A stretch of DNA of 64,000 nt from NCBI RefSeq assembly GCF_024305245.1, contig NZ_JAMWYX010000002.1:320264-384263 (forward strand), given 5' to 3'. Positions 1-64,000 of this stretch are shown here, in pieces. Origin of the DNA: Erythrobacter sp. GTDB lineage: Bacteria; Pseudomonadota; Alphaproteobacteria; Sphingomonadales; Sphingomonadaceae. A program made the translations under genes and the position numbers. Position 1 is the first letter of the stretch, and every line of letters begins with the position of its first letter. The notes under the pieces were generated by a model. It was not told where the DNA came from, made no database searches, and saw only the letters and a list, made by a program, of their open reading frames with translations.

Positions 1-456
1 GGGGGGGGGGGTTTTTCCCCCCGCCGCGATCCGATCCGCCGCCGCGCTCGCCAGCGCGTCGGCGCGTTCATTTTCCGGATGGCCATTATGGCCCCGCACC
101 CAGTGCCAACTGACATGGTGCGGGCGTGCGGCCTCGATCAGGTCATGCCATAGATCGGCATTGCGCACCGGTTTCTTGCTGGCGTTGACCCAGCCATTGC
201 GCTGCCAGCCGTGAATCCACTTGCTCATTCCGTCGAGCACATATTTGCTGTCGGAATACAGATCGACCTTGCACGATTCGATAAGCGCGTTCAGCCCCTT
301 GATCGCCGCCATCAGTTCCATGCGATTATTGGTCGTGTCCGGCTCTCCGCCCGAAAGTTCCTTTTCGTGGCCGCCCATGCGCAAAATCGCGCCCCAGCCG
401 CCGGGGCCGGGATTGCCCTTGCAGGCGCCGTCAGTGTAGATTTCGACCTGTTTCAT
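1..456 (-). CDS. rnhA: Ribonuclease HI, 3' end beyond window
   Basis: RNase HI cleaves the RNA strand of RNA-DNA hybrids in the cytoplasm (R-loop and primer removal). Translating the minus strand from the ATG at 456 gives [20 protein letters not shown], the classic start of the family, with the first catalytic Asp in YTDGAC, then the NRMELMAAI stretch carrying the catalytic Glu, and SDSKYV with the next Asp. [19 protein letters not shown] is the conserved C-terminal block. The frame stays open to base 1, so the ORF track missed it. The last codons fall in a G11-T5-C6 run that looks low quality. It lies just downstream of thrB and ispH on the same strand, a common sphingomonad order. Confidence 0.93.
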
Positions 457-485
457 GACTCATGCTCTAGGGACGAAGCGGTGCA

Positions 486-1466
486 TCAGGCAAGCAGCCC
501 GGCACCGATCCGATCGTAAAACTGCCAGCGTTCCACGAATTGCATCGGGTCCTTGCGCGTCACCAGCGCATCTTCGGGCGTATCGAGCCAGTCTTCCGCG
601 CGGCTGGCGACGAACCGCAGGCACACGCCCTTCGCCAACGCAGGCAGCAATGCCCGCTCCTCCGGTTCGAGCGGCCTGACGCTTTCATAGCCTGCGATCA
701 GCGCGCTGCCGAGCTGCGGCAGGTAGGCGTTTGCGCCGTCGAAACACCACGCCGCATGCGTGACCGCCAGATCGAGCGCCATCGGCCCGGTGCAGGCGAA
801 GTAGAAATCGATCAGGCCGGTGACCTTGTCCCCCAGCATCAGCACATTATCGGGAAACAGATCGGTGTGTGTCTGCGATTGCGGCAGCGCCGATAGATCG
901 AGCGCGGCGGCAGCGTGGGCGGCGTCCAGCATGGCGGGCAGGGCAGCGTCGATGGTCGCCAGCCGGTCTGCCCCGCACGCATCAAGGATCGCGGCGCTCG
1001 CGGCGAAATCCATTGCGTTGGCGCGGGTGCGGGGAAAATCGAGCGCTGCCAGATGCAGCCGCGCCAGCACCTCGCCCACCGCGCGCGCCTGTGCGGGGGT
1101 GGGGCGGGTGGGCGATACGCCGGGGAGGAATTCGATCAGCGCCGCCGCCTTGCCCTCGACCATCCGGTAGGATGCGCCGCCCCGGTCATGCATGGTGCGC
1201 GGGACCGGGGAGCCCTTGCTTGCCAGATGATCGAGCAGATCGAGGAAATAGGGCAGATCGGCGTAATCGATCCGCCGTTCGTAAAGGGTCAGGATAAACC
1301 GTGCGCCGCCAGTCCCTTTGGCGCCATCCGCGCCGGTCGTTTCGACCATCCAGTTGGAATTGGACACACCTTCGGCAATGCCCTTGGCCGATACCAGTTC
1401 GCCCACGTCATAATGCGCGATCAGCCGGGCAAGATCCTCCGCCCCGAGATGGGTGTAAACAGCCAC
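486..1466 (-). CDS. thrB: Homoserine kinase (ThrB type II, APH fold)
   Basis: Phosphorylates L-homoserine with ATP, the step before threonine synthase in the threonine pathway. The 326-residue length and the start MAVYTHLGAEDLARLIAHYDVG match the aminoglycoside-phosphotransferase-like ThrB of alphaproteobacteria, not the GHMP type of enterics. The kinase loop HTDLFPDNVL carries the catalytic Asp and Asn, and LIDFYFA holds the Mg-binding Asp. It lies 27 bp downstream of ispH and about 30 bp upstream of rnhA on the same strand, probably one transcription unit. Confidence 0.93.
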   Translation of the reverse strand: MAVYTHLGAEDLARLIAHYDVGELVSAKGIAEGVSNSNWMVETTGADGAKGTGGARFILTLYERRIDYADLPYFLDLLDHLASKGSPVPRTMHDRGGASYRMVEGKAAALIEFLPGVSPTRPTPAQARAVGEVLARLHLAALDFPRTRANAMDFAASAAILDACGADRLATIDAALPAMLDAAHAAAALDLSALPQSQTHTDLFPDNVLMLGDKVTGLIDFYFACTGPMALDLAVTHAAWCFDGANAYLPQLGSALIAGYESVRPLEPEERALLPALAKGVCLRFVASRAEDWLDTPEDALVTRKDPMQFVERWQFYDRIGAGLLA

Positions 1467-1493
1467 GCCCGTTGAGCCCCCGCGCGCCTGTGG

Positions 1494-2486
1494 TTACTCG
1501 GTCAGCAATCGCGGCAGCTTGAACACCATCTTTTCTTCCGCAGCGGTGATGGTCTTCTCGTGAATCGGGCGATACCCGGCCAGCGCCGCCACCACTTCGC
1601 GGACGAGGATCTCCGGGGCCGATGCACCCGCCGTCAGGCCCAGCGTCTCGACCCCTTCGAGCCACGCGAAATCGATCTCGTCCGCGCGCTGGATCAGCTT
1701 GGACGGCGTGCCCAGCCGTTCGGCCACCTCGACCAGCCGCAGTGCGTTGGACGAATTGGGCGAACCGATCACCAGCACCAGATCGCAATCCTGCGCCAGT
1801 TCCTTGACCGCCGCCTGCCGGTTCGACGTGGCATAGCAGATGTCCTCGGCACGCGGGCCGGAGATGTTGGGATAACGCCATTCGAGCGCGTGGATCACTT
1901 CGCGGGTGTCATCGACCGACAAGGTGGTCTGCGTAAGATAAGCCAGTTCCTCGTCCGTATCGAACGGCAGCTTGTCGACATCCTCGATCGTTTCCACCAG
2001 CGTCATCTGACCGGGCGCGACCTGACCCATGGTGCCGATCACCTCGGGATGGCCTTCGTGGCCGATGAAGATGATGTGGCGGCCTTTCTCGATCTGGCGT
2101 TCGGCCTGACGGTGAACCTTCGACACCAGCGGGCAGGTGGCATCGACATATAACAGCTTGCGGCGCTTCGCCTCCGCCGGAACGGCCTTGGGTACGCCGT
2201 GCGCGCTGAACACCACCGGCGCATCGTCAGGCACCTCGTCCAGCTCCTCGACAAACACCGCGCCTTTGGCCTTCAACCCTTCGACGACATATTTGTTGTG
2301 GACGATCTCGTGCCGGACATAGACTGGCGCGCCATAGCGTTCGAGCGCCTTTTCGACGATCTCGATCGCGCGGTCGACCCCGGCACAAAAGCCGCGCGGC
2401 GCAGCGATCAGCAGGTTGAGGGGAGGCCGGCCTGCGACAGAATCGTCGCCAGCTACAGTCGTGGTTGCGGGAAAGGGCGCGTTCAT
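1494..2486 (-). CDS. ispH: 4-hydroxy-3-methylbut-2-enyl diphosphate reductase
   Basis: Last enzyme of the MEP isoprenoid pathway: reduces HMBPP to IPP and DMAPP using a 4Fe-4S cluster. The three cluster cysteines are visible in [23 protein letters not shown] and [11 protein letters not shown], and [13 protein letters not shown] is the conserved substrate-binding block. Length (330 residues) is normal; the first 25 or so residues are a variable leader. It heads a minus-strand run ispH-thrB-rnhA. The 90 bp between it and the divergent lipoprotein gene must hold both promoters. Confidence 0.96.
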
Positions 2487-2576
2487 GTCTCCCCCTCTAG
2501 CGCTTTGCGGCGCGTCTCGCTAGGGCATGCGTGCGCATTGGCGCAGATGGATCCGGTTTTCTAGGACAGCTCTTCA

Positions 2577-3227
2577 ATGATGTTTCGCACCCGTGCCATT
2601 CCTGTTCTTGCTGCCCTGGCAGCGCTGGCTGGCTGTTCGAAGGAAGGCGAGCTGGTGCTCGATCAGGGGGTCGGCATCGCATCGGTGCTGACCATATGCC
2701 CGGCAGTCGGCATTCCCGACTACACCGGCGATGTCACCACGTTCCGTTCGGAAGACGATCGCAGCACCGCCAGTCTGGATGTCAGCGCAGCGATAACCAA
2801 TCTGCGGGCGACCTGTAACGATACCGCCGCGCAGGTTTACAGCGAAGCGGCGTTCGAGGTTCATGCCCGGCGCACCGACACGCGCGGCAGCCGCACTGTG
2901 ACCTTGCCCTATTTCGTGACTGTCCTGCGCGGCGGCAATGCGGTGGTCAGCAAGCGGGTGGGCGAGGTCATGCTGACCTTCGCCGAAGGGCAGGAGCGTG
3001 CCGTGGCCACCGCCAAGGCCGGCTCGTTCATCAACCGCGCCGATGCCGCGCTGCCGGACGATATCCGCGAGAAGATCACCCGCCGACGACGTGCGGGCGA
3101 AGTCGATGCCGCCCTCGATCCGCTGGCCGATCCCGAGGTAAAAGCCGCGATTGCGCGCACCCGCTTCGAAATGCTGGTCGGTTTCCAGCTGAGCGAGGAT
3201 CAGCTGGCGTATAACGTCAGGCGTTAG
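2577..3227 (+). CDS. Putative lipoprotein, function unknown
   Basis: A 216-residue protein that I do not recognise as a named family. It begins with a short hydrophobic signal and a lipobox (ALAGCSKEG), so it is probably acylated at the Cys and kept in the envelope. The rest is soluble, with a beta-rich middle and an R/K-rich stretch (REKITRRRRAGEVD) near residue 165. Two ATGs in tandem (2577 and 2580) could start it. It diverges from ispH and is followed by a repeat element and then argS. Confidence 0.75.
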   Translation: MMFRTRAIPVLAALAALAGCSKEGELVLDQGVGIASVLTICPAVGIPDYTGDVTTFRSEDDRSTASLDVSAAITNLRATCNDTAAQVYSEAAFEVHARRTDTRGSRTVTLPYFVTVLRGGNAVVSKRVGEVMLTFAEGQERAVATAKAGSFINRADAALPDDIREKITRRRRAGEVDAALDPLADPEVKAAIARTRFEMLVGFQLSEDQLAYNVRR

Positions 3228-3236
3228 TTTTTCGGC

Positions 3237-3330
3237 ACGCCGTCCGGTGTGCGAAATCCTCGCTCATGCGACCTGCTCGCTCATGCGACCTGAAGGTCGC
3301 GTCGCTGCGGGCGGCCGGTCGGCCTTGCGA
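3237..3330 (+). repeat. Dispersed hairpin-rich intergenic repeat, copy 1
   Basis: Starts ten bases after the lipoprotein stop. It contains an ACGCC/GGTGT stem-loop, the core GAAATCCTCGCTCATGCG, a stem GCGACC-TGAA-GGTCGC, and the block GCGGGCGGCCGGTCGGCCTT. A near-identical element in opposite orientation lies at 50437-50527. In this copy the 17-mer CTCGCTCATGCGACCTG is duplicated in tandem (3259-3275 and 3276-3292). The ORF track reads through it, but it is very likely non-coding. Confidence 0.85.
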
Positions 3331-3403
3331 CGCCCTCGGCGCCGGGTCAGCGCGATGCGCCATCTTGCTGTACCAGTTTGCTTGAGGTGTTTCCTTCTTC
3401 GCC

Positions 3404-3424
3404 GTCCCGGGGTTGACCCGGGAC
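3404..3424. repeat. Perfect inverted repeat upstream of argS
   Basis: GTCCCGGG-GTTGA-CCCGGGAC forms an 8-bp perfect stem with a 5-base loop. No T-run follows, so it is not a typical intrinsic terminator; it may be another small palindromic repeat or affect the argS leader. Confidence 0.5.
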
Positions 3425-3477
3425 CCCGCTTGCTTCTTTGCATCCGCGGTATTCCGCGCCATCCGCACGAGAACCCG

Positions 3478-5226
3478 ATGACCGAAACCAAGACCCTGTA
3501 TGCCGCCTATGCGGCGCTGATCGAAACCGTGCTGACCGATCTGGTGGCAGATGGCGTGCTGCCTGCCGGCACGTCCTTTGCCAACGTTACGCTGGAGCCG
3601 CCGCGCGATGCATCGCATGGCGATCTGTCGACCAACGCGGCGATGGTGCTGGTCAAGGGCGCGGGCATGAACCCGCGCGCACTGGCAGAGGCGGTCACAG
3701 CAAAGCTTGCAGCCTTTCCGGCGATCACCAGTGCCGACATCGCCGGACCCGGCTTCATCAACCTGCGCCTCGCGCCCGATGCATGGCTGACCGAACTGCA
3801 GGCGATCGCCGCAATGGGCGCGGATTATGGCCGCTCGCAGATGGGCGCGGGGCGGCGGGTGAATATCGAATATGTCTCGGCCAATCCGACCGGGCCTATG
3901 CACATGGGCCATTGCCGCGGCGCGGTGGTGGGCGATGCGCTTGCCTCGCTGCTCGAATGGGCCGGGCACCGCGTGACCCGCGAATATTACATCAACGACG
4001 CAGGCGGTCAGGTCGATACACTCGCGCGTTCGGTGCACCTGCGTTACCGCGAAGCGTTGGGCGAAGACATTGGCGCAATCCCAGAAGGACTCTATCCCGG
4101 CGATTACCTCAAGCCCGTCGGCAGCGCATTGGCTGAAACCTTCGGCGACAAGTACCAATCCGCGCCCGAGGCCGAATGGCTGCCCACGTTCCGCACAGAG
4201 GCCGTGGCGCGAATGATGGAGCTCATCAAATCCGATCTCGCGATGCTCGGCATTCACCACGATGTCTTCGCGTCCGAGGCCGAGCTGCAAGCGGCGGGCA
4301 AGCCCGAAGCCGCCGAGGCATGGCTGCGCGCGCACGATCTTGTTTATGACGGCGTGCTCGAAGCGCCCAAGGGCAAGGCTCCGCCCGAAGACTGGGAACC
4401 GATCGAGCTGCCGCTGTTCCGCTCGACCAGATTCGGCGACGATCAGGACCGCCCGATCAAGAAATCCTCCGGCGCGTGGACCTATTTCGGCGCCGATCTC
4501 GCCTATCACATGCAGAAGGCGGAAAGCTCTGACGAGTTGATCGACATCTGGGGCGCGGATCACGCGGGCACGGTCAAGCGGATCAAGGCCGCCGTCGCCG
4601 CGCTGTCCGAAGGCGAAGGCCGCCCGATCCCGTTCGACGTCAAGCTGGTGCAGATGGTGCAGCTGATGCGCGGCGGCGAACCGGCCAAGATGTCCAAACG
4701 CTCGGGCAATTTCATCACCATCGCCGACATGATCGACGAAGTGGGCAAGAACGTGGTGCGGTTCACCATGCTGACCCGCAAGCCCGAAGCGCAGATGGAA
4801 TTCGATTTCGTCAAGGTGGTCGAAGCGTCGAAGGACAATCCGGTGTTCTACGTCCAATATGCCCATGCCCGGATCCGCTCGACCTTGCGCAAGGCGGCCG
4901 AGGCCGGGTTCGCGCCCGATGCGGCGGGGCTGGCTCAGTTGGGGGACGAGGAAATCGCTCTGATCCGCCGCGCCGCGCAGTTCCCGCGCGAAATCGAAGC
5001 GGCGGCTCGCGCCCGAGAACCGCACCGGATCGCCTTTTTCCTGTATGATCTGGCGTCCGATCTCCATTCATTCTGGAATCTTGGTAATGACCGTGTTGAA
5101 AAGCGGTTCATCGTGGAACAGGATGCGAGCTTGACGGGGGCTAGGCTTTTCCTTGGGCAGGCAATCGGGCAAGTGATCCGCAATGGTCTCGGCGTGCTCG
5201 GCGTCGAGGCGGTGGAATCCATGTGA
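3478..5226 (+). CDS. argS: Arginyl-tRNA synthetase
   Basis: Charges tRNA-Arg with arginine in the cytoplasm. The class I signatures are present: NPTGPMHMGHCRG (HIGH-like motif) and AKMSKRSGN (KMSKS motif, naturally degenerate in many ArgRS). The start is placed at the ATG giving MTETKTLYAAYAALIE because the upstream part of the 659-residue track ORF runs through the repeat element and is not protein-like. This leaves 582 residues, a usual length. The C-terminal anticodon-binding all-helical domain ends at EAVESM. It leads the argS-SPOR-nagZ-scpAB-tatABC run. Confidence 0.96.
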   Translation: MTETKTLYAAYAALIETVLTDLVADGVLPAGTSFANVTLEPPRDASHGDLSTNAAMVLVKGAGMNPRALAEAVTAKLAAFPAITSADIAGPGFINLRLAPDAWLTELQAIAAMGADYGRSQMGAGRRVNIEYVSANPTGPMHMGHCRGAVVGDALASLLEWAGHRVTREYYINDAGGQVDTLARSVHLRYREALGEDIGAIPEGLYPGDYLKPVGSALAETFGDKYQSAPEAEWLPTFRTEAVARMMELIKSDLAMLGIHHDVFASEAELQAAGKPEAAEAWLRAHDLVYDGVLEAPKGKAPPEDWEPIELPLFRSTRFGDDQDRPIKKSSGAWTYFGADLAYHMQKAESSDELIDIWGADHAGTVKRIKAAVAALSEGEGRPIPFDVKLVQMVQLMRGGEPAKMSKRSGNFITIADMIDEVGKNVVRFTMLTRKPEAQMEFDFVKVVEASKDNPVFYVQYAHARIRSTLRKAAEAGFAPDAAGLAQLGDEEIALIRRAAQFPREIEAAARAREPHRIAFFLYDLASDLHSFWNLGNDRVEKRFIVEQDASLTGARLFLGQAIGQVIRNGLGVLGVEAVESM

Positions 5227-5256
5227 TGAATTGCCGGAAAGGCGCGGGGCTTGGCC

Positions 5257-5934
5257 ATGATCGATGCCGAATACGAGGAATTGGACGTGGGCGACGGAGA
5301 GCTTGATCTGGCTGATACCGACAACCTCCCATGGCTCGAATCCGACGAGGATGACGAGGCCGCAGGCGGGCTCGATACCGGGCAGATACTCGGCTTTGCC
5401 GCGCTGATGATCCTGCTGCTGGCGGTGGTGGTCGGCGCAGTATGGTATGTATCGAACCGGGCAGCCGGCAGCGATGCGGTGGCGGACGGCAGCGTGATCG
5501 CCGCCCCCGAAGGCCCGATCAAGGAGCGGCCCGAAAATCCGGGCGGCAAGGAATTCGCAGGCACCGGCAATGTCGCGCCTGTGGTGGGCGAAGGCGGCCA
5601 GCGTGAAGCGGTGGTGGCTGCACCCGAAGCTCCGCCGCCTGCGCCCAAGCCGGCTCCCTCTGCCAGCCCCGCGACCAAGCCCGTCCCTGCTGCGGACATG
5701 TTAGGGGTCGGCGTTCAGCTTGCCGCCTATTCCACCCGCGCGCGCGCCGAGCAGGGCTGGAGCGACCTTTCGCGGCGCACCGACGCGCTATCCGGGGTGA
5801 AGCACCGCGTGGTGGAGGGCAAGGTCGATATCGGCACTGTCTACCGTCTGCAGGCGATAGCTGGCGATCGCACCGCCGCGAACGCGCTGTGTTCCGCGCT
5901 CAAGTCCGACGGGCTCGATTGTCAGGTCAAATAG
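5257..5934 (+). CDS. SPOR-domain inner-membrane protein
   Basis: SPOR domains bind denuded septal peptidoglycan, so this is probably a cell-envelope or division-associated protein. The layout is an acidic cytoplasmic N-terminus (DLPWLESDEDDEAAGG region), one membrane segment (ILGFAALMILLLAVVVGAVWYV), a Pro/Ala-rich periplasmic linker, and a C-terminal SPOR fold starting LGVGVQLAAYSTRARAEQGW. I start it at the ATG 5257; the track uses a TTG six bases upstream. It follows argS by about 30 bp and precedes nagZ, another cell-wall gene, a conserved sphingomonad neighbourhood. Confidence 0.85.
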   Translation: MIDAEYEELDVGDGELDLADTDNLPWLESDEDDEAAGGLDTGQILGFAALMILLLAVVVGAVWYVSNRAAGSDAVADGSVIAAPEGPIKERPENPGGKEFAGTGNVAPVVGEGGQREAVVAAPEAPPPAPKPAPSASPATKPVPAADMLGVGVQLAAYSTRARAEQGWSDLSRRTDALSGVKHRVVEGKVDIGTVYRLQAIAGDRTAANALCSALKSDGLDCQVK

Positions 5935-6014
5935 CGCTTTTCCGGCCGCGTTTTCCCCCGTTCGGAATGGTTACGCAGCTTGCCTGAGTGCGGCTGGCCT
6001 GCGAACCTGCTTGC

Positions 6015-7037
6015 ATGACCCCGGCGATATTCGGCTTGAGCGGCACGCAACTGACCGCGGAGGAACGCGCGTTCTTCCGCGAGGCCGATCCGGCGGGCTA
6101 CATCCTGTTCGGCCGCAATTGCGACAATCCCGAGCAACTGCGCGCACTGACCGACGATCTGCGCTCCATCCAAGGGCGCGAGCGGTTGCTGGTGTCGATC
6201 GATCAGGAAGGCGGCCGCGTCGCCCGATTGCGTCCGCCGCATTGGGCGAATTATCCGGCAGGTGAGGCGTTCGCCCGGCTTTACGCCATTGCTCCTGCCA
6301 GCGCGATTGCCGCGGCGCGGGCCAATGCGACAGCGATGGCGCTCGAACTTTCGGCGATGGGGATCACAGTCGATTACCACCCCCCGCTCGATCTGCGGCT
6401 GCCCGGCGCGCATGACGTGATCGGCGACCGCGCGTTCGGGGCCGATCCGATGCAGGTGGCGGCGCTGGGGCGGGCTGTGCTTGACGGATTGGCGGCGGGC
6501 GGGGTTGCCGGTTGCATCAAGCATATGCCGGGCCACGGCCGCAGCGATGTCGACACGCACAAGGCGCTTCCCACCGTCACCGCTTCGGCCGAGGAACTGG
6601 AGGCCGATCTTGCTCCGTTTCGCTTGCTGAACCGCGCGCTGATCGGAATGACCGGGCATCTGGTGTTCACCGCATGGGATGCGGAAAACCCCGCCACCTT
6701 GTCGCCGACCGTCATCGCCGACATCATCCGCAGCGCGATCGGGTTCGATGGCCTGCTGCTGACCGACGATATCGACATGGAGGCGCTGGGCGGCACCATC
6801 CCCGAACGCGCCGCGCGCGCCCATGCTGCGGGATGCGACATCATTCTCAATTGCTGGGGAAAAATGGCCGACATGCAGGGCATCTGCAACGTTGTGCCGA
6901 CAATGTCCGAGGTCACTGCCGCGCGGCTCGACCGGGCGCTGGCGGGCACGCGTATCGACCCCGCCATGGCACCTGAACAGGCCGAACTCCTCGCCACGCG
7001 CGATGCGCTGCTGGCGCTGACCGGAACCGCCGCATGA
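6015..7037 (+). CDS. nagZ: Beta-N-acetylhexosaminidase
   Basis: GH3 cytoplasmic glucosaminidase that removes GlcNAc from imported muropeptides during wall recycling. The NagZ signature KHMPGHGRSDVDTHKALP holds the His/Asp catalytic dyad, and LLTDDIDMEAL carries the Asp nucleophile. It begins TPAIFGLSGTQLTAEE. I choose the ATG at 6015; the track GTG at 5988 adds nine residues that are not typical. The stop overlaps the scpA start by four bases (ATGA), indicating translational coupling. Confidence 0.93.
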   Translation: MTPAIFGLSGTQLTAEERAFFREADPAGYILFGRNCDNPEQLRALTDDLRSIQGRERLLVSIDQEGGRVARLRPPHWANYPAGEAFARLYAIAPASAIAAARANATAMALELSAMGITVDYHPPLDLRLPGAHDVIGDRAFGADPMQVAALGRAVLDGLAAGGVAGCIKHMPGHGRSDVDTHKALPTVTASAEELEADLAPFRLLNRALIGMTGHLVFTAWDAENPATLSPTVIADIIRSAIGFDGLLLTDDIDMEALGGTIPERAARAHAAGCDIILNCWGKMADMQGICNVVPTMSEVTAARLDRALAGTRIDPAMAPEQAELLATRDALLALTGTAA

Positions 7038-7837
7038 GCGCGGGCCTGCAAGGGGCAGATCAGCCCTTCATGTTCCCGCCCCCCGATCCGGCCAAACCGG
7101 ATACGAGCGCACTCTATCTCGAACTCGATGGCTGGGAAGGCCCGCTCGACCTGCTGCTCGATCTCGCGCGGCGGCAAAAGGTCGATCTGCGCCAGATTTC
7201 CATCCTCGCGCTGGTCGATCAGTACCTGACCTATATCGAGCGCGCAGGCGAGATGCGGCTGGAACTGGCCGCCGATTACCTCGTGATGGCAGCCTGGCTC
7301 GCCTATCTCAAATCGGCGCTGCTGCTGCCCAAGGAAGAACAGGAAGACCCTTCGCCCGAGGAACTGGCGCTGCGCCTGCAATTGCGGCTGCAACGCCTTG
7401 GCGCAATGCGCGAGGCGGCGGCGCGGTTGATGGGGCGTGACCGGACCGGGCGCGATGTGTTCCTGCGCGGCGCGCCTGAGGGCCTGCGCACCGACCGCAA
7501 GACCGTTTGGCGCAGCGACATGTTCGCGCTGATCCAGGCCTATGGGCAGGTGAAGGCGCGCACGGCCCCGCGCATCTACCACGTCGCGAACCGCCCGGTG
7601 ATGACACTGGACAGCGCGCTGGAGCGGGTTTCGGCAATGCTCGGCGTGACGCTCGAATGGATGGAAATCCGTGATTTCCTGCCGCCCCATGCATCCCCCG
7701 AACTCAAGCGTTCGGCGCTGGCATCCAGTTTTGTCGCGGCGCTGGAACTGGCGCGGCGGGGCCGGGCCGAACTCGATCAGGAAAGCGCGTTCGCTCCCTT
7801 GCGCATCCGCCGGTTGAAGGAGGGCGCGGCCTCATGA
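7034..7837 (+). CDS. scpA: Segregation and condensation protein A
   Basis: Kleisin subunit of the SMC-ScpAB condensin, which compacts and segregates the chromosome. Family marks are the N-terminal LDGWEGPLDLLLDLARRQKVDLRQISI block and the winged-helix C-terminus ending ALELARRGRAELDQESAF. Length of 267 residues is normal. Start overlaps nagZ (ATGA) and its stop overlaps scpB (ATGA), so the three genes are surely one operon. Confidence 0.94.
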   Translation: MSAGLQGADQPFMFPPPDPAKPDTSALYLELDGWEGPLDLLLDLARRQKVDLRQISILALVDQYLTYIERAGEMRLELAADYLVMAAWLAYLKSALLLPKEEQEDPSPEELALRLQLRLQRLGAMREAAARLMGRDRTGRDVFLRGAPEGLRTDRKTVWRSDMFALIQAYGQVKARTAPRIYHVANRPVMTLDSALERVSAMLGVTLEWMEIRDFLPPHASPELKRSALASSFVAALELARRGRAELDQESAFAPLRIRRLKEGAAS

Positions 7838-8478
7838 CGGGGGCCGAGAGCGGGCGGGCGGAGCCCGGCACGCTCGAACGGGCGGTCGAGGCGACGCTGT
7901 TCGCTGCAGACGAGCCCATGACGGTGGAGGCGCTTTCGAGCCATCTCGGCGGGATCGAACCGGGCGAGGTTCGCGGCGCTCTGACCGCGCTGCAGTTGCA
8001 ATATGCCGCGCGCGGCATCCATCTGGTCGAGCGCGGCAAGCGTTGGCATTTCGAGACCGCGCCCGATCTGGCGCATCTGCTGCGCCGCGAAAAGGAACAG
8101 GTGCGCAGGTTGAGCCGCGCTGCCACGGAAGTGCTCGCAATCATCGCCTATCACGAACCGGTCAGCCGGGCGGAAATCGAATCGATCCGCGGGGTGCAGA
8201 CCAGTGCGGGCACGCTTGATGTGCTGATGGAGGCGGGATGGATTAAGCTGGCGGGCCGCCGCGAGGTGCCGGGACGGCCGGTGATTTATGCCACCACGCC
8301 CGAATTTCTCGATCATTTCGGGCTCGAATCGCGCCGCGATCTGCCCGGCATCGACGAATTGCGCGCTGCGGGCCTGCTCGATCCGGTCGACGAGGCGCTG
8401 GAAACCGCCATGCGCTTCGATCCGGATGAGCCTGAAAATCAAGAGGAAGACACCCACGAAGACGAAGAGGGCGCATAA
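7834..8478 (+). CDS. scpB: Segregation and condensation protein B
   Basis: Partner of ScpA in SMC-ScpAB; binds the kleisin as a dimer of tandem winged helices. Diagnostic stretches are EATLFAADEPMT near residue 15, the mid-protein LAIIAYHEPVSRAEIESIRGV and GRREVPGRPVIYATTPEFLDHFGL. Both winged-helix repeats are intact. The C-terminus is an acidic tail (PDEPENQEEDTHEDEEGA). It overlaps scpA by four bases; about 95 bp separate it from tatA. Confidence 0.95.
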   Translation: MTGAESGRAEPGTLERAVEATLFAADEPMTVEALSSHLGGIEPGEVRGALTALQLQYAARGIHLVERGKRWHFETAPDLAHLLRREKEQVRRLSRAATEVLAIIAYHEPVSRAEIESIRGVQTSAGTLDVLMEAGWIKLAGRREVPGRPVIYATTPEFLDHFGLESRRDLPGIDELRAAGLLDPVDEALETAMRFDPDEPENQEEDTHEDEEGA

Positions 8479-8574
8479 CCATGTGGTTCTTTCGCTTCGC
8501 ACGCTGAAAGGCGGGTGGCATCTGCGCTGTCGAACTCCTATATCGGTAGGGCACACAAGTAAGAGAGATTTGCC

Positions 8575-8811
8575 ATGGGTATCGGTTGGCCGCAGCTTCT
8601 CATCATCGCGCTCGTCATTCTCGTTCTGTTTGGCCGTGGCCGGATCGCGGACATGATGGGCGATTTCGGCAAGGGCATTTCCAGCTTCAAGAAGGGCATG
8701 ACCGAGACCGACGAGCCCGCGCCCAAGGCCCGGATCGAGCCGCCGGCAGGTTCGCCTGCCCCGGCCGAAACGCCCGCGCCGGCCGAAAAGAACGACACCA
8801 CCAGCGCCTGA
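8575..8811 (+). CDS. tatA: Sec-independent translocase TatA
   Basis: Pore-forming subunit of the twin-arginine export system. One N-terminal membrane helix ([20 protein letters not shown]) is followed by the amphipathic helix [18 protein letters not shown] and a Pro/Ala/Glu-rich tail; 78 residues is normal. RBS-like AGAGAG lies upstream of the ATG. First gene of a tatA-tatB-tatC set. Confidence 0.94.
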
Positions 8812-8846
8812 TCCAGGTCTGAAGGAGGCGCCACGGCCGCACCCCC

Positions 8847-9227
8847 ATGTTCGACATCGGCGCTGCAGAACTGCTGGTCATCATTATCGTCGCGGTCATT
8901 GTGATCGGGCCGAAGGATTTTCCGCTCGCGATGCGGGTTGCCGGGCGCTGGATCGGCAAGGCGCGGCGCGTCTCGGCCCATTTCCGCAGCGGCATCGATT
9001 CGATGGTCCGCGAGGCGGAACTCGAGGACATGGAGAAAAAGTGGAAGGCGCAGAACGAGGAGATCATGCGCCGCTCCGCCGCCCTCACCACGGAAACCTC
9101 CGAAGCCGAAGCGGGCGCGCCGATGATGACGGGGCCGCCGCCGGTCGATTCGCTACCGGACGATCCTGCGCCTGCCGAAACCGGAAGCGCGACCCCGCCC
9201 AAAGGCAGCGACAATGTTCAAGGTTGA
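8847..9227 (+). CDS. tatB: Sec-independent translocase TatB
   Basis: Works with TatC as receptor for twin-arginine signal peptides. It starts MFDIGAAELLVIIIVAVIVIGPKDFP, the standard TatB opening with a Glu in the membrane helix and the GP hinge, followed by a long amphipathic helix rich in Arg and Glu. It lies 35 bp after tatA and overlaps the tatC start by 14 bases. Confidence 0.94.
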   Translation: MFDIGAAELLVIIIVAVIVIGPKDFPLAMRVAGRWIGKARRVSAHFRSGIDSMVREAELEDMEKKWKAQNEEIMRRSAALTTETSEAEAGAPMMTGPPPVDSLPDDPAPAETGSATPPKGSDNVQG

Positions 9228-10023
9228 CGACCTCGACGAGAGCCGCGCGCCGCTGCTCGACCATCTGATCGAACTGCGCACCCGCGTCATCCGCGCGCTG
9301 CTCGCGCTCGCGGTCGGGTTCGGCGTGTGCCTCTATTTTGCTGACGACATTCTCGGCCTATTGATCTGGCCGTTGAAACAGGCGTTCCCCGATGGCGAGG
9401 GGCAATTGATCTTCACCAAGCTGCCGGAAGTGTTCTTCGTCGAATTGAAGGTCGCGCTGTTTGCCGGTTTCATGGTCAGCTTTCCGGTGATCGCCAACCA
9501 GTTATGGGCGTTCGTTGCGCCCGGGTTGTACGCGCGCGAGAAGAAGGCGTTCCTGCCATTCCTGCTGGCGACACCGGTGCTGTTCGGTGCCGGGGCCGCG
9601 CTAGCCTATTTCGTGGTCATGCCGACGGCGTTCACATGGTTCCTCGGCTTTGGCGGAGAAGCCGGAGGATTGCAGGTGCAGGCACTGCCCAGCGCGGGCG
9701 AATATCTAAGCCTTGTGATGCAGTTCATTCTGGCCTTCGGGCTGACCTTCCTGCTGCCGGTGCTGCTGCTGCTGCTGCACCGCGCCGGAATCATCAGCCG
9801 CGCGCAGATGGCGGGCGCCCGGCGGTATGTGATCGTCGGGATTTTCGCGCTCGCCGCGATCGTCACACCGCCCGATCCGGGCTCGCAGGTCATCCTCGCA
9901 ATTCCGCTGCTGCTGCTGTTCGAAATCTCGCTGGTGTTGATGCGGCTGCAGGAACGCAAGGTCGAGGCAGACCGCGCCGCGCGCGAGATCGAGGAAAAGG
10001 CCGAACGCGCTGCAGCGGAGTAA
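9214..10023 (+). CDS. tatC: Sec-independent translocase TatC
   Basis: Six-helix integral membrane core of the Tat receptor. The family block SRAPLLDHLIELRTRVIRAL at the N-terminus binds the RR signal, and the loop FVAPGLYAREKKAFLPF is the conserved first-periplasmic/TM3 region. 269 residues, with a charged cytoplasmic C-terminal tail (KVEADRAAREIEEKAERAA). It overlaps tatB and meets the convergent amidohydrolase gene with no gap, leaving no room for a separate terminator. Confidence 0.95.
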   Translation: MFKVDDLDESRAPLLDHLIELRTRVIRALLALAVGFGVCLYFADDILGLLIWPLKQAFPDGEGQLIFTKLPEVFFVELKVALFAGFMVSFPVIANQLWAFVAPGLYAREKKAFLPFLLATPVLFGAGAALAYFVVMPTAFTWFLGFGGEAGGLQVQALPSAGEYLSLVMQFILAFGLTFLLPVLLLLLHRAGIISRAQMAGARRYVIVGIFALAAIVTPPDPGSQVILAIPLLLLFEISLVLMRLQERKVEADRAAREIEEKAERAAAE

Positions 10024-11682
10024 TTACTCGCCGAGCACCTTCACCCCGCCGACCCAAACCTCGATCACCTTGGTCTGGCGGATATCGTCAGGCGAGGACA
10101 GCAGTGGGTCGCGGTCGACCAGCAGGAAGTCCGCCCGCTCACCGGGGATCAACCGGCCAAAGCGCCCTTCGGCAAACCCGGCAAAGGCCGCGTCCGAGGT
10201 GAACCCTGCGAGCGCCTGTTCCCGGCTGACAGTTTCCTGCGGGAACCAGCCGCCGAAGGGCTGGCCATCGGCATCGGTACGGCTGATCGCAGCGGCGAAC
10301 CCGGCGAAGGGATCGGCAGGTTCCACCGGCGCGTCCGAACCGAAGGCGAGCCGCCCTCCCGCAGCCACGACGCTGCGCCACGGATAGGCACCGTCCAGCC
10401 GATCCGGCCCCAGCCGCGCTTCGGCCATTGTGCGGTCGGATGTCTGGTGCAGCGGCTGCACCGAAGCGATGATGCCATGCTGGCCGAGGCGCGGAATATC
10501 CGCTGGATCGACGATCTGCGCATGTTCGATCCGCCAGCGCCGGTCGCCGGTGTAGGTTTCGGAAAGCTCCTCGATCGCGCTGAGCACATCGGCATTCGCC
10601 GCATCGCCGATGGCGTGCACAGCGGTCTGGAAATTGCTCATGGCAGCGCGGCTCATCAGGTTGCGCAATTGTGCAGGCATGGTCAGGGCAAGGCCGCTGG
10701 TGCCCGGTTCATCGGCATAGGGTTCTTTCAGCGCAGCCCCGCGCGATCCCAGGGCGCCGTCGACATAGAGCTTGATCCCGTTCAGTCGCAGTCGGTCATC
10801 GTAGAGCCACGGCGTCGGGCCGGTCCCGCCGATCAGTTCCATGAGTTCCGGACTATCGGCATAGGCCATCACACGAATGCGCAGTTGGCCCAGATCGGCG
10901 GCGCGGCGATAGGCATGCCATTCATGGACGCTCATCGCCATGTCGCCGACGGCGGTGATGCCATTGGCGATCAGCTGTTCCTGCGCAAGCGCCAGCGCCC
11001 TGTCGTAATCCGATGGGCGCGGGTCTGGGACGCTCTGCCCAACCAATCCAATGGCGCTATCGACAAATATCCCGGTCAGATTGCCCGCTTCATCGCGGAT
11101 GATCCGGCCCCCGGCCGGGGCTTTCGCGCCGGCAGTGACGCCTGCCTGTTCCATGGCGAGGCTGTTGGTCCAGGCAGCATGGCCATCAGCCCGGCGGAGC
11201 AGGACGGGGCGGTCAGAGACGACTTTGTCCAACTCGGCGGCGGTGGGGAAACGGCCAAGCCCCCATTTCTCCTGATTCCAGCCGCGACCGAGGATCCATG
11301 GGCGGCCCGGATTGTCAGTTGAAAACTGCGCGATTTTCTGGAGCGCTTCGTCAAGGCTGTTCGTGTCCGACAGATCGAGCGTCATCGCGGCAAAGCCGAT
11401 TTGTCCCACGTGGACATGCGCGTCGATCATGCCGGGGATCATCACCCGGCCTTCGCCGTCGAGACGGTAATCGACCTGCGGGCGTTCGTCACCGCGTTCG
11501 AACACCTGCGTGACCTTGCCGTCATCATCGAAAACGATGCCCGTGAAGCGCAGCACGTCGCCGTCGCCATCAATCGTCACGCCATCGACATTGTCGACCA
11601 GCGTATCGGCCAGCGCAGGCGCAGTGAGGGCAAGCAGCGAGGTGGCGGCCAGCGCCCGAAACGTGAAACGGAGCATCATCAT
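10024..11682 (-). CDS. Exported amidohydrolase family protein (YtcJ-like)
   Basis: A 552-residue metal-dependent hydrolase of the amidohydrolase superfamily. An N-terminal signal peptide (FRALAATSLLALTAPALA) predicts export. The metal motif MIDAHVHVGQIG (HxH), an HAIGDAAN block and FGSDAPVEP (late Asp ligand) are all visible, arranged as in YtcJ/exoenzyme-regulatory-protein relatives. The substrate cannot be told from sequence. The start codons overlap the upstream dehydrogenase stop by four bases, suggesting co-transcription; the link between the two activities is unclear. Start could be any of three tandem ATGs. Confidence 0.85.
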   Translation of the reverse strand: MMMLRFTFRALAATSLLALTAPALADTLVDNVDGVTIDGDGDVLRFTGIVFDDDGKVTQVFERGDERPQVDYRLDGEGRVMIPGMIDAHVHVGQIGFAAMTLDLSDTNSLDEALQKIAQFSTDNPGRPWILGRGWNQEKWGLGRFPTAAELDKVVSDRPVLLRRADGHAAWTNSLAMEQAGVTAGAKAPAGGRIIRDEAGNLTGIFVDSAIGLVGQSVPDPRPSDYDRALALAQEQLIANGITAVGDMAMSVHEWHAYRRAADLGQLRIRVMAYADSPELMELIGGTGPTPWLYDDRLRLNGIKLYVDGALGSRGAALKEPYADEPGTSGLALTMPAQLRNLMSRAAMSNFQTAVHAIGDAANADVLSAIEELSETYTGDRRWRIEHAQIVDPADIPRLGQHGIIASVQPLHQTSDRTMAEARLGPDRLDGAYPWRSVVAAGGRLAFGSDAPVEPADPFAGFAAAISRTDADGQPFGGWFPQETVSREQALAGFTSDAAFAGFAEGRFGRLIPGERADFLLVDRDPLLSSPDDIRQTKVIEVWVGGVKVLGE

Positions 11683-12587
11683 CCTTCCTTTAGAACACGG
11701 CGCGGCAGGCGGGTAATCAGTGCGCTGGTATCCTTGCGCCCGCCGCCCGCTGCCTGAACATCGGCATAGAATTGATCGACCAGTGCAGTCACCGGGGCAC
11801 CAAGGCCCAGACGGCGCGCTTCGTCCAGCGCATAGCCCAGGTCCTTGCGCATCCAGTCGATCGCGAAGCCGAAATCGAACTCGCCCGCCGTCATCGTCTG
11901 CCAGCGATTATCCATCTGCCAGCTTTGCGCCGCGCCGCCGGAGATAGCCTCGTAGGTCTTGGCGAGATCCAGCCCGGCGGCTTCGGCCAGCCGCACCGCT
12001 TCGGACAGGCCCGCGAGCACGCCCGCGATGCACATCTGGTTGGCCATCTTGGCGCTCTGGCCTGCGCCCGCCGGGCCGACATGGACGATCGCCTTGGCAT
12101 AAGATTGCATCACCGGCTCGACCCGGGCGAGATCGCTGGCGGTGCCGCCGCACATGATCGCCAGCTTGCCGTTCACCGCGCCAGCCTCGCCCCCGCTGAC
12201 CGGCGCATCGACGAAACCGATGCCTCTGGCCGCGCAATCCTGCGCCAGCCGCCGCGCCATGTCGGCAGAGGTGGTGGTGTGATCGACCAGCAGCGCGCCC
12301 GCCGCCATCGCGCCCAGCACGCCGCTATCGCCATGCACGACCTGCGCAAGATCATCATCATTGCCGACGCAGGTGAACACGATGTCCGCGCCTTGCGCCG
12401 CGTCTGCCGGAGTGTCTGCGAACCGGACCGTCAGCCCTTCCGCCGCCCACGTCTCGCGCCATTTCCCGGCGCGCTGCGGCGAGCGGTTATAGGCGGCGAC
12501 AGCATAGCCTGCGCGCGCAAGGTGACCCGCCATCGGGCCGCCCATCACGCCAAGGCCGATAAAAGCGATCTGTGGCTGCTTGTTCAT
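11679..12587 (-). CDS. 3-hydroxyisobutyrate dehydrogenase-family oxidoreductase
   Basis: NAD(P)-dependent beta-hydroxyacid dehydrogenase. The Rossmann motif IGLGVMGGPMAGHLARAG opens the protein, DAPVSGGEAGAVNGKLAIMCGG is the substrate-binding signature, and the catalytic Lys sits in GQSAKMANQM. Length of 302 residues fits. It may act in valine catabolism or on a related hydroxyacid such as tartronate semialdehyde; the sequence alone does not decide. It is divergent from ilvA, with about 110 bp between. Confidence 0.87.
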   Translation of the reverse strand: MNKQPQIAFIGLGVMGGPMAGHLARAGYAVAAYNRSPQRAGKWRETWAAEGLTVRFADTPADAAQGADIVFTCVGNDDDLAQVVHGDSGVLGAMAAGALLVDHTTTSADMARRLAQDCAARGIGFVDAPVSGGEAGAVNGKLAIMCGGTASDLARVEPVMQSYAKAIVHVGPAGAGQSAKMANQMCIAGVLAGLSEAVRLAEAAGLDLAKTYEAISGGAAQSWQMDNRWQTMTAGEFDFGFAIDWMRKDLGYALDEARRLGLGAPVTALVDQFYADVQAAGGGRKDTSALITRLPRRVLKEG

Positions 12588-12696
12588 GGCTGCGGTGCCT
12601 ATCGCCTTCCTGCGCGCTTGCCAATTGTGCGCGCCAACGAAATCCGCGCGCTGGTGATTGCCCTTGCGTCAACAAGCCTCTAATCGCCGCCGCATC

Positions 12697-13959
12697 ATGT
12701 CCACTCAACCTGCCTCGCTCAGCCCCAAAGGTGCCGCCGCTTGTCCGGCCGACCTGACCATCGAAGACGTCCGCGCCGCTGCCGTGCGGATTGCAGGCGC
12801 GGTGGTCGAAACCCCGATGATGCACTCGATTACGCTGTCGGAAATCACCGGGGCGGATATCTGGCTGAAGTTCGAGAACCTGCAATTCACCGCCGCCTAC
12901 AAGGAGCGCGGCGCACTGAATGCGCTGTTGCTGCTGAATGACGAACAGCGCGCCCGCGGCGTGATTGCGGCTTCGGCCGGGAACCATTCGCAGGGCCTGT
13001 CCTATCATGGCACCCGTCTGGGCGTGCCTGTCACCATCGTCATGCCGCGCACCACGCCCACGGTGAAGGTGATGCAGACCGAAAGCGTCGGCGGCAAAGT
13101 GGTGCTGGAAGGCGAAACTTTCGACGAAGCCTATGCCCACGCGCGCCTGCTTGAAGCCGAGCTCGGCCTTACCTTTGTCCACCCGTTCGATGATCCCGAT
13201 GTCGCGGCGGGGGCGGGCACGGTCGCGCTGGAAATGCTCGACGTGAAGCCCGATCTCGATTGCATCGTCACGCCGATCGGCGGGGGCGGGCTGATTTCCG
13301 GCATGGCAACTGTCGCCAAGGCGCTCAATCCGGAGATCGAGGTGGTCGGCGTGCAGGCCGGGCTGTTCCCCAGCATGTTCGACCGGATCAAGGGCGAAAG
13401 CCACGATTGCGGCGGGGACACGCTGGCGGAAGGTATCGCGGTGAAGCAGCCGGGCGATTTCACCGCGCAGGTGATCGCCGAGCGGGTCGACGATATCCTG
13501 CTGGTGGACGAGCCCGCGCTGGAAAAGGCGGTTGCGCTGCTGCTGCAGATCGAAAAGACCGTGGTCGAAGGCGCAGGCGCGGCCGGGCTGGCGGCGGTGC
13601 TGAGCAATCCGGCGCGGTTTGCAGGCAAGACCATCGGTCTGGTGCTGTGCGGCGGGAACATCGACACGCGGCTGCTTGCCAACGTGCTGCTGCGCGATCT
13701 TGCCCGGCAGGGGCGGCTGGCGCGGCTGCGGATCACTTTGCAGGATCGCCCGGGCGCATTGTTCAAGGTGATGCGGCTGTTCGACGAACACAACGTCAAC
13801 ATCATCGAGATCTATCACCAGCGGATTTTCACCACGCTGCCGGCCAAGGGCCTGATTACCGACATCGAATGCGAAGCGCGCGACGCCGATCAGGTCGATC
13901 GTCTGGTCGAAGGGCTGCGTGCCAAGGGCTATGTGGTGCAGATGGTCGAGCTCGGCTGA
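12697..13959 (+). CDS. ilvA: Threonine ammonia-lyase (threonine dehydratase)
   Basis: PLP enzyme converting threonine to 2-oxobutanoate, the entry to isoleucine synthesis. The PLP lysine is in FTAAYKERGALNALL, the phosphate-binding loop is GGGGLISGMATV, and a C-terminal ACT-like domain (LARLRITLQDRPGALFKVMRLF) could mediate feedback or ligand control. I start at ATG 12697 (MSTQPASLSPKG); the track TTG upstream adds non-conserved residues. 420 residues matches the short single-ACT type. Confidence 0.92.
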   Translation: MSTQPASLSPKGAAACPADLTIEDVRAAAVRIAGAVVETPMMHSITLSEITGADIWLKFENLQFTAAYKERGALNALLLLNDEQRARGVIAASAGNHSQGLSYHGTRLGVPVTIVMPRTTPTVKVMQTESVGGKVVLEGETFDEAYAHARLLEAELGLTFVHPFDDPDVAAGAGTVALEMLDVKPDLDCIVTPIGGGGLISGMATVAKALNPEIEVVGVQAGLFPSMFDRIKGESHDCGGDTLAEGIAVKQPGDFTAQVIAERVDDILLVDEPALEKAVALLLQIEKTVVEGAGAAGLAAVLSNPARFAGKTIGLVLCGGNIDTRLLANVLLRDLARQGRLARLRITLQDRPGALFKVMRLFDEHNVNIIEIYHQRIFTTLPAKGLITDIECEARDADQVDRLVEGLRAKGYVVQMVELG

Positions 13960-14047
13960 ACGCCGCCACGCGCCGCTGCATTTGCCCCATTCCGGGGCCT
14001 CATCATGCGATGGTATGTGCATTCAGCGACATTATTCGCGTAGATTC

Positions 14048-14065
14048 ATGGTTAAGGGACTTTAA
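14048..14065. promoter_or_regulatory. Possible CtrA-type site upstream of the ATE/Bpt gene
   Basis: ATGGTTAA followed six bases later by TTAA resembles the alphaproteobacterial CtrA box (TTAA-N7-TTAA, half-site TTAACCAT), but the spacing is one base short. It lies about 80 bp before the GTG start of the next gene. Weak evidence. Confidence 0.2.
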
Positions 14066-14142
14066 AGGCGCGGCACCAGCGGGCATAACCTCGGAAGAAG
14101 TTACCATTTCATGATTCCCGCCCAAAGGAATGAGCCCCACCC

Positions 14143-14988
14143 GTGACGGCACCAATCCGCTTTCCAAGGTTTTTCGTAACCAGCCCGGCCCCATGTCCCT
14201 ATCTGCCGGGGCGGAGCGAGCGGAAGGTGTTCACCGAACTCAAGGGCCCGCATTCCGATCAGTTGAACGAGGCGCTGGGACGCATCGGGTTCCGGCGCAG
14301 CCAGACGGTGGCCTATCGCCCGTCCTGCCTCGATTGTCAGGCCTGCGTCTCGGTGCGGGTGGTGGCGAACGAATTCCGCCCTTCGCCCAGCCAGAAGCGC
14401 GATCTCAAGCGCAACAGCGATCTGATCGTCTCGGAATGCCGGCCGTGGGCGACGGACGAGCAATTCGAACTGTTGGCGCGCTATCTCGGTCAGCGCCATC
14501 CCGATGGCGGCATGGCGGCGATGGATGAACTCGATTACGCCGATATGATCGAACACACGCCGGTTAACAGTGTGGTCACCGAATATCGTGAGCCGGGCAT
14601 CGGCGGACGTCCCGGCAAGCTGGTGGGCGCCTGCCTGACCGACAGGCAGGGTGACGGGTTATCGATGATCTATTCGTTCTACGAACCCGATCACGAACAT
14701 CGTGCGGGGCTGGGTAATTTTATTATCCTCGATCATATTCGCCGGGCTGCGGCTGAGGCATTGTCCTATGTCTATCTCGGATATTGGGTCGAAGGCAGTC
14801 CGCGCATGCAATACAAGGTCCGTTATCGCCCGCTGGAGCGGCTGACGCGCGAAGGCTGGCAGCGGATGGATCCGGATGAACAGCACCGGCTGATTGCCAC
14901 GGCGACTGCGCCGCGTCAGCCGCAGGACGCGTCGCTGGCCGGCGCTCGAGGCAAGGATGGTCAGCCCGTCAAGTTTCCGGGTAGCTGA
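14143..14988 (+). CDS. bpt: Aminoacyl-tRNA-protein transferase (ATE/Bpt family)
   Basis: Transfers leucine or arginine from tRNA to the N-terminus of proteins with acidic or related N-terminal residues, feeding the N-end rule (ClpS/ClpAP) pathway. The N-terminal Cys motif [16 protein letters not shown] and the [13 protein letters not shown] Cys pair are family hallmarks, as is [22 protein letters not shown] near the C-terminus. A GTG start is used. Whether it is leucyl (Bpt) or arginyl specific cannot be settled here. It overlaps tamA by 32 bases. Confidence 0.88.
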
Positions 14989-17335
14989 GCCGCGCGATTT
15001 TCTGAAACACGGTCTGATCATTGCGGCCGTCTTCGGTCACGCAGCCATCGCGCTTGCGGCGCAGCCTGCCTCGGCGCAGGATAGCGACGCTGGCGCGCGT
15101 CCCGACCAGTCCGCAGAGCAGAGCGATCCGGCGCCAGAGGATGCGCCCGCGGACTCGCCGGAGCTTCGCGCGCAGCCGCCGATGGAACTCACGCCGGTTC
15201 CGAACTCGCTCGACGAACTGATCCCGCCCGCCGCGCTTGAAGACCCCGCGGCCTGGGCCGTTCAGGGGGTGGCCGATCCGGCCCCTGTTTCACGCGAAAC
15301 ATCCGAAATCCTGCCTGAAACAGGGGATACCGACGCGAGCCTGGCCGAGATGGAAGCGGAATTCCTCCCGCCGCCGCCGCCGGGATTGCAGCCGGCGCTG
15401 GACAATGCCTTCGCCGGTTTCGAAATCGAAGTGCCCGAGCCGCTGTCGTCCGATCCCGAAGTGGAAGCGCTGGCGAGCATCGCCGCGCCGGTGCTGGGCG
15501 ACGTTCCCGCTCTCGAAGACGTCCGGATCAGCGATACGATGGTGCTCGGCTTGCCCGAAGCACCGGAAGCCTTCCCCGAGCAGCGCGAATTCGTGGCCCG
15601 GTTCCGCGAACTTTCGAACCTGCGCCAGCTTGACGATGACGACGATACCGTCCCGCAAATCGCCGCGCGTGCCCGTGCGGACGAAGAGCTGCTGTCCGAG
15701 ATGCTGCGCACCTACGGCTATTATTCCGGCGAGGTCATCCGCCAGCTTTCCGGCGGGCGGCGATCGGGCGAAGGCGCGGACGCCGATAATGGCGATGCGG
15801 CCCGCGATCCCAGCGTGCGGTTCGATCTTCTGCCCGGCACGCGCTATACCTTCGGGCGGATCGACCTCGGCGCGCTGTCGCAGCTGCCGCAGCCCGACGC
15901 CGGGCGTCTTCGCGATGCCTTCGGGATCGATTCGGGCGACCCGCTTTATGCCGATCGCATCATCGATTCGGAGATCGAGCTGCGCGTTGCGTTGGGCGAG
16001 ACCGGCTATCCGTTCGCCGAGGTCGAAGAGCCGGAACTACTGATCGATCACGCCCGCGACGAAGGCGATCTGTCGCTGCCGGTGGAACCGGGCGGGAAAT
16101 ATGAATTCGGCGGCGTCGTCAGCAGCGATCCCCGGTTCCTGTCCAGCCGCCATCTGGCCCGCATCGCCCGCTTCGAACCGGGCGATGTCTATCAGCAAAG
16201 CCTCGAGACCGATCTGCGCCGTGCGGTCCTCGCCACCGGCCTGGTCTCCAGCGTTGCCGTTACCCCGCGCGAAGTCGAGCCGCCGACCGATGGCGAACCG
16301 GGCGAAGTCGTGCTCGACGTCGAGCTGGAACGCGCGCCGGTGCGCACCATTGCCGGCGCGATCGGTTACGGCACCGAGGACGGCTTCAAGGTCGAGGGAC
16401 GCTGGGAACACCGCAACCTGTTCCCGCCCGAAGGCGCGCTGCGGCTGCGCGGCATTCTCGGCACGCGCGAGGCGCTGGCGAGCATCGGTGTCCGCCGCAA
16501 CAATTTCCGTGGACGCGATCAGGTGCTGACCGCCGATCTTTACGCCAGCGACATCACCACGCTGGCGGTGGATTCGCGCGGCTTCGGCCTGCGGGCCACC
16601 TTCGAAAAGGTTTCGAACCTGCTGTTCCAGAAGCCGATCAGCTGGCAGATCGGCGGCGAGCTGCTCTACACCGATGAACGCAACCGCCTGCTGCGCACCG
16701 CGCCGGGGCTGTCGCAGGCACGCCGCGCATTTCTGATCGGCGGCGTGTTCGGCAGCGTCACGATCGACGAGAGCGACGATCTGCTCGATCCCACCAGCGG
16801 CTACCGCGCCACGCTGTTCCTCGCGCCGGAAGTGTCGAGATCGCAGGGGACCGAGACCTTCTATCTGCGTTCGCAAGCGGATGCGGCCTATTACAAGTCA
16901 GTCGGCTCGACCGTGCTGGCCGGGCGCATGCGGGTGGCGACGATTCAGGGTGCGGAGGCTGACGATATCGCGCCGTCGCGGCGGCTGTACTCCGGCGGCG
17001 GCGGGTCGGTGCGCGGCTACGGCTTCCAGGGCGTCGGCCCGCGCGACATTGCCGGCAACCCCACCGGCGGGGCATCGCTGGTCGAATTCTCCCTCGAAGC
17101 GCGGATCGAAACGCCGCTGTTCGATGGCGCGGTGGAGGTGGTGCCGTTCATCGACGCGGGATCGGTCAACCGCGGATCGACGCCCGACTTCGACGAGATC
17201 CGCTACGGCGCAGGGATCGGCATTCGTTACAAGACGGGCTTCGGGCCGATCCGCGTCGACGTGGCGACGCCGCTCAATCCCGGCCCGTTCGATAGCCCGG
17301 TGGTCGTCTATGTCAGTCTGGGTCAGGCGTTCTGA
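14957..17335 (+). CDS. tamA: TamA-like Omp85 outer-membrane assembly factor
   Basis: Outer-membrane half of the TAM complex, which helps insert autotransporters and other OMPs. A signal-like segment ([22 protein letters not shown]) is followed by an unusually long acidic, Pro-rich region (about residues 35-200), then POTRA-like repeats and the C-terminal 16-strand barrel with the Omp85 block [20 protein letters not shown] and final strand [11 protein letters not shown]. The ATG at 14957 is chosen because it gives the signal sequence; it sits within the previous gene. It shares one base with tamB. Confidence 0.9.
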
Positions 17336-20300
17336 TGAGCGAGCCTGACGCGATCCCGCTCGAGCCCGAAGCCGCCACCGACAGCGCGCCCGAGCGTCGC
17401 AAGCGCCGCTGGGCCAAGCGGCTGGGCTGGGCGCTGGCGTTGCTTGCCGCGCCGATCCTGCTGGTGGCGGGGTTCCTCAGCACACCCATCGGCAAGCGGT
17501 TCGTCGCCGATCAGATCGCGGACGTGGCCCCGGCATCGGGCCTGCGTTTCAGTGTCGGGCGGATCGAGGGCGACATCTACCGCACGGCATTGCTGCGCGA
17601 TGTGCGGGTGAGCGATCCGGAAGGCGTGTTCCTCACCATCCCCGAAGTCGAACTCGACTGGCGGCCGCTCAGCTGGCTGTGGAGCGGGCTGGACATCCGC
17701 GAGGTAACCGCGCGGCGCGGACGTTTGATGCGGTTGCCCGAACTGCTGCCCGGCGATCCCGATGCGCCGCTGCTGCCCGATTTCGATATCCGGGTCGACC
17801 GGCTGGAGATCGATGATCTGGTGCTGGCGCCGGGTGTTGCGACAGATGAGGCAGAGCGGGTCGACGCGCTCGCCGAGGTTGATATCCGCGAAGGGCGGGT
17901 GCTGGTCGACGCCACGGCGCAACTGGGCGCGCGCGACCGGATCGCGCTGCTGCTGGATGCCGAACCGGACGGCGACCGGTTCGATCTGGAGGCCGATTAC
18001 CGTGCCCCTGCCGACGGGGTGCTGGCCGGGCTGGCCGGTTTCGAGGATGGCTATGTCGCGCGCATCGCCGGGGACGGAACATGGCAGCGCTGGCGCGGAA
18101 CGGCGGTCGCCCGGCGCTTGCCTACCGGCGAGGACGTGGGAGATGCCGGCGCCGAAGCGCCGCCGCCGGTCGCGGCGTTCCAGATCAGCAATGATGCTGG
18201 CACATACGGCGTGCTGGGTCAGGTGCGCCCGCCGCTGACGGGTGACGATCTGATCGCCCGCGCGGTCGGCGAGCGGGTGTCGCTCGCCGCCAGCTTTACG
18301 CTCGAAGACAGCGTGGTCGAGGGCCGCACGGCGCTTGTCACCACCGCGCTCGACCTGCGGGCTGGGGGCGTGGTCGATCTTGCGGGCAATGTCGTCGAAG
18401 GCGCGCGCACCAGTTTGGTGCTGCGCGATCCGGTGTTGCTGGGCGAAGATGTGCGGCTGGAGAATGCGCGCCTCGCGGCCGATCTTGCGGGCGGGTTCCG
18501 CGATCTTGCGATCGATCACCGCCTCTCGGTCGGACGGCTGGTTGCCAGCGGGGTCGAGGCACGCGGCCTCGTTCAGGAAGGGCTGGCGCGGTTCGACGGC
18601 ACGGACCTTATTATGCCGCTGGCTCTCACTGCCGAGCGGGTGACGACCGGCATTCCCCAAGCCGATCCGCGCCTCGTGAACGGGCGGGTGACCGGCGAGC
18701 TGGTCTACGATTTCGAACGCCAGCGGCTCACCGCCGATGCGGCGCGCATCCTGTTCCCGGGGCTGGAAGCGACGCTGGCGCTGCGCGGCGATATCCCCGC
18801 CGGCGCCTATGCATTGGCCGGCCCGGTCACGGCACGCGGGCTTGAGGTCGAAGGCGCGGGCGAGGTGACCGCCAACGCCAAGATCCTCGCCAAATTCGGC
18901 CCGTCGATCCCGTGGAGCCTGCGCGCCAATCTTGCCGGTGTGCTGTCCGAAGTCAGCAACGACACCATCGTCGAACTGGCAGGGCAGCAGGTCCGGTTCG
19001 ACGGCGCGCTGAGCGTGGGGGCAAGCGAGCCGCTGGTGCTGCGTGACGTCGCGATCGACAGTCCCCGGCTGACCGCCCGGCTCGACAGCAAGATCGCGCC
19101 CGGCAGCGGAGGTGCGCGTACCACGCTGACAGGCAGCGGACAACAGGAGCGGTTCGGCCCCTTCACCATCGATGCCGAGCTTACCAACGATGGCCCGCGC
19201 GCGGTGCTGGTGCTGGCCAGCCCCTATCCGGCTGCCGGGCTGGAGGATGTCCGCATCGCGCTCGCCCCGAGTGACGAGGGCTTCGCAGTCGACGTTGCGG
19301 GTGGTTCGCTGCTCGGCCCGTTCGAAGGCACGCTCGGCATCATTCTGCCGGAGACCGGGCCGACCCGGATCGCGATCAGGGAGCTGGAGGTCTATCGTAC
19401 CAACGTCACCGGCGGGCTGGTGCTGGGCGACGCGGGGATTTCGGGCGACCTCGCACTGGCGGGCGGCGGGTTGGACGGGACGCTGTCCTTCCGCCCGCAG
19501 AGCGGCGATGCTATCGGTTTCGCGGTCGATATCACCGCGCGCAACGCGGCGTTCGGCGGCGACGTTCCGATCAGCATCAACCGCGCCACCATCGCCGCGA
19601 CCGGCCGCATCGCCGAGGGTGACACCCGCATCGATGCCGATATCAGCGGGGCGGGGCTGGCCTATGGCGGGCTATACCTCGCCAGCTTCTCCGCCGATGC
19701 CGACATCCTCAACGGACGCGGCAATGTCACCGGAGCGATCGCCGGGCGGCGGGCGGACCGGTTCGCGCTCCGCTTCGATGCCGATGTCGCGCCCGAACGG
19801 ATCGCGGCGGTGGCGCGCGGGCAGTATGGCGGAGCGGACATCACCATGCCGCGCCGCGCCGTGCTCACTGCTCAGGACGGCGGCGGCTGGCGGCTGGCGC
19901 AGACGCAGATCGGCTTCGGCGGCGGCTATGCCATTCTCGAAGGTGCGTTCGGCGGCGCGGAGACCGCGCTCGAGGTCAAGCTGGCCGAGATGCCGCTGCG
20001 CCTGCTCGACATCGCGGGCGCCGAACTCGGTCTGGGCGGCCAGCTTTCAGGCATCATCGATTACCGCCAGGTCGGCAGCGCCGCGCCGACTGCCAGAGCG
20101 CGGGTGCGGATCGACCGCTTCAGCCGCGCCGGGCTGGTGCTCTCGTCCAAGCCCGTCGGCGTGCTCGGCGTGATCGACCTCAACGCCGACCGGCTGACCG
20201 CAGCCGGACGCCTGCTGGAGAGCGGCGAGCGGATCGGCGACATTGCGCTGCGCATCACCAACCTTCCGCCCGGACAAGGCCTCGCCGACCGGCTCCTCAA

Positions 20301-21603
20301 CGGCCGCCTTCGCGGCAGGCTGATGTACGAGGGCGCGGCCGAGAGCCTGTGGCGGCTGGCCGCGGTCGAAGCATTCGATCTCACCGGACCGATCACAGTC
20401 GCCGCGCGCGCCACCGGCTCCTTGGCCAACCCACGTATCGACGGCACGCTGGCGACCGACGATCTGACGGTCTCCAGCGGGCTGACCGGCACCCGCATCA
20501 CCAACGTCACTGGCCGCGGACGCTTCGCCGGGTCGCGGCTGGAACTGGCCCGCTTTACCGGCGTAACGCCTGGCGGCGGCACAGTCACCGGCAGCGGCAC
20601 CATCGACCTTTCCGGGATGAGCGCCGCACGCGGACCCGGCATCGATCTGCGCGCTGCAGTCACGAATGCGCGGTTGCTCGATGCCAATGGCCTGCAGGCA
20701 ACCATCACCGGCCCCTTGCGCATCGTGTCCGACGGCCTCGGCGGCACCATTGCCGGGCGGGTGAGAATCGACCGCGCGCGCTGGGCACTCGGCGTCGCCG
20801 CCGAGGACTTCGCCCTGCCGCAGATCGCGACCCGCGAGATCAACGGCGAGAACGGCAGTGCGCGCGAGCAGGTGTCGGGCCGCGATGCCGCATGGCGTTA
20901 CCTCGTCAATGCCTCCGCCCCCAGCCGCGTCGCGGTCGAAGGGATGGGGCTGGAAAGCGAATGGGGCATCGACATCGCCCTTCGCGGCACAGTCGACGAT
21001 CCCCGCATCGGCGGCACCGCGCGGCTGGTGCGCGGCGATTACACCTTTGCCGGTACCCGGTTCGAACTCACCCGCGGGCGCATCCAGTTCGACGAGAACG
21101 AACCGATCGACCCGCGGCTCGATATCCTTGCCGAAACCGCGCGCAGCGGCATCAATGTCGATATCGCGATCACCGGCAACGCGCAGTCACCTTCGATCGC
21201 GTTCTCGTCCGACCCCAATCTGCCAGAGGAGGAGATCCTCGCCCAGTTGCTGTTCGGCGGATCGGTCACTTCGCTTTCGGCGACCGACGCGCTGCAATTG
21301 GCGGCGGCGCTGGCATCCCTGCGCGGCGGCGGAGGCGGGCTGGATCCGATCGGCGAACTGCGCCGGTCGATCGGGCTGGACCAGCTGCGGATCGTGGGCG
21401 CGGACCCGCTGATCGGGCGCGGCACCGGGATCGCGCTGGGCAAGAACATCACCCGCCGCATCTATGTCGAACTGGTGACCGACGGGCAGGGCTACAGCGC
21501 AACCCAAGTCGAATACCGCATAACCAGCTGGCTGGCGCTGCTGGGCACGGTATCGACCATCGGGCGCGACAGCGTTCTCGTCGAAGTCAGCCGGGATTAT
21601 TAG
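17335..21603 (+). CDS. tamB: TamB, translocation and assembly module protein
   Basis: Very large (1422 residues) periplasm-spanning beta-groove protein anchored in the inner membrane, partner of TamA; the family may also carry lipids between membranes. One N-terminal membrane helix (LGWALALLAAPILLVAGFL) follows a charged head. The rest is repetitive beta structure. The C-terminal DUF490 domain is complete: DYTFAGTRFELTRGRIQFDE, SDPNLPEEEILAQLLFGGS and the last strand SVLVEVSRDY. Start codon overlaps the tamA stop (TGATG), so the pair is co-translated. Confidence 0.95.
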   Translation: MSEPDAIPLEPEAATDSAPERRKRRWAKRLGWALALLAAPILLVAGFLSTPIGKRFVADQIADVAPASGLRFSVGRIEGDIYRTALLRDVRVSDPEGVFLTIPEVELDWRPLSWLWSGLDIREVTARRGRLMRLPELLPGDPDAPLLPDFDIRVDRLEIDDLVLAPGVATDEAERVDALAEVDIREGRVLVDATAQLGARDRIALLLDAEPDGDRFDLEADYRAPADGVLAGLAGFEDGYVARIAGDGTWQRWRGTAVARRLPTGEDVGDAGAEAPPPVAAFQISNDAGTYGVLGQVRPPLTGDDLIARAVGERVSLAASFTLEDSVVEGRTALVTTALDLRAGGVVDLAGNVVEGARTSLVLRDPVLLGEDVRLENARLAADLAGGFRDLAIDHRLSVGRLVASGVEARGLVQEGLARFDGTDLIMPLALTAERVTTGIPQADPRLVNGRVTGELVYDFERQRLTADAARILFPGLEATLALRGDIPAGAYALAGPVTARGLEVEGAGEVTANAKILAKFGPSIPWSLRANLAGVLSEVSNDTIVELAGQQVRFDGALSVGASEPLVLRDVAIDSPRLTARLDSKIAPGSGGARTTLTGSGQQERFGPFTIDAELTNDGPRAVLVLASPYPAAGLEDVRIALAPSDEGFAVDVAGGSLLGPFEGTLGIILPETGPTRIAIRELEVYRTNVTGGLVLGDAGISGDLALAGGGLDGTLSFRPQSGDAIGFAVDITARNAAFGGDVPISINRATIAATGRIAEGDTRIDADISGAGLAYGGLYLASFSADADILNGRGNVTGAIAGRRADRFALRFDADVAPERIAAVARGQYGGADITMPRRAVLTAQDGGGWRLAQTQIGFGGGYAILEGAFGGAETALEVKLAEMPLRLLDIAGAELGLGGQLSGIIDYRQVGSAAPTARARVRIDRFSRAGLVLSSKPVGVLGVIDLNADRLTAAGRLLESGERIGDIALRITNLPPGQGLADRLLNGRLRGRLMYEGAAESLWRLAAVEAFDLTGPITVAARATGSLANPRIDGTLATDDLTVSSGLTGTRITNVTGRGRFAGSRLELARFTGVTPGGGTVTGSGTIDLSGMSAARGPGIDLRAAVTNARLLDANGLQATITGPLRIVSDGLGGTIAGRVRIDRARWALGVAAEDFALPQIATREINGENGSAREQVSGRDAAWRYLVNASAPSRVAVEGMGLESEWGIDIALRGTVDDPRIGGTARLVRGDYTFAGTRFELTRGRIQFDENEPIDPRLDILAETARSGINVDIAITGNAQSPSIAFSSDPNLPEEEILAQLLFGGSVTSLSATDALQLAAALASLRGGGGGLDPIGELRRSIGLDQLRIVGADPLIGRGTGIALGKNITRRIYVELVTDGQGYSATQVEYRITSWLALLGTVSTIGRDSVLVEVSRDY

Positions 21604-21724
21604 GCGGCTGCGAAGCTCCGAGTCTGCCGGTATGTGAGGCAAGCGGCGGGTCTGCCGCTGCAAGCGCGACCGCGCGCCGCAGCGCCGCAGGCGCGAGGAT
21701 TTGGCAAACCGGATCGCGTGCGTG

Positions 21725-22366
21725 TCAAGAACAATACATCTCCGCTTCCGCCGCGCGGCGGCGCACCAGACCTTTCAGCACGCGGCCTCCGGCGCGGTTC
21801 CAGCGGGCGAATTCGCGCGCGGCGCCTTCGGTATCTCCGGCGCGGTGCTTGGCGGTCAATGTCGCGCGGGCGATTGCGCCGGTGTTGTAGTGGAAGCTCA
21901 CCAGCGCATCGAATTGCGGCTGGGTGGTCGGCGCATCGCCGAGCGCGCGGACAACATCGGCGGCATAGCGCACCAGATCATCCGCCAGCCGCGCATCGCA
22001 GGCCCCTTGCGTCCACACCGTGCCGGGGCCGATCCGTCCGCCTTGGACATGATCGCGCCCGGTTGCGCCCCAGCCGCTCGTCCACGGCTCGGCCCCGGTG
22101 CCGGGATCGGGATAGGCCTCCACCAGCCCATCGGGCCGCAGCCGCGCGCAGCCTTCGAACCGCTTGATCAGCGCAATTCCCGCTTCGCTGACCGCGCGCG
22201 GAGCGGGCGTGTAGGAGACACATGAGACACTGTCCTGAACAGGAAAAGCCGCCGCCGCAGTGGCCGCTTCGATGCGGTTGTCGGCGGCGCGGTGCTCGGC
22301 AGGGTTCGGCTTCGCGATCAGCCGGTTGATGAAGGCAAGCAGGGCAGCGGAGGATCGATTGGACAT
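21725..22366 (-). CDS. GH24 lysozyme (T4/RrrD-type)
   Basis: Peptidoglycan muramidase of the phage-endolysin family. IKRFEGCARLRPDGLVEAYPDP contains the catalytic Glu and Asp, WTSGWGATG the usual Thr/Gly strand, and ALVSFHYNTGAI the conserved late motif. I start at the ATG 22366 (MSNRSSAALLAF); the track GTG at 22459 adds an unlikely leader. Residues 1-50 are a weakly conserved tail, with no clear signal peptide. It lies 100 bp outside the putative left end of the prophage, pointing away from it, so it may be a host gene or a stray phage gene. Confidence 0.85.
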   Translation of the reverse strand: MSNRSSAALLAFINRLIAKPNPAEHRAADNRIEAATAAAAFPVQDSVSCVSYTPAPRAVSEAGIALIKRFEGCARLRPDGLVEAYPDPGTGAEPWTSGWGATGRDHVQGGRIGPGTVWTQGACDARLADDLVRYAADVVRALGDAPTTQPQFDALVSFHYNTGAIARATLTAKHRAGDTEGAAREFARWNRAGGRVLKGLVRRRAAEAEMYCS

Positions 22367-22465
22367 GGCAGACACCTCGAAACGGAAGACACAGGCAAAC
22401 GAGGCGCAGGGATTAGGCACAACCGGGCCGAGTAGGAAAACAGGAAAGTGGTTTCGCACCGTTCC

Positions 22466-22540
22466 TGTAAAGAGCTCTTGACTGACAAGAGCTCTTTACA
22501 GTAAAGAACTCTTGTCAGTGTTAGGTGACAAGAGTTTCTG
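22466..22540. repeat. Left-end transposase-site cluster of the prophage
   Basis: Perfect inverted repeat with 15-bp arms (TGTAAAGAGCTCTTG at 22466, its complement ending 22500) around a 5-base loop, then a second inverted pair. The unit TGACAAGAG occurs at 22483 (+), 22509-22517 (-) and 22526 (+), with an imperfect one at 22475-22483. This dense array of one 9-mer at the end of the element fits transposase binding sites. Confidence 0.7.
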
Positions 22541-22966
22541 GAGTGTCGCCGAGCGGGATTATGCGGGATTTCCCGGGCTTCCGCGAGTGGGAAGTGGCGG
22601 TTTTCTGCGGGGTTGCGGAGAAGGCCTCTAAAAATTGGCGTTTTCGTTCTGTGTCTAGAGTCATGGTTGATTTAGACGATGATCTGCCAAGACCGGCTGG
22701 AGTGGGCCATTCTGATGAAGTCAGCCCCTTAGAGCTTCTCAGGCGCGGAAATCCGCCATTTGTGGGTGTATAAGAAGCATCTTAAGGCCGCCTCAGTGGC
22801 CTTTGAAAGGCTTGTGAACCGGGACAGAACTGGGACATTTCAGATAACGATAGTCTGGAAGGGGGCTGCTCGCCATGTGATGCGCAGAAATCCTTGCGTT
22901 TAGGTGCTGAACGATCCGCCGGTGACGGGCAACGTGATCAGATTGAAGTGGGCAAGTTTTTCGTGA
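22541..22966. other. Prophage left-end region without a confident gene
   Basis: No ORF here convinces. The best candidate is an ATG at 22663 giving a 36-residue peptide (MVDLDDDLPRPAG...), in frame with the 82-codon track ORF, but without a clear ribosome-binding site. The remainder lies between the end repeats and the stop of the minus-strand membrane-protein gene. Confidence 0.4.
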
Positions 22967-23293
22967 TTAGGAGCCTCTGATGCCAAGCACCATTGCTTGC
23001 GCGTCGGCGTGCGCTTGAGCTGCGGCTGATGGGCCGCATCGATTGCTAAGCTCGTAGAGAGTGCGGCCCGCTTGATCGACCTCGACATCCGCTTTCTGCT
23101 GCATCATTTGCCGCAATTCCGAGGAGCTGGCGGCAGTCGAAATATGCTGGTCTGCAAGCAGGCCAATGGCGAAGGCGCGGTAGTCCTGCTTAAGGTTGCT
23201 GCAGACGCGCCATTCGTTGGCGAAGTAGCCACCGGTGCCGATCGCCAGGGCACCCGCTATGCCGGCCGCGATCATTCCTGCCTTGCCTGCCAT
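22967..23293 (-). CDS. Small membrane-anchored phage protein
   Basis: 108 residues with one N-terminal membrane segment (MIAAGIAGALAIGTGGYFANEW) and a soluble remainder rich in Gln and Ala. I do not recognise a family. It starts 1 bp after the repressor stop, so it is expressed with the repressor in the lysogen. Such position is typical of lysogenic-conversion or superinfection-exclusion proteins, which is only an inference here. Confidence 0.6.
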   Translation of the reverse strand: MAGKAGMIAAGIAGALAIGTGGYFANEWRVCSNLKQDYRAFAIGLLADQHISTAASSSELRQMMQQKADVEVDQAGRTLYELSNRCGPSAAAQAHADAQAMVLGIRGS

Positions 23294-23294
23294 T

Positions 23295-23978
23295 TCAGAG
23301 CCTCCTCACGACTGCGATGACGCGGCCTATCACATGGAGCTCGCCATCGACAGCTGTCTGGGGTCGGACCAGGTGATTGTCGCTGTGAAGCTCGACTGTG
23401 CCATCCGGCCTGTGGCGCAGTCGCTTTATCATGCCGATCTCGCCATGCGTGACGGCCCAGATCCCGTCATCCATGCGCGGCGTGTCTTGCGAGCGGTCGA
23501 TCAGGATCACCTCTCCGCTTCGAATAGTCGGTTCCATGCTGTCGCCGTCGCCGATGGCCCAAAACAGGTGCCTGGGTGCGGTGCTGGTGATCGAGCGCAG
23601 CCATTCGCGCGAGAATGGCCGACGCTCGACCTCGACCGGCCCGTCCGCGAAAGTCCCTCCCATGCCATAGCGAAGGTCGATCTGTTCAAGCTCGACGGTG
23701 TCGGTGTCGGAGGTGCGTGGCGGCATCATATGATCAGGATGGTTGAAAGTAAGGCGAGTCTCGTTGGCGCCAAGCTTCGGCCAGCCAGAAAAACTGGGAT
23801 AGGCCGCCTGCAGTTTCTCGAGCGTGCTCTGGCTGAGGCGGGTCTGAGCCGTACCATTGAAATGCCGATTAATGGTTGACGCTGCCAACTTGGCTGCCCG
23901 CGCCACCTCAGCGGGGGTTTTGGCCGAATACCGGACCAACGCGCGGATGAGCGCTGCATCATTTTCAAGCCCGTCCAT
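23295..23978 (-). CDS. Phage repressor, HTH plus S24 peptidase-like domain
   Basis: CI/LexA-like repressor expected to hold the prophage silent. N-terminal helix-turn-helix: KTPAEVARAAKLAASTINRHFNG (about residues 19-41). C-terminal S24 domain: GDSMEPTIRSGEVILID with the catalytic Ser, and GIWAVTHGEIGMIKRLRH with the catalytic-Lys strand, so autocleavage on DNA damage is possible. The start is placed at ATG 23978 (MDGLENDAALIRAL); the track start adds 14 residues that overlap the operator region. It is divergent from the Cro-like gene across an 85-bp AT-rich region. Confidence 0.88.
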   Translation of the reverse strand: MDGLENDAALIRALVRYSAKTPAEVARAAKLAASTINRHFNGTAQTRLSQSTLEKLQAAYPSFSGWPKLGANETRLTFNHPDHMMPPRTSDTDTVELEQIDLRYGMGGTFADGPVEVERRPFSREWLRSITSTAPRHLFWAIGDGDSMEPTIRSGEVILIDRSQDTPRMDDGIWAVTHGEIGMIKRLRHRPDGTVELHSDNHLVRPQTAVDGELHVIGRVIAVVRRL

Positions 23979-24063
23979 GGAGCAGCGATAGCGCTCTCCG
24001 GTTAGCAATCTAAATTGCATTATTGATATTGCAGAATGGCATTATAACTAATAATGCTAACCC
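23979..24063. promoter_or_regulatory. Divergent operator/promoter region of the phage switch
   Basis: Far more AT-rich than its surroundings. GGTTAGCA at 24000 and TGCTAACC at 24055 form an inverted pair, and between them lie related half-sites ATTGCAT, ATTGCAG and ATGGCAT. AT-rich -10-like strings (TATAACTAATAAT) face the Cro-like gene. This is the expected arrangement of repressor/Cro operators; exact sites are inferred. Confidence 0.6.
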
Positions 24064-24312
24064 ATGGATCAGCAAACAGTCATTCAGGACATCGCGAAAC
24101 GGGCGAAAGCCTCGCGCATCTCGATTGCGGAGCTCTGCCGCCGCGCCGGGATACATCCAGTCACCTTCCACAACTGGAAGAAGACCGATCGGAACCCGGA
24201 ACCGCCGGGCGCGAACCTGCATTCGATCGGGGCGCTTTATCGCGAGCTCGACAAGATCGATGCCGAGGACACCAAGCGGCTTTCGCGCCGCGGCAAGGCG
24301 GTGGCGGCATGA
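24064..24312 (+). CDS. Cro/Ner-like helix-turn-helix protein
   Basis: 82-residue DNA-binding protein with an HTH in residues 18-40 (ISIAELCRRAGIHPVTFHNWKKT), ending in a basic tail (KRLSRRGKAVAA). First rightward gene opposite the repressor, so it probably opposes it as a Cro or Ner-type early regulator. Its stop overlaps the next ORF by ATGA. Confidence 0.78.
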   Translation: MDQQTVIQDIAKRAKASRISIAELCRRAGIHPVTFHNWKKTDRNPEPPGANLHSIGALYRELDKIDAEDTKRLSRRGKAVAA

Positions 24313-24734
24313 GCGCCATTCTTGCTGAGGGCCTGCAGGATGTCGGCTTTGCCGATCGCGGCGTGATCCCTCTGGTGCTGCGCCGCATCGCGCTGCGCGC
24401 AGCCACATCGCGCACTCGCGTATCAGTCGAGGCACTTCTCGACCTCCTGAATCAGCAGCGCGAGCCGCTGTCCGGCGATCGGGCGCCCCTGCGCAAGAAG
24501 GGCCTCGGCCTGCCCGTCAGCTATGATGAGTGTGGCTTTGAGCGCTGTGCGATCAGCGCTGCCGAGCGCGACGCACTGCGCGAGGACGAGCTGCTGCAAG
24601 GCGTAAAGCTGGTCGCGCAGCTGCTCGATCGCATTGATGTCGGAATTCGGCATGGGCTGTTCTCCTGTGTTGGCGATCAGGAGGCTACCGCGCCGGATGA
24701 GGGCGCGCATCGTCTATGTGGGGGTGCGAAATGA
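24309..24734 (+). CDS. Hypothetical protein (competes with antisense ORF)
   Basis: A 141-codon frame (MSAILAEGLQDVGFADRG...) that couples by ATGA both to the Cro-like gene before it and to the ParB-like gene after it, which argues that it is translated. It has no recognised motif, is Leu/Arg rich, and its ribosome-binding site is weak. An opposite-strand ORF with a strong ribosome-binding site lies inside it; only one may be real. Confidence 0.4.
   Translation: MSAILAEGLQDVGFADRGVIPLVLRRIALRAATSRTRVSVEALLDLLNQQREPLSGDRAPLRKKGLGLPVSYDECGFERCAISAAERDALREDELLQGVKLVAQLLDRIDVGIRHGLFSCVGDQEATAPDEGAHRLCGGAK
24423..24653 (-). CDS. Hypothetical 76-residue phage protein, antisense to early operon
   Basis: Starts MPNSDINAIEQLRDQL at ATG 24653, nine bases after a clean AGGAG. 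Codon third positions are strongly G/C, as in real genes here, and the protein is predicted helical (ALQQLVLAQCVALG). The family is unknown. It lies wholly inside the plus-strand ORF 24309-24734. Confidence 0.45.
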   Translation of the reverse strand: MPNSDINAIEQLRDQLYALQQLVLAQCVALGSADRTALKATLIIADGQAEALLAQGRPIAGQRLALLIQEVEKCLD

Positions 24735-25732
24735 ACGCTGCCCCGCTGCTCGCCAGCTCGCAGCTGCTGGAGCTTTCGCCGAACGATATCTCGATCCCCG
24801 AGCGGATCGGTTTCCTGCATGAGGACAAAGCCGCGGCGCTCGGTCGCCTGATGGCGGTCGATGGCCAGCGCGATCCGATCAAGGTGGCACGCAATCTGCC
24901 GAGCAAGACGGTCGAGGCCTGCGTCGCCGAGGGCAAAAAGCCTTGGCGGCTCGTCACCGGCATGCACCGTCTGATGGGTGCCACGTATGAGGGTATTACG
25001 GTCTTCGGGCTCGAGGTGAAGGGTAAGCCCGAAGACCTCGCGGATCTGGAGGCGTCCGAAAATAGGCACCGTCGCCCGCTTGGGTTGATCGAACGCGCCA
25101 AGTTCACCGCTGCGTTGGTGACAGCAGCGCAAGAGCGGATCGCCCGCGCGCACGGAAATCTTGACCAGTATCAGCGCGGCGCGAAGGCCCGTTGGGACCG
25201 TGTGAGGCACCTCGAAGAGACGGCTGAGTCGGTACTTAGGGACGAGACCGAGGATGCTTGTGCCACGATGGCACAAGCATATGGATGGGAAGAATCGGTC
25301 GGCGAAGCACTCGATATGTCGCGGCGCACAATACATCGAGATTTGGCGCTTTCCCGTCTCGTCATTGAGCCGTTTCCCGACCTTGCTGAGGCGCTGGCGA
25401 AACATCCGGTAGCAGGTAACAACGGCAAACAGCTCAAAGACCTAGCAGAGCTTAAGGATGAGGGCGTACGCCGCCGCGTGATTGAGGCACTGCTGGCCGA
25501 TCCCGAGATCGGCGTCGAGGATGCCAAGATTGCGGCGGGCGTGGACGGCTTCAAGCCGCTGGCGACCCCGGTGGCGCACCAGAAGTACATCAACGCCGTG
25601 GTCGGCAATATGGGGCGTCTGTCTCCCAGCCAGATCAAGCAGCACTTGCCGGAAATCGTCCGCGCGCTTGGAACGCCCGATGCAAAGCGCCGCATGCGAG
25701 ACCTCCTGAACGAGGAGTTGGGAGATGCCTGA
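24731..25732 (+). CDS. ParB/Spo0J-like nuclease-domain protein of phage
   Basis: 333 residues. The N-terminal half has the ParB-like fold: RLMAVDGQRDPIKVAR, WRLVTGMHRLMGATYEG (the GxHR box) and DLEASENRHRRPLGLIERAKF. The middle has an HTH-like segment (EALDMSRRTIHRDLALSRLV). Phage ParB-like proteins vary in role (nuclease, NTPase or DNA binding), so the function is left open. The start is the ATG at 24731, coupled to the preceding frame; the track adds five residues. It overlaps the next gene by 8 bases. Confidence 0.8.
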   Translation: MNAAPLLASSQLLELSPNDISIPERIGFLHEDKAAALGRLMAVDGQRDPIKVARNLPSKTVEACVAEGKKPWRLVTGMHRLMGATYEGITVFGLEVKGKPEDLADLEASENRHRRPLGLIERAKFTAALVTAAQERIARAHGNLDQYQRGAKARWDRVRHLEETAESVLRDETEDACATMAQAYGWEESVGEALDMSRRTIHRDLALSRLVIEPFPDLAEALAKHPVAGNNGKQLKDLAELKDEGVRRRVIEALLADPEIGVEDAKIAAGVDGFKPLATPVAHQKYINAVVGNMGRLSPSQIKQHLPEIVRALGTPDAKRRMRDLLNEELGDA

Positions 25733-26006
25733 CCGGCGCAGGATCACTGACGTTACGGGCCTCGCGCAGGTGCATGTAAATTATCGCGATGCGCTGCGTC
25801 CGATAGTTCGCGAACCGCTGCGCTTCGATATCATCTGGAGCGACTTGATCGTTGACGCTCTCTCTCTTGTGACTGCGGACGAAATAGAGGCTGCGCTCCT
25901 TAGGGCTGGGAAGCAACCAGCGGTCGCCGGTCATGTTTCAAATGTACTGGCGCTCTTCGAGCTTACCGCAGATCCGACCGAGGAGGGCCTCGACGATGCG
26001 CGGTGA
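25725..26006 (+). CDS. Hypothetical early phage protein
   Basis: 93 residues, mixed alpha helical, ending in an acidic tail (FELTADPTEEGLDDAR). No motif recognised. It overlaps the ParB-like gene by 8 bases and the methyltransferase gene by 11, so it belongs to the same operon. Confidence 0.65.
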   Translation: MPDRRRITDVTGLAQVHVNYRDALRPIVREPLRFDIIWSDLIVDALSLVTADEIEAALLRAGKQPAVAGHVSNVLALFELTADPTEEGLDDAR

Positions 26007-26691
26007 AATCTCATCAGGCAAGCATTCGAAGCGCCACCCGCTCGACTGGTATGTCGACGAGTTCTGGTGCGCGGACCAATTGGCGCTTGCGCTGGGCAAT
26101 CTCGAGCTCGAACGCGAGGAAGGCCTTGCAGTCTGGGATCCATGCTGCGGCATGGGCAACACGCTGCTTGCGGCGCACGATCGCGGTCTGGTCACCTATG
26201 GCTCCGACCTCGTCGAGAACGTCGCCTATGCCAATTTCGGCTCGGGCTCGCCGATGATTTTCCAGCCCGGCGATTTCCTCGAGACGACTGTAGCGCCAGC
26301 GCCCTGCAGCATCATCTTCAACCCGCCTTACAGCTATGTAAAGGGCATCGCAGAGGCGTTTGCGCGACATGCGCTGACCCTCTCGTCGCGCCGGGTGTGC
26401 ATCCTGATGCCGAGCAAGTGGCTCGCCAGTCAGGCGCGGTACCAGCTGTTCACCGATCACCCGCCGCAGGCGGTGCTGCACCTGTGCCAGCGGCCCTCGA
26501 TGCCGCCGGGCGACATGATCGCGGCGATGGGCAACCGCGCATTCAGCGGCGGGATGACCGATTACTGCTGGATCGTGTGGGACGTGAAGCGCCCGACCGC
26601 GCCTGGCCAGACGCGAACCATCTGGCTGCCACCGCTCCACCGCAATTCCGAAATCCTTTCACTCGAGGAGGCGCTCAATGTCAGCGCGTAA
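25996..26691 (+). CDS. Phage DNA adenine methyltransferase (class I, NPPY)
   Basis: SAM-dependent N6-adenine methyltransferase of about 231 residues. Motif I is VWDPCCGMGNTLLAAHDRG and the catalytic motif IV is IIFNPPYSY. A third block, RRVCILMPSKWLA, fits motif VI. I start at ATG 25996 (MRGEISSGKHSKRHPLDWYVDEFW), which overlaps the preceding gene. It probably protects phage DNA from restriction or marks it. A second, dam-type methylase lies at the right end of the element, though broken. Confidence 0.85.
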   Translation: MRGEISSGKHSKRHPLDWYVDEFWCADQLALALGNLELEREEGLAVWDPCCGMGNTLLAAHDRGLVTYGSDLVENVAYANFGSGSPMIFQPGDFLETTVAPAPCSIIFNPPYSYVKGIAEAFARHALTLSSRRVCILMPSKWLASQARYQLFTDHPPQAVLHLCQRPSMPPGDMIAAMGNRAFSGGMTDYCWIVWDVKRPTAPGQTRTIWLPPLHRNSEILSLEEALNVSA

Positions 26692-26797
26692 GAAGCTTTG
26701 CATCTGGTTGCTTTCAGCAGCTGCTGGGTGGGCCATCCTGATCGGAACCGGCCGCGCTCTGTCCGCCAGCGCGCGATATGTCTGGGGGACGCTGTAA
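26678..26797 (+). CDS. 39-residue single-span membrane miniprotein
   Basis: MSARKKLCIWLLSAAAGWAI...: a basic start, one hydrophobic span and a short tail. Too short for the ORF track. It overlaps the methyltransferase by 14 bases and the next gene by one (TAATG). A GAGGAG ribosome-binding site sits about 9 bases upstream. Function unknown. Confidence 0.55.
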   Translation: MSARKKLCIWLLSAAAGWAILIGTGRALSASARYVWGTL

Positions 26798-26904
26798 TGG
26801 AGCGCCTCGACTTCGTTCAAATCCTGCTGGCGCTGGCCATGACGATCATCATCGCACCGGGCGTGATCTGGTGGGCGCTGATCCTGTGGGAGTTGGCGCA
26901 ATGA
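26797..26904 (+). CDS. 35-residue single-span membrane miniprotein
   Basis: MERLDFVQILLALAMTIIIA...: almost entirely one membrane helix. It shares a base with the previous stop and is coupled by ATGA to the following LexA-like gene. Two consecutive membrane miniproteins in an early operon might act in host takeover or exclusion; this is speculation. Confidence 0.55.
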   Translation: MERLDFVQILLALAMTIIIAPGVIWWALILWELAQ

Positions 26905-27179
26905 TCACGATTCCCGCCCGCCAGCAGGATGCCCTGCGGTTCATCACCGGCTATCTCAAAGCCAAGGGCTATGGCCCCAGCTATCGCGAGATCGGTGCTG
27001 GCATCGGCGTGCGAAGCAAGCATTCGGTCGCGCGCCTCATCGTTGAGCTTGAAAAGGGTGGGCACCTGTGCCGGCTGCCGGGCCGCGAACGTTCAATCCG
27101 TGTTCTGACGCACCTTCCAGTCCCGCGCGCGCCCGATGGCGAGCCGCTGCACTTTGTGCGGATCGGAGTGCCGGTCTGA
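26901..27179 (+). CDS. LexA-type winged-helix protein without peptidase domain
   Basis: 92 residues matching only the LexA DNA-binding domain: ITIPARQQDALRFITGYLKAKGYGPSYREIGAGIG, then RSKHSVARLIVELEKGGHLCRLPGRERSIRVL. The S24 dimerisation and cleavage half is absent, so it may compete with host LexA at SOS boxes or control phage promoters. Coupled to both neighbours by overlapping start/stop codons. Confidence 0.75.
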   Translation: MITIPARQQDALRFITGYLKAKGYGPSYREIGAGIGVRSKHSVARLIVELEKGGHLCRLPGRERSIRVLTHLPVPRAPDGEPLHFVRIGVPV

Positions 27180-27400
27180 TGGCGCTTTATCCCATTGAAC
27201 GCGCGGTGCTCGATCGGCACGATGGCGGCGAAAGCGTAGACCAGATCGTTCGAGCGACGGGTTTCCGGCGCTCGACCGTGCAGAACATCGTCCACCGGTT
27301 CGCCGTCAATCTTCGGCAGGACGCGAAGCGGGAGAATGATCTGCGCGAGCAGACGGCTCGCCTGGGTAATCTCGTCCTCGCTGCGGGAGGGCACCGCTGA
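27179..27400 (+). CDS. Small HTH protein (first of a tandem pair)
   Basis: 73 residues: ALYPIERAVLDRHDGGESVDQIVRATGFRRSTVQNIVHRF looks like a sigma-region-4-like helix-turn-helix. It ends in AAGGHR, the same tail as the next protein (KAGGHR). Overlaps the LexA-like gene and the next gene by one base each. Likely a DNA-binding regulator. Confidence 0.65.
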   Translation: MALYPIERAVLDRHDGGESVDQIVRATGFRRSTVQNIVHRFAVNLRQDAKRENDLREQTARLGNLVLAAGGHR

Positions 27401-27624
27401 TGTCCCGCCTTACCCCCGGAGAGCAGGCGGTAATGAGCCGCTTTGAGCTTGGCTATTCGGCGAGCGATATCGCCTGCGATCTCGATATTTCGACCGCCCG
27501 GGCGGCGGCGATCATCTCAACCTACGACGACAACCCGGCGCATGATCGCCACCGCGAGGCGCTGATCAAGCGTGGCTCGCAGCGGCTCCTCGCGCGCCTT
27601 CGCAAAGCAGGAGGACACCGCTGA
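27400..27624 (+). CDS. Small HTH protein (second of a tandem pair)
   Basis: 74 residues with TPGEQAVMSRFELGYSASDIACDLDISTARAAAIISTYDDN, an HTH of the same shape and position as in the preceding protein, and the same GGHR end. The pair probably arose by duplication. One-base overlaps on both sides. Confidence 0.65.
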   Translation: MSRLTPGEQAVMSRFELGYSASDIACDLDISTARAAAIISTYDDNPAHDRHREALIKRGSQRLLARLRKAGGHR

Positions 27625-27875
27625 TGCCGCGTTTTGCCAGCCATGCCGAGTACTGCCGCCACCACCGCAAGGTGTTCGAGCTCGCGCTCGAGCTCGGCGT
27701 CACGCCGATCGAGGCCGAAGCGCGGATGAAGGCCGTCGAAGCGCGCGAGAAGCACCGCGCGAAGATCGCGCAGCGCGGTCGGATGCAATCGGCCCTGCCG
27801 CCGCTGAGCCTGCGCGCCGAGGATCACCCGGGCGACTTCAAGCGCTGGGATGCGCCATGGATGGTGAGGGACTGA
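27624..27875 (+). CDS. Hypothetical early phage protein
   Basis: 83 residues beginning MPRFASHAEYCRHHRKVFEL, mostly helical and basic in the middle (AREKHRAKIAQRGR). No known domain recognised. Directly coupled to the preceding HTH gene by a one-base overlap. Confidence 0.6.
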   Translation: MPRFASHAEYCRHHRKVFELALELGVTPIEAEARMKAVEAREKHRAKIAQRGRMQSALPPLSLRAEDHPGDFKRWDAPWMVRD

Positions 27876-27878
27876 GCG

Positions 27879-28304
27879 ATGGTCGCCTATTCATTCGCCC
27901 CTCAATTTATCGAGCCGATCGTGGCGCGCACCAAAAGGCAGACGGTTCGCGCCGAACGCCGTCGCCATGCGCGTGAGGGCGAGGCGATCCAGCTCTATAC
28001 TGCAATGCGCACCAAGCAGTGCCGCAAACTCATTGAGCCGGACCCCGTCTGCATCGGTGTCCATCCGATAACAATTGCCATCGACGCGCAGGCCGAGCAG
28101 CTGATCACCAGCATGACGGTGGGGCATATCACCCTCAGCGACGTTGGTATCGAACGGTTTGCCGAGCGCGATGGGTTCGCGACGCTTGCCTCAGGCTTTG
28201 CCCGTCGCCGGATGGGTGCTTTCTGGCTGAAAGCCCACGCTGAGCCGGGTGCTCGCTGGCTCGAATTTGAGGGCGTCGTGATCCGCTGGGGTTGGCCAGA
28301 GTGA
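27879..28304 (+). CDS. ASCH-like (PUA-fold) phage protein
   Basis: 141 residues: FAPQFIEPIVARTKRQTVRAERRRHAREGEAIQLYTAMRTKQCRKL matches the ASCH pattern, in which a basic strand-loop and the GE-x-IQLY segment form the nucleic-acid-binding fold. Such proteins are common in phages; the molecular role is unsettled. It lies 3 bp after the previous gene and overlaps the next by 4. Confidence 0.65.
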   Translation: MVAYSFAPQFIEPIVARTKRQTVRAERRRHAREGEAIQLYTAMRTKQCRKLIEPDPVCIGVHPITIAIDAQAEQLITSMTVGHITLSDVGIERFAERDGFATLASGFARRRMGAFWLKAHAEPGARWLEFEGVVIRWGWPE

Positions 28305-28579
28305 GCGACCTCTACATCACTCGCCATGCCATCAGTCGCTATCGCGAGCGCGTCGCTGACGTACCGCCTGCAGCGATCTGGCGCGCGCTCGATTGCCCGG
28401 CTGTCCGCATCGCGATCCAGCTGGGCGCGCGATACGTCCGGCTCTCGGGCGGCCAGCGCGCTGTTCTGCAAGAGAACCGCGTCATCACCATCCTGCCGCG
28501 CGATCATCACGCCAACCTGCTGCGCCGTGATCGTGACGCTGAATATGACAGCAACGGGGAGGCCAATGCCCAAGGCTAA
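28301..28579 (+). CDS. Hypothetical early phage protein
   Basis: 92 residues from a GTG start (VSDLYITRHAISRYRERVADVPPAAIWRALDC). The R-H-A-I-S-R-Y-R-E-R segment resembles small phage proteins that lie near Mu-like transposases, but no function is known to me. GTG overlaps the previous stop by four bases. Confidence 0.6.
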   Translation: MSDLYITRHAISRYRERVADVPPAAIWRALDCPAVRIAIQLGARYVRLSGGQRAVLQENRVITILPRDHHANLLRRDRDAEYDSNGEANAQG

Positions 28580-29021
28580 GGCCCATCCCGGTCAGCTCGG
28601 CTTCGACTTCGCGGCTCCCGCGCCTTCCAAGGGTGTGGCGGAGCTAGCGGGGCTCGAGCGGCAAATTAATGCGCTCGTCGGCACCGTGCTGGCCAGCGAC
28701 GGCCGCCCGCGCGAAGTGATCGCGGCCGAGATGAGCGTGCTGCTCGACGACACTGTCAGCCGCTCGATGCTCGATGCCTATTCCAGTCCTGCGCGCACCG
28801 AACACAAGGTTCCCGCATCACGCCTGTTTGCGCTGCTGGTGGTGACCGATCGGCAGGATCTGCTCGATCCGATCATGCGCAAGCTCGGCGCCGCGCTGCT
28901 GGTCGGCGAGGAAGTGAAGACCGCCCGCCTCGGCCACCTGCAGCAGCTGATCCGGGCTGCGCAGGACGAGATGAAGACCCTCAAGAACGATGCGCCGCAA
29001 ATCCGGGAAGGCAACGAATAA
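28566..29021 (+). CDS. Hypothetical protein upstream of the transposase
   Basis: 151 residues from ATG 28566 (MPKAKAHPGQLGFDFAAP). Mostly alpha helical, with VIAAEMSVLLDDTVSRSMLDAYSS and RLFALLVVTDRQDLLDPIMRKLGAALL. This sort of protein commonly sits just before the transposase A gene in alphaproteobacterial Mu-like phages, to my recollection. It overlaps the MuA fragment by one base. Confidence 0.65.
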   Translation: MPKAKAHPGQLGFDFAAPAPSKGVAELAGLERQINALVGTVLASDGRPREVIAAEMSVLLDDTVSRSMLDAYSSPARTEHKVPASRLFALLVVTDRQDLLDPIMRKLGAALLVGEEVKTARLGHLQQLIRAAQDEMKTLKNDAPQIREGNE

Positions 29022-29287
29022 TGGCCACCAGCGCCCAAGACCTGATCCCGATGGAAGACGCCGCATGGTTCACCGCGTCGGAACTGGAGGATCTCGGCCT
29101 GCCCGGCCTGCCCGGTGATAAACGCTCGATCAACCGGCGCGCGCAGGCCGAACGTTGGGCCTCGCGCGTCGGGCCCGATATCCGATTCTGCGGGCAGGTC
29201 GTTATCGCCTGCGCTACTGGATCAAGACCACCGGCTTCACAGGTGACGGAACTCGCTTCGTTTTTCGTTCTAGTGCCGGAGGAATAG
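29021..29287 (+). pseudogene. MuA-like transposase, N-terminal domain only (truncated)
   Basis: Residues 15-48 (AWFTASELEDLGLPGLPGDKRSINRRAQAERWASR) match the Mu-type winged HTH that opens MuA transposases. Those proteins are usually 600 or more residues with a DDE catalytic core; here the family match ends at about base 29185. The remaining codons to the stop read the downstream tail gene in the wrong frame. No transposase core appears elsewhere in the element. Confidence 0.8.
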
Positions 29288-30807
29288 TTTCCACCCCAGC
29301 GGGCACCGTCTTGAGAGGGCAGGGCCTCGATTGGGCTGAAATCGACACTTACCTTACACTGCCGACCGCCTTGGCAGATGCAGCGCCGGGCTTCGATATT
29401 CTTGGCACCGATGGCGGCACACAGCCCCGCATCTACGGCATGTCGCTTGTGTACGACCCCACCGGGGACATCACCATCGATGGTAGCGGTGTGCTTTCCG
29501 GCATCGGTACCAGCAACATCGTGGTCGATAACCGGCAGGTTCCCATCGGCGCGAACGCAGTCGTCAACAGCGAGTTCACACGGGGCAAGTTCGGGTGGCG
29601 GTGGCGTGGCGGCGGTTTCGAGAGCGAATGGGGAGTCAACCTCCCTACATGGTTCGGTCAACGCAACGTCATCTGGGCGCGCATACCCGGCACGGTTGCC
29701 ATTGGCGTTTCAGCCGACCTTTCGCCCGATGCTCTTTGGGGCGGTGGCAGCCTCGCCAATGCCCCGCTGTTCGCCATGCCTGTCGCGCCAGGGGACAGGC
29801 TCATTGCCAGCGTCCTTGCGGCAGAGCACCGCTGCACATTCCAGCTTTATATCCTGATCTTCGATGGTGCCGGGTCGCTTATCGGCGCTCCAGTTGTCGG
29901 CAACGGCACCCCGCTCGGTGCTGCCAATGGCGACCCAGCCAACTTCACACGTCTCTCTGTCTTTCAAAATTCTGCCCCTGCCAATTCGCGCTGGGCCATC
30001 CCCATGATTCGCCTGCTCGGAACCGGCGGAACCGACCCCTACATCTTCTTCACCGAGCCGATGTTGTCGAAGGTCGCGCAGGGACAGACGGTGGTCCCAC
30101 CTTACGTCCCCGGCAGGGCTGACCCAAACGCAGACGTGACCGCCACGGCGCAGCGCAGCATCGTCCCGCAATTCCCGGTCATTGAGATCAAGCAGGGCGA
30201 GGCCGGCAGTGTCGGCAACGGCAACCGCACCGTGACCCATGTTGCCAAGCGAGCCTTGGAAACGCTGACAGGTGGGACTTGGGATGAAGTTTCCCAGAAT
30301 GTCGGAACAGGGACGGTCGGCATCAATGCCAGCACCGGCTTGGCGACGATCGCCAACATCAGCATCTCTGGCGCATACGTCATCAAATACATCCACACAG
30401 ACGGCATCGAAACCGAACACCCCGTCAATGTCCTCTATGTCCCCGCGCCGCCTGCCGCTGGTGCGTCGGTGCAGACTGTCGGTTTCCAGCAGATCATCAC
30501 CAAGGCGCTCGAAAACGGCTCAGGCGTCTTCCTCAACGCTCAGCTCGCCCGATTGGCTGGCGGCAACAGCGGGACGATCACTTGCCGCATCGAACGGCGG
30601 GAACTTGGCGTCGGAACGTGGACAACCGCATTCGACGGGCCCGGTTCGTTCATCAGCGCCAGTGAGCCTGGCTCAGACTTCGCCAGCGGCACATTCGTCA
30701 ACACGACCGGATCGAAGCGCGTCTTCGAATTCCGGATGACCGAGGTTCGCTCGCCCGGAACGGCGGGCGGCGCACAAGTAGCATCCCAAACTTTTCTGGA
30801 AGGATAA
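29188..30807 (+). pseudogene. Phage tail/host-specificity protein, C-terminal part
   Basis: About 540 residues in a frame that begins abruptly at the deletion joint; upstream codons in this frame lie inside the transposase fragment. The first segment (AGRYRLRYWIKTTGFTGDGT...) looks like the middle of a beta-sandwich module. Later parts contain Ig/FN3-like stretches (TVGINASTGLATIANISISGAYVIKY). Gly/Thr-rich and beta-rich, as in tail-tip or fibre proteins. Upstream in-frame TTG/GTG codons might still allow translation. The start is approximate. Confidence 0.65.
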
Positions 30808-30811
30808 GACC

Positions 30812-30940
30812 ATGAAGAACCTGATCGTAATCGCCGCCCTCGTTGCCCTCTCGGCCTGCGAGCCTGCCAGCGAACCGCGCCCCGAGCCGACGCTCGTGCC
30901 GATCGAGAACGAATGCCCTGAAGGCGAAGTCTGCCCCTGA
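30812..30940 (+). CDS. Small phage lipoprotein (42 residues)
   Basis: MKNLIVIAALVALSACEPASEP: short signal and lipobox LSAC, followed by a Pro/Glu-rich tail. Too short for the track. It starts 4 bases after the tail-gene stop, with AAGGATAAG upstream. Size and type recall Rz1-like or entericidin-like lipoproteins; the role is not known. Confidence 0.6.
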   Translation: MKNLIVIAALVALSACEPASEPRPEPTLVPIENECPEGEVCP

Positions 30941-30972
30941 TCCGTCGCCGCGAGCTGAGCAGGAGAGACATT

Positions 30973-31542
30973 ATGGCAAGACGCAAGAAGACCAGCATTA
31001 TCGCCCCATCAGACGCCGCTGAGGCGGCGCTGATGATCTGCGAATACGTCCAGCTCGATCGGGACCAGGCGCTCGAGAAGCTCGCGGCCGAGGATGCGAT
31101 CGACCGGATCAAGGCGCAGCGCGACAACCGGCTGCGGCAGCTGGAGGCGCAGGCCGCCGATCTGTTCGCTGGCGTGAAGGCCTGGTGGGAAGCCGGCGGG
31201 AAAGACGAGCTCGCCAAGGGCAAGCGCTCGGCCGAGGTCGGCGGCGCGAAGATCGGCATCCGCCTTACCCCGGCGGCGGTCAAGCTGGTGCGCGGCGTGA
31301 AGGCCGATGCGGTTGTCAGCTGGCTGAAGGGCATGCGCTGGTCCCGCGCGAAGGACTTTCTGCGGACCAAGACCGAACTCGACAAGCAGGCGGTGATCAA
31401 GGCGGTGCAGGCGGATGAGGCGATTGCCACTCGTTTCGCCAAGCACCTGACTGTCCGGCAGGTCGACGAATTCTTCATCGACACCGGCCTCGACGAGGAC
31501 GCGCTTCGCAAGGAAGCGGCCGCCTCGAGCCCGGCCATCTGA
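30973..31542 (+). CDS. gam: Mu Gam-like host-nuclease inhibitor
   Basis: Gam of Mu binds double-stranded DNA ends and shields them from exonucleases. This 189-residue protein has the family layout: a long N-terminal helix (DRIKAQRDNRLRQLEAQAADLFAG), the central strand pair (KRSAEVGGAKIGIRLTPAAVKLV), and a C-terminal WSRAKDFLRTKTELDKQAVIKA block. GGAGAG lies upstream of the ATG. In Mu it is an early gene near the transposase, yet here it lies among tail genes. Confidence 0.8.
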   Translation: MARRKKTSIIAPSDAAEAALMICEYVQLDRDQALEKLAAEDAIDRIKAQRDNRLRQLEAQAADLFAGVKAWWEAGGKDELAKGKRSAEVGGAKIGIRLTPAAVKLVRGVKADAVVSWLKGMRWSRAKDFLRTKTELDKQAVIKAVQADEAIATRFAKHLTVRQVDEFFIDTGLDEDALRKEAAASSPAI

Positions 31543-31564
31543 CCCACTTCGAAAGGAAACGACC

Positions 31565-32086
31565 ATGGTGTCAATTCGCCATAATCCACCCGCTCCCGGC
31601 ACCGGACTGCTGGCGCGGTCGGCATACAACGCGGATCACGATGTGCCCGTCGCTACGCAGGCCGAGGCTGAAGCGGGTACGGCGACCGACAAGCTCATGA
31701 CCCCGCAGCGGACGGCGCAGGCAATCGCTGTCCTCGGGGCAAGCGGCACACCGGGCGCAGATGGAGCAGACGGTGCCGATGGCTTGTCGGCATACGAGGT
31801 TGCGGTTGCGGCGGGCTTTGTCGGGAATGAGGCTGCTTGGCTGGCCTCTCTTGTAGGCGAGCAAGGGCCGCAGGGGGAGCCGGGTGCTGATGGTGCGGAC
31901 GGGGCACAAGGCATACAGGGCATACAGGGCATCCAGGGCGAACCCGGTGCGGATGGCGCAGATGGAGCGCCCGGTGCAGACGGTGCTGATGGCCAAAGCG
32001 TAACGATCACCACGTTCACCGATGAAGCTCTGTTCAACGCTGCCACACCCGGCGCGCTCGAATTGCTGGTGCTGACCGATGCCTAA
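31565..32086 (+). CDS. Collagen-like repeat tail-fibre protein
   Basis: 173 residues. A short N-terminal domain is followed by Gly-X-Y runs (GEQGPQGEPGADGADGAQGI, then GEPGADGADGAPGADGADG) that should form a collagen-type triple helix, and a brief C-terminal cap. Typical of phage fibres as a trimeric stalk. DNA repeats of GGCATACAGGGCATACAGGG type make this region prone to length change. It overlaps the SGNH protein by 8 bases. Confidence 0.8.
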   Translation: MVSIRHNPPAPGTGLLARSAYNADHDVPVATQAEAEAGTATDKLMTPQRTAQAIAVLGASGTPGADGADGADGLSAYEVAVAAGFVGNEAAWLASLVGEQGPQGEPGADGADGAQGIQGIQGIQGEPGADGADGAPGADGADGQSVTITTFTDEALFNAATPGALELLVLTDA

Positions 32087-33833
32087 GCTGAACCTGCGCG
32101 CGGCCCTCCGTATCAAAGCCGCATCTGGCGAGGTGCTGGCGCTCAAGGGTACGGGGTTCTCATGGACGCGCCCATCGCTGGCGCGCGTCGTCTTCTCAGA
32201 ACTCGGTGACAGCCTCGTGCCGTCGAGAGGCACCGAGAATCTTGATGCCAACCGTGTGCTGGGAACCAATCCGCTCCCAACCAACGCTGCGCAGTTCGTA
32301 AATAACAACTTCGCTGGGGTCGGATTCCCGTTCGAGCAAATTGTCGAATCCGCAGGGCCGATCTGGCATCCTGATGGTGCCGATGGGGTCGGTCGAATCT
32401 CACCCAACGAGCGTATGCTGATTGACTATCAGGCTCTGGCTGGCGGCAAAGTCGGAGTCATTCCGCTTGCTACTGGCGGCTCGTCGCTTCAGGTGGGCTG
32501 GAACGTCGACACCGGGAGTATACTTGCCGCCCGCACGGCCTCGCACAACCTCGCGATGAGTCGGTTTGAGACATTCGATGGAGTCGCACCTATCGTCGGC
32601 GCGGTCGGAATCTCTTTGGGGTCAAACGACAACCAGCCAAAGAGCGTTGTCAAAGCTTGGATGGTCGACCTCGTTGCGCACGTCCGCGCCAACTTTAACG
32701 GTGTAGGGCCTACTACCCCAATCATCCTCTCCGGGCCTGCCAAGGGCGGTTTGGGTGGCGGCCCTGATTACCGCGCGGCCTACGAAGAGATTGCGGCTGA
32801 GACTCCGTATGTGTTCGTGGAGCATCCAGTTTGGCCGACTGCCGACCCTGAAAACCTGCATCCCACGCTTGCCGAGAACAACATTTGGGGCGCTGCTAAG
32901 GCTGTGATGGCGTTTAGTGGCCAAGCGACTCCAACTTGGAATACGCAGGTGGCTCAAGGCTCCTTCCCCGGCGAGCAGATTTCGATTCCACTCTCGCACT
33001 CAGGTCTGTTCGACGCGAGCAAATACGGTTTCGCCGTCATCACGGGTGGGGCCAATGCAGCCGAGTTCGAGGTTGCCGGGACTTGGCCGAATCAGGTGCT
33101 TCGCTGGGCCGGTAACGGAACTGGCCCAGTCGCCGGTAACTACGAAGTCGAGGTGTCCATTCGACTCAGTAACCAGTCGGTGGTAGCACCTCGAACATTC
33201 CAGCACGCAGTTGTGACTCGCTCGACTGTTATCTCGGCTGCTCATTCCCAGACCAACTTCAAGGCATCGAGTGGTTTCGCCACCGACACAGTCACAGGCG
33301 TGGTTCTCAAGCCGGGGCTGAACATCATTTCGATGCTTGCCGGAAGTGGCACTCCCAGAGCCGGGATTGCTTTGACCATCGCAGGTAACGCGGCCACGCT
33401 GCTGCACACTGCATCGACGGGGAACCACTTTGCGACGTTCGGCTTCGAGTCGGCCATCGAAACCACGGTCGACTTGGTGTTCACTTGGACAACGGGCACC
33501 ATAAGCAACTTGGTATACTCGACGAGCGTAGTGGCTGGAGTTCAGGCCACACCTGCCTCGACCGAGGCCAAGGGTTGGGGAAGTGCTTCGGCGCATTCGA
33601 CTCCATCACAAACCCTGCCAGTGGGCGGCCTGATCTTCGCGCAGTTTATCGGAAACTCCAACGCCTCCGACCCGTCTCCCGGTGCGGGCTGCACTCTGCG
33701 TGGTTTCCAGCGGGCTGGTTCTGGACATTACGGCGCGGCGTTGACTCGCGACTCAACCGGGGTGTCTACTCTCAACGTCTCCCCCGGCGCGTTCGGCGCG
33801 CTGGTCAGCTTTGCGCTTAATCCGCTGGCCTAA
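32079..33833 (+). CDS. SGNH/GDSL-hydrolase-like phage tail protein
   Basis: 584 residues. An N-terminal SGNH-hydrolase-like domain shows block I (FSELGDSLVPSRG), the block III-type GISLGSNDN and the block V-type DPENLHPTLAENN, so the Ser/Asp-His catalytic residues look present. Residues after about 290 form beta-rich modules that probably bind surface sugars or fibre partners. Such enzymes can de-O-acetylate surface polysaccharide during adsorption, which is inference here. Confidence 0.72.
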   Translation: MPKLNLRAALRIKAASGEVLALKGTGFSWTRPSLARVVFSELGDSLVPSRGTENLDANRVLGTNPLPTNAAQFVNNNFAGVGFPFEQIVESAGPIWHPDGADGVGRISPNERMLIDYQALAGGKVGVIPLATGGSSLQVGWNVDTGSILAARTASHNLAMSRFETFDGVAPIVGAVGISLGSNDNQPKSVVKAWMVDLVAHVRANFNGVGPTTPIILSGPAKGGLGGGPDYRAAYEEIAAETPYVFVEHPVWPTADPENLHPTLAENNIWGAAKAVMAFSGQATPTWNTQVAQGSFPGEQISIPLSHSGLFDASKYGFAVITGGANAAEFEVAGTWPNQVLRWAGNGTGPVAGNYEVEVSIRLSNQSVVAPRTFQHAVVTRSTVISAAHSQTNFKASSGFATDTVTGVVLKPGLNIISMLAGSGTPRAGIALTIAGNAATLLHTASTGNHFATFGFESAIETTVDLVFTWTTGTISNLVYSTSVVAGVQATPASTEAKGWGSASAHSTPSQTLPVGGLIFAQFIGNSNASDPSPGAGCTLRGFQRAGSGHYGAALTRDSTGVSTLNVSPGAFGALVSFALNPLA

Positions 33834-34087
33834 TGCGATTCGTCCCATCACCCTTGCCCCCCAACTCGCAGCTGGTGCGGGTGTGCGATGGCGACGGGCC
33901 TGAATATTCTCGGCTGATCGTCGTCACGGTGGAAGGTGACTGCCTGTTCTTGCAGGGCTGGCTCGGATTCCCGTTAACGGTGGAGCAGTGGAGAGCCGGG
34001 GCAGCAGAGCATTTCAAGGATGCCAAGCGCGTTCTCTACTGGCGGTTCAGGAACGGTAAGTTCGTGTTGGTGGAGTTGATGCTGTGA
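33833..34087 (+). CDS. Hypothetical late phage protein
   Basis: 84 residues (MRFVPSPLPPNSQLVRVCDGDG...), beta-rich, with no known domain seen. One-base overlap with the preceding stop and four-base overlap with the following miniprotein. Confidence 0.55.
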   Translation: MRFVPSPLPPNSQLVRVCDGDGPEYSRLIVVTVEGDCLFLQGWLGFPLTVEQWRAGAAEHFKDAKRVLYWRFRNGKFVLVELML

Positions 34088-34206
34088 GCAATCTCGCCCG
34101 GCTGATCCTCTCCCGCGCCAAGCACCAATGCGATCTTTGCGCCCTGAGCCTGTTTCTCAACGTCCTGCAATTCGGCCTGATCATGGCCTTGCATTTGAAG
34201 GGATAG
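34084..34206 (+). CDS. 40-residue membrane miniprotein
   Basis: GTG start coupled to the previous stop. The sequence (SNLARLILSRAKHQCDLC..., then LFLNVLQFGLIMALHLKG) has one hydrophobic span and a Cys-x2-Cys pair. Too short for the ORF track; function unknown. Confidence 0.45.
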   Translation: MSNLARLILSRAKHQCDLCALSLFLNVLQFGLIMALHLKG

Positions 34207-34209
34207 CTG

Positions 34210-34599
34210 ATGCTGTTCGATCCTGAGCTTTTCGACCCGCCGCTTTTCGAAACGGAGGGCGCAGTAACCATCGCGCCAGATCCGATCTTCACCGTGACCC
34301 GCACCGATGCCGGCACGCCCTTCACCTTCACCGCCCCGATCAAGGATCCCGACAGTATCGAGCTGCACGGCATGGACTGGTCGGGCTGGCTGCAGGAGGG
34401 TGATACAATCACTGCGCGGGAAGTGTTCGCGGACATCGAGGGTGTCACGATCGATCAGGTGGCCGACGCTGGCGGCATTGTGTCCTGGCGCATTCAGGGC
34501 GGCGAGGTCGGGCAAGACTACATAATCACCTGCCGTATTACGTCGAGCAGTGGATTGCTCGACGATCGGAGCGTGCGCGTCCCCGTTCGGCCGCGATAA
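34210..34599 (+). CDS. Hypothetical phage structural-type protein
   Basis: 129 residues starting MLFDPELFDPPLFETEG, with a C-terminal beta domain (GVTIDQVADAGGIVSWRIQGGEVGQDYIITCRI) like small Ig-type tail accessory proteins. No firm family. It is followed by a hairpin-rich non-coding stretch. Confidence 0.55.
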   Translation: MLFDPELFDPPLFETEGAVTIAPDPIFTVTRTDAGTPFTFTAPIKDPDSIELHGMDWSGWLQEGDTITAREVFADIEGVTIDQVADAGGIVSWRIQGGEVGQDYIITCRITSSSGLLDDRSVRVPVRPR

Positions 34600-34604
34600 G
34601 AATT

Positions 34605-34727
34605 CCCGCCCTTGTGAAAACGGGGGTGGCCGGGGCGTTGGACGCGCCCCGAACCGCGAGAGGGGGCTCTCGCACCTTGGGCCGTCATGACCGGCCCGTC
34701 GGCTCCCCCGGCCGCAAGCGGCGGAGC
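34605..34727 (+). other. Array of four strong stem-loops before the methylase
   Basis: Consecutive hairpins: CGGGGCG/CGCCCCG (34631-34651), GCGAGAG-GGGG-CTCTCGC (34656-34673), GGGCCG/CGGCCC (34679-34697) and GCTCC..CCGC-AA-GCGG..GGAGC (34702-34727). A weaker CCGCCC/GGGTGG pair precedes them. No T-run follows. It could be a structured leader RNA of the methylase, a small RNA or a rho-type barrier. Confidence 0.55.
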
Positions 34728-34745
34728 AGCGTTAGGTGCAGAACC

Positions 34746-35537
34746 ATGAAAGAAGAATTGACGCCAGTTCGCCCTGTCTAGCCGGTAGCCCCATGGCTCG
34801 GCGGTAAGCGCATCCTCGCCCGCCGGATCGGCGAGCGGATCACCGCCACTCCCCACACCCGCTATGTCGAGCCCTTCGTGGGCATGGGAGGCGTCTTCTT
34901 CCGCCGATCGGCGCGGCCGAAGCTGGAGGTGATCAACGACGTGAATCGCGATGTCGTTACCCTCTTCCGGATCCTGCAGCGGCACTACCAGCAGATGCTC
35001 GATGTGCTGAAGTTCCAGCTCTACAGCCGCGCCGATTTCGAGCGGCTGCGCGCCACTCCGGCCGACCAGCTGACCGACCTCGAGCGGGCAGCACGATTCC
35101 TCTACCTGCAGAAGACCGGCTTCGGTGGGATGGCGCGCACGTTCGGCATCGACTTCTCACGGCCGCGCTGGAGCCTCAGCAAGCTGGAGCCGATGCTCGA
35201 GGCGGTTCACGAGCGGCTCGAGGACGTGCTGATTGAGTGTCTCGACTTCGGCACCTGCATCGAGCGGTACGACAGCCGGCCTGGGACGCTGTTCTATTGC
35301 GACCCGCCCTACTGGGGGCATACGGACGACTATGGGAAGGACATCTTCTCACCGGATGATTTTGAGCGTCTGAGAGACCTCTTAGGCGGTCTTCAGGGGC
35401 GCTTTATATTGTCGATCAACGACCGCCCGGAAGTGCGCGAGCTATTCGCCGGCTTCGATATGGAGGAGGTTTCCCTCAACTATCAGGTCAGCGGGAAGGT
35501 GACTCCGGCACGGGAGCTGATAATCTCGGGGCCATGA
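34746..35537 (+). pseudogene. Dam-type DNA adenine methylase with premature amber codon
   Basis: D12-class methylase marks: APWLGGKR, VEPFVGMGGVFF (SAM site), LQKTGFGGMARTFG and the catalytic CDPPYWG. Reading back from the track ORF, the natural start is ATG 34746 (MKEELTPVRPV), but codon 12 is TAG, after which PVAPWLGGKR continues in frame. The only later start in this stretch is a GTG at 34878, inside the SAM motif. So it is probably inactive unless the amber is suppressed or a sequencing error. Its right-end position parallels the DNA-modification gene mom of Mu. Confidence 0.75.
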
Positions 35538-35548
35538 AGGAGAAGCTG

Positions 35549-35773
35549 ATGACCAACACTTATGAGACGCTCGTTGCCGAAATTGTGACCTTGCTCGGTG
35601 AGAACAGGGCGGTGACCGTGTGCACCGCCACGGGAAAGATCAAGCTCGCCCACGCCTTCGTGCATGACCATGATCCCAACCTTCTGACGGGGACCACCGC
35701 AAATGAGCGAGGAGTCCTGATCCATGGGTCGGCAATCTCAGCGGTGCTTATTGACGAGAACGACGATGATTGA
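35549..35773 (+). CDS. Hypothetical phage protein
   Basis: About 74 residues (MTNTYETLVAEIVTLLGENRAV...), compact, ending in acidic DENDDD. I prefer the ATG at 35549 because AAGGAG lies 7 bases upstream; the track start at 35534 overlaps the methylase stop. It overlaps the next gene by 8 bases. Confidence 0.55.
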   Translation: MTNTYETLVAEIVTLLGENRAVTVCTATGKIKLAHAFVHDHDPNLLTGTTANERGVLIHGSAISAVLIDENDDD

Positions 35774-36200
35774 GGCGACGGAGGGAGCCGTGGGCTCGGA
35801 TCGTAGGGGGAATGACATCTACGACCGCAGCCTGTGGCCAACGCCTGAATCAAACCCGATCGTGATCCTGCTGAAGCGGGGAGACGACTGGTACTCGAAC
35901 AAGGAGATCGTCGCTGCGCTCGGCTTGAGCCCCAATCGAGCTCTGCTGAGCAATTCCGCGGCTCGGTTCTCGCGGGAGATATTGCCAGAGGACACTGCGG
36001 TGGCAGGAAGGCGGGGGCTTGTGGGTACGAGCCGGATCAGCGCGGCGCACGGTGGATCGGAAAGGCTCTTCAGCCGTCGGGGGCTGGTGTTGGCTGCGAT
36101 GAGGACTGACACCGTCAATGCAGCCGCCTTCAGGGACTGGTTGGCATCGGAGGCAGCGGACATTGCATTCGTGCCCCAGCTGTCCCGCGCGGCCGGCTAA
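35766..36200 (+). CDS. Antirepressor-like phage protein (BRO/KilA-like, weak)
   Basis: 144 residues from ATG 35766. The C-terminal SERLFSRRGLVLAAMRTDTVNAAAFRDWLASEAAD resembles the end of BRO-N type antirepressor domains (turn, then a helix ending W-x-x-S-E). The N-terminal half has an HTH-like stretch (SNKEIVAALGLSPNRALL). Family assignment is tentative. Last gene before the right end. Confidence 0.45.
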   Translation: MIEATEGAVGSDRRGNDIYDRSLWPTPESNPIVILLKRGDDWYSNKEIVAALGLSPNRALLSNSAARFSREILPEDTAVAGRRGLVGTSRISAAHGGSERLFSRRGLVLAAMRTDTVNAAAFRDWLASEAADIAFVPQLSRAAG

Positions 36201-36245
36201 GGCGCTCCTGAGACCCTATTCAAGCCGCTTCGAGTGCTCCAATTA

Positions 36246-36282
36246 CTCTTGTCAAATGTGCAGAAGCTCTTGTCCCGCTACA
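36246..36282. repeat. Right-end transposase-site pair of the prophage
   Basis: CTCTTGTCA at 36246-36254 and CTCTTGTCC at 36267-36275 are spaced 21 bp (two helical turns) and match the complement of the left-end TGACAAGAG unit. The terminus reads CGCTACA, mirroring TGTA at the left end. The next five bases (GTCAG) do not repeat the left flank (GTTCC). Confidence 0.65.
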
Positions 36283-36371
36283 GTCAGGTTCGAATCGCCG
36301 TCCACCGGGCGCAGAGGCCCGGCCGGACGAACGGATACAGCGAACCTAAACCGGAACTGCAGGGCACGAAT

Positions 36372-36578
36372 TTGGAAAACCGCCTCAAACATTTCCGTGA
36401 AAGCCACGGCTGGAGTCAGGGCGAACTTGCCCGGCGGCTCGGCGTTTCGCGGCAGACCATCAATGCGGTGGAAACCGACAAGTATGATCCCTCGCTGCCG
36501 CTGGCGCTGCGCATGGCGCGGTTGTTCGGCGTGTCTGTGCCGGAATTATTCATCGATCACTGGGAGCCTGAAGCATGA
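36372..36578 (+). CDS. XRE-family transcriptional regulator
   Basis: 68-residue single-domain HTH regulator: RLKHFRESHGWSQGELARRLGVSRQTINAVETDKYDPSLPLALRMARLFG is typical of the short XRE type. The natural start is a TTG at 36372 (LENRLKHF) because family members are about 66-70 residues; the track ORF extends back into the prophage end. It is coupled by ATGA to a membrane-protein gene, a common regulator and membrane-partner pair. The prophage terminus lies only about 90 bp upstream and may have altered its promoter. Confidence 0.85.
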   Translation: MENRLKHFRESHGWSQGELARRLGVSRQTINAVETDKYDPSLPLALRMARLFGVSVPELFIDHWEPEA

Positions 36579-37231
36579 CAACCGACGATCAATCTCCCCG
36601 CGAATTCCCCTGGCTGCGCAAGGTGGTGATCCCCGCGTCGGTCGGCGCTGTGGCGGGTTTCGTGGCCGTTTTCGGCTTGATGCGCTTTATCGATAGTGAC
36701 GCGGTCGGCGGGCTGAACGCCTCGGCCATGATCGCGGCTACGGTCGGCATGTTGTACTGCGTGATCGCGGGCGGGATGCTGGTCGGCACGAGCAATCCCC
36801 GGCTGGGCGCGCGGTTCCTGAATGTCGAGGATGCCGACGAACTGCAGGAACAGAAACGCGTGCTTGTCACGTCGAGCGGGGCCATGGCGCTGTGGGGCGT
36901 GGCGTTGGTCGTGCTGGCGTTGGCTGCACCCGATGGGCCGATACCCCAAGGGGTCGCGCTGATCGTGGGGGCGGGCGGGTTGCTGACCGGCACGGCGCTG
37001 TCCTATCTGACCTACCGATACTGCGACGAGCTGATGCTGGCGATCAATCTGGAAGCTGGAGCGATCACATACGGGCTGGTGCTGGTGGTGGTCGGCATGT
37101 GGGCGCTGCTGGCGCATCTCGGCTTTGCTGCCGCGCCGCAGCCGCTCGATCTGCTGACCTCGTTCTATGTGCTGGTGCTGTTGGCGAGCTTCATCGCCGC
37201 CGGGCGGCGCGGGATGTTGACCATCCGCTGA
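36575..37231 (+). CDS. Multi-span membrane protein partner of the XRE regulator
   Basis: 218 residues with about six hydrophobic spans (VVIPASVGAVAGFVAVFGLM, MIAATVGMLYCVIAGGMLV, ALWGVALVVLALAAP and others). No enzymatic motif seen. The four-base overlap with the xre gene implies co-translation. Confidence 0.7.
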   Translation: MTTDDQSPREFPWLRKVVIPASVGAVAGFVAVFGLMRFIDSDAVGGLNASAMIAATVGMLYCVIAGGMLVGTSNPRLGARFLNVEDADELQEQKRVLVTSSGAMALWGVALVVLALAAPDGPIPQGVALIVGAGGLLTGTALSYLTYRYCDELMLAINLEAGAITYGLVLVVVGMWALLAHLGFAAAPQPLDLLTSFYVLVLLASFIAAGRRGMLTIR

Positions 37232-37251
37232 CCACGCCAGCTACCACACGC

Positions 37252-37287
37252 AAAGGGGGTGCCTGCACACCGCAGACGCCCCCTTGC
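37252..37287. terminator. Inverted repeat between convergent genes
   Basis: AAGGGGGTG pairs with CGCCCCCTT (9 bp with one G-T) around a 15-base loop, between the membrane-protein gene (+) and the autotransporter gene (-). There is no good U-run on either strand, so its strength as a terminator is uncertain. Confidence 0.4.
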
Positions 37288-37304
37288 TGTGTCGCCGCGT
37301 CCGA

Positions 37305-40300
37305 TCAGAAGCGATAGGTTGCCGATGCGCGCCACACGCGGGCATTGGCACTGTCGCGGCCGATGGTGGTGTCGAAACCCGCTCCCAGTTGCAGCGGACC
37401 ATTACCGAAATTGGCCGACACGCCCAGTTCGACCCATGTGTGGTCGGCCCCGTCCAGTACGAAGTTCGCATTCGGGCCTACCCCTTGCGCGAAGTTTGCC
37501 GCCAGCAGCTGCGGCCCGTCCTCGAACTCCCACACCATCTGCGCATTGGCGTTGATCTGCACGGCCTCGCCTTGCTTTTCGTAGTCGAAGCCGAACCGCG
37601 CCTGCGTGCTGGTGAACTTTTCACGCTCCACCGCCAGCGCGGCGATGCCCCCATCCTCGCGCACCAGACCGAGATCGACGCTAGCATAGCGCGCTTCGAT
37701 CCCCGGCGAGACTGTGCCGATCCCCGTGTCGAGGTCGTACGACAGGCCGGCCGCGCCCGATACCAGCAGATCGTCCGACGATGAGGTGAGGTCCTGCGGG
37801 GTGCCGAGGACATCCACCCGCCGCCGTGTATCGAAGCCCATGCTGCCCATCGCCAGTTGGCCATCGACCACCGGGCCATCGGTGAACTTGTGGCGCATGT
37901 AGAGCGAGGCGGCGTAGGTCTCGCTGTCGACCTGCTGACCGAGCGGTGCGTCGGCTTCGAGCGAGTTGAAGTACCCGGCAAGGCCCAGCATGGTGTTTGC
38001 GCCCGGATAGAACTCGACCCCGCCCGAGACATACAGCCCCGAAACATCGGTATCGGCGCGGAAGCCGGGCAGCGAATCGACCTCGCCGGTAACAAGGCCG
38101 CCAGCCAGAAAGATCGACATGCTTTCGGGCAGGTTGGCGTCGCGCAGTTCGGTTTCGCCGCTCTGCAACGCCATCGCCCCCGCGCCGACCGGCTGGCCGA
38201 AGGGCGAGAGGCCCGCCTGCACCACATCGAGCGGCGAACCGGTCACCGCGATCTTGCCGCCGGCCTTGCTGCGATCGGCTTCGCGCATCCGCGCATCGTT
38301 GACATTCTGCAGCAGGTTGATGGTCTGCCCCGCCATCGAACGCACCGCCTGTTCATTCACCGGCGCAAGATTGCGGAAGGTGGCGCGGATGGTGTCGGTT
38401 TCTGCAAAGTCGAGCGCGTAGAGACCCGCTACCGCCGCGTTCGGGCGGTTCTGGTCGAACAATTGGGCATAGGCCGACTGGACCGGATCGTTCTGATCGA
38501 TCACCGTCCGGTAACTCGCTGCCTCGATGGCCATCAGCACCGCGGTTTCCTGATAGGTGAAGGATTGGCTGAGGATCGCCGAGATCGTGACCGGATCGAA
38601 GCTTCCCGATACCCCGCCGTCCGCAGTGAGGATGGTGTATTGGCGGCTCTGCCCGTTGACCTGCGACAGCAGCCCGCCGCCGAGCAGCACGCGGCCGCCG
38701 ACATTGGCGAGTCCGGTGACGGCTAGGCTGTCTGATGCGCCGCTGGAGGCGATGTCCACCAGGAACGAACTGCCCGAAGCCATCACCAGATTGCCGTCGA
38801 TCGTCAGCGTGCCGGTGGTGCCCATCGTGCCAGGCGAAATCGCGCCCGCAACGCTGGTGACGAAGGGCGCAGCGATGGTTCCGGTGCCGCCGAGCATTCC
38901 GGCAAACAGCGTGTAATCGCCCGCCGAAGTCAGCGCGCCGTTCACGGTCGCGCTGCCGCCGAACTGGCTGATGTCGATCAGCGAGGTAAGATCGCCCGTC
39001 GCCCCGATGGTCAGGCCCGCGCTGCCGCGCATGGTCAGCCGGTCGATGGTGATGTCGCTGCCCAGCGTCGTCATGCCGGCTTCGCCGAGGGTCACGTCGA
39101 AATAGCGCGGATCGACGTTCACTGCGGCATCGGCGCTGATGACGGGATCGATATTGTCGGGCACGAACCCGGTCGCACCCGGCAGGCCGTTCGCCAGCGT
39201 GGGAGCGGGCAAGGTGGGGGTCAGGCTGTCGGCATTGGTGATGTTGCCCGAAGCTGCCGGGGTCGGCGTGGACGTGCTGTCGAATACCTCGCCGGTCGCG
39301 GTGTCGGTGCACACATTGGTGGGGTCAAGCTCGACGCAGATCTGCCCGAAATCCCCGTCGCGGCCGTTGAGAGCGAGTTCGGGGGTGGTCGGCAGGCCGT
39401 TGACCACCTGACCATCGGCATCAATCACGCGGTACATCGGGTCGAGCTGCGTCACCCAGTGATCCGGATCCTCCCAATTGCCGTCACCGGCGACCGCACC
39501 GACATAGCGATAGGGATTGGTCTCCGCGATATACTGCCAATACAGCGACAGCGGCTGATAGAAGCTGGTCGAACCGATCGCGCTGAACGGGCCGAGCAAG
39601 CGCGAGCCGCCCGAAAGTACCCCGATCACGAGGTCTTCGGACGAAATGGTGTTGTTGGCCGCGCCAAGAATCAGCGGTCCGCCCGAATCCCCGCCCGCAG
39701 TCGTGCCCTCGTTCGACAAGGCATCGTCGCGCGCAATGTTGATGTCGGCGCCCGGCACGCGGTCCTGCGAATCGAAGTCCAGCACATAGAGGTTCTGCGG
39801 CAGGGAATCCCCCGCCGGGCCGAACAGGAAATTGTCCTGATCGTCGAGCGAATAGAACCCGCCGAGCAGGTTCTCGGCCGCGCGGCGGCGGAAATCGATC
39901 CCCTCGACCGCGCCCTCGAAGGCGTTGCCGGTGCCGCCGTAACCGACGATGTCCACCTGATAATCGGTGCCGCGCACCGGATCGATCGCCTCGGGCGCGG
40001 GCAGGGTGCTGAACAATAGCGCCCATGTGGGAATGCCGGCGGCAGGGGTATCGAGACTGGCGAGTGCGATATCCGCCTCGATGAAGCCGCCCGCCTGCGG
40101 GTTCTGCAGCGAGCGCTGATCGTAGAAAATGCGGTTGATGTTGAACGCCGAAAGCGCCGTGTTGGTGCGGTTGTTGGCGAACCAGTCGACCACACCGTCG
40201 AACGCATCGACATTGAACGACACGACGGCGCGGATTTGCTCGCCGTCATAGGCGGTGTCGGGAACGTCGTTCACGCAGTGCGCTGCGAACAAAACAGTGC

Positions 40301-40529
40301 GCGGGTTGATCAGCGTGCCGGTGCAGATGCCGATGCCGCCCTCACCGGGCACATTCGTGACGATCATGCCGACACCGCGAAAAACATCGTCATTGTCGAC
40401 GATGTCTTCGGACGTGTTGTCTTCATTGGGAACGATGGCGAGCGCCGGGGTTGCGGTGGCGGCAGCGGCGAGAGCAAGCACAGCGGAGCCGGCCCGCAGG
40501 CTGCGGCGCCGGGTTTCGGTGATGTTCAT
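37305..40529 (-). CDS. Trypsin-like autotransporter serine protease
   Basis: 1074-residue type V secretion protein. Signal peptide ends at TATPALA. The S1 protease domain has the complete triad: AAHC (His about 84), EADIALASL (Asp about 153) and TTAGGDSGGPL (Ser about 282). A beta-helix-like passenger with an autotransporter-associated segment (DYTLFAGMLGGTGTIAAP) follows, then a 12-strand barrel ending SATYRF with the terminal Phe expected for Bam recognition. The family includes self-cleaving surface proteases; the target is unknown. It may depend on the TamAB pair in this window. Confidence 0.9.
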   Translation of the reverse strand: MNITETRRRSLRAGSAVLALAAAATATPALAIVPNEDNTSEDIVDNDDVFRGVGMIVTNVPGEGGIGICTGTLINPRTVLFAAHCVNDVPDTAYDGEQIRAVVSFNVDAFDGVVDWFANNRTNTALSAFNINRIFYDQRSLQNPQAGGFIEADIALASLDTPAAGIPTWALLFSTLPAPEAIDPVRGTDYQVDIVGYGGTGNAFEGAVEGIDFRRRAAENLLGGFYSLDDQDNFLFGPAGDSLPQNLYVLDFDSQDRVPGADINIARDDALSNEGTTAGGDSGGPLILGAANNTISSEDLVIGVLSGGSRLLGPFSAIGSTSFYQPLSLYWQYIAETNPYRYVGAVAGDGNWEDPDHWVTQLDPMYRVIDADGQVVNGLPTTPELALNGRDGDFGQICVELDPTNVCTDTATGEVFDSTSTPTPAASGNITNADSLTPTLPAPTLANGLPGATGFVPDNIDPVISADAAVNVDPRYFDVTLGEAGMTTLGSDITIDRLTMRGSAGLTIGATGDLTSLIDISQFGGSATVNGALTSAGDYTLFAGMLGGTGTIAAPFVTSVAGAISPGTMGTTGTLTIDGNLVMASGSSFLVDIASSGASDSLAVTGLANVGGRVLLGGGLLSQVNGQSRQYTILTADGGVSGSFDPVTISAILSQSFTYQETAVLMAIEAASYRTVIDQNDPVQSAYAQLFDQNRPNAAVAGLYALDFAETDTIRATFRNLAPVNEQAVRSMAGQTINLLQNVNDARMREADRSKAGGKIAVTGSPLDVVQAGLSPFGQPVGAGAMALQSGETELRDANLPESMSIFLAGGLVTGEVDSLPGFRADTDVSGLYVSGGVEFYPGANTMLGLAGYFNSLEADAPLGQQVDSETYAASLYMRHKFTDGPVVDGQLAMGSMGFDTRRRVDVLGTPQDLTSSSDDLLVSGAAGLSYDLDTGIGTVSPGIEARYASVDLGLVREDGGIAALAVEREKFTSTQARFGFDYEKQGEAVQINANAQMVWEFEDGPQLLAANFAQGVGPNANFVLDGADHTWVELGVSANFGNGPLQLGAGFDTTIGRDSANARVWRASATYRF

Positions 40530-40658
40530 AGCGACCTCTTTTTTTGTGTCTGATCATGCGAACACGATCGGATGGCCAAAGCTTAACGCGTTCAGTTCCC
40601 GACACAATCGGAATGAGGCAGGCTGTTGCAGACGCTTCGGCCCCGTGGCCTGCCTGCA

Positions 40659-41627
40659 TCATCGCAGCGCGAGGAACACCGTGTAACCGGCGTAAAGCAC
40701 CACCAGCAGCGCCCCTTCGAGACGCGACAATCGCCAGCCGCTGCGCAGTTGCACGATCAGCAGCGCGGTGACGGCCACCAGCACCCAGATATCGAAACGG
40801 GCGATCTCGGCCGGCACTTCGATCGGCTGGATGATCGCGGTCAGACCCAGAATACCGCAAATATTGTAGATGTTCGAACCCACCACATTGCCCAGCGCCA
40901 CATCGCCATGCTTGCGGATCACGGCAATGACGCAGGCGATCAGTTCAGGCAGGCTGGTGCCGATGGCGACTACGGTGAGACCGATCACGCTTTCCGAAAC
41001 CCCGGCGGCGCTGGCCAGCACGGTCGCTCCGTCGACCAGCAGCCCGGCACCGAAGATCGCAGCCGCCAGCCCGGCTATGATCATGCCGCCCAGCACGACA
41101 GGGCCGGTATCGGGCGGCACCGGGCGATCTTCGGCCTCGGCCTCGTGGCGATGGGCTTCGGCATCGTGGGAGGCGCTTTCCGACTTGTAGGCCCACCACA
41201 CATAGCCCGCCAGCGCGGCCACCAGCACGATACCCGGCAGCACCCCGATGATGCCGAGCATCACCGCACCAGTCGCCAGCAGGGTTGCCACCGCCATGGC
41301 GATCGAATCCCGCTTGAATGATGCCGGATTGACCGCAATCGGCATGATGATCGCGGAAATACCGAGGATCAGCAGGCTGTTGGCGATGTTCGACCCGACC
41401 ACATTGCCCAGCGCGATACCCGGCGATCCGCCCAGCGCCGCCTGGATGCTGGTGGCGAGTTCGGGCATCGAGGTGCCGAAACCGACGATGGTGAGCCCCG
41501 CCAGCAGCGGCGAAATGCCCAGCCGCGATGCCATGCCGACCGCGCCGCGCACCAGCAATTCGCCGCCGAGCGCCAGCAGAACAAGGCCCCCGGCCACCAG
41601 CAGGATTGCATCGGTCATCGTCATCAT
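40659..41627 (-). CDS. Calcium/sodium antiporter (CaCA family)
   Basis: Inner-membrane cation exchanger, 322 residues, about ten spans. The two inverted alpha-repeats are visible as FGTSMPELATSIQAALGG (about residue 50) and IGTSLPELIACVIAVIRKHGD (about 230), each with the ion-binding Glu. A hydrophilic His/Glu-rich loop (SHDAEAHRHEAEAEDRP) separates the halves. Several near-start Mets (MMTMTDAIL) are possible; the track choice is shown. Confidence 0.9.
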   Translation of the reverse strand: MMTMTDAILLVAGGLVLLALGGELLVRGAVGMASRLGISPLLAGLTIVGFGTSMPELATSIQAALGGSPGIALGNVVGSNIANSLLILGISAIIMPIAVNPASFKRDSIAMAVATLLATGAVMLGIIGVLPGIVLVAALAGYVWWAYKSESASHDAEAHRHEAEAEDRPVPPDTGPVVLGGMIIAGLAAAIFGAGLLVDGATVLASAAGVSESVIGLTVVAIGTSLPELIACVIAVIRKHGDVALGNVVGSNIYNICGILGLTAIIQPIEVPAEIARFDIWVLVAVTALLIVQLRSGWRLSRLEGALLVVLYAGYTVFLALR

Positions 41628-41697
41628 TTCCCCGCAAGAGCGATTTCGCGGACAGCCTTAGCGGCAAGGGCTGCCCGATTGAAGGATCGAGGTTAGG

Positions 41698-41726
41698 AAA
41701 AAGGCCGCCCGGTTTCCCGAGCGGCC
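41698..41726 (-). terminator. Intrinsic terminator of the glnB-glnA unit
   Basis: On the minus strand GGCCGCTCGG-GAAA-CCGGGCGGCC makes a 10-bp stem (one G-T) closed by a GAAA tetraloop and followed by TTTTT. It lies about 47 bp after the glnA stop. Confidence 0.9.
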
Positions 41727-41772
41727 CCTCAATGTCAGCCAGCCTGGCCCGGACAACCGGGACGGCGAGCGA

Positions 41773-43182
41773 TCACATGCTATAATACATGTCGTATTCG
41801 ACCGGGCAGGGCGTGGTTTCGGTGCGGATCACCTCTTCCCACTTCAGTTCGCAATAGGCCTCGATCTGGTCCTTGGTGAACACGTCGCCCTTGATCAGGA
41901 ATTCGTGATCGGCAGCGAGCGAATCGAGCGCTTCGCGCAAGGAACCGCACACGGTCGGCACTTCGGCCAGTTCGGCCGGGGGCAGATCGTACAGGTTCTT
42001 GTCCATCGCCTCGCCCGGATGGATCTTGTTCTCGATCCCGTCGAGGCCCGCCATCAGCAGCGCCGAATAGGCGAGGTAGGGGTTGGCCATCGCATCGGGG
42101 AAGCGAAACTCGACCCGCTTGGCCTTGTCGCCCGCGCCGTAGGGAATGCGGCACGATGCCGAACGGTTGCGCGCCGAATAGGCCAGCAGCACCGGCGCTT
42201 CGAAGCCCGGCACCAGCCGCTTGTAGCTGTTGGTGGTCGGGTTGGTGAAGGCGTTCAGCGCCTTGGCATGCTTGATCACGCCGCCGATGAAATAGAGGCA
42301 GGCTTCCGACAGACCGGCATATTCGTTGCCGGCAAACATCGGCTTGCCTTCTTTCCAGATCGAGATGTGGGTGTGCATCCCCGATCCGTTATCGTCCTTG
42401 ATCGGCTTGGGCATGAAGGTCGCGGTCTTGCCGTAAGCATGGGCGACCTGGTGCACGACATACTTGTAGATCTGCATCCGGTCGGCGGTCTGCACCAGCG
42501 TGCCGAAGGTCAGGCCCAATTCGTGCTGGGCGGCGGCGACTTCGTGGTGATGCTTGTCGCAGGGCAGGCCCATTTCGAGCATGGTGGTGACCATTTCGCC
42601 GCGAATGTCGACGGCGCTGTCGACTGGCGCAACGGGGAAGTAACCGCTTTTGGCGCGAGGGCGGTGGCCCATGTTGCCGCCGGGGTATTCCTTGCTGGTG
42701 TTGCCCGGCAGTTCGATATCGTCGATCGCGAAGCCCGATCCGGCATAGCCGTCTTCGAAGCGCACATCGTCGAACATGAAGAACTCGGCTTCGGGGCCGA
42801 CATAGACGGTGTCACCGATGCCGGTCGACTTGAGATAGGCTTCGGCGCGCTTGGCGGTGGTGCGCGGGTCGCGCGAATACCAGTCGCCGGTCGAAGGCTC
42901 GACGATGTCGCAGTTGATGATCATCATCGGCGATGCGCTGAACGGGTCGATCCAGGTTTCGCTGAGATCGGGCTTCAGGATCATGTCGGATTCGTTGATG
43001 ACCTTCCAGCCGGCGATCGACGAACCGTCGAACATCAGGCCGTCTTCCAACTCATCTTCGCCCATGATGCTGGCGACCATGGTGAGGTGCTGCCACTTGC
43101 CCTTGGGATCGGTGAAGCGCAGGTCGACCCATTCGATTTCCTCGTCCTTGATCTGCTTGAGGACGTCTTTTGCTTTCGACAT
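41773..43182 (-). CDS. glnA: Glutamine synthetase type I
   Basis: ATP-dependent amidation of glutamate; dodecameric GSI. Start at ATG 43182 ([23 protein letters not shown]); the track extends 50 residues too far. 469 residues, normal. ATP-site block [23 protein letters not shown] and the adenylylation-site tyrosine in [10 protein letters not shown] are present, so activity is probably controlled by GlnE. It is the second gene after glnB and ends before a strong terminator. Confidence 0.97.
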
Positions 43183-43252
43183 TTTTGTAGTGCCTTTCGG
43201 GTATGATTTGGGCCGGCCCGCCCCATCGGGCTGGCAGGAGAGGGTGAAAAAA

Positions 43253-43738
<486 letters not shown>

Positions 43739-43744
43739 TTATGG

Positions 43745-43763
43745 TGCGCTGCGCAATGGTGCA
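43745..43763. promoter_or_regulatory. Likely NtrC-binding site upstream of glnB
   Basis: TGCGCTG-N5-TGGTGCA compared with the NtrC consensus TGCACCA-N5-TGGTGCA: right half perfect, left half four of seven. It lies about 95-115 bp upstream of the sigma-54 promoter, a usual enhancer distance. Confidence 0.5.
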
Positions 43764-43809
43764 CATCGTATGGACGCACATTGCCTAAATTTTAAGCAGG
43801 CGCGCTCGA

Positions 43810-44736
43810 TCAGAGCCGCAAACCGGTCGTCTCGGGCAGCCCGCACATGATGTTGAGGTTCTGGATCGCCGCGCCCGATGCCCCCTTGCCGAGGTTGTCG
43901 AGCACCGCGACCAGGCGCGCGTGCCAGCCGCCCGGATTGCCGAACACATGCAAGCTCATCGAATCGGATGGCGGCGCGCTGGATTCCAGCAGAATTTCCG
44001 AAGTGCCGGTGTCCGCGCAGACAGAAACAACCCCGGACCCGGCGTAGAATTCACCCAGCGCATCGCGCAACCGGTCGGCGGTCGGCTCGCCTGCCATTGC
44101 ACCGAGATGGAGCGGTACCTCGACCACCATCCCGCGATAGGCCGGGACGACAGCGGGCGCGAAGATCACCCCGTGTTCCAGACCCGCGTAGGCTTTCATT
44201 TCGGGGCGGTGCTTGTGCGCCATGTCATAGCCATAGGCGCGGAATGCAGGCGCGCCTTCGGCCTCGAACCGCGCGATCAACGCGTTCCCGCCGCCCGAGT
44301 AGCCGCTCACCGCGTTGACGGTATAGGGCCAGTCGGCGGGCAGCAACCCGGCACGAACCGGTGGCGCGACCAGCGCGAGGAAGCCGGTGGGGTAACACCC
44401 CGGATTGCTCACAAATTGAGCATTGGCGATTGTGTCGCGCCCGATCAGTTCGGGAAAGCCGTAGGTCCAACCCTCGGCCACCCGGTGCGCGCTGGAGGCA
44501 TCGATGATGCGGGTTTCGGAGCCTTCCGCCAGCTTAACTGCGTCCTTCGCCGCGTCGTCCGGCAGGCACAAGATCGCGATATCGGCGGCGTGCAAGGCAT
44601 CGCGGCGCGCGACCTCGTCCTTGCGCTGCGCATCGTCCAGCACGATCAGATCGAACTCATCGCGCCCTTGCAACCGCTCGCGGATTTCGAGGCCGGTGGT
44701 GCCTGCCGCACCGTCGATGAACAGACGGGTCGCCAC
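43810..44736 (-). CDS. argC: N-acetyl-gamma-glutamyl-phosphate reductase (type 2)
   Basis: Third step of arginine synthesis, an NADPH-dependent reduction. The 308-residue length and RLFIDGAAGTTGLEIRERL nucleotide motif are those of the short type 2 ArgC, and SNPGCYPTGFLALV holds the catalytic Cys. It lies 3 bp after the SH3-like gene on the same strand. Confidence 0.93.
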   Translation of the reverse strand: MATRLFIDGAAGTTGLEIRERLQGRDEFDLIVLDDAQRKDEVARRDALHAADIAILCLPDDAAKDAVKLAEGSETRIIDASSAHRVAEGWTYGFPELIGRDTIANAQFVSNPGCYPTGFLALVAPPVRAGLLPADWPYTVNAVSGYSGGGNALIARFEAEGAPAFRAYGYDMAHKHRPEMKAYAGLEHGVIFAPAVVPAYRGMVVEVPLHLGAMAGEPTADRLRDALGEFYAGSGVVSVCADTGTSEILLESSAPPSDSMSLHVFGNPGGWHARLVAVLDNLGKGASGAAIQNLNIMCGLPETTGLRL

Positions 44737-44739
44737 GGC

Positions 44740-45102
44740 TTATGCGCCCACCGGAACCAGTTCGGCGGCGTGGCACCAACCACTCGGGCCAGCCGGGCCG
44801 GGGCTTCCCCACACCCATTCGCCCGCCAGATCGAGCAGTTCGAACCGGCTGCCGGGGGCAAGCTGCACGAACACCTCGCTATCGCCATGCGGGGTCAGTC
44901 GCAGGCCGGCGCCGTTGGTTCCCACCACGCGCACATGCGGGATCACGTAATGCGCCGCGAGATGCGTTCCGGCGAGCGCGATATGCGCCAGATCCCCGCG
45001 CAGCGGCAGCGTGCCGGGCGCAGGCTTTTCGACCGGGCCTTTTAGACCCAGCACGCCCTCTGGCACTGCATATTCCGTATCATCGCGCGCCGCGCCGCTC
45101 AT
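44740..45102 (-). CDS. Stand-alone SH3-like domain protein
   Basis: 120 residues resembling the N-terminal SH3-like part of alphaproteobacterial NlpC/P60 (C40) endopeptidases: GDLAHIALAGTHLAAHYVIPHV, then SEVFVQLAPGSRFELLDLAGEWVWGSP. The catalytic C40 domain is missing and no remnant follows before argC. It may be a reduced wall-binding protein. It sits between the aminopeptidase and argC genes. Confidence 0.6.
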   Translation of the reverse strand: MSGAARDDTEYAVPEGVLGLKGPVEKPAPGTLPLRGDLAHIALAGTHLAAHYVIPHVRVVGTNGAGLRLTPHGDSEVFVQLAPGSRFELLDLAGEWVWGSPGPAGPSGWCHAAELVPVGA

Positions 45103-45214
45103 CTGCGTTCCGTTGACCTGTGTCTGTGGTGCCGCGCTATCGCCTGCGCTGACGTGGGAGGCCCGTTAGCCGCAAGTGGCCAGCGGAGCAAGCAGGCCGC
45201 CATCACGCGCTCCA

Positions 45215-46615
45215 TCACCCTGCGTAGCGGGCGCGGATCGCGTGCCACGAAGCGCGCAGGCCCAGCCCGCGTCCGCCGCGCGACCGGCCAGGGCGCGGCG
45301 ACGGGTTCCAGGCGAAGGTATCGAAGTGCACCCAGTCGATCTCCTCGCCCACGAACCGGTCGAGGAACAGCCCCGCCACGCTCGCCCCGGCGTAGGGATT
45401 GGACGAAGCATTGACCATGTCCGCAATGTCGGATGACAGGTATTCGCGGTAAGCCTCGGGCAGGGGCAGTCGCCACGGGGCATCATCATGCGCCTTGCCC
45501 GCTGCCAGAAACTCCTCGGCCGTGTCGTCGGATCGCGCCATCATCGCGGGCAGATCGGGGCCGAGCGCCACCCGCGCTGCGCCCGTCAGCGTCGCGAAAT
45601 CGACGATCAGATCGGGCTCCTCCTCGCTCGCGCGGGTCAGCGCATCGCCCAGGATCAGCCGACCTTCGGCATCGGTGTTGTGAATCTCGATGGTCAGCCC
45701 CTTGCGGCTGGAAAGCACATCGCCGGGGCGGAAAGACGCGCCCGACACCGCGTTTTCGACCGCCGGGATCAGCAGGTGCAGCCGCACCTTCAGCCGCGCG
45801 CCCATGATCAGGCCCGCCAGCGCCAGCGCGTGCGCCGCGCCGCCCATGTCCTTCTTCATCAGCCGCATTCCCGATGACGGCTTCATGTCCAGCCCGCCGC
45901 TGTCGAAGCACACGCCCTTGCCGACCACCGCCAGCACCGGATGCGCCGGATCGCCCCAGGTCAGATGCATCAGCCGCGGCGCATGGTGGCGGGCGGCGGC
46001 GCGGCCGACCGCGTGCACCATCGGATAGCCCTGCTCCAGCGCATCGCCGCGCACGACAGTGAGTTCGGCCTTGTGCTCCTTGGCCAGCTTTTCGCATTCG
46101 GCCTCCAGTGCGGCTGGGCCCATATCTTCGGCAGGCGTATTGACCAGATCGCGTACCAGCAATTCCGCCTCAGCCTCGGCGATGGCAGCGTCGATCGGGC
46201 CGACCTGCGTGGTCAGTAGCACGCGCGGCCCCTGCGCCCCCCTCCCGCCGGAGTTGTCCTCGCTGCGGTAGCGGTTGAAGCGGTACTGCCCGGTGATCCA
46301 CCCGAACATCGCGGGGCCGGGTTCCGCATTGGCGAGCCGATAGGTGCCTTCGGGCAGGTCTTCGGCCAGTTTGGCAAGGCACCAACTCGACAGGCTTTCG
46401 GGATCGGCGACCCCGCCCACTGCGAACCATGCATCTCCGTCGGGCACGATCCCGACCTGATAACCGCCACCTTCGAATTTCTGCGCGGCAAGACTGGCGC
46501 GCTGGCCTGCGGAAAGGGTTTTGGCGAAGTCGGGAAAGCCATCCTTGTTGACGAGGTGGATGGCAATCGCGTCAGCTCCGCGGTCGGGCTGGATCAGGGC
46601 ATTTGGCTTGGTCAT
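45215..46615 (-). CDS. M17 leucyl aminopeptidase family protein
   Basis: Cytoplasmic two-metal exopeptidase of 466 residues. The M17 signature NTDAEGRLILGD and the metal-binding block GKGVCFDSGGLDMKPSSGMRLMKKDMGGAAH, including the catalytic Lys, are intact. The N-terminal domain is short and divergent, as in PepB-like forms. It diverges from map. Confidence 0.9.
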   Translation of the reverse strand: MTKPNALIQPDRGADAIAIHLVNKDGFPDFAKTLSAGQRASLAAQKFEGGGYQVGIVPDGDAWFAVGGVADPESLSSWCLAKLAEDLPEGTYRLANAEPGPAMFGWITGQYRFNRYRSEDNSGGRGAQGPRVLLTTQVGPIDAAIAEAEAELLVRDLVNTPAEDMGPAALEAECEKLAKEHKAELTVVRGDALEQGYPMVHAVGRAAARHHAPRLMHLTWGDPAHPVLAVVGKGVCFDSGGLDMKPSSGMRLMKKDMGGAAHALALAGLIMGARLKVRLHLLIPAVENAVSGASFRPGDVLSSRKGLTIEIHNTDAEGRLILGDALTRASEEEPDLIVDFATLTGAARVALGPDLPAMMARSDDTAEEFLAAGKAHDDAPWRLPLPEAYREYLSSDIADMVNASSNPYAGASVAGLFLDRFVGEEIDWVHFDTFAWNPSPRPGRSRGGRGLGLRASWHAIRARYAG

Positions 46616-46727
46616 GCGCGTTCCATAATCGCCAAGGCAGGCTTGTCACCACAAAGATTCGCCCGGCAGAGCGCCCGATGGCCCGCGAAAAGTAGCAATC
46701 TGCCCGCATCGTCGCTATGTGGCGGGG

Positions 46728-47555
46728 ATGCACGAATACCAACTCGTTGACGGCGCTGAGACCGTCTACCGCGACGGCACCATCAAACTGCATGGTCCCG
46801 AAGGCTTTGAAGCGATGCGCAAGGCAGGGCGGCTGGCGGCCGAAATCCTCGATGCCTGCGCCGACATGGTGAAGCCGGGGGTGACAACCGGCGCATTGGA
46901 CGATGCGATCCGTGGGATGATGCTGGATGCCGGCGCGGTGCCTGCGACACTGGGCTATCGCGGCTATGCGCACAGCTCCTGCATCTCGATCAACCATGTG
47001 ATCTGCCACGGTATTCCGGGCGACAAGGCGTTGAAGGAGGGGGACATCCTCAACATTGACGTGACCCCGCTGGTCGATGGCTGGCACGGCGATACGTCGC
47101 GGATGTTCTTTGCAGGCGAGCCGCCGTTGAAGGCGCGCAAGCTGGTAGAAGTGACTTACGAATGTCTGATGCTCGGCATCGCCGCCGCGCAGCCCGGTGC
47201 GCGGCTGGGCAATATCGGCGCGGCGATCGAGGCGCATGCAAACCAGTTCCGCTACGGCGTGGTGCGCGAGTTTTGCGGGCATGGCCTGGGCCGTTTGTTC
47301 CACGACGCCCCCGAAGTGGTCCATGCCGCCAAGGCCGGAACCGGGCCGGAATTGAAGCCGGGGATGTTCTTCACCATCGAACCGATGATCAACCTCGGCA
47401 AGCCCTGGGCGAAGGTGCTGGGCGACGGCTGGACTGCGGTGACACGCGACAAGTCGCTGAGCGCGCAGTTCGAACATTCGATTGCGATCACCGAAACGGG
47501 CAACGAGATTTTCACCAAGAGCCCGACTGGGCGGGATTGCCCGCCTTACATGTAA
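46728..47555 (+). CDS. map: Methionine aminopeptidase type I
   Basis: Removes the initiator Met from new proteins. The sequence shows SINHVICHGIPGDKALKEGDILNIDVTPLVDGWHGDTSRMF with two Asp metal ligands, then FCGHGLGRLFHDAPEV with the metal His, and FTIEPMI with the Glu. I start at ATG 46728 (MHEYQLVDGAETV); the track GTG is three codons upstream. A long inverted repeat follows within 5 bp of the stop. Confidence 0.95.
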   Translation: MHEYQLVDGAETVYRDGTIKLHGPEGFEAMRKAGRLAAEILDACADMVKPGVTTGALDDAIRGMMLDAGAVPATLGYRGYAHSSCISINHVICHGIPGDKALKEGDILNIDVTPLVDGWHGDTSRMFFAGEPPLKARKLVEVTYECLMLGIAAAQPGARLGNIGAAIEAHANQFRYGVVREFCGHGLGRLFHDAPEVVHAAKAGTGPELKPGMFFTIEPMINLGKPWAKVLGDGWTAVTRDKSLSAQFEHSIAITETGNEIFTKSPTGRDCPPYM

Positions 47556-47559
47556 TCCT

Positions 47560-47663
47560 CGTCATTGCGAGGAGCCGGAGGCGACGCGGCAATCCATGGA
47601 CTGCCGCTGCGTTTGGTTGCGAGCTTAGGCCATGGATTGCTTCGCCTGCGGCTCGCAATGACG
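47560..47663. repeat. Long inverted repeat (CGTCATTGCGAG type)
   Basis: Left arm runs from CGTCATTGCGAGGAGCCGG to GCAATCCATGG (47560-47599), and the right arm is its near-complement from CCATGGATTGCTTCG to CTCGCAATGACG (47630-47663), around a 30-base centre. This type of sequence is a common dispersed repeat in proteobacterial genomes. It lies between convergent genes and could also stop transcription both ways. Confidence 0.85.
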
Positions 47664-47685
47664 AAGATGGATTGAGGTTACTGCC

Positions 47686-48132
47686 TCAAGCCTGACCATT
47701 GCACCAAGCAGCGATTAGTTTGTCATGGGCGAGATCATATTCCGCGTGGACGACCACACAGCCCCCATCAATAACAGGCTTCGGTATCTTGTCAGGGCTG
47801 GTCCAAATTGTCTTGGCTTCCGCGCAGGTGGCCTCAGCCTCGCTGCACCGGTATTGGTGAAAATAGAGAGCCCGAATGCGACCGTCTGAGCTTTCAGTGT
47901 AATACCGCGTATATTCGCCCACCATGATCTCGGGCAGAGCCTGCGAGACCGCCCTTTCGATTCTCACGGCGAGAGCTTGGCGTTCCTCAACCCCGATTTG
48001 AACAGGCTCGCCTTCGGACCCATTCCGGGCGGAGAGGGCAGTTCTTTCATCCTCCGTCGAGGGTAGGGCTTCGCTGTCAGGGGCGCTGCATGAGGCGAGC
48101 GCTGCGACTCCCATAAATGCCACTAAGCGCAT
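47686..48132 (-). CDS. Putative lipoprotein
   Basis: 148 residues with a signal and lipobox (MRLVAFMGVAALASCSAPDS). Cysteines at RCSEAEATCAEAK, GGCVVV and AAWCNG suggest periplasmic disulfides. No family recognised. It lies 10 bp downstream of the membrane-protein gene below. Confidence 0.65.
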   Translation of the reverse strand: MRLVAFMGVAALASCSAPDSEALPSTEDERTALSARNGSEGEPVQIGVEERQALAVRIERAVSQALPEIMVGEYTRYYTESSDGRIRALYFHQYRCSEAEATCAEAKTIWTSPDKIPKPVIDGGCVVVHAEYDLAHDKLIAAWCNGQA

Positions 48133-48142
48133 CGCACCCTCC

Positions 48143-48805
48143 TCACAAAAACCACACCGCCAGCACCCCGACCATCACCAGCACCACCGCGACCGAAAAC
48201 CCCAGCATCGCCAGCACCGGCCGCGTCACGCGCCCATGCAGCACCCAATCATACGCGCAGGCAATTGCAATCGTGATCGGCGGCTGCACCGCGATGGCGA
48301 CCGGATCGGGCAGGCCCAGCACCTGCACCACGCGGGCATAGGCGGGGGTCATCAGCGCCAGCGTCGCGATAAGCATGGCCTGCCGGTGCGCGGCGATGTC
48401 GCGGCTGCGGGCGAAGTGCAGGGCGGCGAAATAGAGCGGGATGAAGGTCACGAAGGCGGCCAGATTCACCACCGTCACCTCCGGACGGCCGAGTTCCTGC
48501 CCGATGCGCCATGATATCACCGATCCGCTCACCAATATCGCGGCCACCAGCGCGATTGAGGCGCGGCCCGTGGCCCGGTGCGCGGCCAGTTTGAACCGCG
48601 CGGCGAGGATGCTCTGGCTCGCGAGCAGGCCCAGCCATGCGATCATGCTCACTGCATGGAACACCACGAGCGGCGTGTAGCGGGCCTGCACTTCAGGGTG
48701 AGCGACCGCCTTCAGCGCAAAGGCAAACAAGGTGAAGCCCAGCAGCCCCAGCGCGATATTGCCCATCAATGTGTTGGCTCTGACGTGGCTTTCTGGCGCT
48801 CTCAC
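48143..48805 (-). CDS. Multi-span membrane protein with conserved His
   Basis: 220 residues, about six or seven spans, with His residues in VVFHAVSMIAW, AAHRATGR and AAHRQAMLIATLALMTPAYAR. The pattern recalls small heme-binding or DUF2306-like membrane proteins but no firm match can be given. Its GTG start overlaps the ccmB stop by one base, so it is co-expressed with the heme exporter genes. Confidence 0.65.
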   Translation of the reverse strand: MRAPESHVRANTLMGNIALGLLGFTLFAFALKAVAHPEVQARYTPLVVFHAVSMIAWLGLLASQSILAARFKLAAHRATGRASIALVAAILVSGSVISWRIGQELGRPEVTVVNLAAFVTFIPLYFAALHFARSRDIAAHRQAMLIATLALMTPAYARVVQVLGLPDPVAIAVQPPITIAIACAYDWVLHGRVTRPVLAMLGFSVAVVLVMVGVLAVWFL

Positions 48806-49455
48806 TAATTCTCCCTTGCCGCCCGGATTGCGGCTCCGGCGGCAAACGGAGCGAGTGCCACCAGCGCGAGGCTTATGGCTGCAACGAAGCCGAGGCTGAC
48901 GGGATCCTGACGGGCGAGCGCGCCGGCACCGAAAATCAGGATTGGCAGGGCGAGCGGGATTAGCAGCAGGCCCGAAAGCGCCGCGCCTGCGCGCAAGCTG
49001 GCGGTGAGCGCGGCGATGATCAACCCGATTGCCGCCAGCCCCGGCGTGCCTGAGATCAGGCCCAGCAGCAGGATCTGGAACGTCTCACCCTCGATCTTGA
49101 GCAGCGCGGCGGCCGGGAACGTCGCCAGCACCAGCGGCGGACCGAAGCTGAGCCAGTGGGCGATCAGGCGCACCGCCATCATCGCCTCCTCCGCCATGCC
49201 GCGCAGCTTCAACTGGTCGAAGAAACCCAGTTCGATGTCGCGCGCCACCAGCTTTTCCAGCGGAAGGATCGCCGCGAGCAGCGCCGCGATCCACACCACG
49301 CCGCCGCCTGTGCGGGCCATCAGGTTGGCATCCGGCCCGACCGCGAAGGGGAACAGCATGGCGACCGCGACGAAGAACACGACGGGCAGCGCGGCTCCGC
49401 TGCCGGTGAAGGGGAAGAACTGCGCCAGATCGCGGCGGAGCAGGGCGGCGATCAT
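48805..49455 (-). CDS. ccmB: Heme exporter protein CcmB
   Basis: Membrane subunit of the CcmAB transporter needed for cytochrome c maturation (release of holo-CcmE). Six spans in 216 residues. It begins MIAALLRRDLAQFFPFTGSGAALPVVFFV, and LVARDIELGFFDQLKLRGMAEEAM is the conserved cytoplasmic loop. It overlaps ccmA by four bases. Confidence 0.92.
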   Translation of the reverse strand: MIAALLRRDLAQFFPFTGSGAALPVVFFVAVAMLFPFAVGPDANLMARTGGGVVWIAALLAAILPLEKLVARDIELGFFDQLKLRGMAEEAMMAVRLIAHWLSFGPPLVLATFPAAALLKIEGETFQILLLGLISGTPGLAAIGLIIAALTASLRAGAALSGLLLIPLALPILIFGAGALARQDPVSLGFVAAISLALVALAPFAAGAAIRAAREN

Positions 49456-50057
49456 GCCTCGGCCTCCGAAGGCGCGAAGTCCTCGATCGCGAACGCGGTC
49501 ATATCCGGCACATCAAGCGGTTGGTGCGAGGCGATCAGGGCGATCCCGCCGTCCGCGCAATGCTCCTGCACGAGTTCGCTGACCAGCGCCTGCGATGCGG
49601 TGTCGAGGCCGGACAGCGGCTCGTCGAGCAACCACACCGGCGCAGCCTGACCCAGCATCCGGGCGAGTGCGGCGCGTTTCTTCTGCCCGGTCGAAAGGTA
49701 GCGCACCGGCACTTCGGCCAGCGCCTCCAGCCTTAGCCGCGCCATGATCGCCTGCCCTCCGGCAGCGCCGTCCAGACCGAACCAGAAGGCCAGCGCCCGG
49801 CCCAGCGGCAGGTCGGGATCGAGGCCCGGACGTTCATCGAGCAAGGCCAGCGCGCCTGTGTGCCTCACTTCGCCCGCGTATGGTGTGGTGAAGCCCGCCA
49901 GCGCCCGGATCAGCGTGGTCTTGCCCGCGCCGTTCGCCCCCGTCACATGGCACGCGGCGCCCGCTTCCAGTGTAAACGTCAGCCGACGGAATAGCAGCCG
50001 GTCGCCCCGGCGGCAGGCCAGATCATGCGCTGACAGGGCGGGGGACAAGGCTTGCAT
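49452..50057 (-). CDS. ccmA: Heme exporter ATP-binding protein CcmA
   Basis: ABC ATPase of 201 residues: Walker A GANGAGKTTLIRALAG, signature LSTGQKKRAALARML (as usual for CcmA), Walker B VWLLDEPLSGLD. Partners with CcmB immediately downstream. Confidence 0.94.
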   Translation of the reverse strand: MQALSPALSAHDLACRRGDRLLFRRLTFTLEAGAACHVTGANGAGKTTLIRALAGFTTPYAGEVRHTGALALLDERPGLDPDLPLGRALAFWFGLDGAAGGQAIMARLRLEALAEVPVRYLSTGQKKRAALARMLGQAAPVWLLDEPLSGLDTASQALVSELVQEHCADGGIALIASHQPLDVPDMTAFAIEDFAPSEAEA

Positions 50058-50121
50058 TGGGCTGCAGCGTTAGGGAAAAGGGTCAGCGCAAACAAGCGAC
50101 CACGATCAAGGAGTGCCCGTC

Positions 50122-50421
50122 ATGTCCGTCCCCGAACTCGACGCCGATGAAATCAAGCAATTGCTCGCCGATCACCCGGCGTGGGAACTGGCGCGCGCAG
50201 GCAAGGCGATCACCCGCACGTTCCAGTTCAAGGATTTCTCTGAAGCCTGGGGCTTCATGAACCGCGTTGCCCTGCTGGCCGAGGCGCAGGATCACCACCC
50301 CGAATGGTTCAACGTCTATGCCAAGGTCGAGATCACGCTGACCACGCATGATGCAGGCGCAAGCGGCGGACTGTCGCAGCGCGATGCCAAACTGGCGCGG
50401 GCGATTGATGGAATTGAGTAG
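50122..50421 (+). CDS. phhB: 4a-hydroxytetrahydrobiopterin dehydratase
   Basis: Pterin-4-alpha-carbinolamine dehydratase, which recycles the pterin cofactor of phenylalanine hydroxylase. The signature [27 protein letters not shown]-like block is present. The ATG at 50122 is preferred because AAGGAG lies 9 bases upstream; the track GTG at 50113 touches that site. Confidence 0.92.
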
Positions 50422-50436
50422 GCTTAGGAATGCACC

Positions 50437-50527
50437 AACGGCCCGAAGGGCCGCAAGGCCGACCGGCCGCCCGCAGCGACGCGGCCGTCAGGCCGCATGA
50501 GCGAGGATTTCCCACGCCGGAGGGCGT
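50437..50527 (-). repeat. Dispersed hairpin-rich intergenic repeat, copy 2
   Basis: Reverse-complement relative of the 3237-3330 element. On the minus strand it reads ACGCC-CTCC-GGCGT, then GAAATCCTCGCTCATGCG, then GCGGCC-TGAC-GGCCGC, then GCGGGCGGCCGGTCGGCCTT. The stem base pair A-T of copy 1 is G-C here, and the 17-mer is single. It lies between the convergent phhB and SDR genes. Confidence 0.85.
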
Positions 50528-50542
50528 GCGGACAAAAAATGC

Positions 50543-51349
50543 CTACCGCCCCAGCGGCCCCTGGCTCCCGCGCAGTTGCTTGCGCACCTTGCCGGGCATC
50601 CAGCGCTTGGCGAAGGCCATCGATTTCGAGGTTTTGCCGACGAAATAATCCAGCTTGTCGCCGTGAACCGCATCCCACACCGCTTTGGCGACTTCCTCGA
50701 CCGGCGTGATTTCCAGCCCGGCGGCGCGCACCCGGTCGCGAATCTGTTCGTTCGATTTGCGGTTGCCGGTGCCGTCGAGCAGCGGGGTTTCGATGAAGCT
50801 CGGACACACTGATGCGACGGTGATCTTGTCGCCCGCCCATTCGGCATCGAGGCTTTCCGACACGGCGCGCACCCCGAATTTGGTGGCGCAATAGACGCTC
50901 ATGCCGGCGGACCCGGCGATCCCGGCGGCGCTGGCGATGTTGATCAATGCCGATCCCGGCGCGCTCGCCTTGAGATAGGGGTAGGCCGCCTGCGCGCCGT
51001 ACAGCACGCCCTTCAGATTGATGTCGAGGCAGCGGTCGATCTCTTCGGGGTCAAGCTCGTGCAGCGATCCGCCGGTGCCGATCCCGGCATTGTTGATCAC
51101 CGCATCGATCCGCGATCCGGCGGCGGTGTGGAACGCCGCCAGCGCCTCGTCCCACGCCGCGCGGTCGCGCACGTCGAGCCGGTGCGAATATTTGAACCCG
51201 CCTTCGATCAGGCCGAGCGTGTCCTGCATCCCGGCTTCGTTGACATCGGCGATCCCGACAAACCAGCCGCGCTCCCCGAAATGGCGGGCGACCGCGCGCC
51301 CGATGCCGGACGCGCCGCCGGTGATGAAGATGCTGCGCCGTTCTGTCAT
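50543..51349 (-). CDS. Short-chain dehydrogenase/reductase
   Basis: 268-residue classical SDR with cofactor motif ITGGASGIGRAVARHFG, NNAG (VINNAGIGTGG), and the catalytic Ser and YCATKFGV. DVNEAG after the second strand favours NAD(H). The C-terminus is longer than usual and basic (RWMPGKVRKQLRGSQG). Substrate unknown. Confidence 0.87.
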   Translation of the reverse strand: MTERRSIFITGGASGIGRAVARHFGERGWFVGIADVNEAGMQDTLGLIEGGFKYSHRLDVRDRAAWDEALAAFHTAAGSRIDAVINNAGIGTGGSLHELDPEEIDRCLDINLKGVLYGAQAAYPYLKASAPGSALINIASAAGIAGSAGMSVYCATKFGVRAVSESLDAEWAGDKITVASVCPSFIETPLLDGTGNRKSNEQIRDRVRAAGLEITPVEEVAKAVWDAVHGDKLDYFVGKTSKSMAFAKRWMPGKVRKQLRGSQGPLGR

Positions 51350-51433
51350 GTGATCCCCTCTCGATTGCTATTTGCAACCTGCTTAGGGGCGGATGCGGCG
51401 CTTGTCAGCAGGCAGAATGCGCGGCGGCCTGCA

Positions 51434-53512
51434 CTAACCGCCCAGCGCCGCTGTCAGCCCCTTCACGTGGTCTTCGCCCTCGACGATTTCGGCGCTCGAA
51501 GGCTCCAGCGCGTCCCCAAGCGGTTCGGCCCGGCCGCCGATGCATTCGGCGAGGAAATTTTCGGCGATGGCGTAGAAGGCGATGCTGTTTTCGGGACGGG
51601 CGAAACCGTGGCCTTCGTCAGGGTAAAGGACGTAGGTCACCGGAACCCCGGCCGATTTCATCGCATTCACGATCTGGTCGCTTTCGGCCTGCTTCACGCG
51701 CGGATCATTGGCGCCTTGCGCGATCAGCAGCGGCTTCACGATCTTGTCCGCCTTGTATAGCGGGCTGGCGGCGCGCAGCAGCGCAAGGCCTTCCTCTGTG
51801 TTCGGGTTGCCCATGCGTTCGTGGAACGTCTTGACCAGCGGAGCCCAGTAGGGCGGGATCGTCGACAGCAGGGTTTCAAGGTTCGAAGGGCCGACGATGT
51901 CCACCCCGCAGGCGAAGGCTTCGGGCGTGAAGGTGAGGCCCGCCAGCGTCGCATAGCCGCCGTATGATCCGCCCATGATGGCGACCTTGTCGGCCTGCGC
52001 GATGCCCTGATCGATCGCCCACTGGGTCGCGTCGATCAGGTCGTCATGCATCTTCAGACCCCACTGCTTGTTACCGGCATTGATGAAGTCCTTCCCGAAT
52101 CCGGTCGACCCGCGGAAATTGACGCTCAGCACCGCGTAGCCGCGATTGGCGAGCAGCTGGTGGGCGGAGTTGAAGCCATACCCGTCGCGCGCCCACGGCC
52201 CGCCATGCACCAGCAGCACCATCGGCACGGGCTTGTCCGGCTTGCCGTTGCCGTCCGCATCGCTGCCGGGCGGCAGAGTGAGGTAGGACGGCAGGATCAG
52301 ACCATCGCGGCTGGCGATTTCGACCGGATGCATCACTTGCAGCGGCATCCCTTCAAGTTCGGGGCGCGAGACATAGAACGGGGTCAGCGTGCTCGCCGCG
52401 CGATCATAGATGTAGGTCGCAACCGGCTTTGTCAGCGGGTCGTTCCAGACGATCCAAACGCTGTCGTCATCGGTGCGGCTGTTGACGCCGAAATCGCCGT
52501 CGAGCCGCTGATCCAGCCAATCGAGCGAGGCGCGGGTTTCGGGATCGGTCGCGGTCCACTCGGTGGTCAGGTAATTGACCGCATAGGCCTCGACCTCGCC
52601 GGTGACGGGATCGCGCAGGGTGCTGCCGATATCGGCCTTGTCGTTCTCGGCAATCAGCCGCCGTTCACCGGTTGCGGTGTCCTGCGCATACAGCGCGGCG
52701 GTGTTGCGATTACGGCTGTCGAGCCAGTAGAGCGTCGTGCCATCGGTGGTGTAACCGGCGGGCGCGGTGCTGAGCGAATCTTCCATTGCCGTGGTTTCAA
52801 ACGGGGTTTCCTCGACTGCGTTGTCGGTCACGCGGAAATAGTCGGTGCCACCCGCTTCGTTCTGCTGCATCGCCATGCGCAGCGTCAGACTGTCATCGGC
52901 CATGAACCCGGCATAGGCGTTGTTTTCCAGCACCAGTTCCAACTCGCCGGTGGTGATGTCGAGCAGGTAGACATCGTGCCACTGCGGATCGCGGTTGTTG
53001 AGGCCCAGCAGCAGTTTGTCCTTGATCGTGGTCGAGCCGCCGACCAGCTGCACGCGGGTGTTTTCGAACGGGGTCACGGTCGTTTCCGCGCCGCTGGTCA
53101 CATCGACGCGGTAGAGCAGGAAATTCTCGTCCCCGCCCTTGTCCTGAATGTACATTACCGCGCGCGAATCCGGCGACCAGAAATGCTGGCGGATCGGGCG
53201 GTCGGTTGCGTTGGTCATGGCGCGGGCGGCATCGGGGTTGTCGGCAGGCGCGACCCAGATGTTGAGCACGCCGTCCTTGGGGGCGAGCCAGCTCAACCAT
53301 TGACCGTCCGGGCTGATCTGGCCTGCCGCGCGGGTGGGATTTCCGAACAGTGCATCGCGCGGGATCAGGGGGGCGGATTGGGCTTGCGTGGTCATTGCGG
53401 CTCCGGCGGTGATGGCAGGGGAAGGTTCGGCGAAGGTCAGGCCCGGCAGCATCAGCGCAGCGGCAGCAGCGCCGCAGGCCAGCAGGCGGGCGAAACGTGT
53501 GGGACGGGGCAT
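51434..53512 (-). CDS. Exported S9-family prolyl-oligopeptidase-like peptidase
   Basis: 692 residues. Signal peptide (RFARLLACGAAAAALMLPGLTFA) and then a beta-propeller region (residues about 50-420). C-terminal alpha/beta-hydrolase: nucleophile GGSYGGYATLAG, acid GANDPRVKQAESD, His DEGHGFARPEN. The family cleaves short peptides, often dipeptides, in the periplasm. It is monocistronic. Confidence 0.9.
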   Translation of the reverse strand: MPRPTRFARLLACGAAAAALMLPGLTFAEPSPAITAGAAMTTQAQSAPLIPRDALFGNPTRAAGQISPDGQWLSWLAPKDGVLNIWVAPADNPDAARAMTNATDRPIRQHFWSPDSRAVMYIQDKGGDENFLLYRVDVTSGAETTVTPFENTRVQLVGGSTTIKDKLLLGLNNRDPQWHDVYLLDITTGELELVLENNAYAGFMADDSLTLRMAMQQNEAGGTDYFRVTDNAVEETPFETTAMEDSLSTAPAGYTTDGTTLYWLDSRNRNTAALYAQDTATGERRLIAENDKADIGSTLRDPVTGEVEAYAVNYLTTEWTATDPETRASLDWLDQRLDGDFGVNSRTDDDSVWIVWNDPLTKPVATYIYDRAASTLTPFYVSRPELEGMPLQVMHPVEIASRDGLILPSYLTLPPGSDADGNGKPDKPVPMVLLVHGGPWARDGYGFNSAHQLLANRGYAVLSVNFRGSTGFGKDFINAGNKQWGLKMHDDLIDATQWAIDQGIAQADKVAIMGGSYGGYATLAGLTFTPEAFACGVDIVGPSNLETLLSTIPPYWAPLVKTFHERMGNPNTEEGLALLRAASPLYKADKIVKPLLIAQGANDPRVKQAESDQIVNAMKSAGVPVTYVLYPDEGHGFARPENSIAFYAIAENFLAECIGGRAEPLGDALEPSSAEIVEGEDHVKGLTAALGG

Positions 53513-53595
53513 GGAGTCTCTCCTCTCCGGTGCATGTCTTTTTCTGTGTTATGCAGATAAGACACCGGCGGGGCGGGTGCAAGCAGCCTGTCGGA

Positions 53596-54213
53596 TCAAA
53601 GCGCCGGATTGGCGTAAAAATGCCACGTGAAGATCGCCATCGCCCCGCGCTGCGGCGACCACGGCTCGGCCAGCTTGCGGGTGGTTTTTTCAGCCGGACG
53701 TTCTTCGAGATCGAGCAGGCGTTTGACGCCTTCCTGCACGGCGAGGTCTCCGGCGGGCCAGATATCGGGGCGGCCTTCAGCGAACAGCAGGTAAATCTCT
53801 GCCGACCAGCGCCCGATGCCCTTGATCAGGGTGAGCAGGGCAATCGCTTCCTCGTCATCGGCGGGCAGATTGTCGAAATCGAGTTCGCCTGCGATCATCA
53901 ATTCGCACAGGGATCGCGCATAGCCCTGTTTCTGGCGCGATAATCCGCAGGCGCGCAGGGCATCATAATCGCGCGCCAGCAAGTCAGCGGGGGCAAAATC
54001 CGGGCCGAGTTCCGCCTCCAGCTTGGTCCACACCGATGCCGCCGAAGCGACCGAGACCTGCTGGCCGACAATGGTGCGCAGCAGCGTTTCGAAACCGGGC
54101 GCACGAATCCGCGCATCGGGATAGCCGACGCGGTCCAGCGCGCTGGCCAACTGCGGTTCGCGCAGCGCCAGCGCATCGAGGTCTTCACGCAATTTTTCCG
54201 CCGTCAGCCCCAC
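53596..54213 (-). CDS. DNA-3-methyladenine glycosylase II (AlkA/HhH-GPD)
   Basis: Base-excision glycosylase for alkylated purines. HhH motif LTLIKGIGRWSAEIYLLFA with the catalytic Asp in IWPAGDLAVQEGVKRLL. 205 residues from the GTG at 54213, preferred because AAGGA lies 8 bases upstream; an alternative GTG is at 54219 and the track start is too far upstream. It lacks the N-terminal AlkA domain, as many short bacterial forms do. Confidence 0.85.
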   Translation of the reverse strand: MGLTAEKLREDLDALALREPQLASALDRVGYPDARIRAPGFETLLRTIVGQQVSVASAASVWTKLEAELGPDFAPADLLARDYDALRACGLSRQKQGYARSLCELMIAGELDFDNLPADDEEAIALLTLIKGIGRWSAEIYLLFAEGRPDIWPAGDLAVQEGVKRLLDLEERPAEKTTRKLAEPWSPQRGAMAIFTWHFYANPAL

Positions 54214-54320
54214 TGTCACTTTCCTTAACTTGCCTTGATCCGCAGAGTGCCTTAGCAGCCGCGGTTGCACTCTCCCAGCGCATCCGATTGCGCCCAATAG
54301 CCGAAAAGGACACGTAGCCC

Positions 54321-54638
54321 ATGCCCAGACTGGTCGTCACCAATCGCGAAGGCGAAACCAGCGAGATCAGCGTCGATGAAGGCCTGACCGTGATGGAAGC
54401 GATCCGCGACAACGGGTTCGACGAACTGCTGGCGCTGTGCGGCGGGTGCTGTTCGTGCGCGACGTGTCACGTGCATGTCGATCCGGCCTTTGTCGACAAG
54501 CTGCCGAAAATGAGCGAGGACGAGGACGATCTGCTCGAATCCTCCGATCATCGTGAACCCACTTCGCGCCTGTCGTGTCAGGTTCCGCTGACCGCCGCGC
54601 TCGACGGGCTCCACATCACCATCGCTCCGGAAGATTGA
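54321..54638 (+). CDS. 2Fe-2S ferredoxin, adrenodoxin type
   Basis: 105-residue electron carrier. Cluster Cys in [16 protein letters not shown] (C-x5-C-x2-C) and RLSCQVPL; the acidic helix SEDEDDLLE is the reductase-docking surface. Likely serves a P450 or oxygenase, or Fe-S assembly. An additional Cys (CGGCC) lies between the ligands. Confidence 0.92.
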
Positions 54639-54662
54639 TCGTCCGGCGCGGGAAACAGGCCG

Positions 54663-55034
54663 GTGCACGATGACCTGGCCCGTTTTCTGCGCGACGAATT
54701 GGGGCATATGCCGAGCGGCTCTGCGGGGCCGTGGCCTGTGCGCGGGCCGGTTTGGCTGTGGCAGGGCAGCGCTGGCGCTCCGGCCAAGGGCAGCTGGTAT
54801 TTCCTGACCATCGACGGAGCGACGGCTCAGGCGATCCGCGCCCATGCCACCAACGCAGCAGCGTGGGGATCGGTCTATGTCGAGGCGACGATCGGCGACA
54901 CGACATGGCGCACATCGCTGTTTCCCTCGAAACAGGCAGGCGGCTGGCTGCTGCCGCTGAAGGCAGCGGTGCGCAAGGCGGAACGGATCGCCGAGGGCAG
55001 CGAAGTCGAGGTTCTGCTCGCGCTGGCTTCGTGA
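54663..55034 (+). CDS. DUF1905-domain protein
   Basis: 123 residues from a GTG start. The sequence WYFLTIDGATAQAIR, GSVYVEATIGDTTWRTSLFPSK and GGWLLPLKAAVRKAERIAEG follows the DUF1905 beta-barrel pattern. Function unknown; it lies 24 bp after the ferredoxin gene. Confidence 0.8.
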   Translation: MHDDLARFLRDELGHMPSGSAGPWPVRGPVWLWQGSAGAPAKGSWYFLTIDGATAQAIRAHATNAAAWGSVYVEATIGDTTWRTSLFPSKQAGGWLLPLKAAVRKAERIAEGSEVEVLLALAS

Positions 55035-55086
55035 CGCCGGGACTTGAGCGTTGCAGCCTGCCGCATGAGCGCCTAATTCCCTTGCC

Positions 55087-56115
55087 ATGAACATCACCAA
55101 GCCTTTTGCCGATACACTCGCACTGATCGGCAATACCCCGATTGTCCGGCTCGCTGGCCCCAGCGAAGCGGCGGGCTGCGACATCTACGGCAAGTGCGAA
55201 TTCGCCAACCCCGGCTCCTCAGTCAAAGACCGCGCCGCGCTGTGGATCATCCGCGATGCCGAGGCACGCGGGGAGCTGCTGCCGGGCGGCACCGTGGTCG
55301 AAGGGACGGCAGGCAACACCGGGATCGGGGTCGCGCTGGTCGCCAATGCCAAGGGGTACAAGACGATCATCGTCATGCCCGACAACCAGTCCAAGGAAAA
55401 GATGGACACGTTGCGGGCGCTGGGCGCGCAGCTGGTGCTGGTACCGCCGACCAAGTTCGCCAACCCCGGCCATTTCGTCCACACCTCGCGCCGTCTGGCC
55501 GAGGAAACCCCCGGCGCGGTCTGGGCCAACCAGTTCGACAACATCGCCAACCGCCGCGCCCATATCGAAGGCACTGCGCCCGAAATCTGGGAGCAACTGG
55601 GCGGGCGCGTCGATGGCTTCACCTGCGCGGCGGGCACCGGCGGAACGATTGCCGGGGTGGGCCTTGGCCTGAAAGCAATGGACGAGAACATCCGCATCGC
55701 GCTGACCGATCCGCACGGCGCGGCGCTGTATAATTACTACGCCCACGGCGAGTTGAAGGCCGAAGGCTCCTCGGTCGCCGAGGGGATCGGGCAGGGACGC
55801 ATCACCGCCAACCTCGAAGGTGCACCGATCGACACGCAATACCGCATCGGCGACGAAGAAGGACTGATGTGGGTGGCGCGCTTGCTGAAGGAAGAAGGTC
55901 TGTGCCTTGGTCTCTCGTCAGGCATCAATGTCGCGGGCGCGGTGGAACTGGGCCGCGAACTGGTGGCCGAGGGGCGCGACAATCCGCAGGTCGTCACGAT
56001 CCTGTGCGACACCGGCTTCCGCTATCTTTCGACGCTTTACAACGCCGAATGGCTCGCCGCCAAGGAACTGCCGGTGTTCGACTGGCTCGAACCGCGGCCC
56101 GGAGACGAGGCGTGA
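55087..56115 (+). CDS. cysK: Cysteine synthase/CBS-family PLP enzyme
   Basis: 342 residues. PLP lysine in NPGSSVKDRAALWII, substrate loop EGTAGNTGIGVALV, phosphate loop AGTGGTIAGVGLGL. Matches O-acetylserine sulfhydrylase A-like proteins, some of which are cystathionine beta-synthases, so precise activity is not certain. Its stop overlaps a possible GTG start of the next gene. Confidence 0.87.
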   Translation: MNITKPFADTLALIGNTPIVRLAGPSEAAGCDIYGKCEFANPGSSVKDRAALWIIRDAEARGELLPGGTVVEGTAGNTGIGVALVANAKGYKTIIVMPDNQSKEKMDTLRALGAQLVLVPPTKFANPGHFVHTSRRLAEETPGAVWANQFDNIANRRAHIEGTAPEIWEQLGGRVDGFTCAAGTGGTIAGVGLGLKAMDENIRIALTDPHGAALYNYYAHGELKAEGSSVAEGIGQGRITANLEGAPIDTQYRIGDEEGLMWVARLLKEEGLCLGLSSGINVAGAVELGRELVAEGRDNPQVVTILCDTGFRYLSTLYNAEWLAAKELPVFDWLEPRPGDEA

Positions 56116-56147
56116 CACGCGCGCCGCTGCTGGCTAGGCTGCGTAGC

Positions 56148-56537
56148 ATGACCCAGCGCAGTCTTTTCCCGGCCGGGCGCAATCAGCCCTCGGGCGCGCT
56201 CGATCCGGTGGCCGAGCCAGAGCCTGCCACTCCGGCCAGCGTAAATCGTCAGGAAGCGATCCAGCGATTGCAGATCGGGGTGTTCGGCATCGCCGCCATG
56301 CTGCTGCTGGTCGGTCTAGCCAGCATCATCGGCAGTCAGGCCGATTTTACCGAGCAAGCCGCCGTCCCCGAAGCCGCGCCCACCACCGAGCCGACGCCTG
56401 AACCGTCGCGCGCCAATCCGCTGGCCGATGCCGGTGTTGTGCCGGACATCGCGGTCGAGCCGAGCCCCACGCCGGCGATCCCGCTCGACTTGCCGCCGCC
56501 AGCCCCTGCGCCGGATAATGCGCCAGATCCGCAATAG
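56148..56537 (+). CDS. Single-span membrane protein with Pro-rich tail
   Basis: About 129 residues from ATG 56148 (MTQRSLFPAGRNQPSG), or 141 from the GTG at 56112. One span (IGVFGIAAMLLLVGLASIIG) and a periplasmic Pro/Ala/Glu tail. No family recognised. It overlaps the following lipoprotein gene by 20 bases. Confidence 0.7.
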   Translation: MTQRSLFPAGRNQPSGALDPVAEPEPATPASVNRQEAIQRLQIGVFGIAAMLLLVGLASIIGSQADFTEQAAVPEAAPTTEPTPEPSRANPLADAGVVPDIAVEPSPTPAIPLDLPPPAPAPDNAPDPQ

Positions 56538-57318
56538 AACCATCGCCTCGCTGGTCGGCGCAGTGCTGGCGCTGGCCGCCTGCAGCGCCGCCCCGACGGA
56601 ACCTGCCAATCTGGAACCGGCCAGCCCGGAACCTGCCAGTGATGCGCGTCCGCCGCTGGGGCTGATGAGCAGTCTGCCGCTCTACTGGCCGGCGGATGCC
56701 GATATCGCTGACATTGCCGCTGATCGGGCCGCCCCGCCGTGGCAGCGCCGCGCGATCGAGACACGCTATCGGCCGGTGCCGCTCGACACGCTGACCCCCA
56801 TTCCCGCGCTATCCCCCGACACGCCCGAAACCGACCCGCTGGCGGATCTTGACCGGTTGGCGGTGATCCAGCCGCGCGGGCTTTCGCCCGGCGATAATGT
56901 CGCGCTCGACGCATGGGTGCGGGGCGGGGGAAGCCTGTTGCTGGTGCTCGATCCGGCAACGACCGGGGATTACGACTTGCCGCTGGGCGATCCGCGCCGC
57001 CCGGTCGAAACCGCGCTGATCCCGCCGGTGGTCGAACGCTGGGGGCTGGCGGTCAGCTTTGACGAGCGGCAGGCGCTGGCGGTGGCCGATGCGTCGCTCG
57101 GCGGAGCCGCACTGCCGCTGGCGCTGCCGGGCCGTATCGCTGTGACCGATCCCGCCGCAGCCGATTGCACGCTGGCAGCAGAAGGCGCGGCGGCGGCGTG
57201 CCGGGTGGGCAAGGGCAGGGTCACTCTGATCGCCGATGCCGCGCTGTTCGAACATCCCGAACTGGCGGGCGAGAACGGACAAACCCTCGCCGGATTGCTG
57301 GCCGCCGCCTTCGAATAG
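56518..57318 (+). CDS. Lipoprotein with GldG/DUF4350-like domain
   Basis: 266 residues from ATG 56518. Signal and lipobox ALAACSAAP. The body (DLDRLAVIQPRGLSPGDNVALDAWVRGGGSLLLVLDP, later GKGRVTLIADAALFEHPEL) fits the DUF4350/GldG fold seen in ABC-associated envelope proteins; no ABC partner lies nearby. The match is by pattern only. Last gene before the dcw leader. Confidence 0.7.
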   Translation: MRQIRNRTIASLVGAVLALAACSAAPTEPANLEPASPEPASDARPPLGLMSSLPLYWPADADIADIAADRAAPPWQRRAIETRYRPVPLDTLTPIPALSPDTPETDPLADLDRLAVIQPRGLSPGDNVALDAWVRGGGSLLLVLDPATTGDYDLPLGDPRRPVETALIPPVVERWGLAVSFDERQALAVADASLGGAALPLALPGRIAVTDPAAADCTLAAEGAAAACRVGKGRVTLIADAALFEHPELAGENGQTLAGLLAAAFE

Positions 57319-57398
57319 GGGCGATCGGGGAAATCGCGGGACAGCCGGGACTCGGCGGGGGACTCGGGCGGGAAACACTACGGAAAATCGCGGAAAAC
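57319..57398 (+). promoter_or_regulatory. Array of GGGA boxes upstream of mraZ (+)
   Basis: Seven G(G)GGA/CGGA boxes and a final GGG have their last G at about 57327, 57337, 57346, 57358, 57369, 57380, 57390 and 57398, a spacing of 8-12 bp (one helical turn). MraZ is known to bind TGGGN repeats with about 5-bp spacers; this is a candidate operator array. Confidence 0.5.
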
Positions 57399-57716
57399 GG
57401 GTGGATCAGGGCCGGATTCGCGCGATGCCGTTCGGCAAGTATCCACTGAGCAGTGGGCTGTTGGACAAGAGGAAGGGAATAAAATCAGCGTGATAACTAG
57501 TTTTCCCGTGATTTCCCGTAAAAATCCCTTTCATCCCGCCTGCTTCCCAGATATTACCACGGTCCATCAAACATGCCTGTTTGCAACGCGTTCGGCTGGT
57601 GGGGTCGGCGCGGTGCCGCCGCTTGCCTGCTCGCGGCGACGGGGAGGGCGTGTCTGGATTACGGCCGGTTCCCTTAACGGGGCAGGCCACAACGGGGTAA
57701 GAGGGGATCGCGTCGG
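57399..57716 (+). promoter_or_regulatory. dcw leader region with opposed CCC array
   Basis: No convincing gene in the 398-bp gap before mraZ. A second array, TTCCCGTGATTTCCCGT and onward, has CCC at 57505, 57515, 57526, 57535 and 57546, i.e. GGGA boxes on the other strand at 9-11 bp spacing. An AT-rich segment (AATAAAATCAGCGTGATAACTAG) precedes it and may hold promoter elements. Confidence 0.5.
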
Positions 57717-58211
57717 GTGTCGGCTTTTGGAGGATATAGTGGCCAAGCCTTTTCGCCCGCCGGCGATAAGGGCCGCTTTGTCCTGCCGCCCGCGTTCCGT
57801 AAAGCGGTGAAGGAAAGCTCCGAAGGCAACCGCATCCTGTGCCTCGCCGCCCATGACCGTTTCGATTGCCTCGTCGGCTTCGGCCTGTCGCGCATCGCCA
57901 AACTGCACGCCCAACTCGACAATGAAGAAGAGCGCGCAATCCGCCTCGGCAGCCATGATTTCGACCGCGAAGTGCGCGCCCAGCAATTGTTCGGCTTCGA
58001 ACAGCTGCCGTTCGACGACAGCGGGCGGTTCGTCATGCCCGAACACCTGCGCGATCTCGGCAAGGTGGGCGAGGGGCTGTATTTTCAGGGCGCGGGCGAT
58101 TTCTTCTTCGTCTGGAACCCCGAAGAACTCGGCCGGATGGATACAGGCTGGAAGAGCGCGCAGGCTAGCTGTGCAAAGCTGGTCGCGGCCGCGAAGAAGG
58201 GGGCTGCGTGA
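57717..58211 (+). CDS. mraZ: Transcriptional regulator MraZ
   Basis: First gene of the division and cell wall cluster; binds repeats in its own promoter. Two AbrB-like halves each show the D-x-x-G-R-F-x-x-P pattern: [16 protein letters not shown] and [20 protein letters not shown] start gives [16 protein letters not shown]; 164 residues. The stop overlaps the rsmH ATG by one base. Confidence 0.95.
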
Positions 58212-59152
58212 TGGTTGATGCACCCCATATCCCCGTGCTGCTGGATGAAGTGGTTGCGGCCATCGCTCCGCGTCCGGGCATGACCATTATCGATGCGACC
58301 TTCGGTGCGGGCGGCTACACCGCTGCCCTGCTGGAGGCGGGCGCGAGCGTCCACGCCTTCGACCGCGACCCCGATGCAATCGCCGCAGGTCAGGAAATGG
58401 TGGCGCAATATGAAGGCCGCCTTGCGCTCCACCCGGCACGGTTCTCCGCGATGAAGGCCGAACTGGCCGCGCTCGGCATCACACAGGTCGATGCAGTGGT
58501 GATGGATATCGGCGTGTCCTCGATGCAGCTCGACCAAGGCGACCGCGGCTTTGCCTTCATGCATGACGGTCCGCTCGACATGCGGATGAGCCAGGCGGGC
58601 GAAAGTGCCGCCGATTTCCTCAACACCGCTGACGAAGAAGCGATCGCCAACGTGATCTATCGCTATGGCGAGGAACGCCAGTCGCGCCGGGTCGCACGCG
58701 CCATCGTCGCCGCGCGCCCGTTGACGACCACCGGCGAACTCGCCCGCGTGGTGCGCCGCGCATTGGGCCACAAGCCGCACGACAAGAAAGATCCCGCCAC
58801 TCGCACGTTTCAGGCGGTGCGAATCCACGTGAACGACGAGCTGGGCGAGCTGGAAGCCGGGCTTGCCGCCGCCGAGGCGCTGCTGGGCGAAGGCGGGGTG
58901 CTGGCGGTGGTGAGTTTCCACAGCCTCGAAGACCGGATCGTCAAGCACTTCCTGCGCGAAGCGAGCGGCGCGGGCCGCGCCATTTCGCGCCATCTGCCCG
59001 GCGAGATTCCCGGCCCCGCGCCGACCTTCCTTCGCGTCTCCAAGGGCATTCGTCCCGGCGATGCGGAAATCCAGCGCAACCCGCGCGCCCGTTCATCCAC
59101 CTTGCGCCATGCGATCCGCACCGGCGCCCCGGCAAGGAGCATCGCAGCATGA
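58211..59152 (+). CDS. rsmH: 16S rRNA C1402 N4-methyltransferase
   Basis: Methylates C1402 of 16S rRNA. SAM motif [20 protein letters not shown], then [18 protein letters not shown] and [13 protein letters not shown] are family blocks. Start ATG 58211 ([15 protein letters not shown]); the track includes one extra upstream GTG codon. It overlaps mraZ by one base and ftsL by four. Confidence 0.96.
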
Positions 59153-59727
59153 TGATGACCGGCACTCAGGCGCGATCCCTGGGTTGGGTGGCGGTGTTGG
59201 CGATATGCTTCGCCCTCGTCGTGATCCTCAGCTTCAAGGTGCATGCGGTGAAGAGCGAAGTGCTGCTGGCAGAACGCCAGATATTGTCGCTCGAACGCGA
59301 AAACCTGCTGCTCGAAACCGAGTTCGAAACGCGCGCCAGCCAGCGGCAGCTCGCCGTGTGGAACGCGGTCGAGTTCGGTTATGGCGCGCCGCGCGCCGAC
59401 CAGTTTCTCGATGGCGAACGCCAGTTGGCGAGCCTCGGCCAGCGGCGCGGCCCCGATGCGCCGTCGCCGATCCGTCTGGCGCGCAGCGATGTGACCGCTG
59501 ATGGCGATATCGCGTCTGCCGATGCCGAACCGATGCGCTCGCCTTTGTCGGGCGCGCCGGTGACACTAGCTTCGGCGGCGAGCGAGAAGGATGCCGGGCA
59601 GGTCTTTACCGAAGCCTTCGGCGACTTCCTGATCGATGCCTCCCCGATCCGCGCCGCGCAAGCGCAGACGCTCAGCGCATCGCAGCAGCGCGCCGCAAGC
59701 ATGAGCGCAAAGGGAATCGGAGAATGA
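59149..59727 (+). CDS. ftsL: FtsL-like cell division protein with long tail
   Basis: Position between rsmH and ftsI marks it as FtsL. One span ([22 protein letters not shown]) is followed by a coiled-coil stretch ([28 protein letters not shown]). The remaining 110 or so residues are Ala/Ser-rich and not conserved, making it about twice the usual FtsL length. It overlaps both neighbours by four bases. Confidence 0.85.
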
Positions 59728-61448
59728 GCGTGATGGCTGCCCCGGCGGCAGTCCCCTCCATCCCGGCAGGCCGGATCCAGCGCGTCAACCTGCGCGCACA
59801 ACTGCTGTGGACCGCGCGGTTCCGGGTGCTGTGGGTGGCGCTCGGTTTTGTGCTGATTGCCCTGATCGCGCTGGTGCGGATCGCATCGCTGGCGCTGGCC
59901 GGGCAGGCGCCCGAACGTACCAGCCTCGAAGATGCGCTGCTGCCCCCGCGCGGCGAGATCACCGACCGCAATGGCGTGCCGCTCGCGCGCGCCTTTCCCG
60001 CCTATGCGCTGTGGTTCGATCCTTCCGCGATGGGCGACAAGGGGTCGCCGCTGGTGCGATCGCCGGAGGAAGTCGCGCGCCAGTTGAAGGCGATTTTCCC
60101 CGATATCAATGAAGCGCGCATGGCCGAACGCCTCGCCTCGGGCCGGTCGGGCTATCTGCGCCGCCGCATTCTGCCCGAAGAGGCCAACAAGGTTTTCGCG
60201 CTGGGCGAAATCGCGCTGGAAATCCCGCGCGAAACCGATCGTCACTATCCGCAGGGCACGCTGGCGGCGCATGTGCTCGGCTATGTGGTCGAGGAGCAGG
60301 GCGGCAAAGTGGGGATGGAGCAGGTGCTGGAGGAGCATCTGACCGATCCTGACCTGCGCGGCACCCCGGTGGCGCTGTCGATCGACGTCCGCGTGCAGGG
60401 CGCGCTGGAGGATGAATTGCGGCGCGGGATGCTGGAAACCAACGCCATTGGCGCTGCGGGCATCGTGCTCGATGTCGATAGCGGCGAGGTGATGGCGATG
60501 GCGTCCCTGCCCGAATTCGACCCCAACGTGGCCGGTGCGAGCGGCGCCAAGAACGTATTCAACCGCGTCACCAACGGGGTTTACGAGCTCGGATCGACCT
60601 TCAAGCCGCTGAGCGTTGCCGCCGCGATGGATGCGGGCGTGGTGCGCGATCTGGGGCGGGCGTGGAACGCCGAGCCGGTGCAGGTCGGGCGGCGCACGAT
60701 CAAGGATCTGAAGCCCAAGGGCGCGACGCTCAACGTGCCGCAGGCGCTGGTCTATTCGTCCAACACCGTCACTGCGCGGGTGGCCGACGAACTCGGCCCG
60801 GAACGTCTGCGCCGCGCCATGATTGATCTGGGTATGGACAGCCGCCCGTTCATCGAACTGCCCGCGCGGGGCAAGCCGATCTGGCCCGGCGGCAAGTGGA
60901 GCCGTATCACCAACATGACGGTGAGCTATGGTCACGGCCTTGCGGTCACGCCGCTGCATCTGGCATCCGCCTATGCAGCGATGGTGAATGGCGGGATCTG
61001 GCGGCCTTCGACGCTGATGAAGCTTGATCCGGCGGATATCCCGCGCGGGCGTCGGGTGTTCAAGGAATCAACCTCATCGCGGATGCGGCAGATGCTGCGG
61101 ATGATCTCGCTCTACGGCACCGGGCGCAGCGCCGATGCGCCGGGTTACCGGATCGGCGGCAAGACCGGATCGGCGGAGAAGGCATCGGGCGGCGGCTATG
61201 CCAAGACCTCGCTGATTTCCTCCTTCGCCGCTGCCTTCCCGCTCGATGCGCCGCGCTATGTCGTGGTCATCGTGGTGGACGAGCCGAAGGGCACGGTCGC
61301 CAGCAGCTTCCAGCGTACCGCGGCCTTCACCTCCGCGCCGGTGGTGGGGCGGCTGGTGCCGCGCATCGGCCCGATGCTGGGCGTGCAGCCCGACGAACGC
61401 CGCGATGTCGATATTTCCGATCTGCGCTATCTGGTGGACAAGCACTGA
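59724..61448 (+). CDS. ftsI: Septal transpeptidase PBP3
   Basis: Class B penicillin-binding protein of the divisome. One N-terminal span (LWVALGFVLIALIALVRIASLALAG), a dimerisation/pedestal domain (GEITDRNGVPLARAFPAYALW), then the transpeptidase motifs: GSTFKPLS (active Ser), YSSNTV (SxN) and GGKTGSAEK (KTG). 574 residues, normal. One-base overlap with murE. Confidence 0.96.
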   Translation: MSVMAAPAAVPSIPAGRIQRVNLRAQLLWTARFRVLWVALGFVLIALIALVRIASLALAGQAPERTSLEDALLPPRGEITDRNGVPLARAFPAYALWFDPSAMGDKGSPLVRSPEEVARQLKAIFPDINEARMAERLASGRSGYLRRRILPEEANKVFALGEIALEIPRETDRHYPQGTLAAHVLGYVVEEQGGKVGMEQVLEEHLTDPDLRGTPVALSIDVRVQGALEDELRRGMLETNAIGAAGIVLDVDSGEVMAMASLPEFDPNVAGASGAKNVFNRVTNGVYELGSTFKPLSVAAAMDAGVVRDLGRAWNAEPVQVGRRTIKDLKPKGATLNVPQALVYSSNTVTARVADELGPERLRRAMIDLGMDSRPFIELPARGKPIWPGGKWSRITNMTVSYGHGLAVTPLHLASAYAAMVNGGIWRPSTLMKLDPADIPRGRRVFKESTSSRMRQMLRMISLYGTGRSADAPGYRIGGKTGSAEKASGGGYAKTSLISSFAAAFPLDAPRYVVVIVVDEPKGTVASSFQRTAAFTSAPVVGRLVPRIGPMLGVQPDERRDVDISDLRYLVDKH

Positions 61449-62932
61449 TGCGTCTGGCCGATCTGCTGGAGCGCGCAGGGCTCGCCAGCGACGGCGCATC
61501 CGATGTCGGCGTCACCGGCTTTGCAATCGATCACCGCAAGGTCGCGCCGGGCACGGTATTCGGCGCGTTTCAGGGCGCGACGTTCGACGGCGAGAATTTC
61601 ATCCCCGCTGCGATCAGCGCGGGCGCAATAGCGATTGTCGCACGGCCCGAGGCCAAGGTCGAAGGTGCGCTCCACATCGCCGACGCCAACCCGCGCAAGG
61701 CATTCGCGCAAGCAGCGGCGGGGTTCTTCGCCCCGGTGCCGCGGACCATCGTCGCCGTCACTGGAACCAACGGCAAGACCTCGACCGCCGAAATGGCTCG
61801 CCAGATCTGGCGCATGGCGGGCGAGCGCGCGGCAAGCATCGGCACGCTGGGCGTCACCACGCCAGATGGCTCCGTGTCCACCGGGCTGACCACCCCCGAT
61901 ATCGTCACCTTCCTCGCCAACATGGCAGGCCTCGCGCGTGAAGGCGTGACGCATGTCGCCTATGAGGCATCGAGCCACGGCCTGTCGCAGTATCGCAATG
62001 AGGGGCTGACGGTCGCCGCGAGCGCGTTCACCAATTTCAGCCGCGACCACCTCGACTATCACGGCACGATGGAGGCTTATTTCGCCGCCAAGATGCGGCT
62101 GTTCACCGAAGTGGTCGAACCCGGTAGCCCGGCGGTGATCTGGGACGGGGGCGAGGCTTCCGAGTGGACGGCCCGCGCCATTGCCGAAGCTTCCGCGCGC
62201 GGGCTCGATGTGCGTACCGTGGGCGAACGCGGCACCTTTCTGCGCCTGATCGAGCGTGTGCCGGGCCAACTCGGCCAGACGCTGACCGTCGAACACGACG
62301 GGCAGACCCGCACAGTGAACCTGCCTTTGATCGGCGCCTATCAGGCCGCCAATGCGCTGGTGGCAGCCGGGCTGGCGCTGTCGACAGGGACGGATGCAGG
62401 CGCGGTATTCGATGCGCTTACCCGGCTCCAACCGGTACGCGGACGGCTGGAGCGTGCGGCGCTCAATGCCGCAGGCGCGCCCGCCTATGTCGATTATGCC
62501 CACACCCCCGATGCGCTGGAGGCGGCGATTGCCGCACTGCGCCCGCACGTGGCAGAGGGCGGAAAATTGATCGCGGTGTTCGGCGCGGGCGGTGACCGCG
62601 ACACCGGCAAGCGCGCGGAGATGGGCGCGGTTGCGGCGCGCGCGGCGGATCTGGTCATCGTTACTGACGATAACCCCCGCAGCGAAGACCCGGCGAGCAT
62701 TCGCGCGGCAATTCTCGCCGGAGCGGGCGGAGCGGCGCAGGAAATCGGCGACCGGCGTGCAGCCATAGCCGCTGCCATCGCCGAAGCGGGCGCGAAGGAT
62801 ATCGTGCTGATTGCCGGTAAGGGGCACGAACAGGGACAGATTTTCGGCGCAGGAGAGACTATGCGGATCGAAGCTTTCGATGATGTCGACGTCGCGCGCC
62901 AATGCGCCGGGGCGGGGAGCGTGAATTCATGA
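61448..62932 (+). CDS. murE: UDP-MurNAc-L-Ala-D-Glu:meso-DAP ligase
   Basis: Adds meso-diaminopimelate to the muropeptide precursor. ATP loop VTGTNGKTSTAEMARQIW, carbamylated-Lys region DHLDYHGTMEAYFAAKMRLF, and the DAP-specifying DNPRSEDP motif. 494 residues, normal. It overlaps murF by four bases (ATGA). Confidence 0.96.
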   Translation: MRLADLLERAGLASDGASDVGVTGFAIDHRKVAPGTVFGAFQGATFDGENFIPAAISAGAIAIVARPEAKVEGALHIADANPRKAFAQAAAGFFAPVPRTIVAVTGTNGKTSTAEMARQIWRMAGERAASIGTLGVTTPDGSVSTGLTTPDIVTFLANMAGLAREGVTHVAYEASSHGLSQYRNEGLTVAASAFTNFSRDHLDYHGTMEAYFAAKMRLFTEVVEPGSPAVIWDGGEASEWTARAIAEASARGLDVRTVGERGTFLRLIERVPGQLGQTLTVEHDGQTRTVNLPLIGAYQAANALVAAGLALSTGTDAGAVFDALTRLQPVRGRLERAALNAAGAPAYVDYAHTPDALEAAIAALRPHVAEGGKLIAVFGAGGDRDTGKRAEMGAVAARAADLVIVTDDNPRSEDPASIRAAILAGAGGAAQEIGDRRAAIAAAIAEAGAKDIVLIAGKGHEQGQIFGAGETMRIEAFDDVDVARQCAGAGSVNS

Positions 62933-64000
62933 ACGTGCCGAAACCGATCACTCACCCGCGTCTGCGCGCGTGGCCGGTCATGCCGCGGGATGCGTTGCGC
63001 CAGGCCTTGTGGACTTCGGCCGAGATTGCCGCCGCGACGGGCGGCGTTGCCAGCCATGATTTTCTGGCCGCAGACGTCGAAATGGACTCGCGCGATGTGA
63101 AGCCCGGCGATGTCTTCGTGGCGCTCAAGGGCGAGGCGATGGATGGTCACAAGTTCGTGGCCCAAGCCTTTGTAAAAGGGGCGGTTGCCGCAATCGTCGA
63201 TCGTCCGGTTGACTATCCGCACGTGCTGGTAGCCGATACCACGCAGGCGCTCCACGATCTGGCGCGTGCGGCGCGTGAGCGCTCACACGCAGTCTGCATC
63301 GGCATCACCGGCTCGGTCGGCAAGACCGGGGTGAAGGAGGCGATCTTCGCCTGCCTCGACCGCGCCAGTCGCGGCGCGGCGCATCGTTCGGTCCGCAGCT
63401 ACAACAACCATGTCGGCGTGCCGCTGAGCCTTGCGCGCCTGCCTGCGCGGGCGAAGTTCGGGGTGTTCGAGATGGGGATGAATCACGCGGGCGAAATCGC
63501 GCCGCTCGCCGCCCATGTCCGCCCGCATGTCGCGCTGATCACGACGATTGCGCCCGCGCATATCGAGAACCTCGGCAGCCTCGAGGCGATTGCGGACGAG
63601 AAGGCGCAGATCTTCACCGGATTGGTTCCCGGCGGCACCGCAGTCATTCCCGCAGACAGCGAATGGGCCAATCGGCTGATCGCTCGTGCCAAGGCGAGCG
63701 GGGCGGAGATCGTCACCTTCGGGCGCAGCGCGAACGCCGATGTCCGGCTGCTCGACGCGATTCCTGCAGCTGGTGGCGGCACGCTGGTGACGGCTGATCT
63801 CGGCGACCGGCGGATTTGCTACACCATTGCCGAGCCGGGCGAACACTGGATCGTCAATTCGCTGGGCGTGATGGCGGCCGTGCGCGCGGCGGGCGGCGAT
63901 CTCGCCAGCGCGGGTCTCGCACTGGCCGAGGTCGGCGGCATGAAGGGCCGGGGCGCACGCCACACTATCGCGGTGCCGGGCGGAGAAGCGCTGCTGATCG
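62929..64000 (+). CDS. murF: UDP-MurNAc-tripeptide:D-Ala-D-Ala ligase, cut by window end
   Basis: Adds D-Ala-D-Ala to complete the pentapeptide precursor. The open frame from ATG 62929 (MNVPKPITHPRLRAWPVM) was not in the ORF track because it has no stop. It contains VEMDSRDVKPGDVFVALKGE, the ATP loop GITGSVGKTGVKEAI (K-T present) and FGVFEMGMNHAGEI. The last residues seen are near the family's third domain. Confidence 0.94.
   Translation, partial: MNVPKPITHPRLRAWPVMPRDALRQALWTSAEIAAATGGVASHDFLAADVEMDSRDVKPGDVFVALKGEAMDGHKFVAQAFVKGAVAAIVDRPVDYPHVLVADTTQALHDLARAARERSHAVCIGITGSVGKTGVKEAIFACLDRASRGAAHRSVRSYNNHVGVPLSLARLPARAKFGVFEMGMNHAGEIAPLAAHVRPHVALITTIAPAHIENLGSLEAIADEKAQIFTGLVPGGTAVIPADSEWANRLIARAKASGAEIVTFGRSANADVRLLDAIPAAGGGTLVTADLGDRRICYTIAEPGEHWIVNSLGVMAAVRAAGGDLASAGLALAEVGGMKGRGARHTIAVPGGEALLI

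Follow-up and report, generated by a model that had tools for sequence, protein, structure and literature searches.

MraZ is among the most widespread of bacterial regulators and forms rings. The MraZ box operator of the E. coli mraZ gene was reportedly described by Eraso et al. in 2014 and the Mycoplasma operator is, to our knowledge, a lone array with neither a bend site nor a second array opposite it. Looping repressors that employ auxiliary operators and an architectural protein are familiar from lac, from gal (with HU) and from lambda and sigma-54 promoters (with IHF). MraZ has been described as a repressor of its own promoter in E. coli and of the division cluster in M. genitalium (PMC8475190), and the binding site given for Mycoplasma MraZ is AAAGTG[T/G] (cited in PMC8475190). 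In E. coli and Burkholderia cenocepacia (PMC7761207), about four boxes at 10-bp steps lie ahead of mraZ and serve autoregulation of the dcw cluster by MraZ; they form one block, placed at the transcription start or downstream of it (on the plus strand in E. coli). The locus analysed here belongs to a window of 64,000 nucleotides from Erythrobacter sp. (contig NZ_JAMWYX010000002.1, positions 320,264 to 384,263). It resembles these operators in box spacing, in position and in its probable role in dcw autoregulation, and its boxes share the GGG(A) core with those of E. coli. Unlike them, one block (i.e. block B) occupies the minus strand around the candidate promoter, and upstream of it is an opposed, phase-locked block (i.e. 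block A), the two flanking an IHF-like site (Table 1). This phase-locked double array appears to be a variant of the known MraZ operator, as set against the 2026 MraZ-DNA structures by their entry titles.

Table 1. Features upstream of and including mraZ, numbered from the first nucleotide of the window.
Feature	Position	Strand	Basis
Upstream gene, weak ABC_transp_aux / DUF4350 matches, start codon uncertain	56428..57318	+	Profile matches
Block A, plus-strand box array	57328..57396	+	Box positions; grid kept in genus
GACTC (GANTC, CcrM-type site) inside block A	57349..57353; second at 57361-57365	.	Genus conservation
IHF-like site AATCAGCGTGATA (consensus WATCARNNNNTTR, one mismatch)	57483..57495	+	Fixed place 21 bp before first B box
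Block B, five minus-strand GGGA boxes (TCCC on plus strand)	57504..57548	-	Box positions; homologous arrays elsewhere
Candidate dcw promoter within block B: TTTCAT, 17 bp, TATTAC (conserved GATATTACC)	57529..57557	+	Conservation
Putative structured 5' leader RNA, closing helix and two inner helices	57565..57659	+	Compensatory changes
mraZ, divergent, GTG start	57717..58211	+	Profile match; predicted fold; rsmH neighbour

The product of the gene behind these boxes is, judging by profile and predicted fold, a divergent MraZ. A match to PF02381 was obtained at 26.3 bits (cut-off 23), the best NCBIfam MraZ model scored 46 bits against a cut-off of 162, and the closest relatives of the gene were 89-90% identical, which places the window in an Erythrobacter/Porphyrobacter-type member of Sphingomonadales. 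A sequence search of the product against the PDB gave no match. The predicted monomer model (pLDDT 93) has the double AbrB-like MraZ fold, and all 16 PDB matches at E <= 0.001 in a fold search were MraZ structures, including MraZ on a four-box promoter; MraZ-DNA complexes were the nearest. Mycoplasma MraZ with a four-box promoter (PDB 9sz7, 9r4j) is likewise alike in fold and is a ring-forming repressor on phased direct repeats. The next gene is rsmH (at 58208; TIGR00006, 292.7 bits), placing mraZ first in the dcw cluster. Upstream, the stop codon of the preceding gene lies about 10 bp ahead of block A in the window and mostly 5-12 bp ahead of it in the genus.

Block A contains five exact GGGA words (starting at 57328, 57338, 57347, 57359 and 57370, with steps of 10, 9, 12 and 11) and, continuing their grid, two degenerate CGGAAA boxes (57381 and 57391). 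Counted from the first block-B box, these seven boxes lie at -176, -166, -157, -145, -134, -123 and -113; the grid positions are also occupied in other members of the genus, with a period of 10.5-10.6 bp. The TCCC words of block B start at 57504, 57514, 57525, 57534 and 57545 (steps of 10, 11, 9 and 11), and the gap between the blocks is about 108 bp. The first-pass annotation had placed the plus-strand boxes correctly but had overcounted them at about eight; its five minus-strand boxes and its separation of about 110 bp agree with these measurements. Its view that the boxes far outnumber those of E. coli holds for both blocks together, but not for block B by itself, which has five. Its assignment of the boxes to the MraZ type is borne out by the identity of the gene behind them and by the likeness of the four E. 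coli boxes TGGGaaattgTGGGGcaaagTGGGaataaGGGG (sequence taken from locus L119) to CGGGAAATCGCGGGA here. Like MraZ operators, both blocks lie ahead of mraZ and consist of at least three GGG-type boxes repeated about every 10 bp. By pattern matching across the 3.5-Mb genome, three GGGA words at about 10-bp steps were found seven times, five of them within blocks A and B and the other two isolated; a reversed control pattern matched four times. Three-box arrays thus cluster at the mraZ locus only. GGGA words could in principle cluster by chance where DNA is GC-rich, but this was ruled out by the scan, its reversed control and the ranking of 4-mers described below.

Block B alone appears from its homologues to be the ordinary alphaproteobacterial MraZ operator. 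Among 30 loci sampled from other alphaproteobacterial families, 24 have a homologous minus-strand array ahead of mraZ, with three or more boxes spaced by 10 bp; these arrays contain 3-5 boxes, matching the five of block B, and likewise have promoter hexamers inside. Within the clade, block B is strongly conserved as TCCCg..A..TCCCg.AAAAA.CCCTtccatCCC. The candidate promoter that it spans was recognised by conservation, was not reported by a strict consensus promoter scan, and would be expected to start transcription near 57564. As block B spans this promoter, MraZ on block B should exclude polymerase. Across many alphaproteobacterial families (loci L173-L202), TTGAC-N17-TAT hexamers are often embedded in the minus-strand boxes, which lie on the strand opposite to that of the E. 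coli boxes. CenR was considered as owner of the AT-rich element, but no match to its motif (TGA-N8-TGA, PMC9275681) was seen by eye; a CenR signal at mraZ lacking the CenR motif has been reported (PMC9275681).

Block A, in contrast, appears to be an addition confined almost wholly to the Erythrobacter-type clade of Sphingomonadales. Of the 70 genus genomes, 66 showed a plus-strand GGGA pair upstream of block B. Such a pair also occurred in most of the genera sampled whose MraZ is at least 43% identical, but in none of the 24 loci from other alphaproteobacterial families that have block B. The number of boxes per block A in the genus is mostly two to eight; in some genomes (e.g. L064, L072, L077 and L078) the pattern used recognised no block-A pair. 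The base preceding GGG also sets the clade apart: it is T in 75 of 86 boxes of the other alphaproteobacterial families, but in only 7% of boxes in block A and 2% in block B, where C and G mainly replace it. Neither block therefore shows the TGGGN form (T before GGG, as in E. coli), although the GGGA core is retained. Block B matches the TGGGA arrays of other Alphaproteobacteria in place and order and is, for that reason, described here as an operator of altered specificity. The flank profiles of blocks A and B correlate at 0.48-0.51, as against 0.08-0.29 with leader GGGA words. As the shift from TGGGA to C/GGGGA is shared by both blocks, it fits a single protein, MraZ, reading both. The clade MraZ proteins score far under the NCBIfam cut-offs and their boxes lack the T, so that protein and site may have changed together.

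The two blocks keep a constant helical phase. Relative to block B, plus-strand GGGA words gave a Rayleigh z of 152.8 with a period of 10.5-10.6 bp in the genus (235 boxes, 53 genomes) and of 28.7 outside it (59 boxes, 19 other genera), and GGGA ranked first of all 4-mers tested for phasing. The phasing that the first-pass annotation saw in a single sequence is thus kept in relatives. The A-to-B distance itself varies from 113 to 188 bp among genomes, and does so by whole helical turns: in 81 genomes the first A pair lies near -113, -122, -134, -144, -155, -166, -176 or -187 and never between these positions (R 0.886, circular SD 0.8 bp). Mapped on a tree built from mraZ-rsmH DNA, the turn count between A and B changed at least 22 times. 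In 17 edge-disjoint genome pairs the distance differs by 9 to 73 bp, each time no more than 2 bp off whole turns (p about 5e-7), and fifteen other genera by themselves gave a phase p of 1.5e-5. Two control distances, from block B to the mraZ start (R 0.23) and from block A to the upstream stop codon (R 0.28), were unphased, excluding a general spacing constraint of the region. Shared ancestry as the sole cause of equal distances was also rejected, since the distances differ and have changed repeatedly on the tree. Conserved helical phase between sites, a property of looping operators, is therefore found here. The angle between A and B depends on the helical repeat assumed (21 degrees at 10.4 bp per turn, 73 degrees at 10.5), and for this reason placement of the blocks on the same face is not claimed.

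An IHF-like site occupies a fixed place between the blocks. At exactly -21, a sequence with at most one mismatch to the IHF consensus was found in 48 of 70 genus genomes (1.3 expected) and, outside the genus, in 11 of 19 other genera (0.3 expected); about a third of the genus genomes have two or three mismatches. A-rich DNA precedes the site, so that the form of WATCARNNNNTTR with an A-rich flank is present at a constant position. In lineages without block A, such sites occur at chance level only. Genes for both IHF subunits, alpha and beta (ihfA and ihfB), were detected in the genome over curated cut-offs. An assisted loop would require a bend of this kind between arrays that are opposed and phase-locked.

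These observations probably reflect a bipartite autoregulatory MraZ operator, in which blocks A and B would be bridged or wrapped by MraZ with the help of IHF and the dcw promoter thereby repressed. MraZ bound to block B, across the promoter, would block RNA polymerase. Block A would act as a second MraZ array, upstream, in opposite orientation and at a fixed rotational angle to block B, and IHF would bend the DNA just upstream of block B. One MraZ ring, or two stacked rings, could then hold both arrays in one complex (i.e. a short loop or a wrap), so that mraZ and the downstream division genes would be repressed more strongly or more sharply. We infer from the sequence comparisons that MraZ occupies block A and IHF the bend site, that the two blocks touch, and that repression results. 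Boxes in opposed orientation would suit, in principle, either one ring carrying an antiparallel loop or two face-to-face rings around which the DNA is wrapped continuously. The first-pass annotation had suggested looping or stacked rings; the conserved phase is as looping or wrapping requires, and the sequence allows either geometry. A loop or wrap calls for a fixed phase, but such a phase might also stem from a different protein in touch with both sites. As in the looping repressors (lac, gal, lambda), distant sites needing helical phase are combined with a DNA bend between them. Those repressors have one or two palindromic sites per operator, whereas here direct-repeat rows would serve an oligomeric ring, giving a similar working rather than membership of that group.

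Two independent MraZ arrays were considered as an alternative, with block B covering the promoter and block A adding local MraZ or stopping read-through from the upstream gene, with no contact between them. The resemblance of block B alone to the entire operator of other Alphaproteobacteria agrees with this, as does the start of block A right after the upstream stop codon. Independent arrays need no fixed rotational distance, yet A and B have remained phase-locked through every one of the changes in turn number with the neighbouring distances unphased, making this explanation unlikely.

Block A might instead be read by another regulator (e.g. a nucleoid protein or, at GANTC, the GcrA/CcrM cell-cycle pair) in contact with MraZ or RNA polymerase at block B by way of the IHF bend. 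GANTC sites were present in block A of 65 of 66 genus genomes (120 observed versus 17 expected), as compared to 3 in 3300 bp of the A-B gap, and the genome encodes GcrA and a protein with a RAMA domain (a domain of CcrM). A fixed phase would also fit an activator that touches polymerase. The phased motif of block A, however, is GGGA, an MraZ-type box whose specificity has shifted together with that of block B. The GANTC sites lie mostly outside the boxes, shift in position between genomes and are only weakly phased (R 0.48), and their enrichment is not shared by other genera with block A (4 of 15). Control by another regulator is consequently judged about as improbable as independent arrays, and GANTC conservation in block A appears to be a genus-level layer. 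In the window, the GANTC sites of block A are about 200 bp from the candidate promoter, and a third GANTC lies at 57415-57419. A tie of dcw expression to replication through GANTC is possible.

A mutational origin of the phase is still less probable. Slippage of 10-11 bp repeats could add or remove whole units, keeping phase without selection; the box repeats could slip, several neighbouring genomes differ by exactly 10 or 11 bp, and changes inside a long A array could be biased in this way. Many related genera, however, have a single-pair block A and a spacer of about 100-150 bp without such repeats, and still keep the phase; ordinary indels in such a spacer would spoil it, as they have between block B and mraZ. 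Given the single-pair block A and repeat-free spacer of several genera, selection on the rotational angle between A and B is the better explanation. Intrinsic curvature, in which A-tracts in step with the helix (GGGAAAT, AAAAA) would curve the DNA around the promoter and block A would carry no protein, would account for the phasing of AAAT and GAAA in the genus and for the A-rich spacers in block B, but is the least probable explanation of all, as the top phased word is GGGA and not AAAA and the other genera keep GGGA and CGGG but lose the A-tract words.

The bipartite MraZ operator has consequences beyond this locus. Two facing rows of boxes held in register over dozens of genomes suggest that an MraZ ring bridges or wraps DNA, so that the reason for forming rings becomes testable, and the natural variants in spacer length provide a ready set for experiment. 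The dcw operon would be linked to IHF and possibly to CcrM methylation; a literature search of open-access papers found nothing relevant on MraZ with IHF or GANTC. A tentative extension, doubtful at present, is that MraZ rings and IHF gather about 220 bp of DNA into a compact nucleoprotein complex that holds all the boxes of both opposed arrays simultaneously, on one ring or on two stacked rings, with GANTC methylation tying its assembly to replication. If so, a cell-division operon would be switched through a chromatin-like structure.

Downstream of the promoter, conservation also points to a structured leader RNA of 95 nt, ending about 57 nt ahead of mraZ. Compensatory changes were observed in 12 of 15 leader pairs among 79 distinct sequences, well above slid controls, in an alignment that was fitted to the model and is hence biased towards it. 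A comparison of the leader with Rfam gave no match. The 5' strand of the leader (CAAACATGCC) can also pair locally with TGTTTG as a hairpin, so that two alternative folds are possible.
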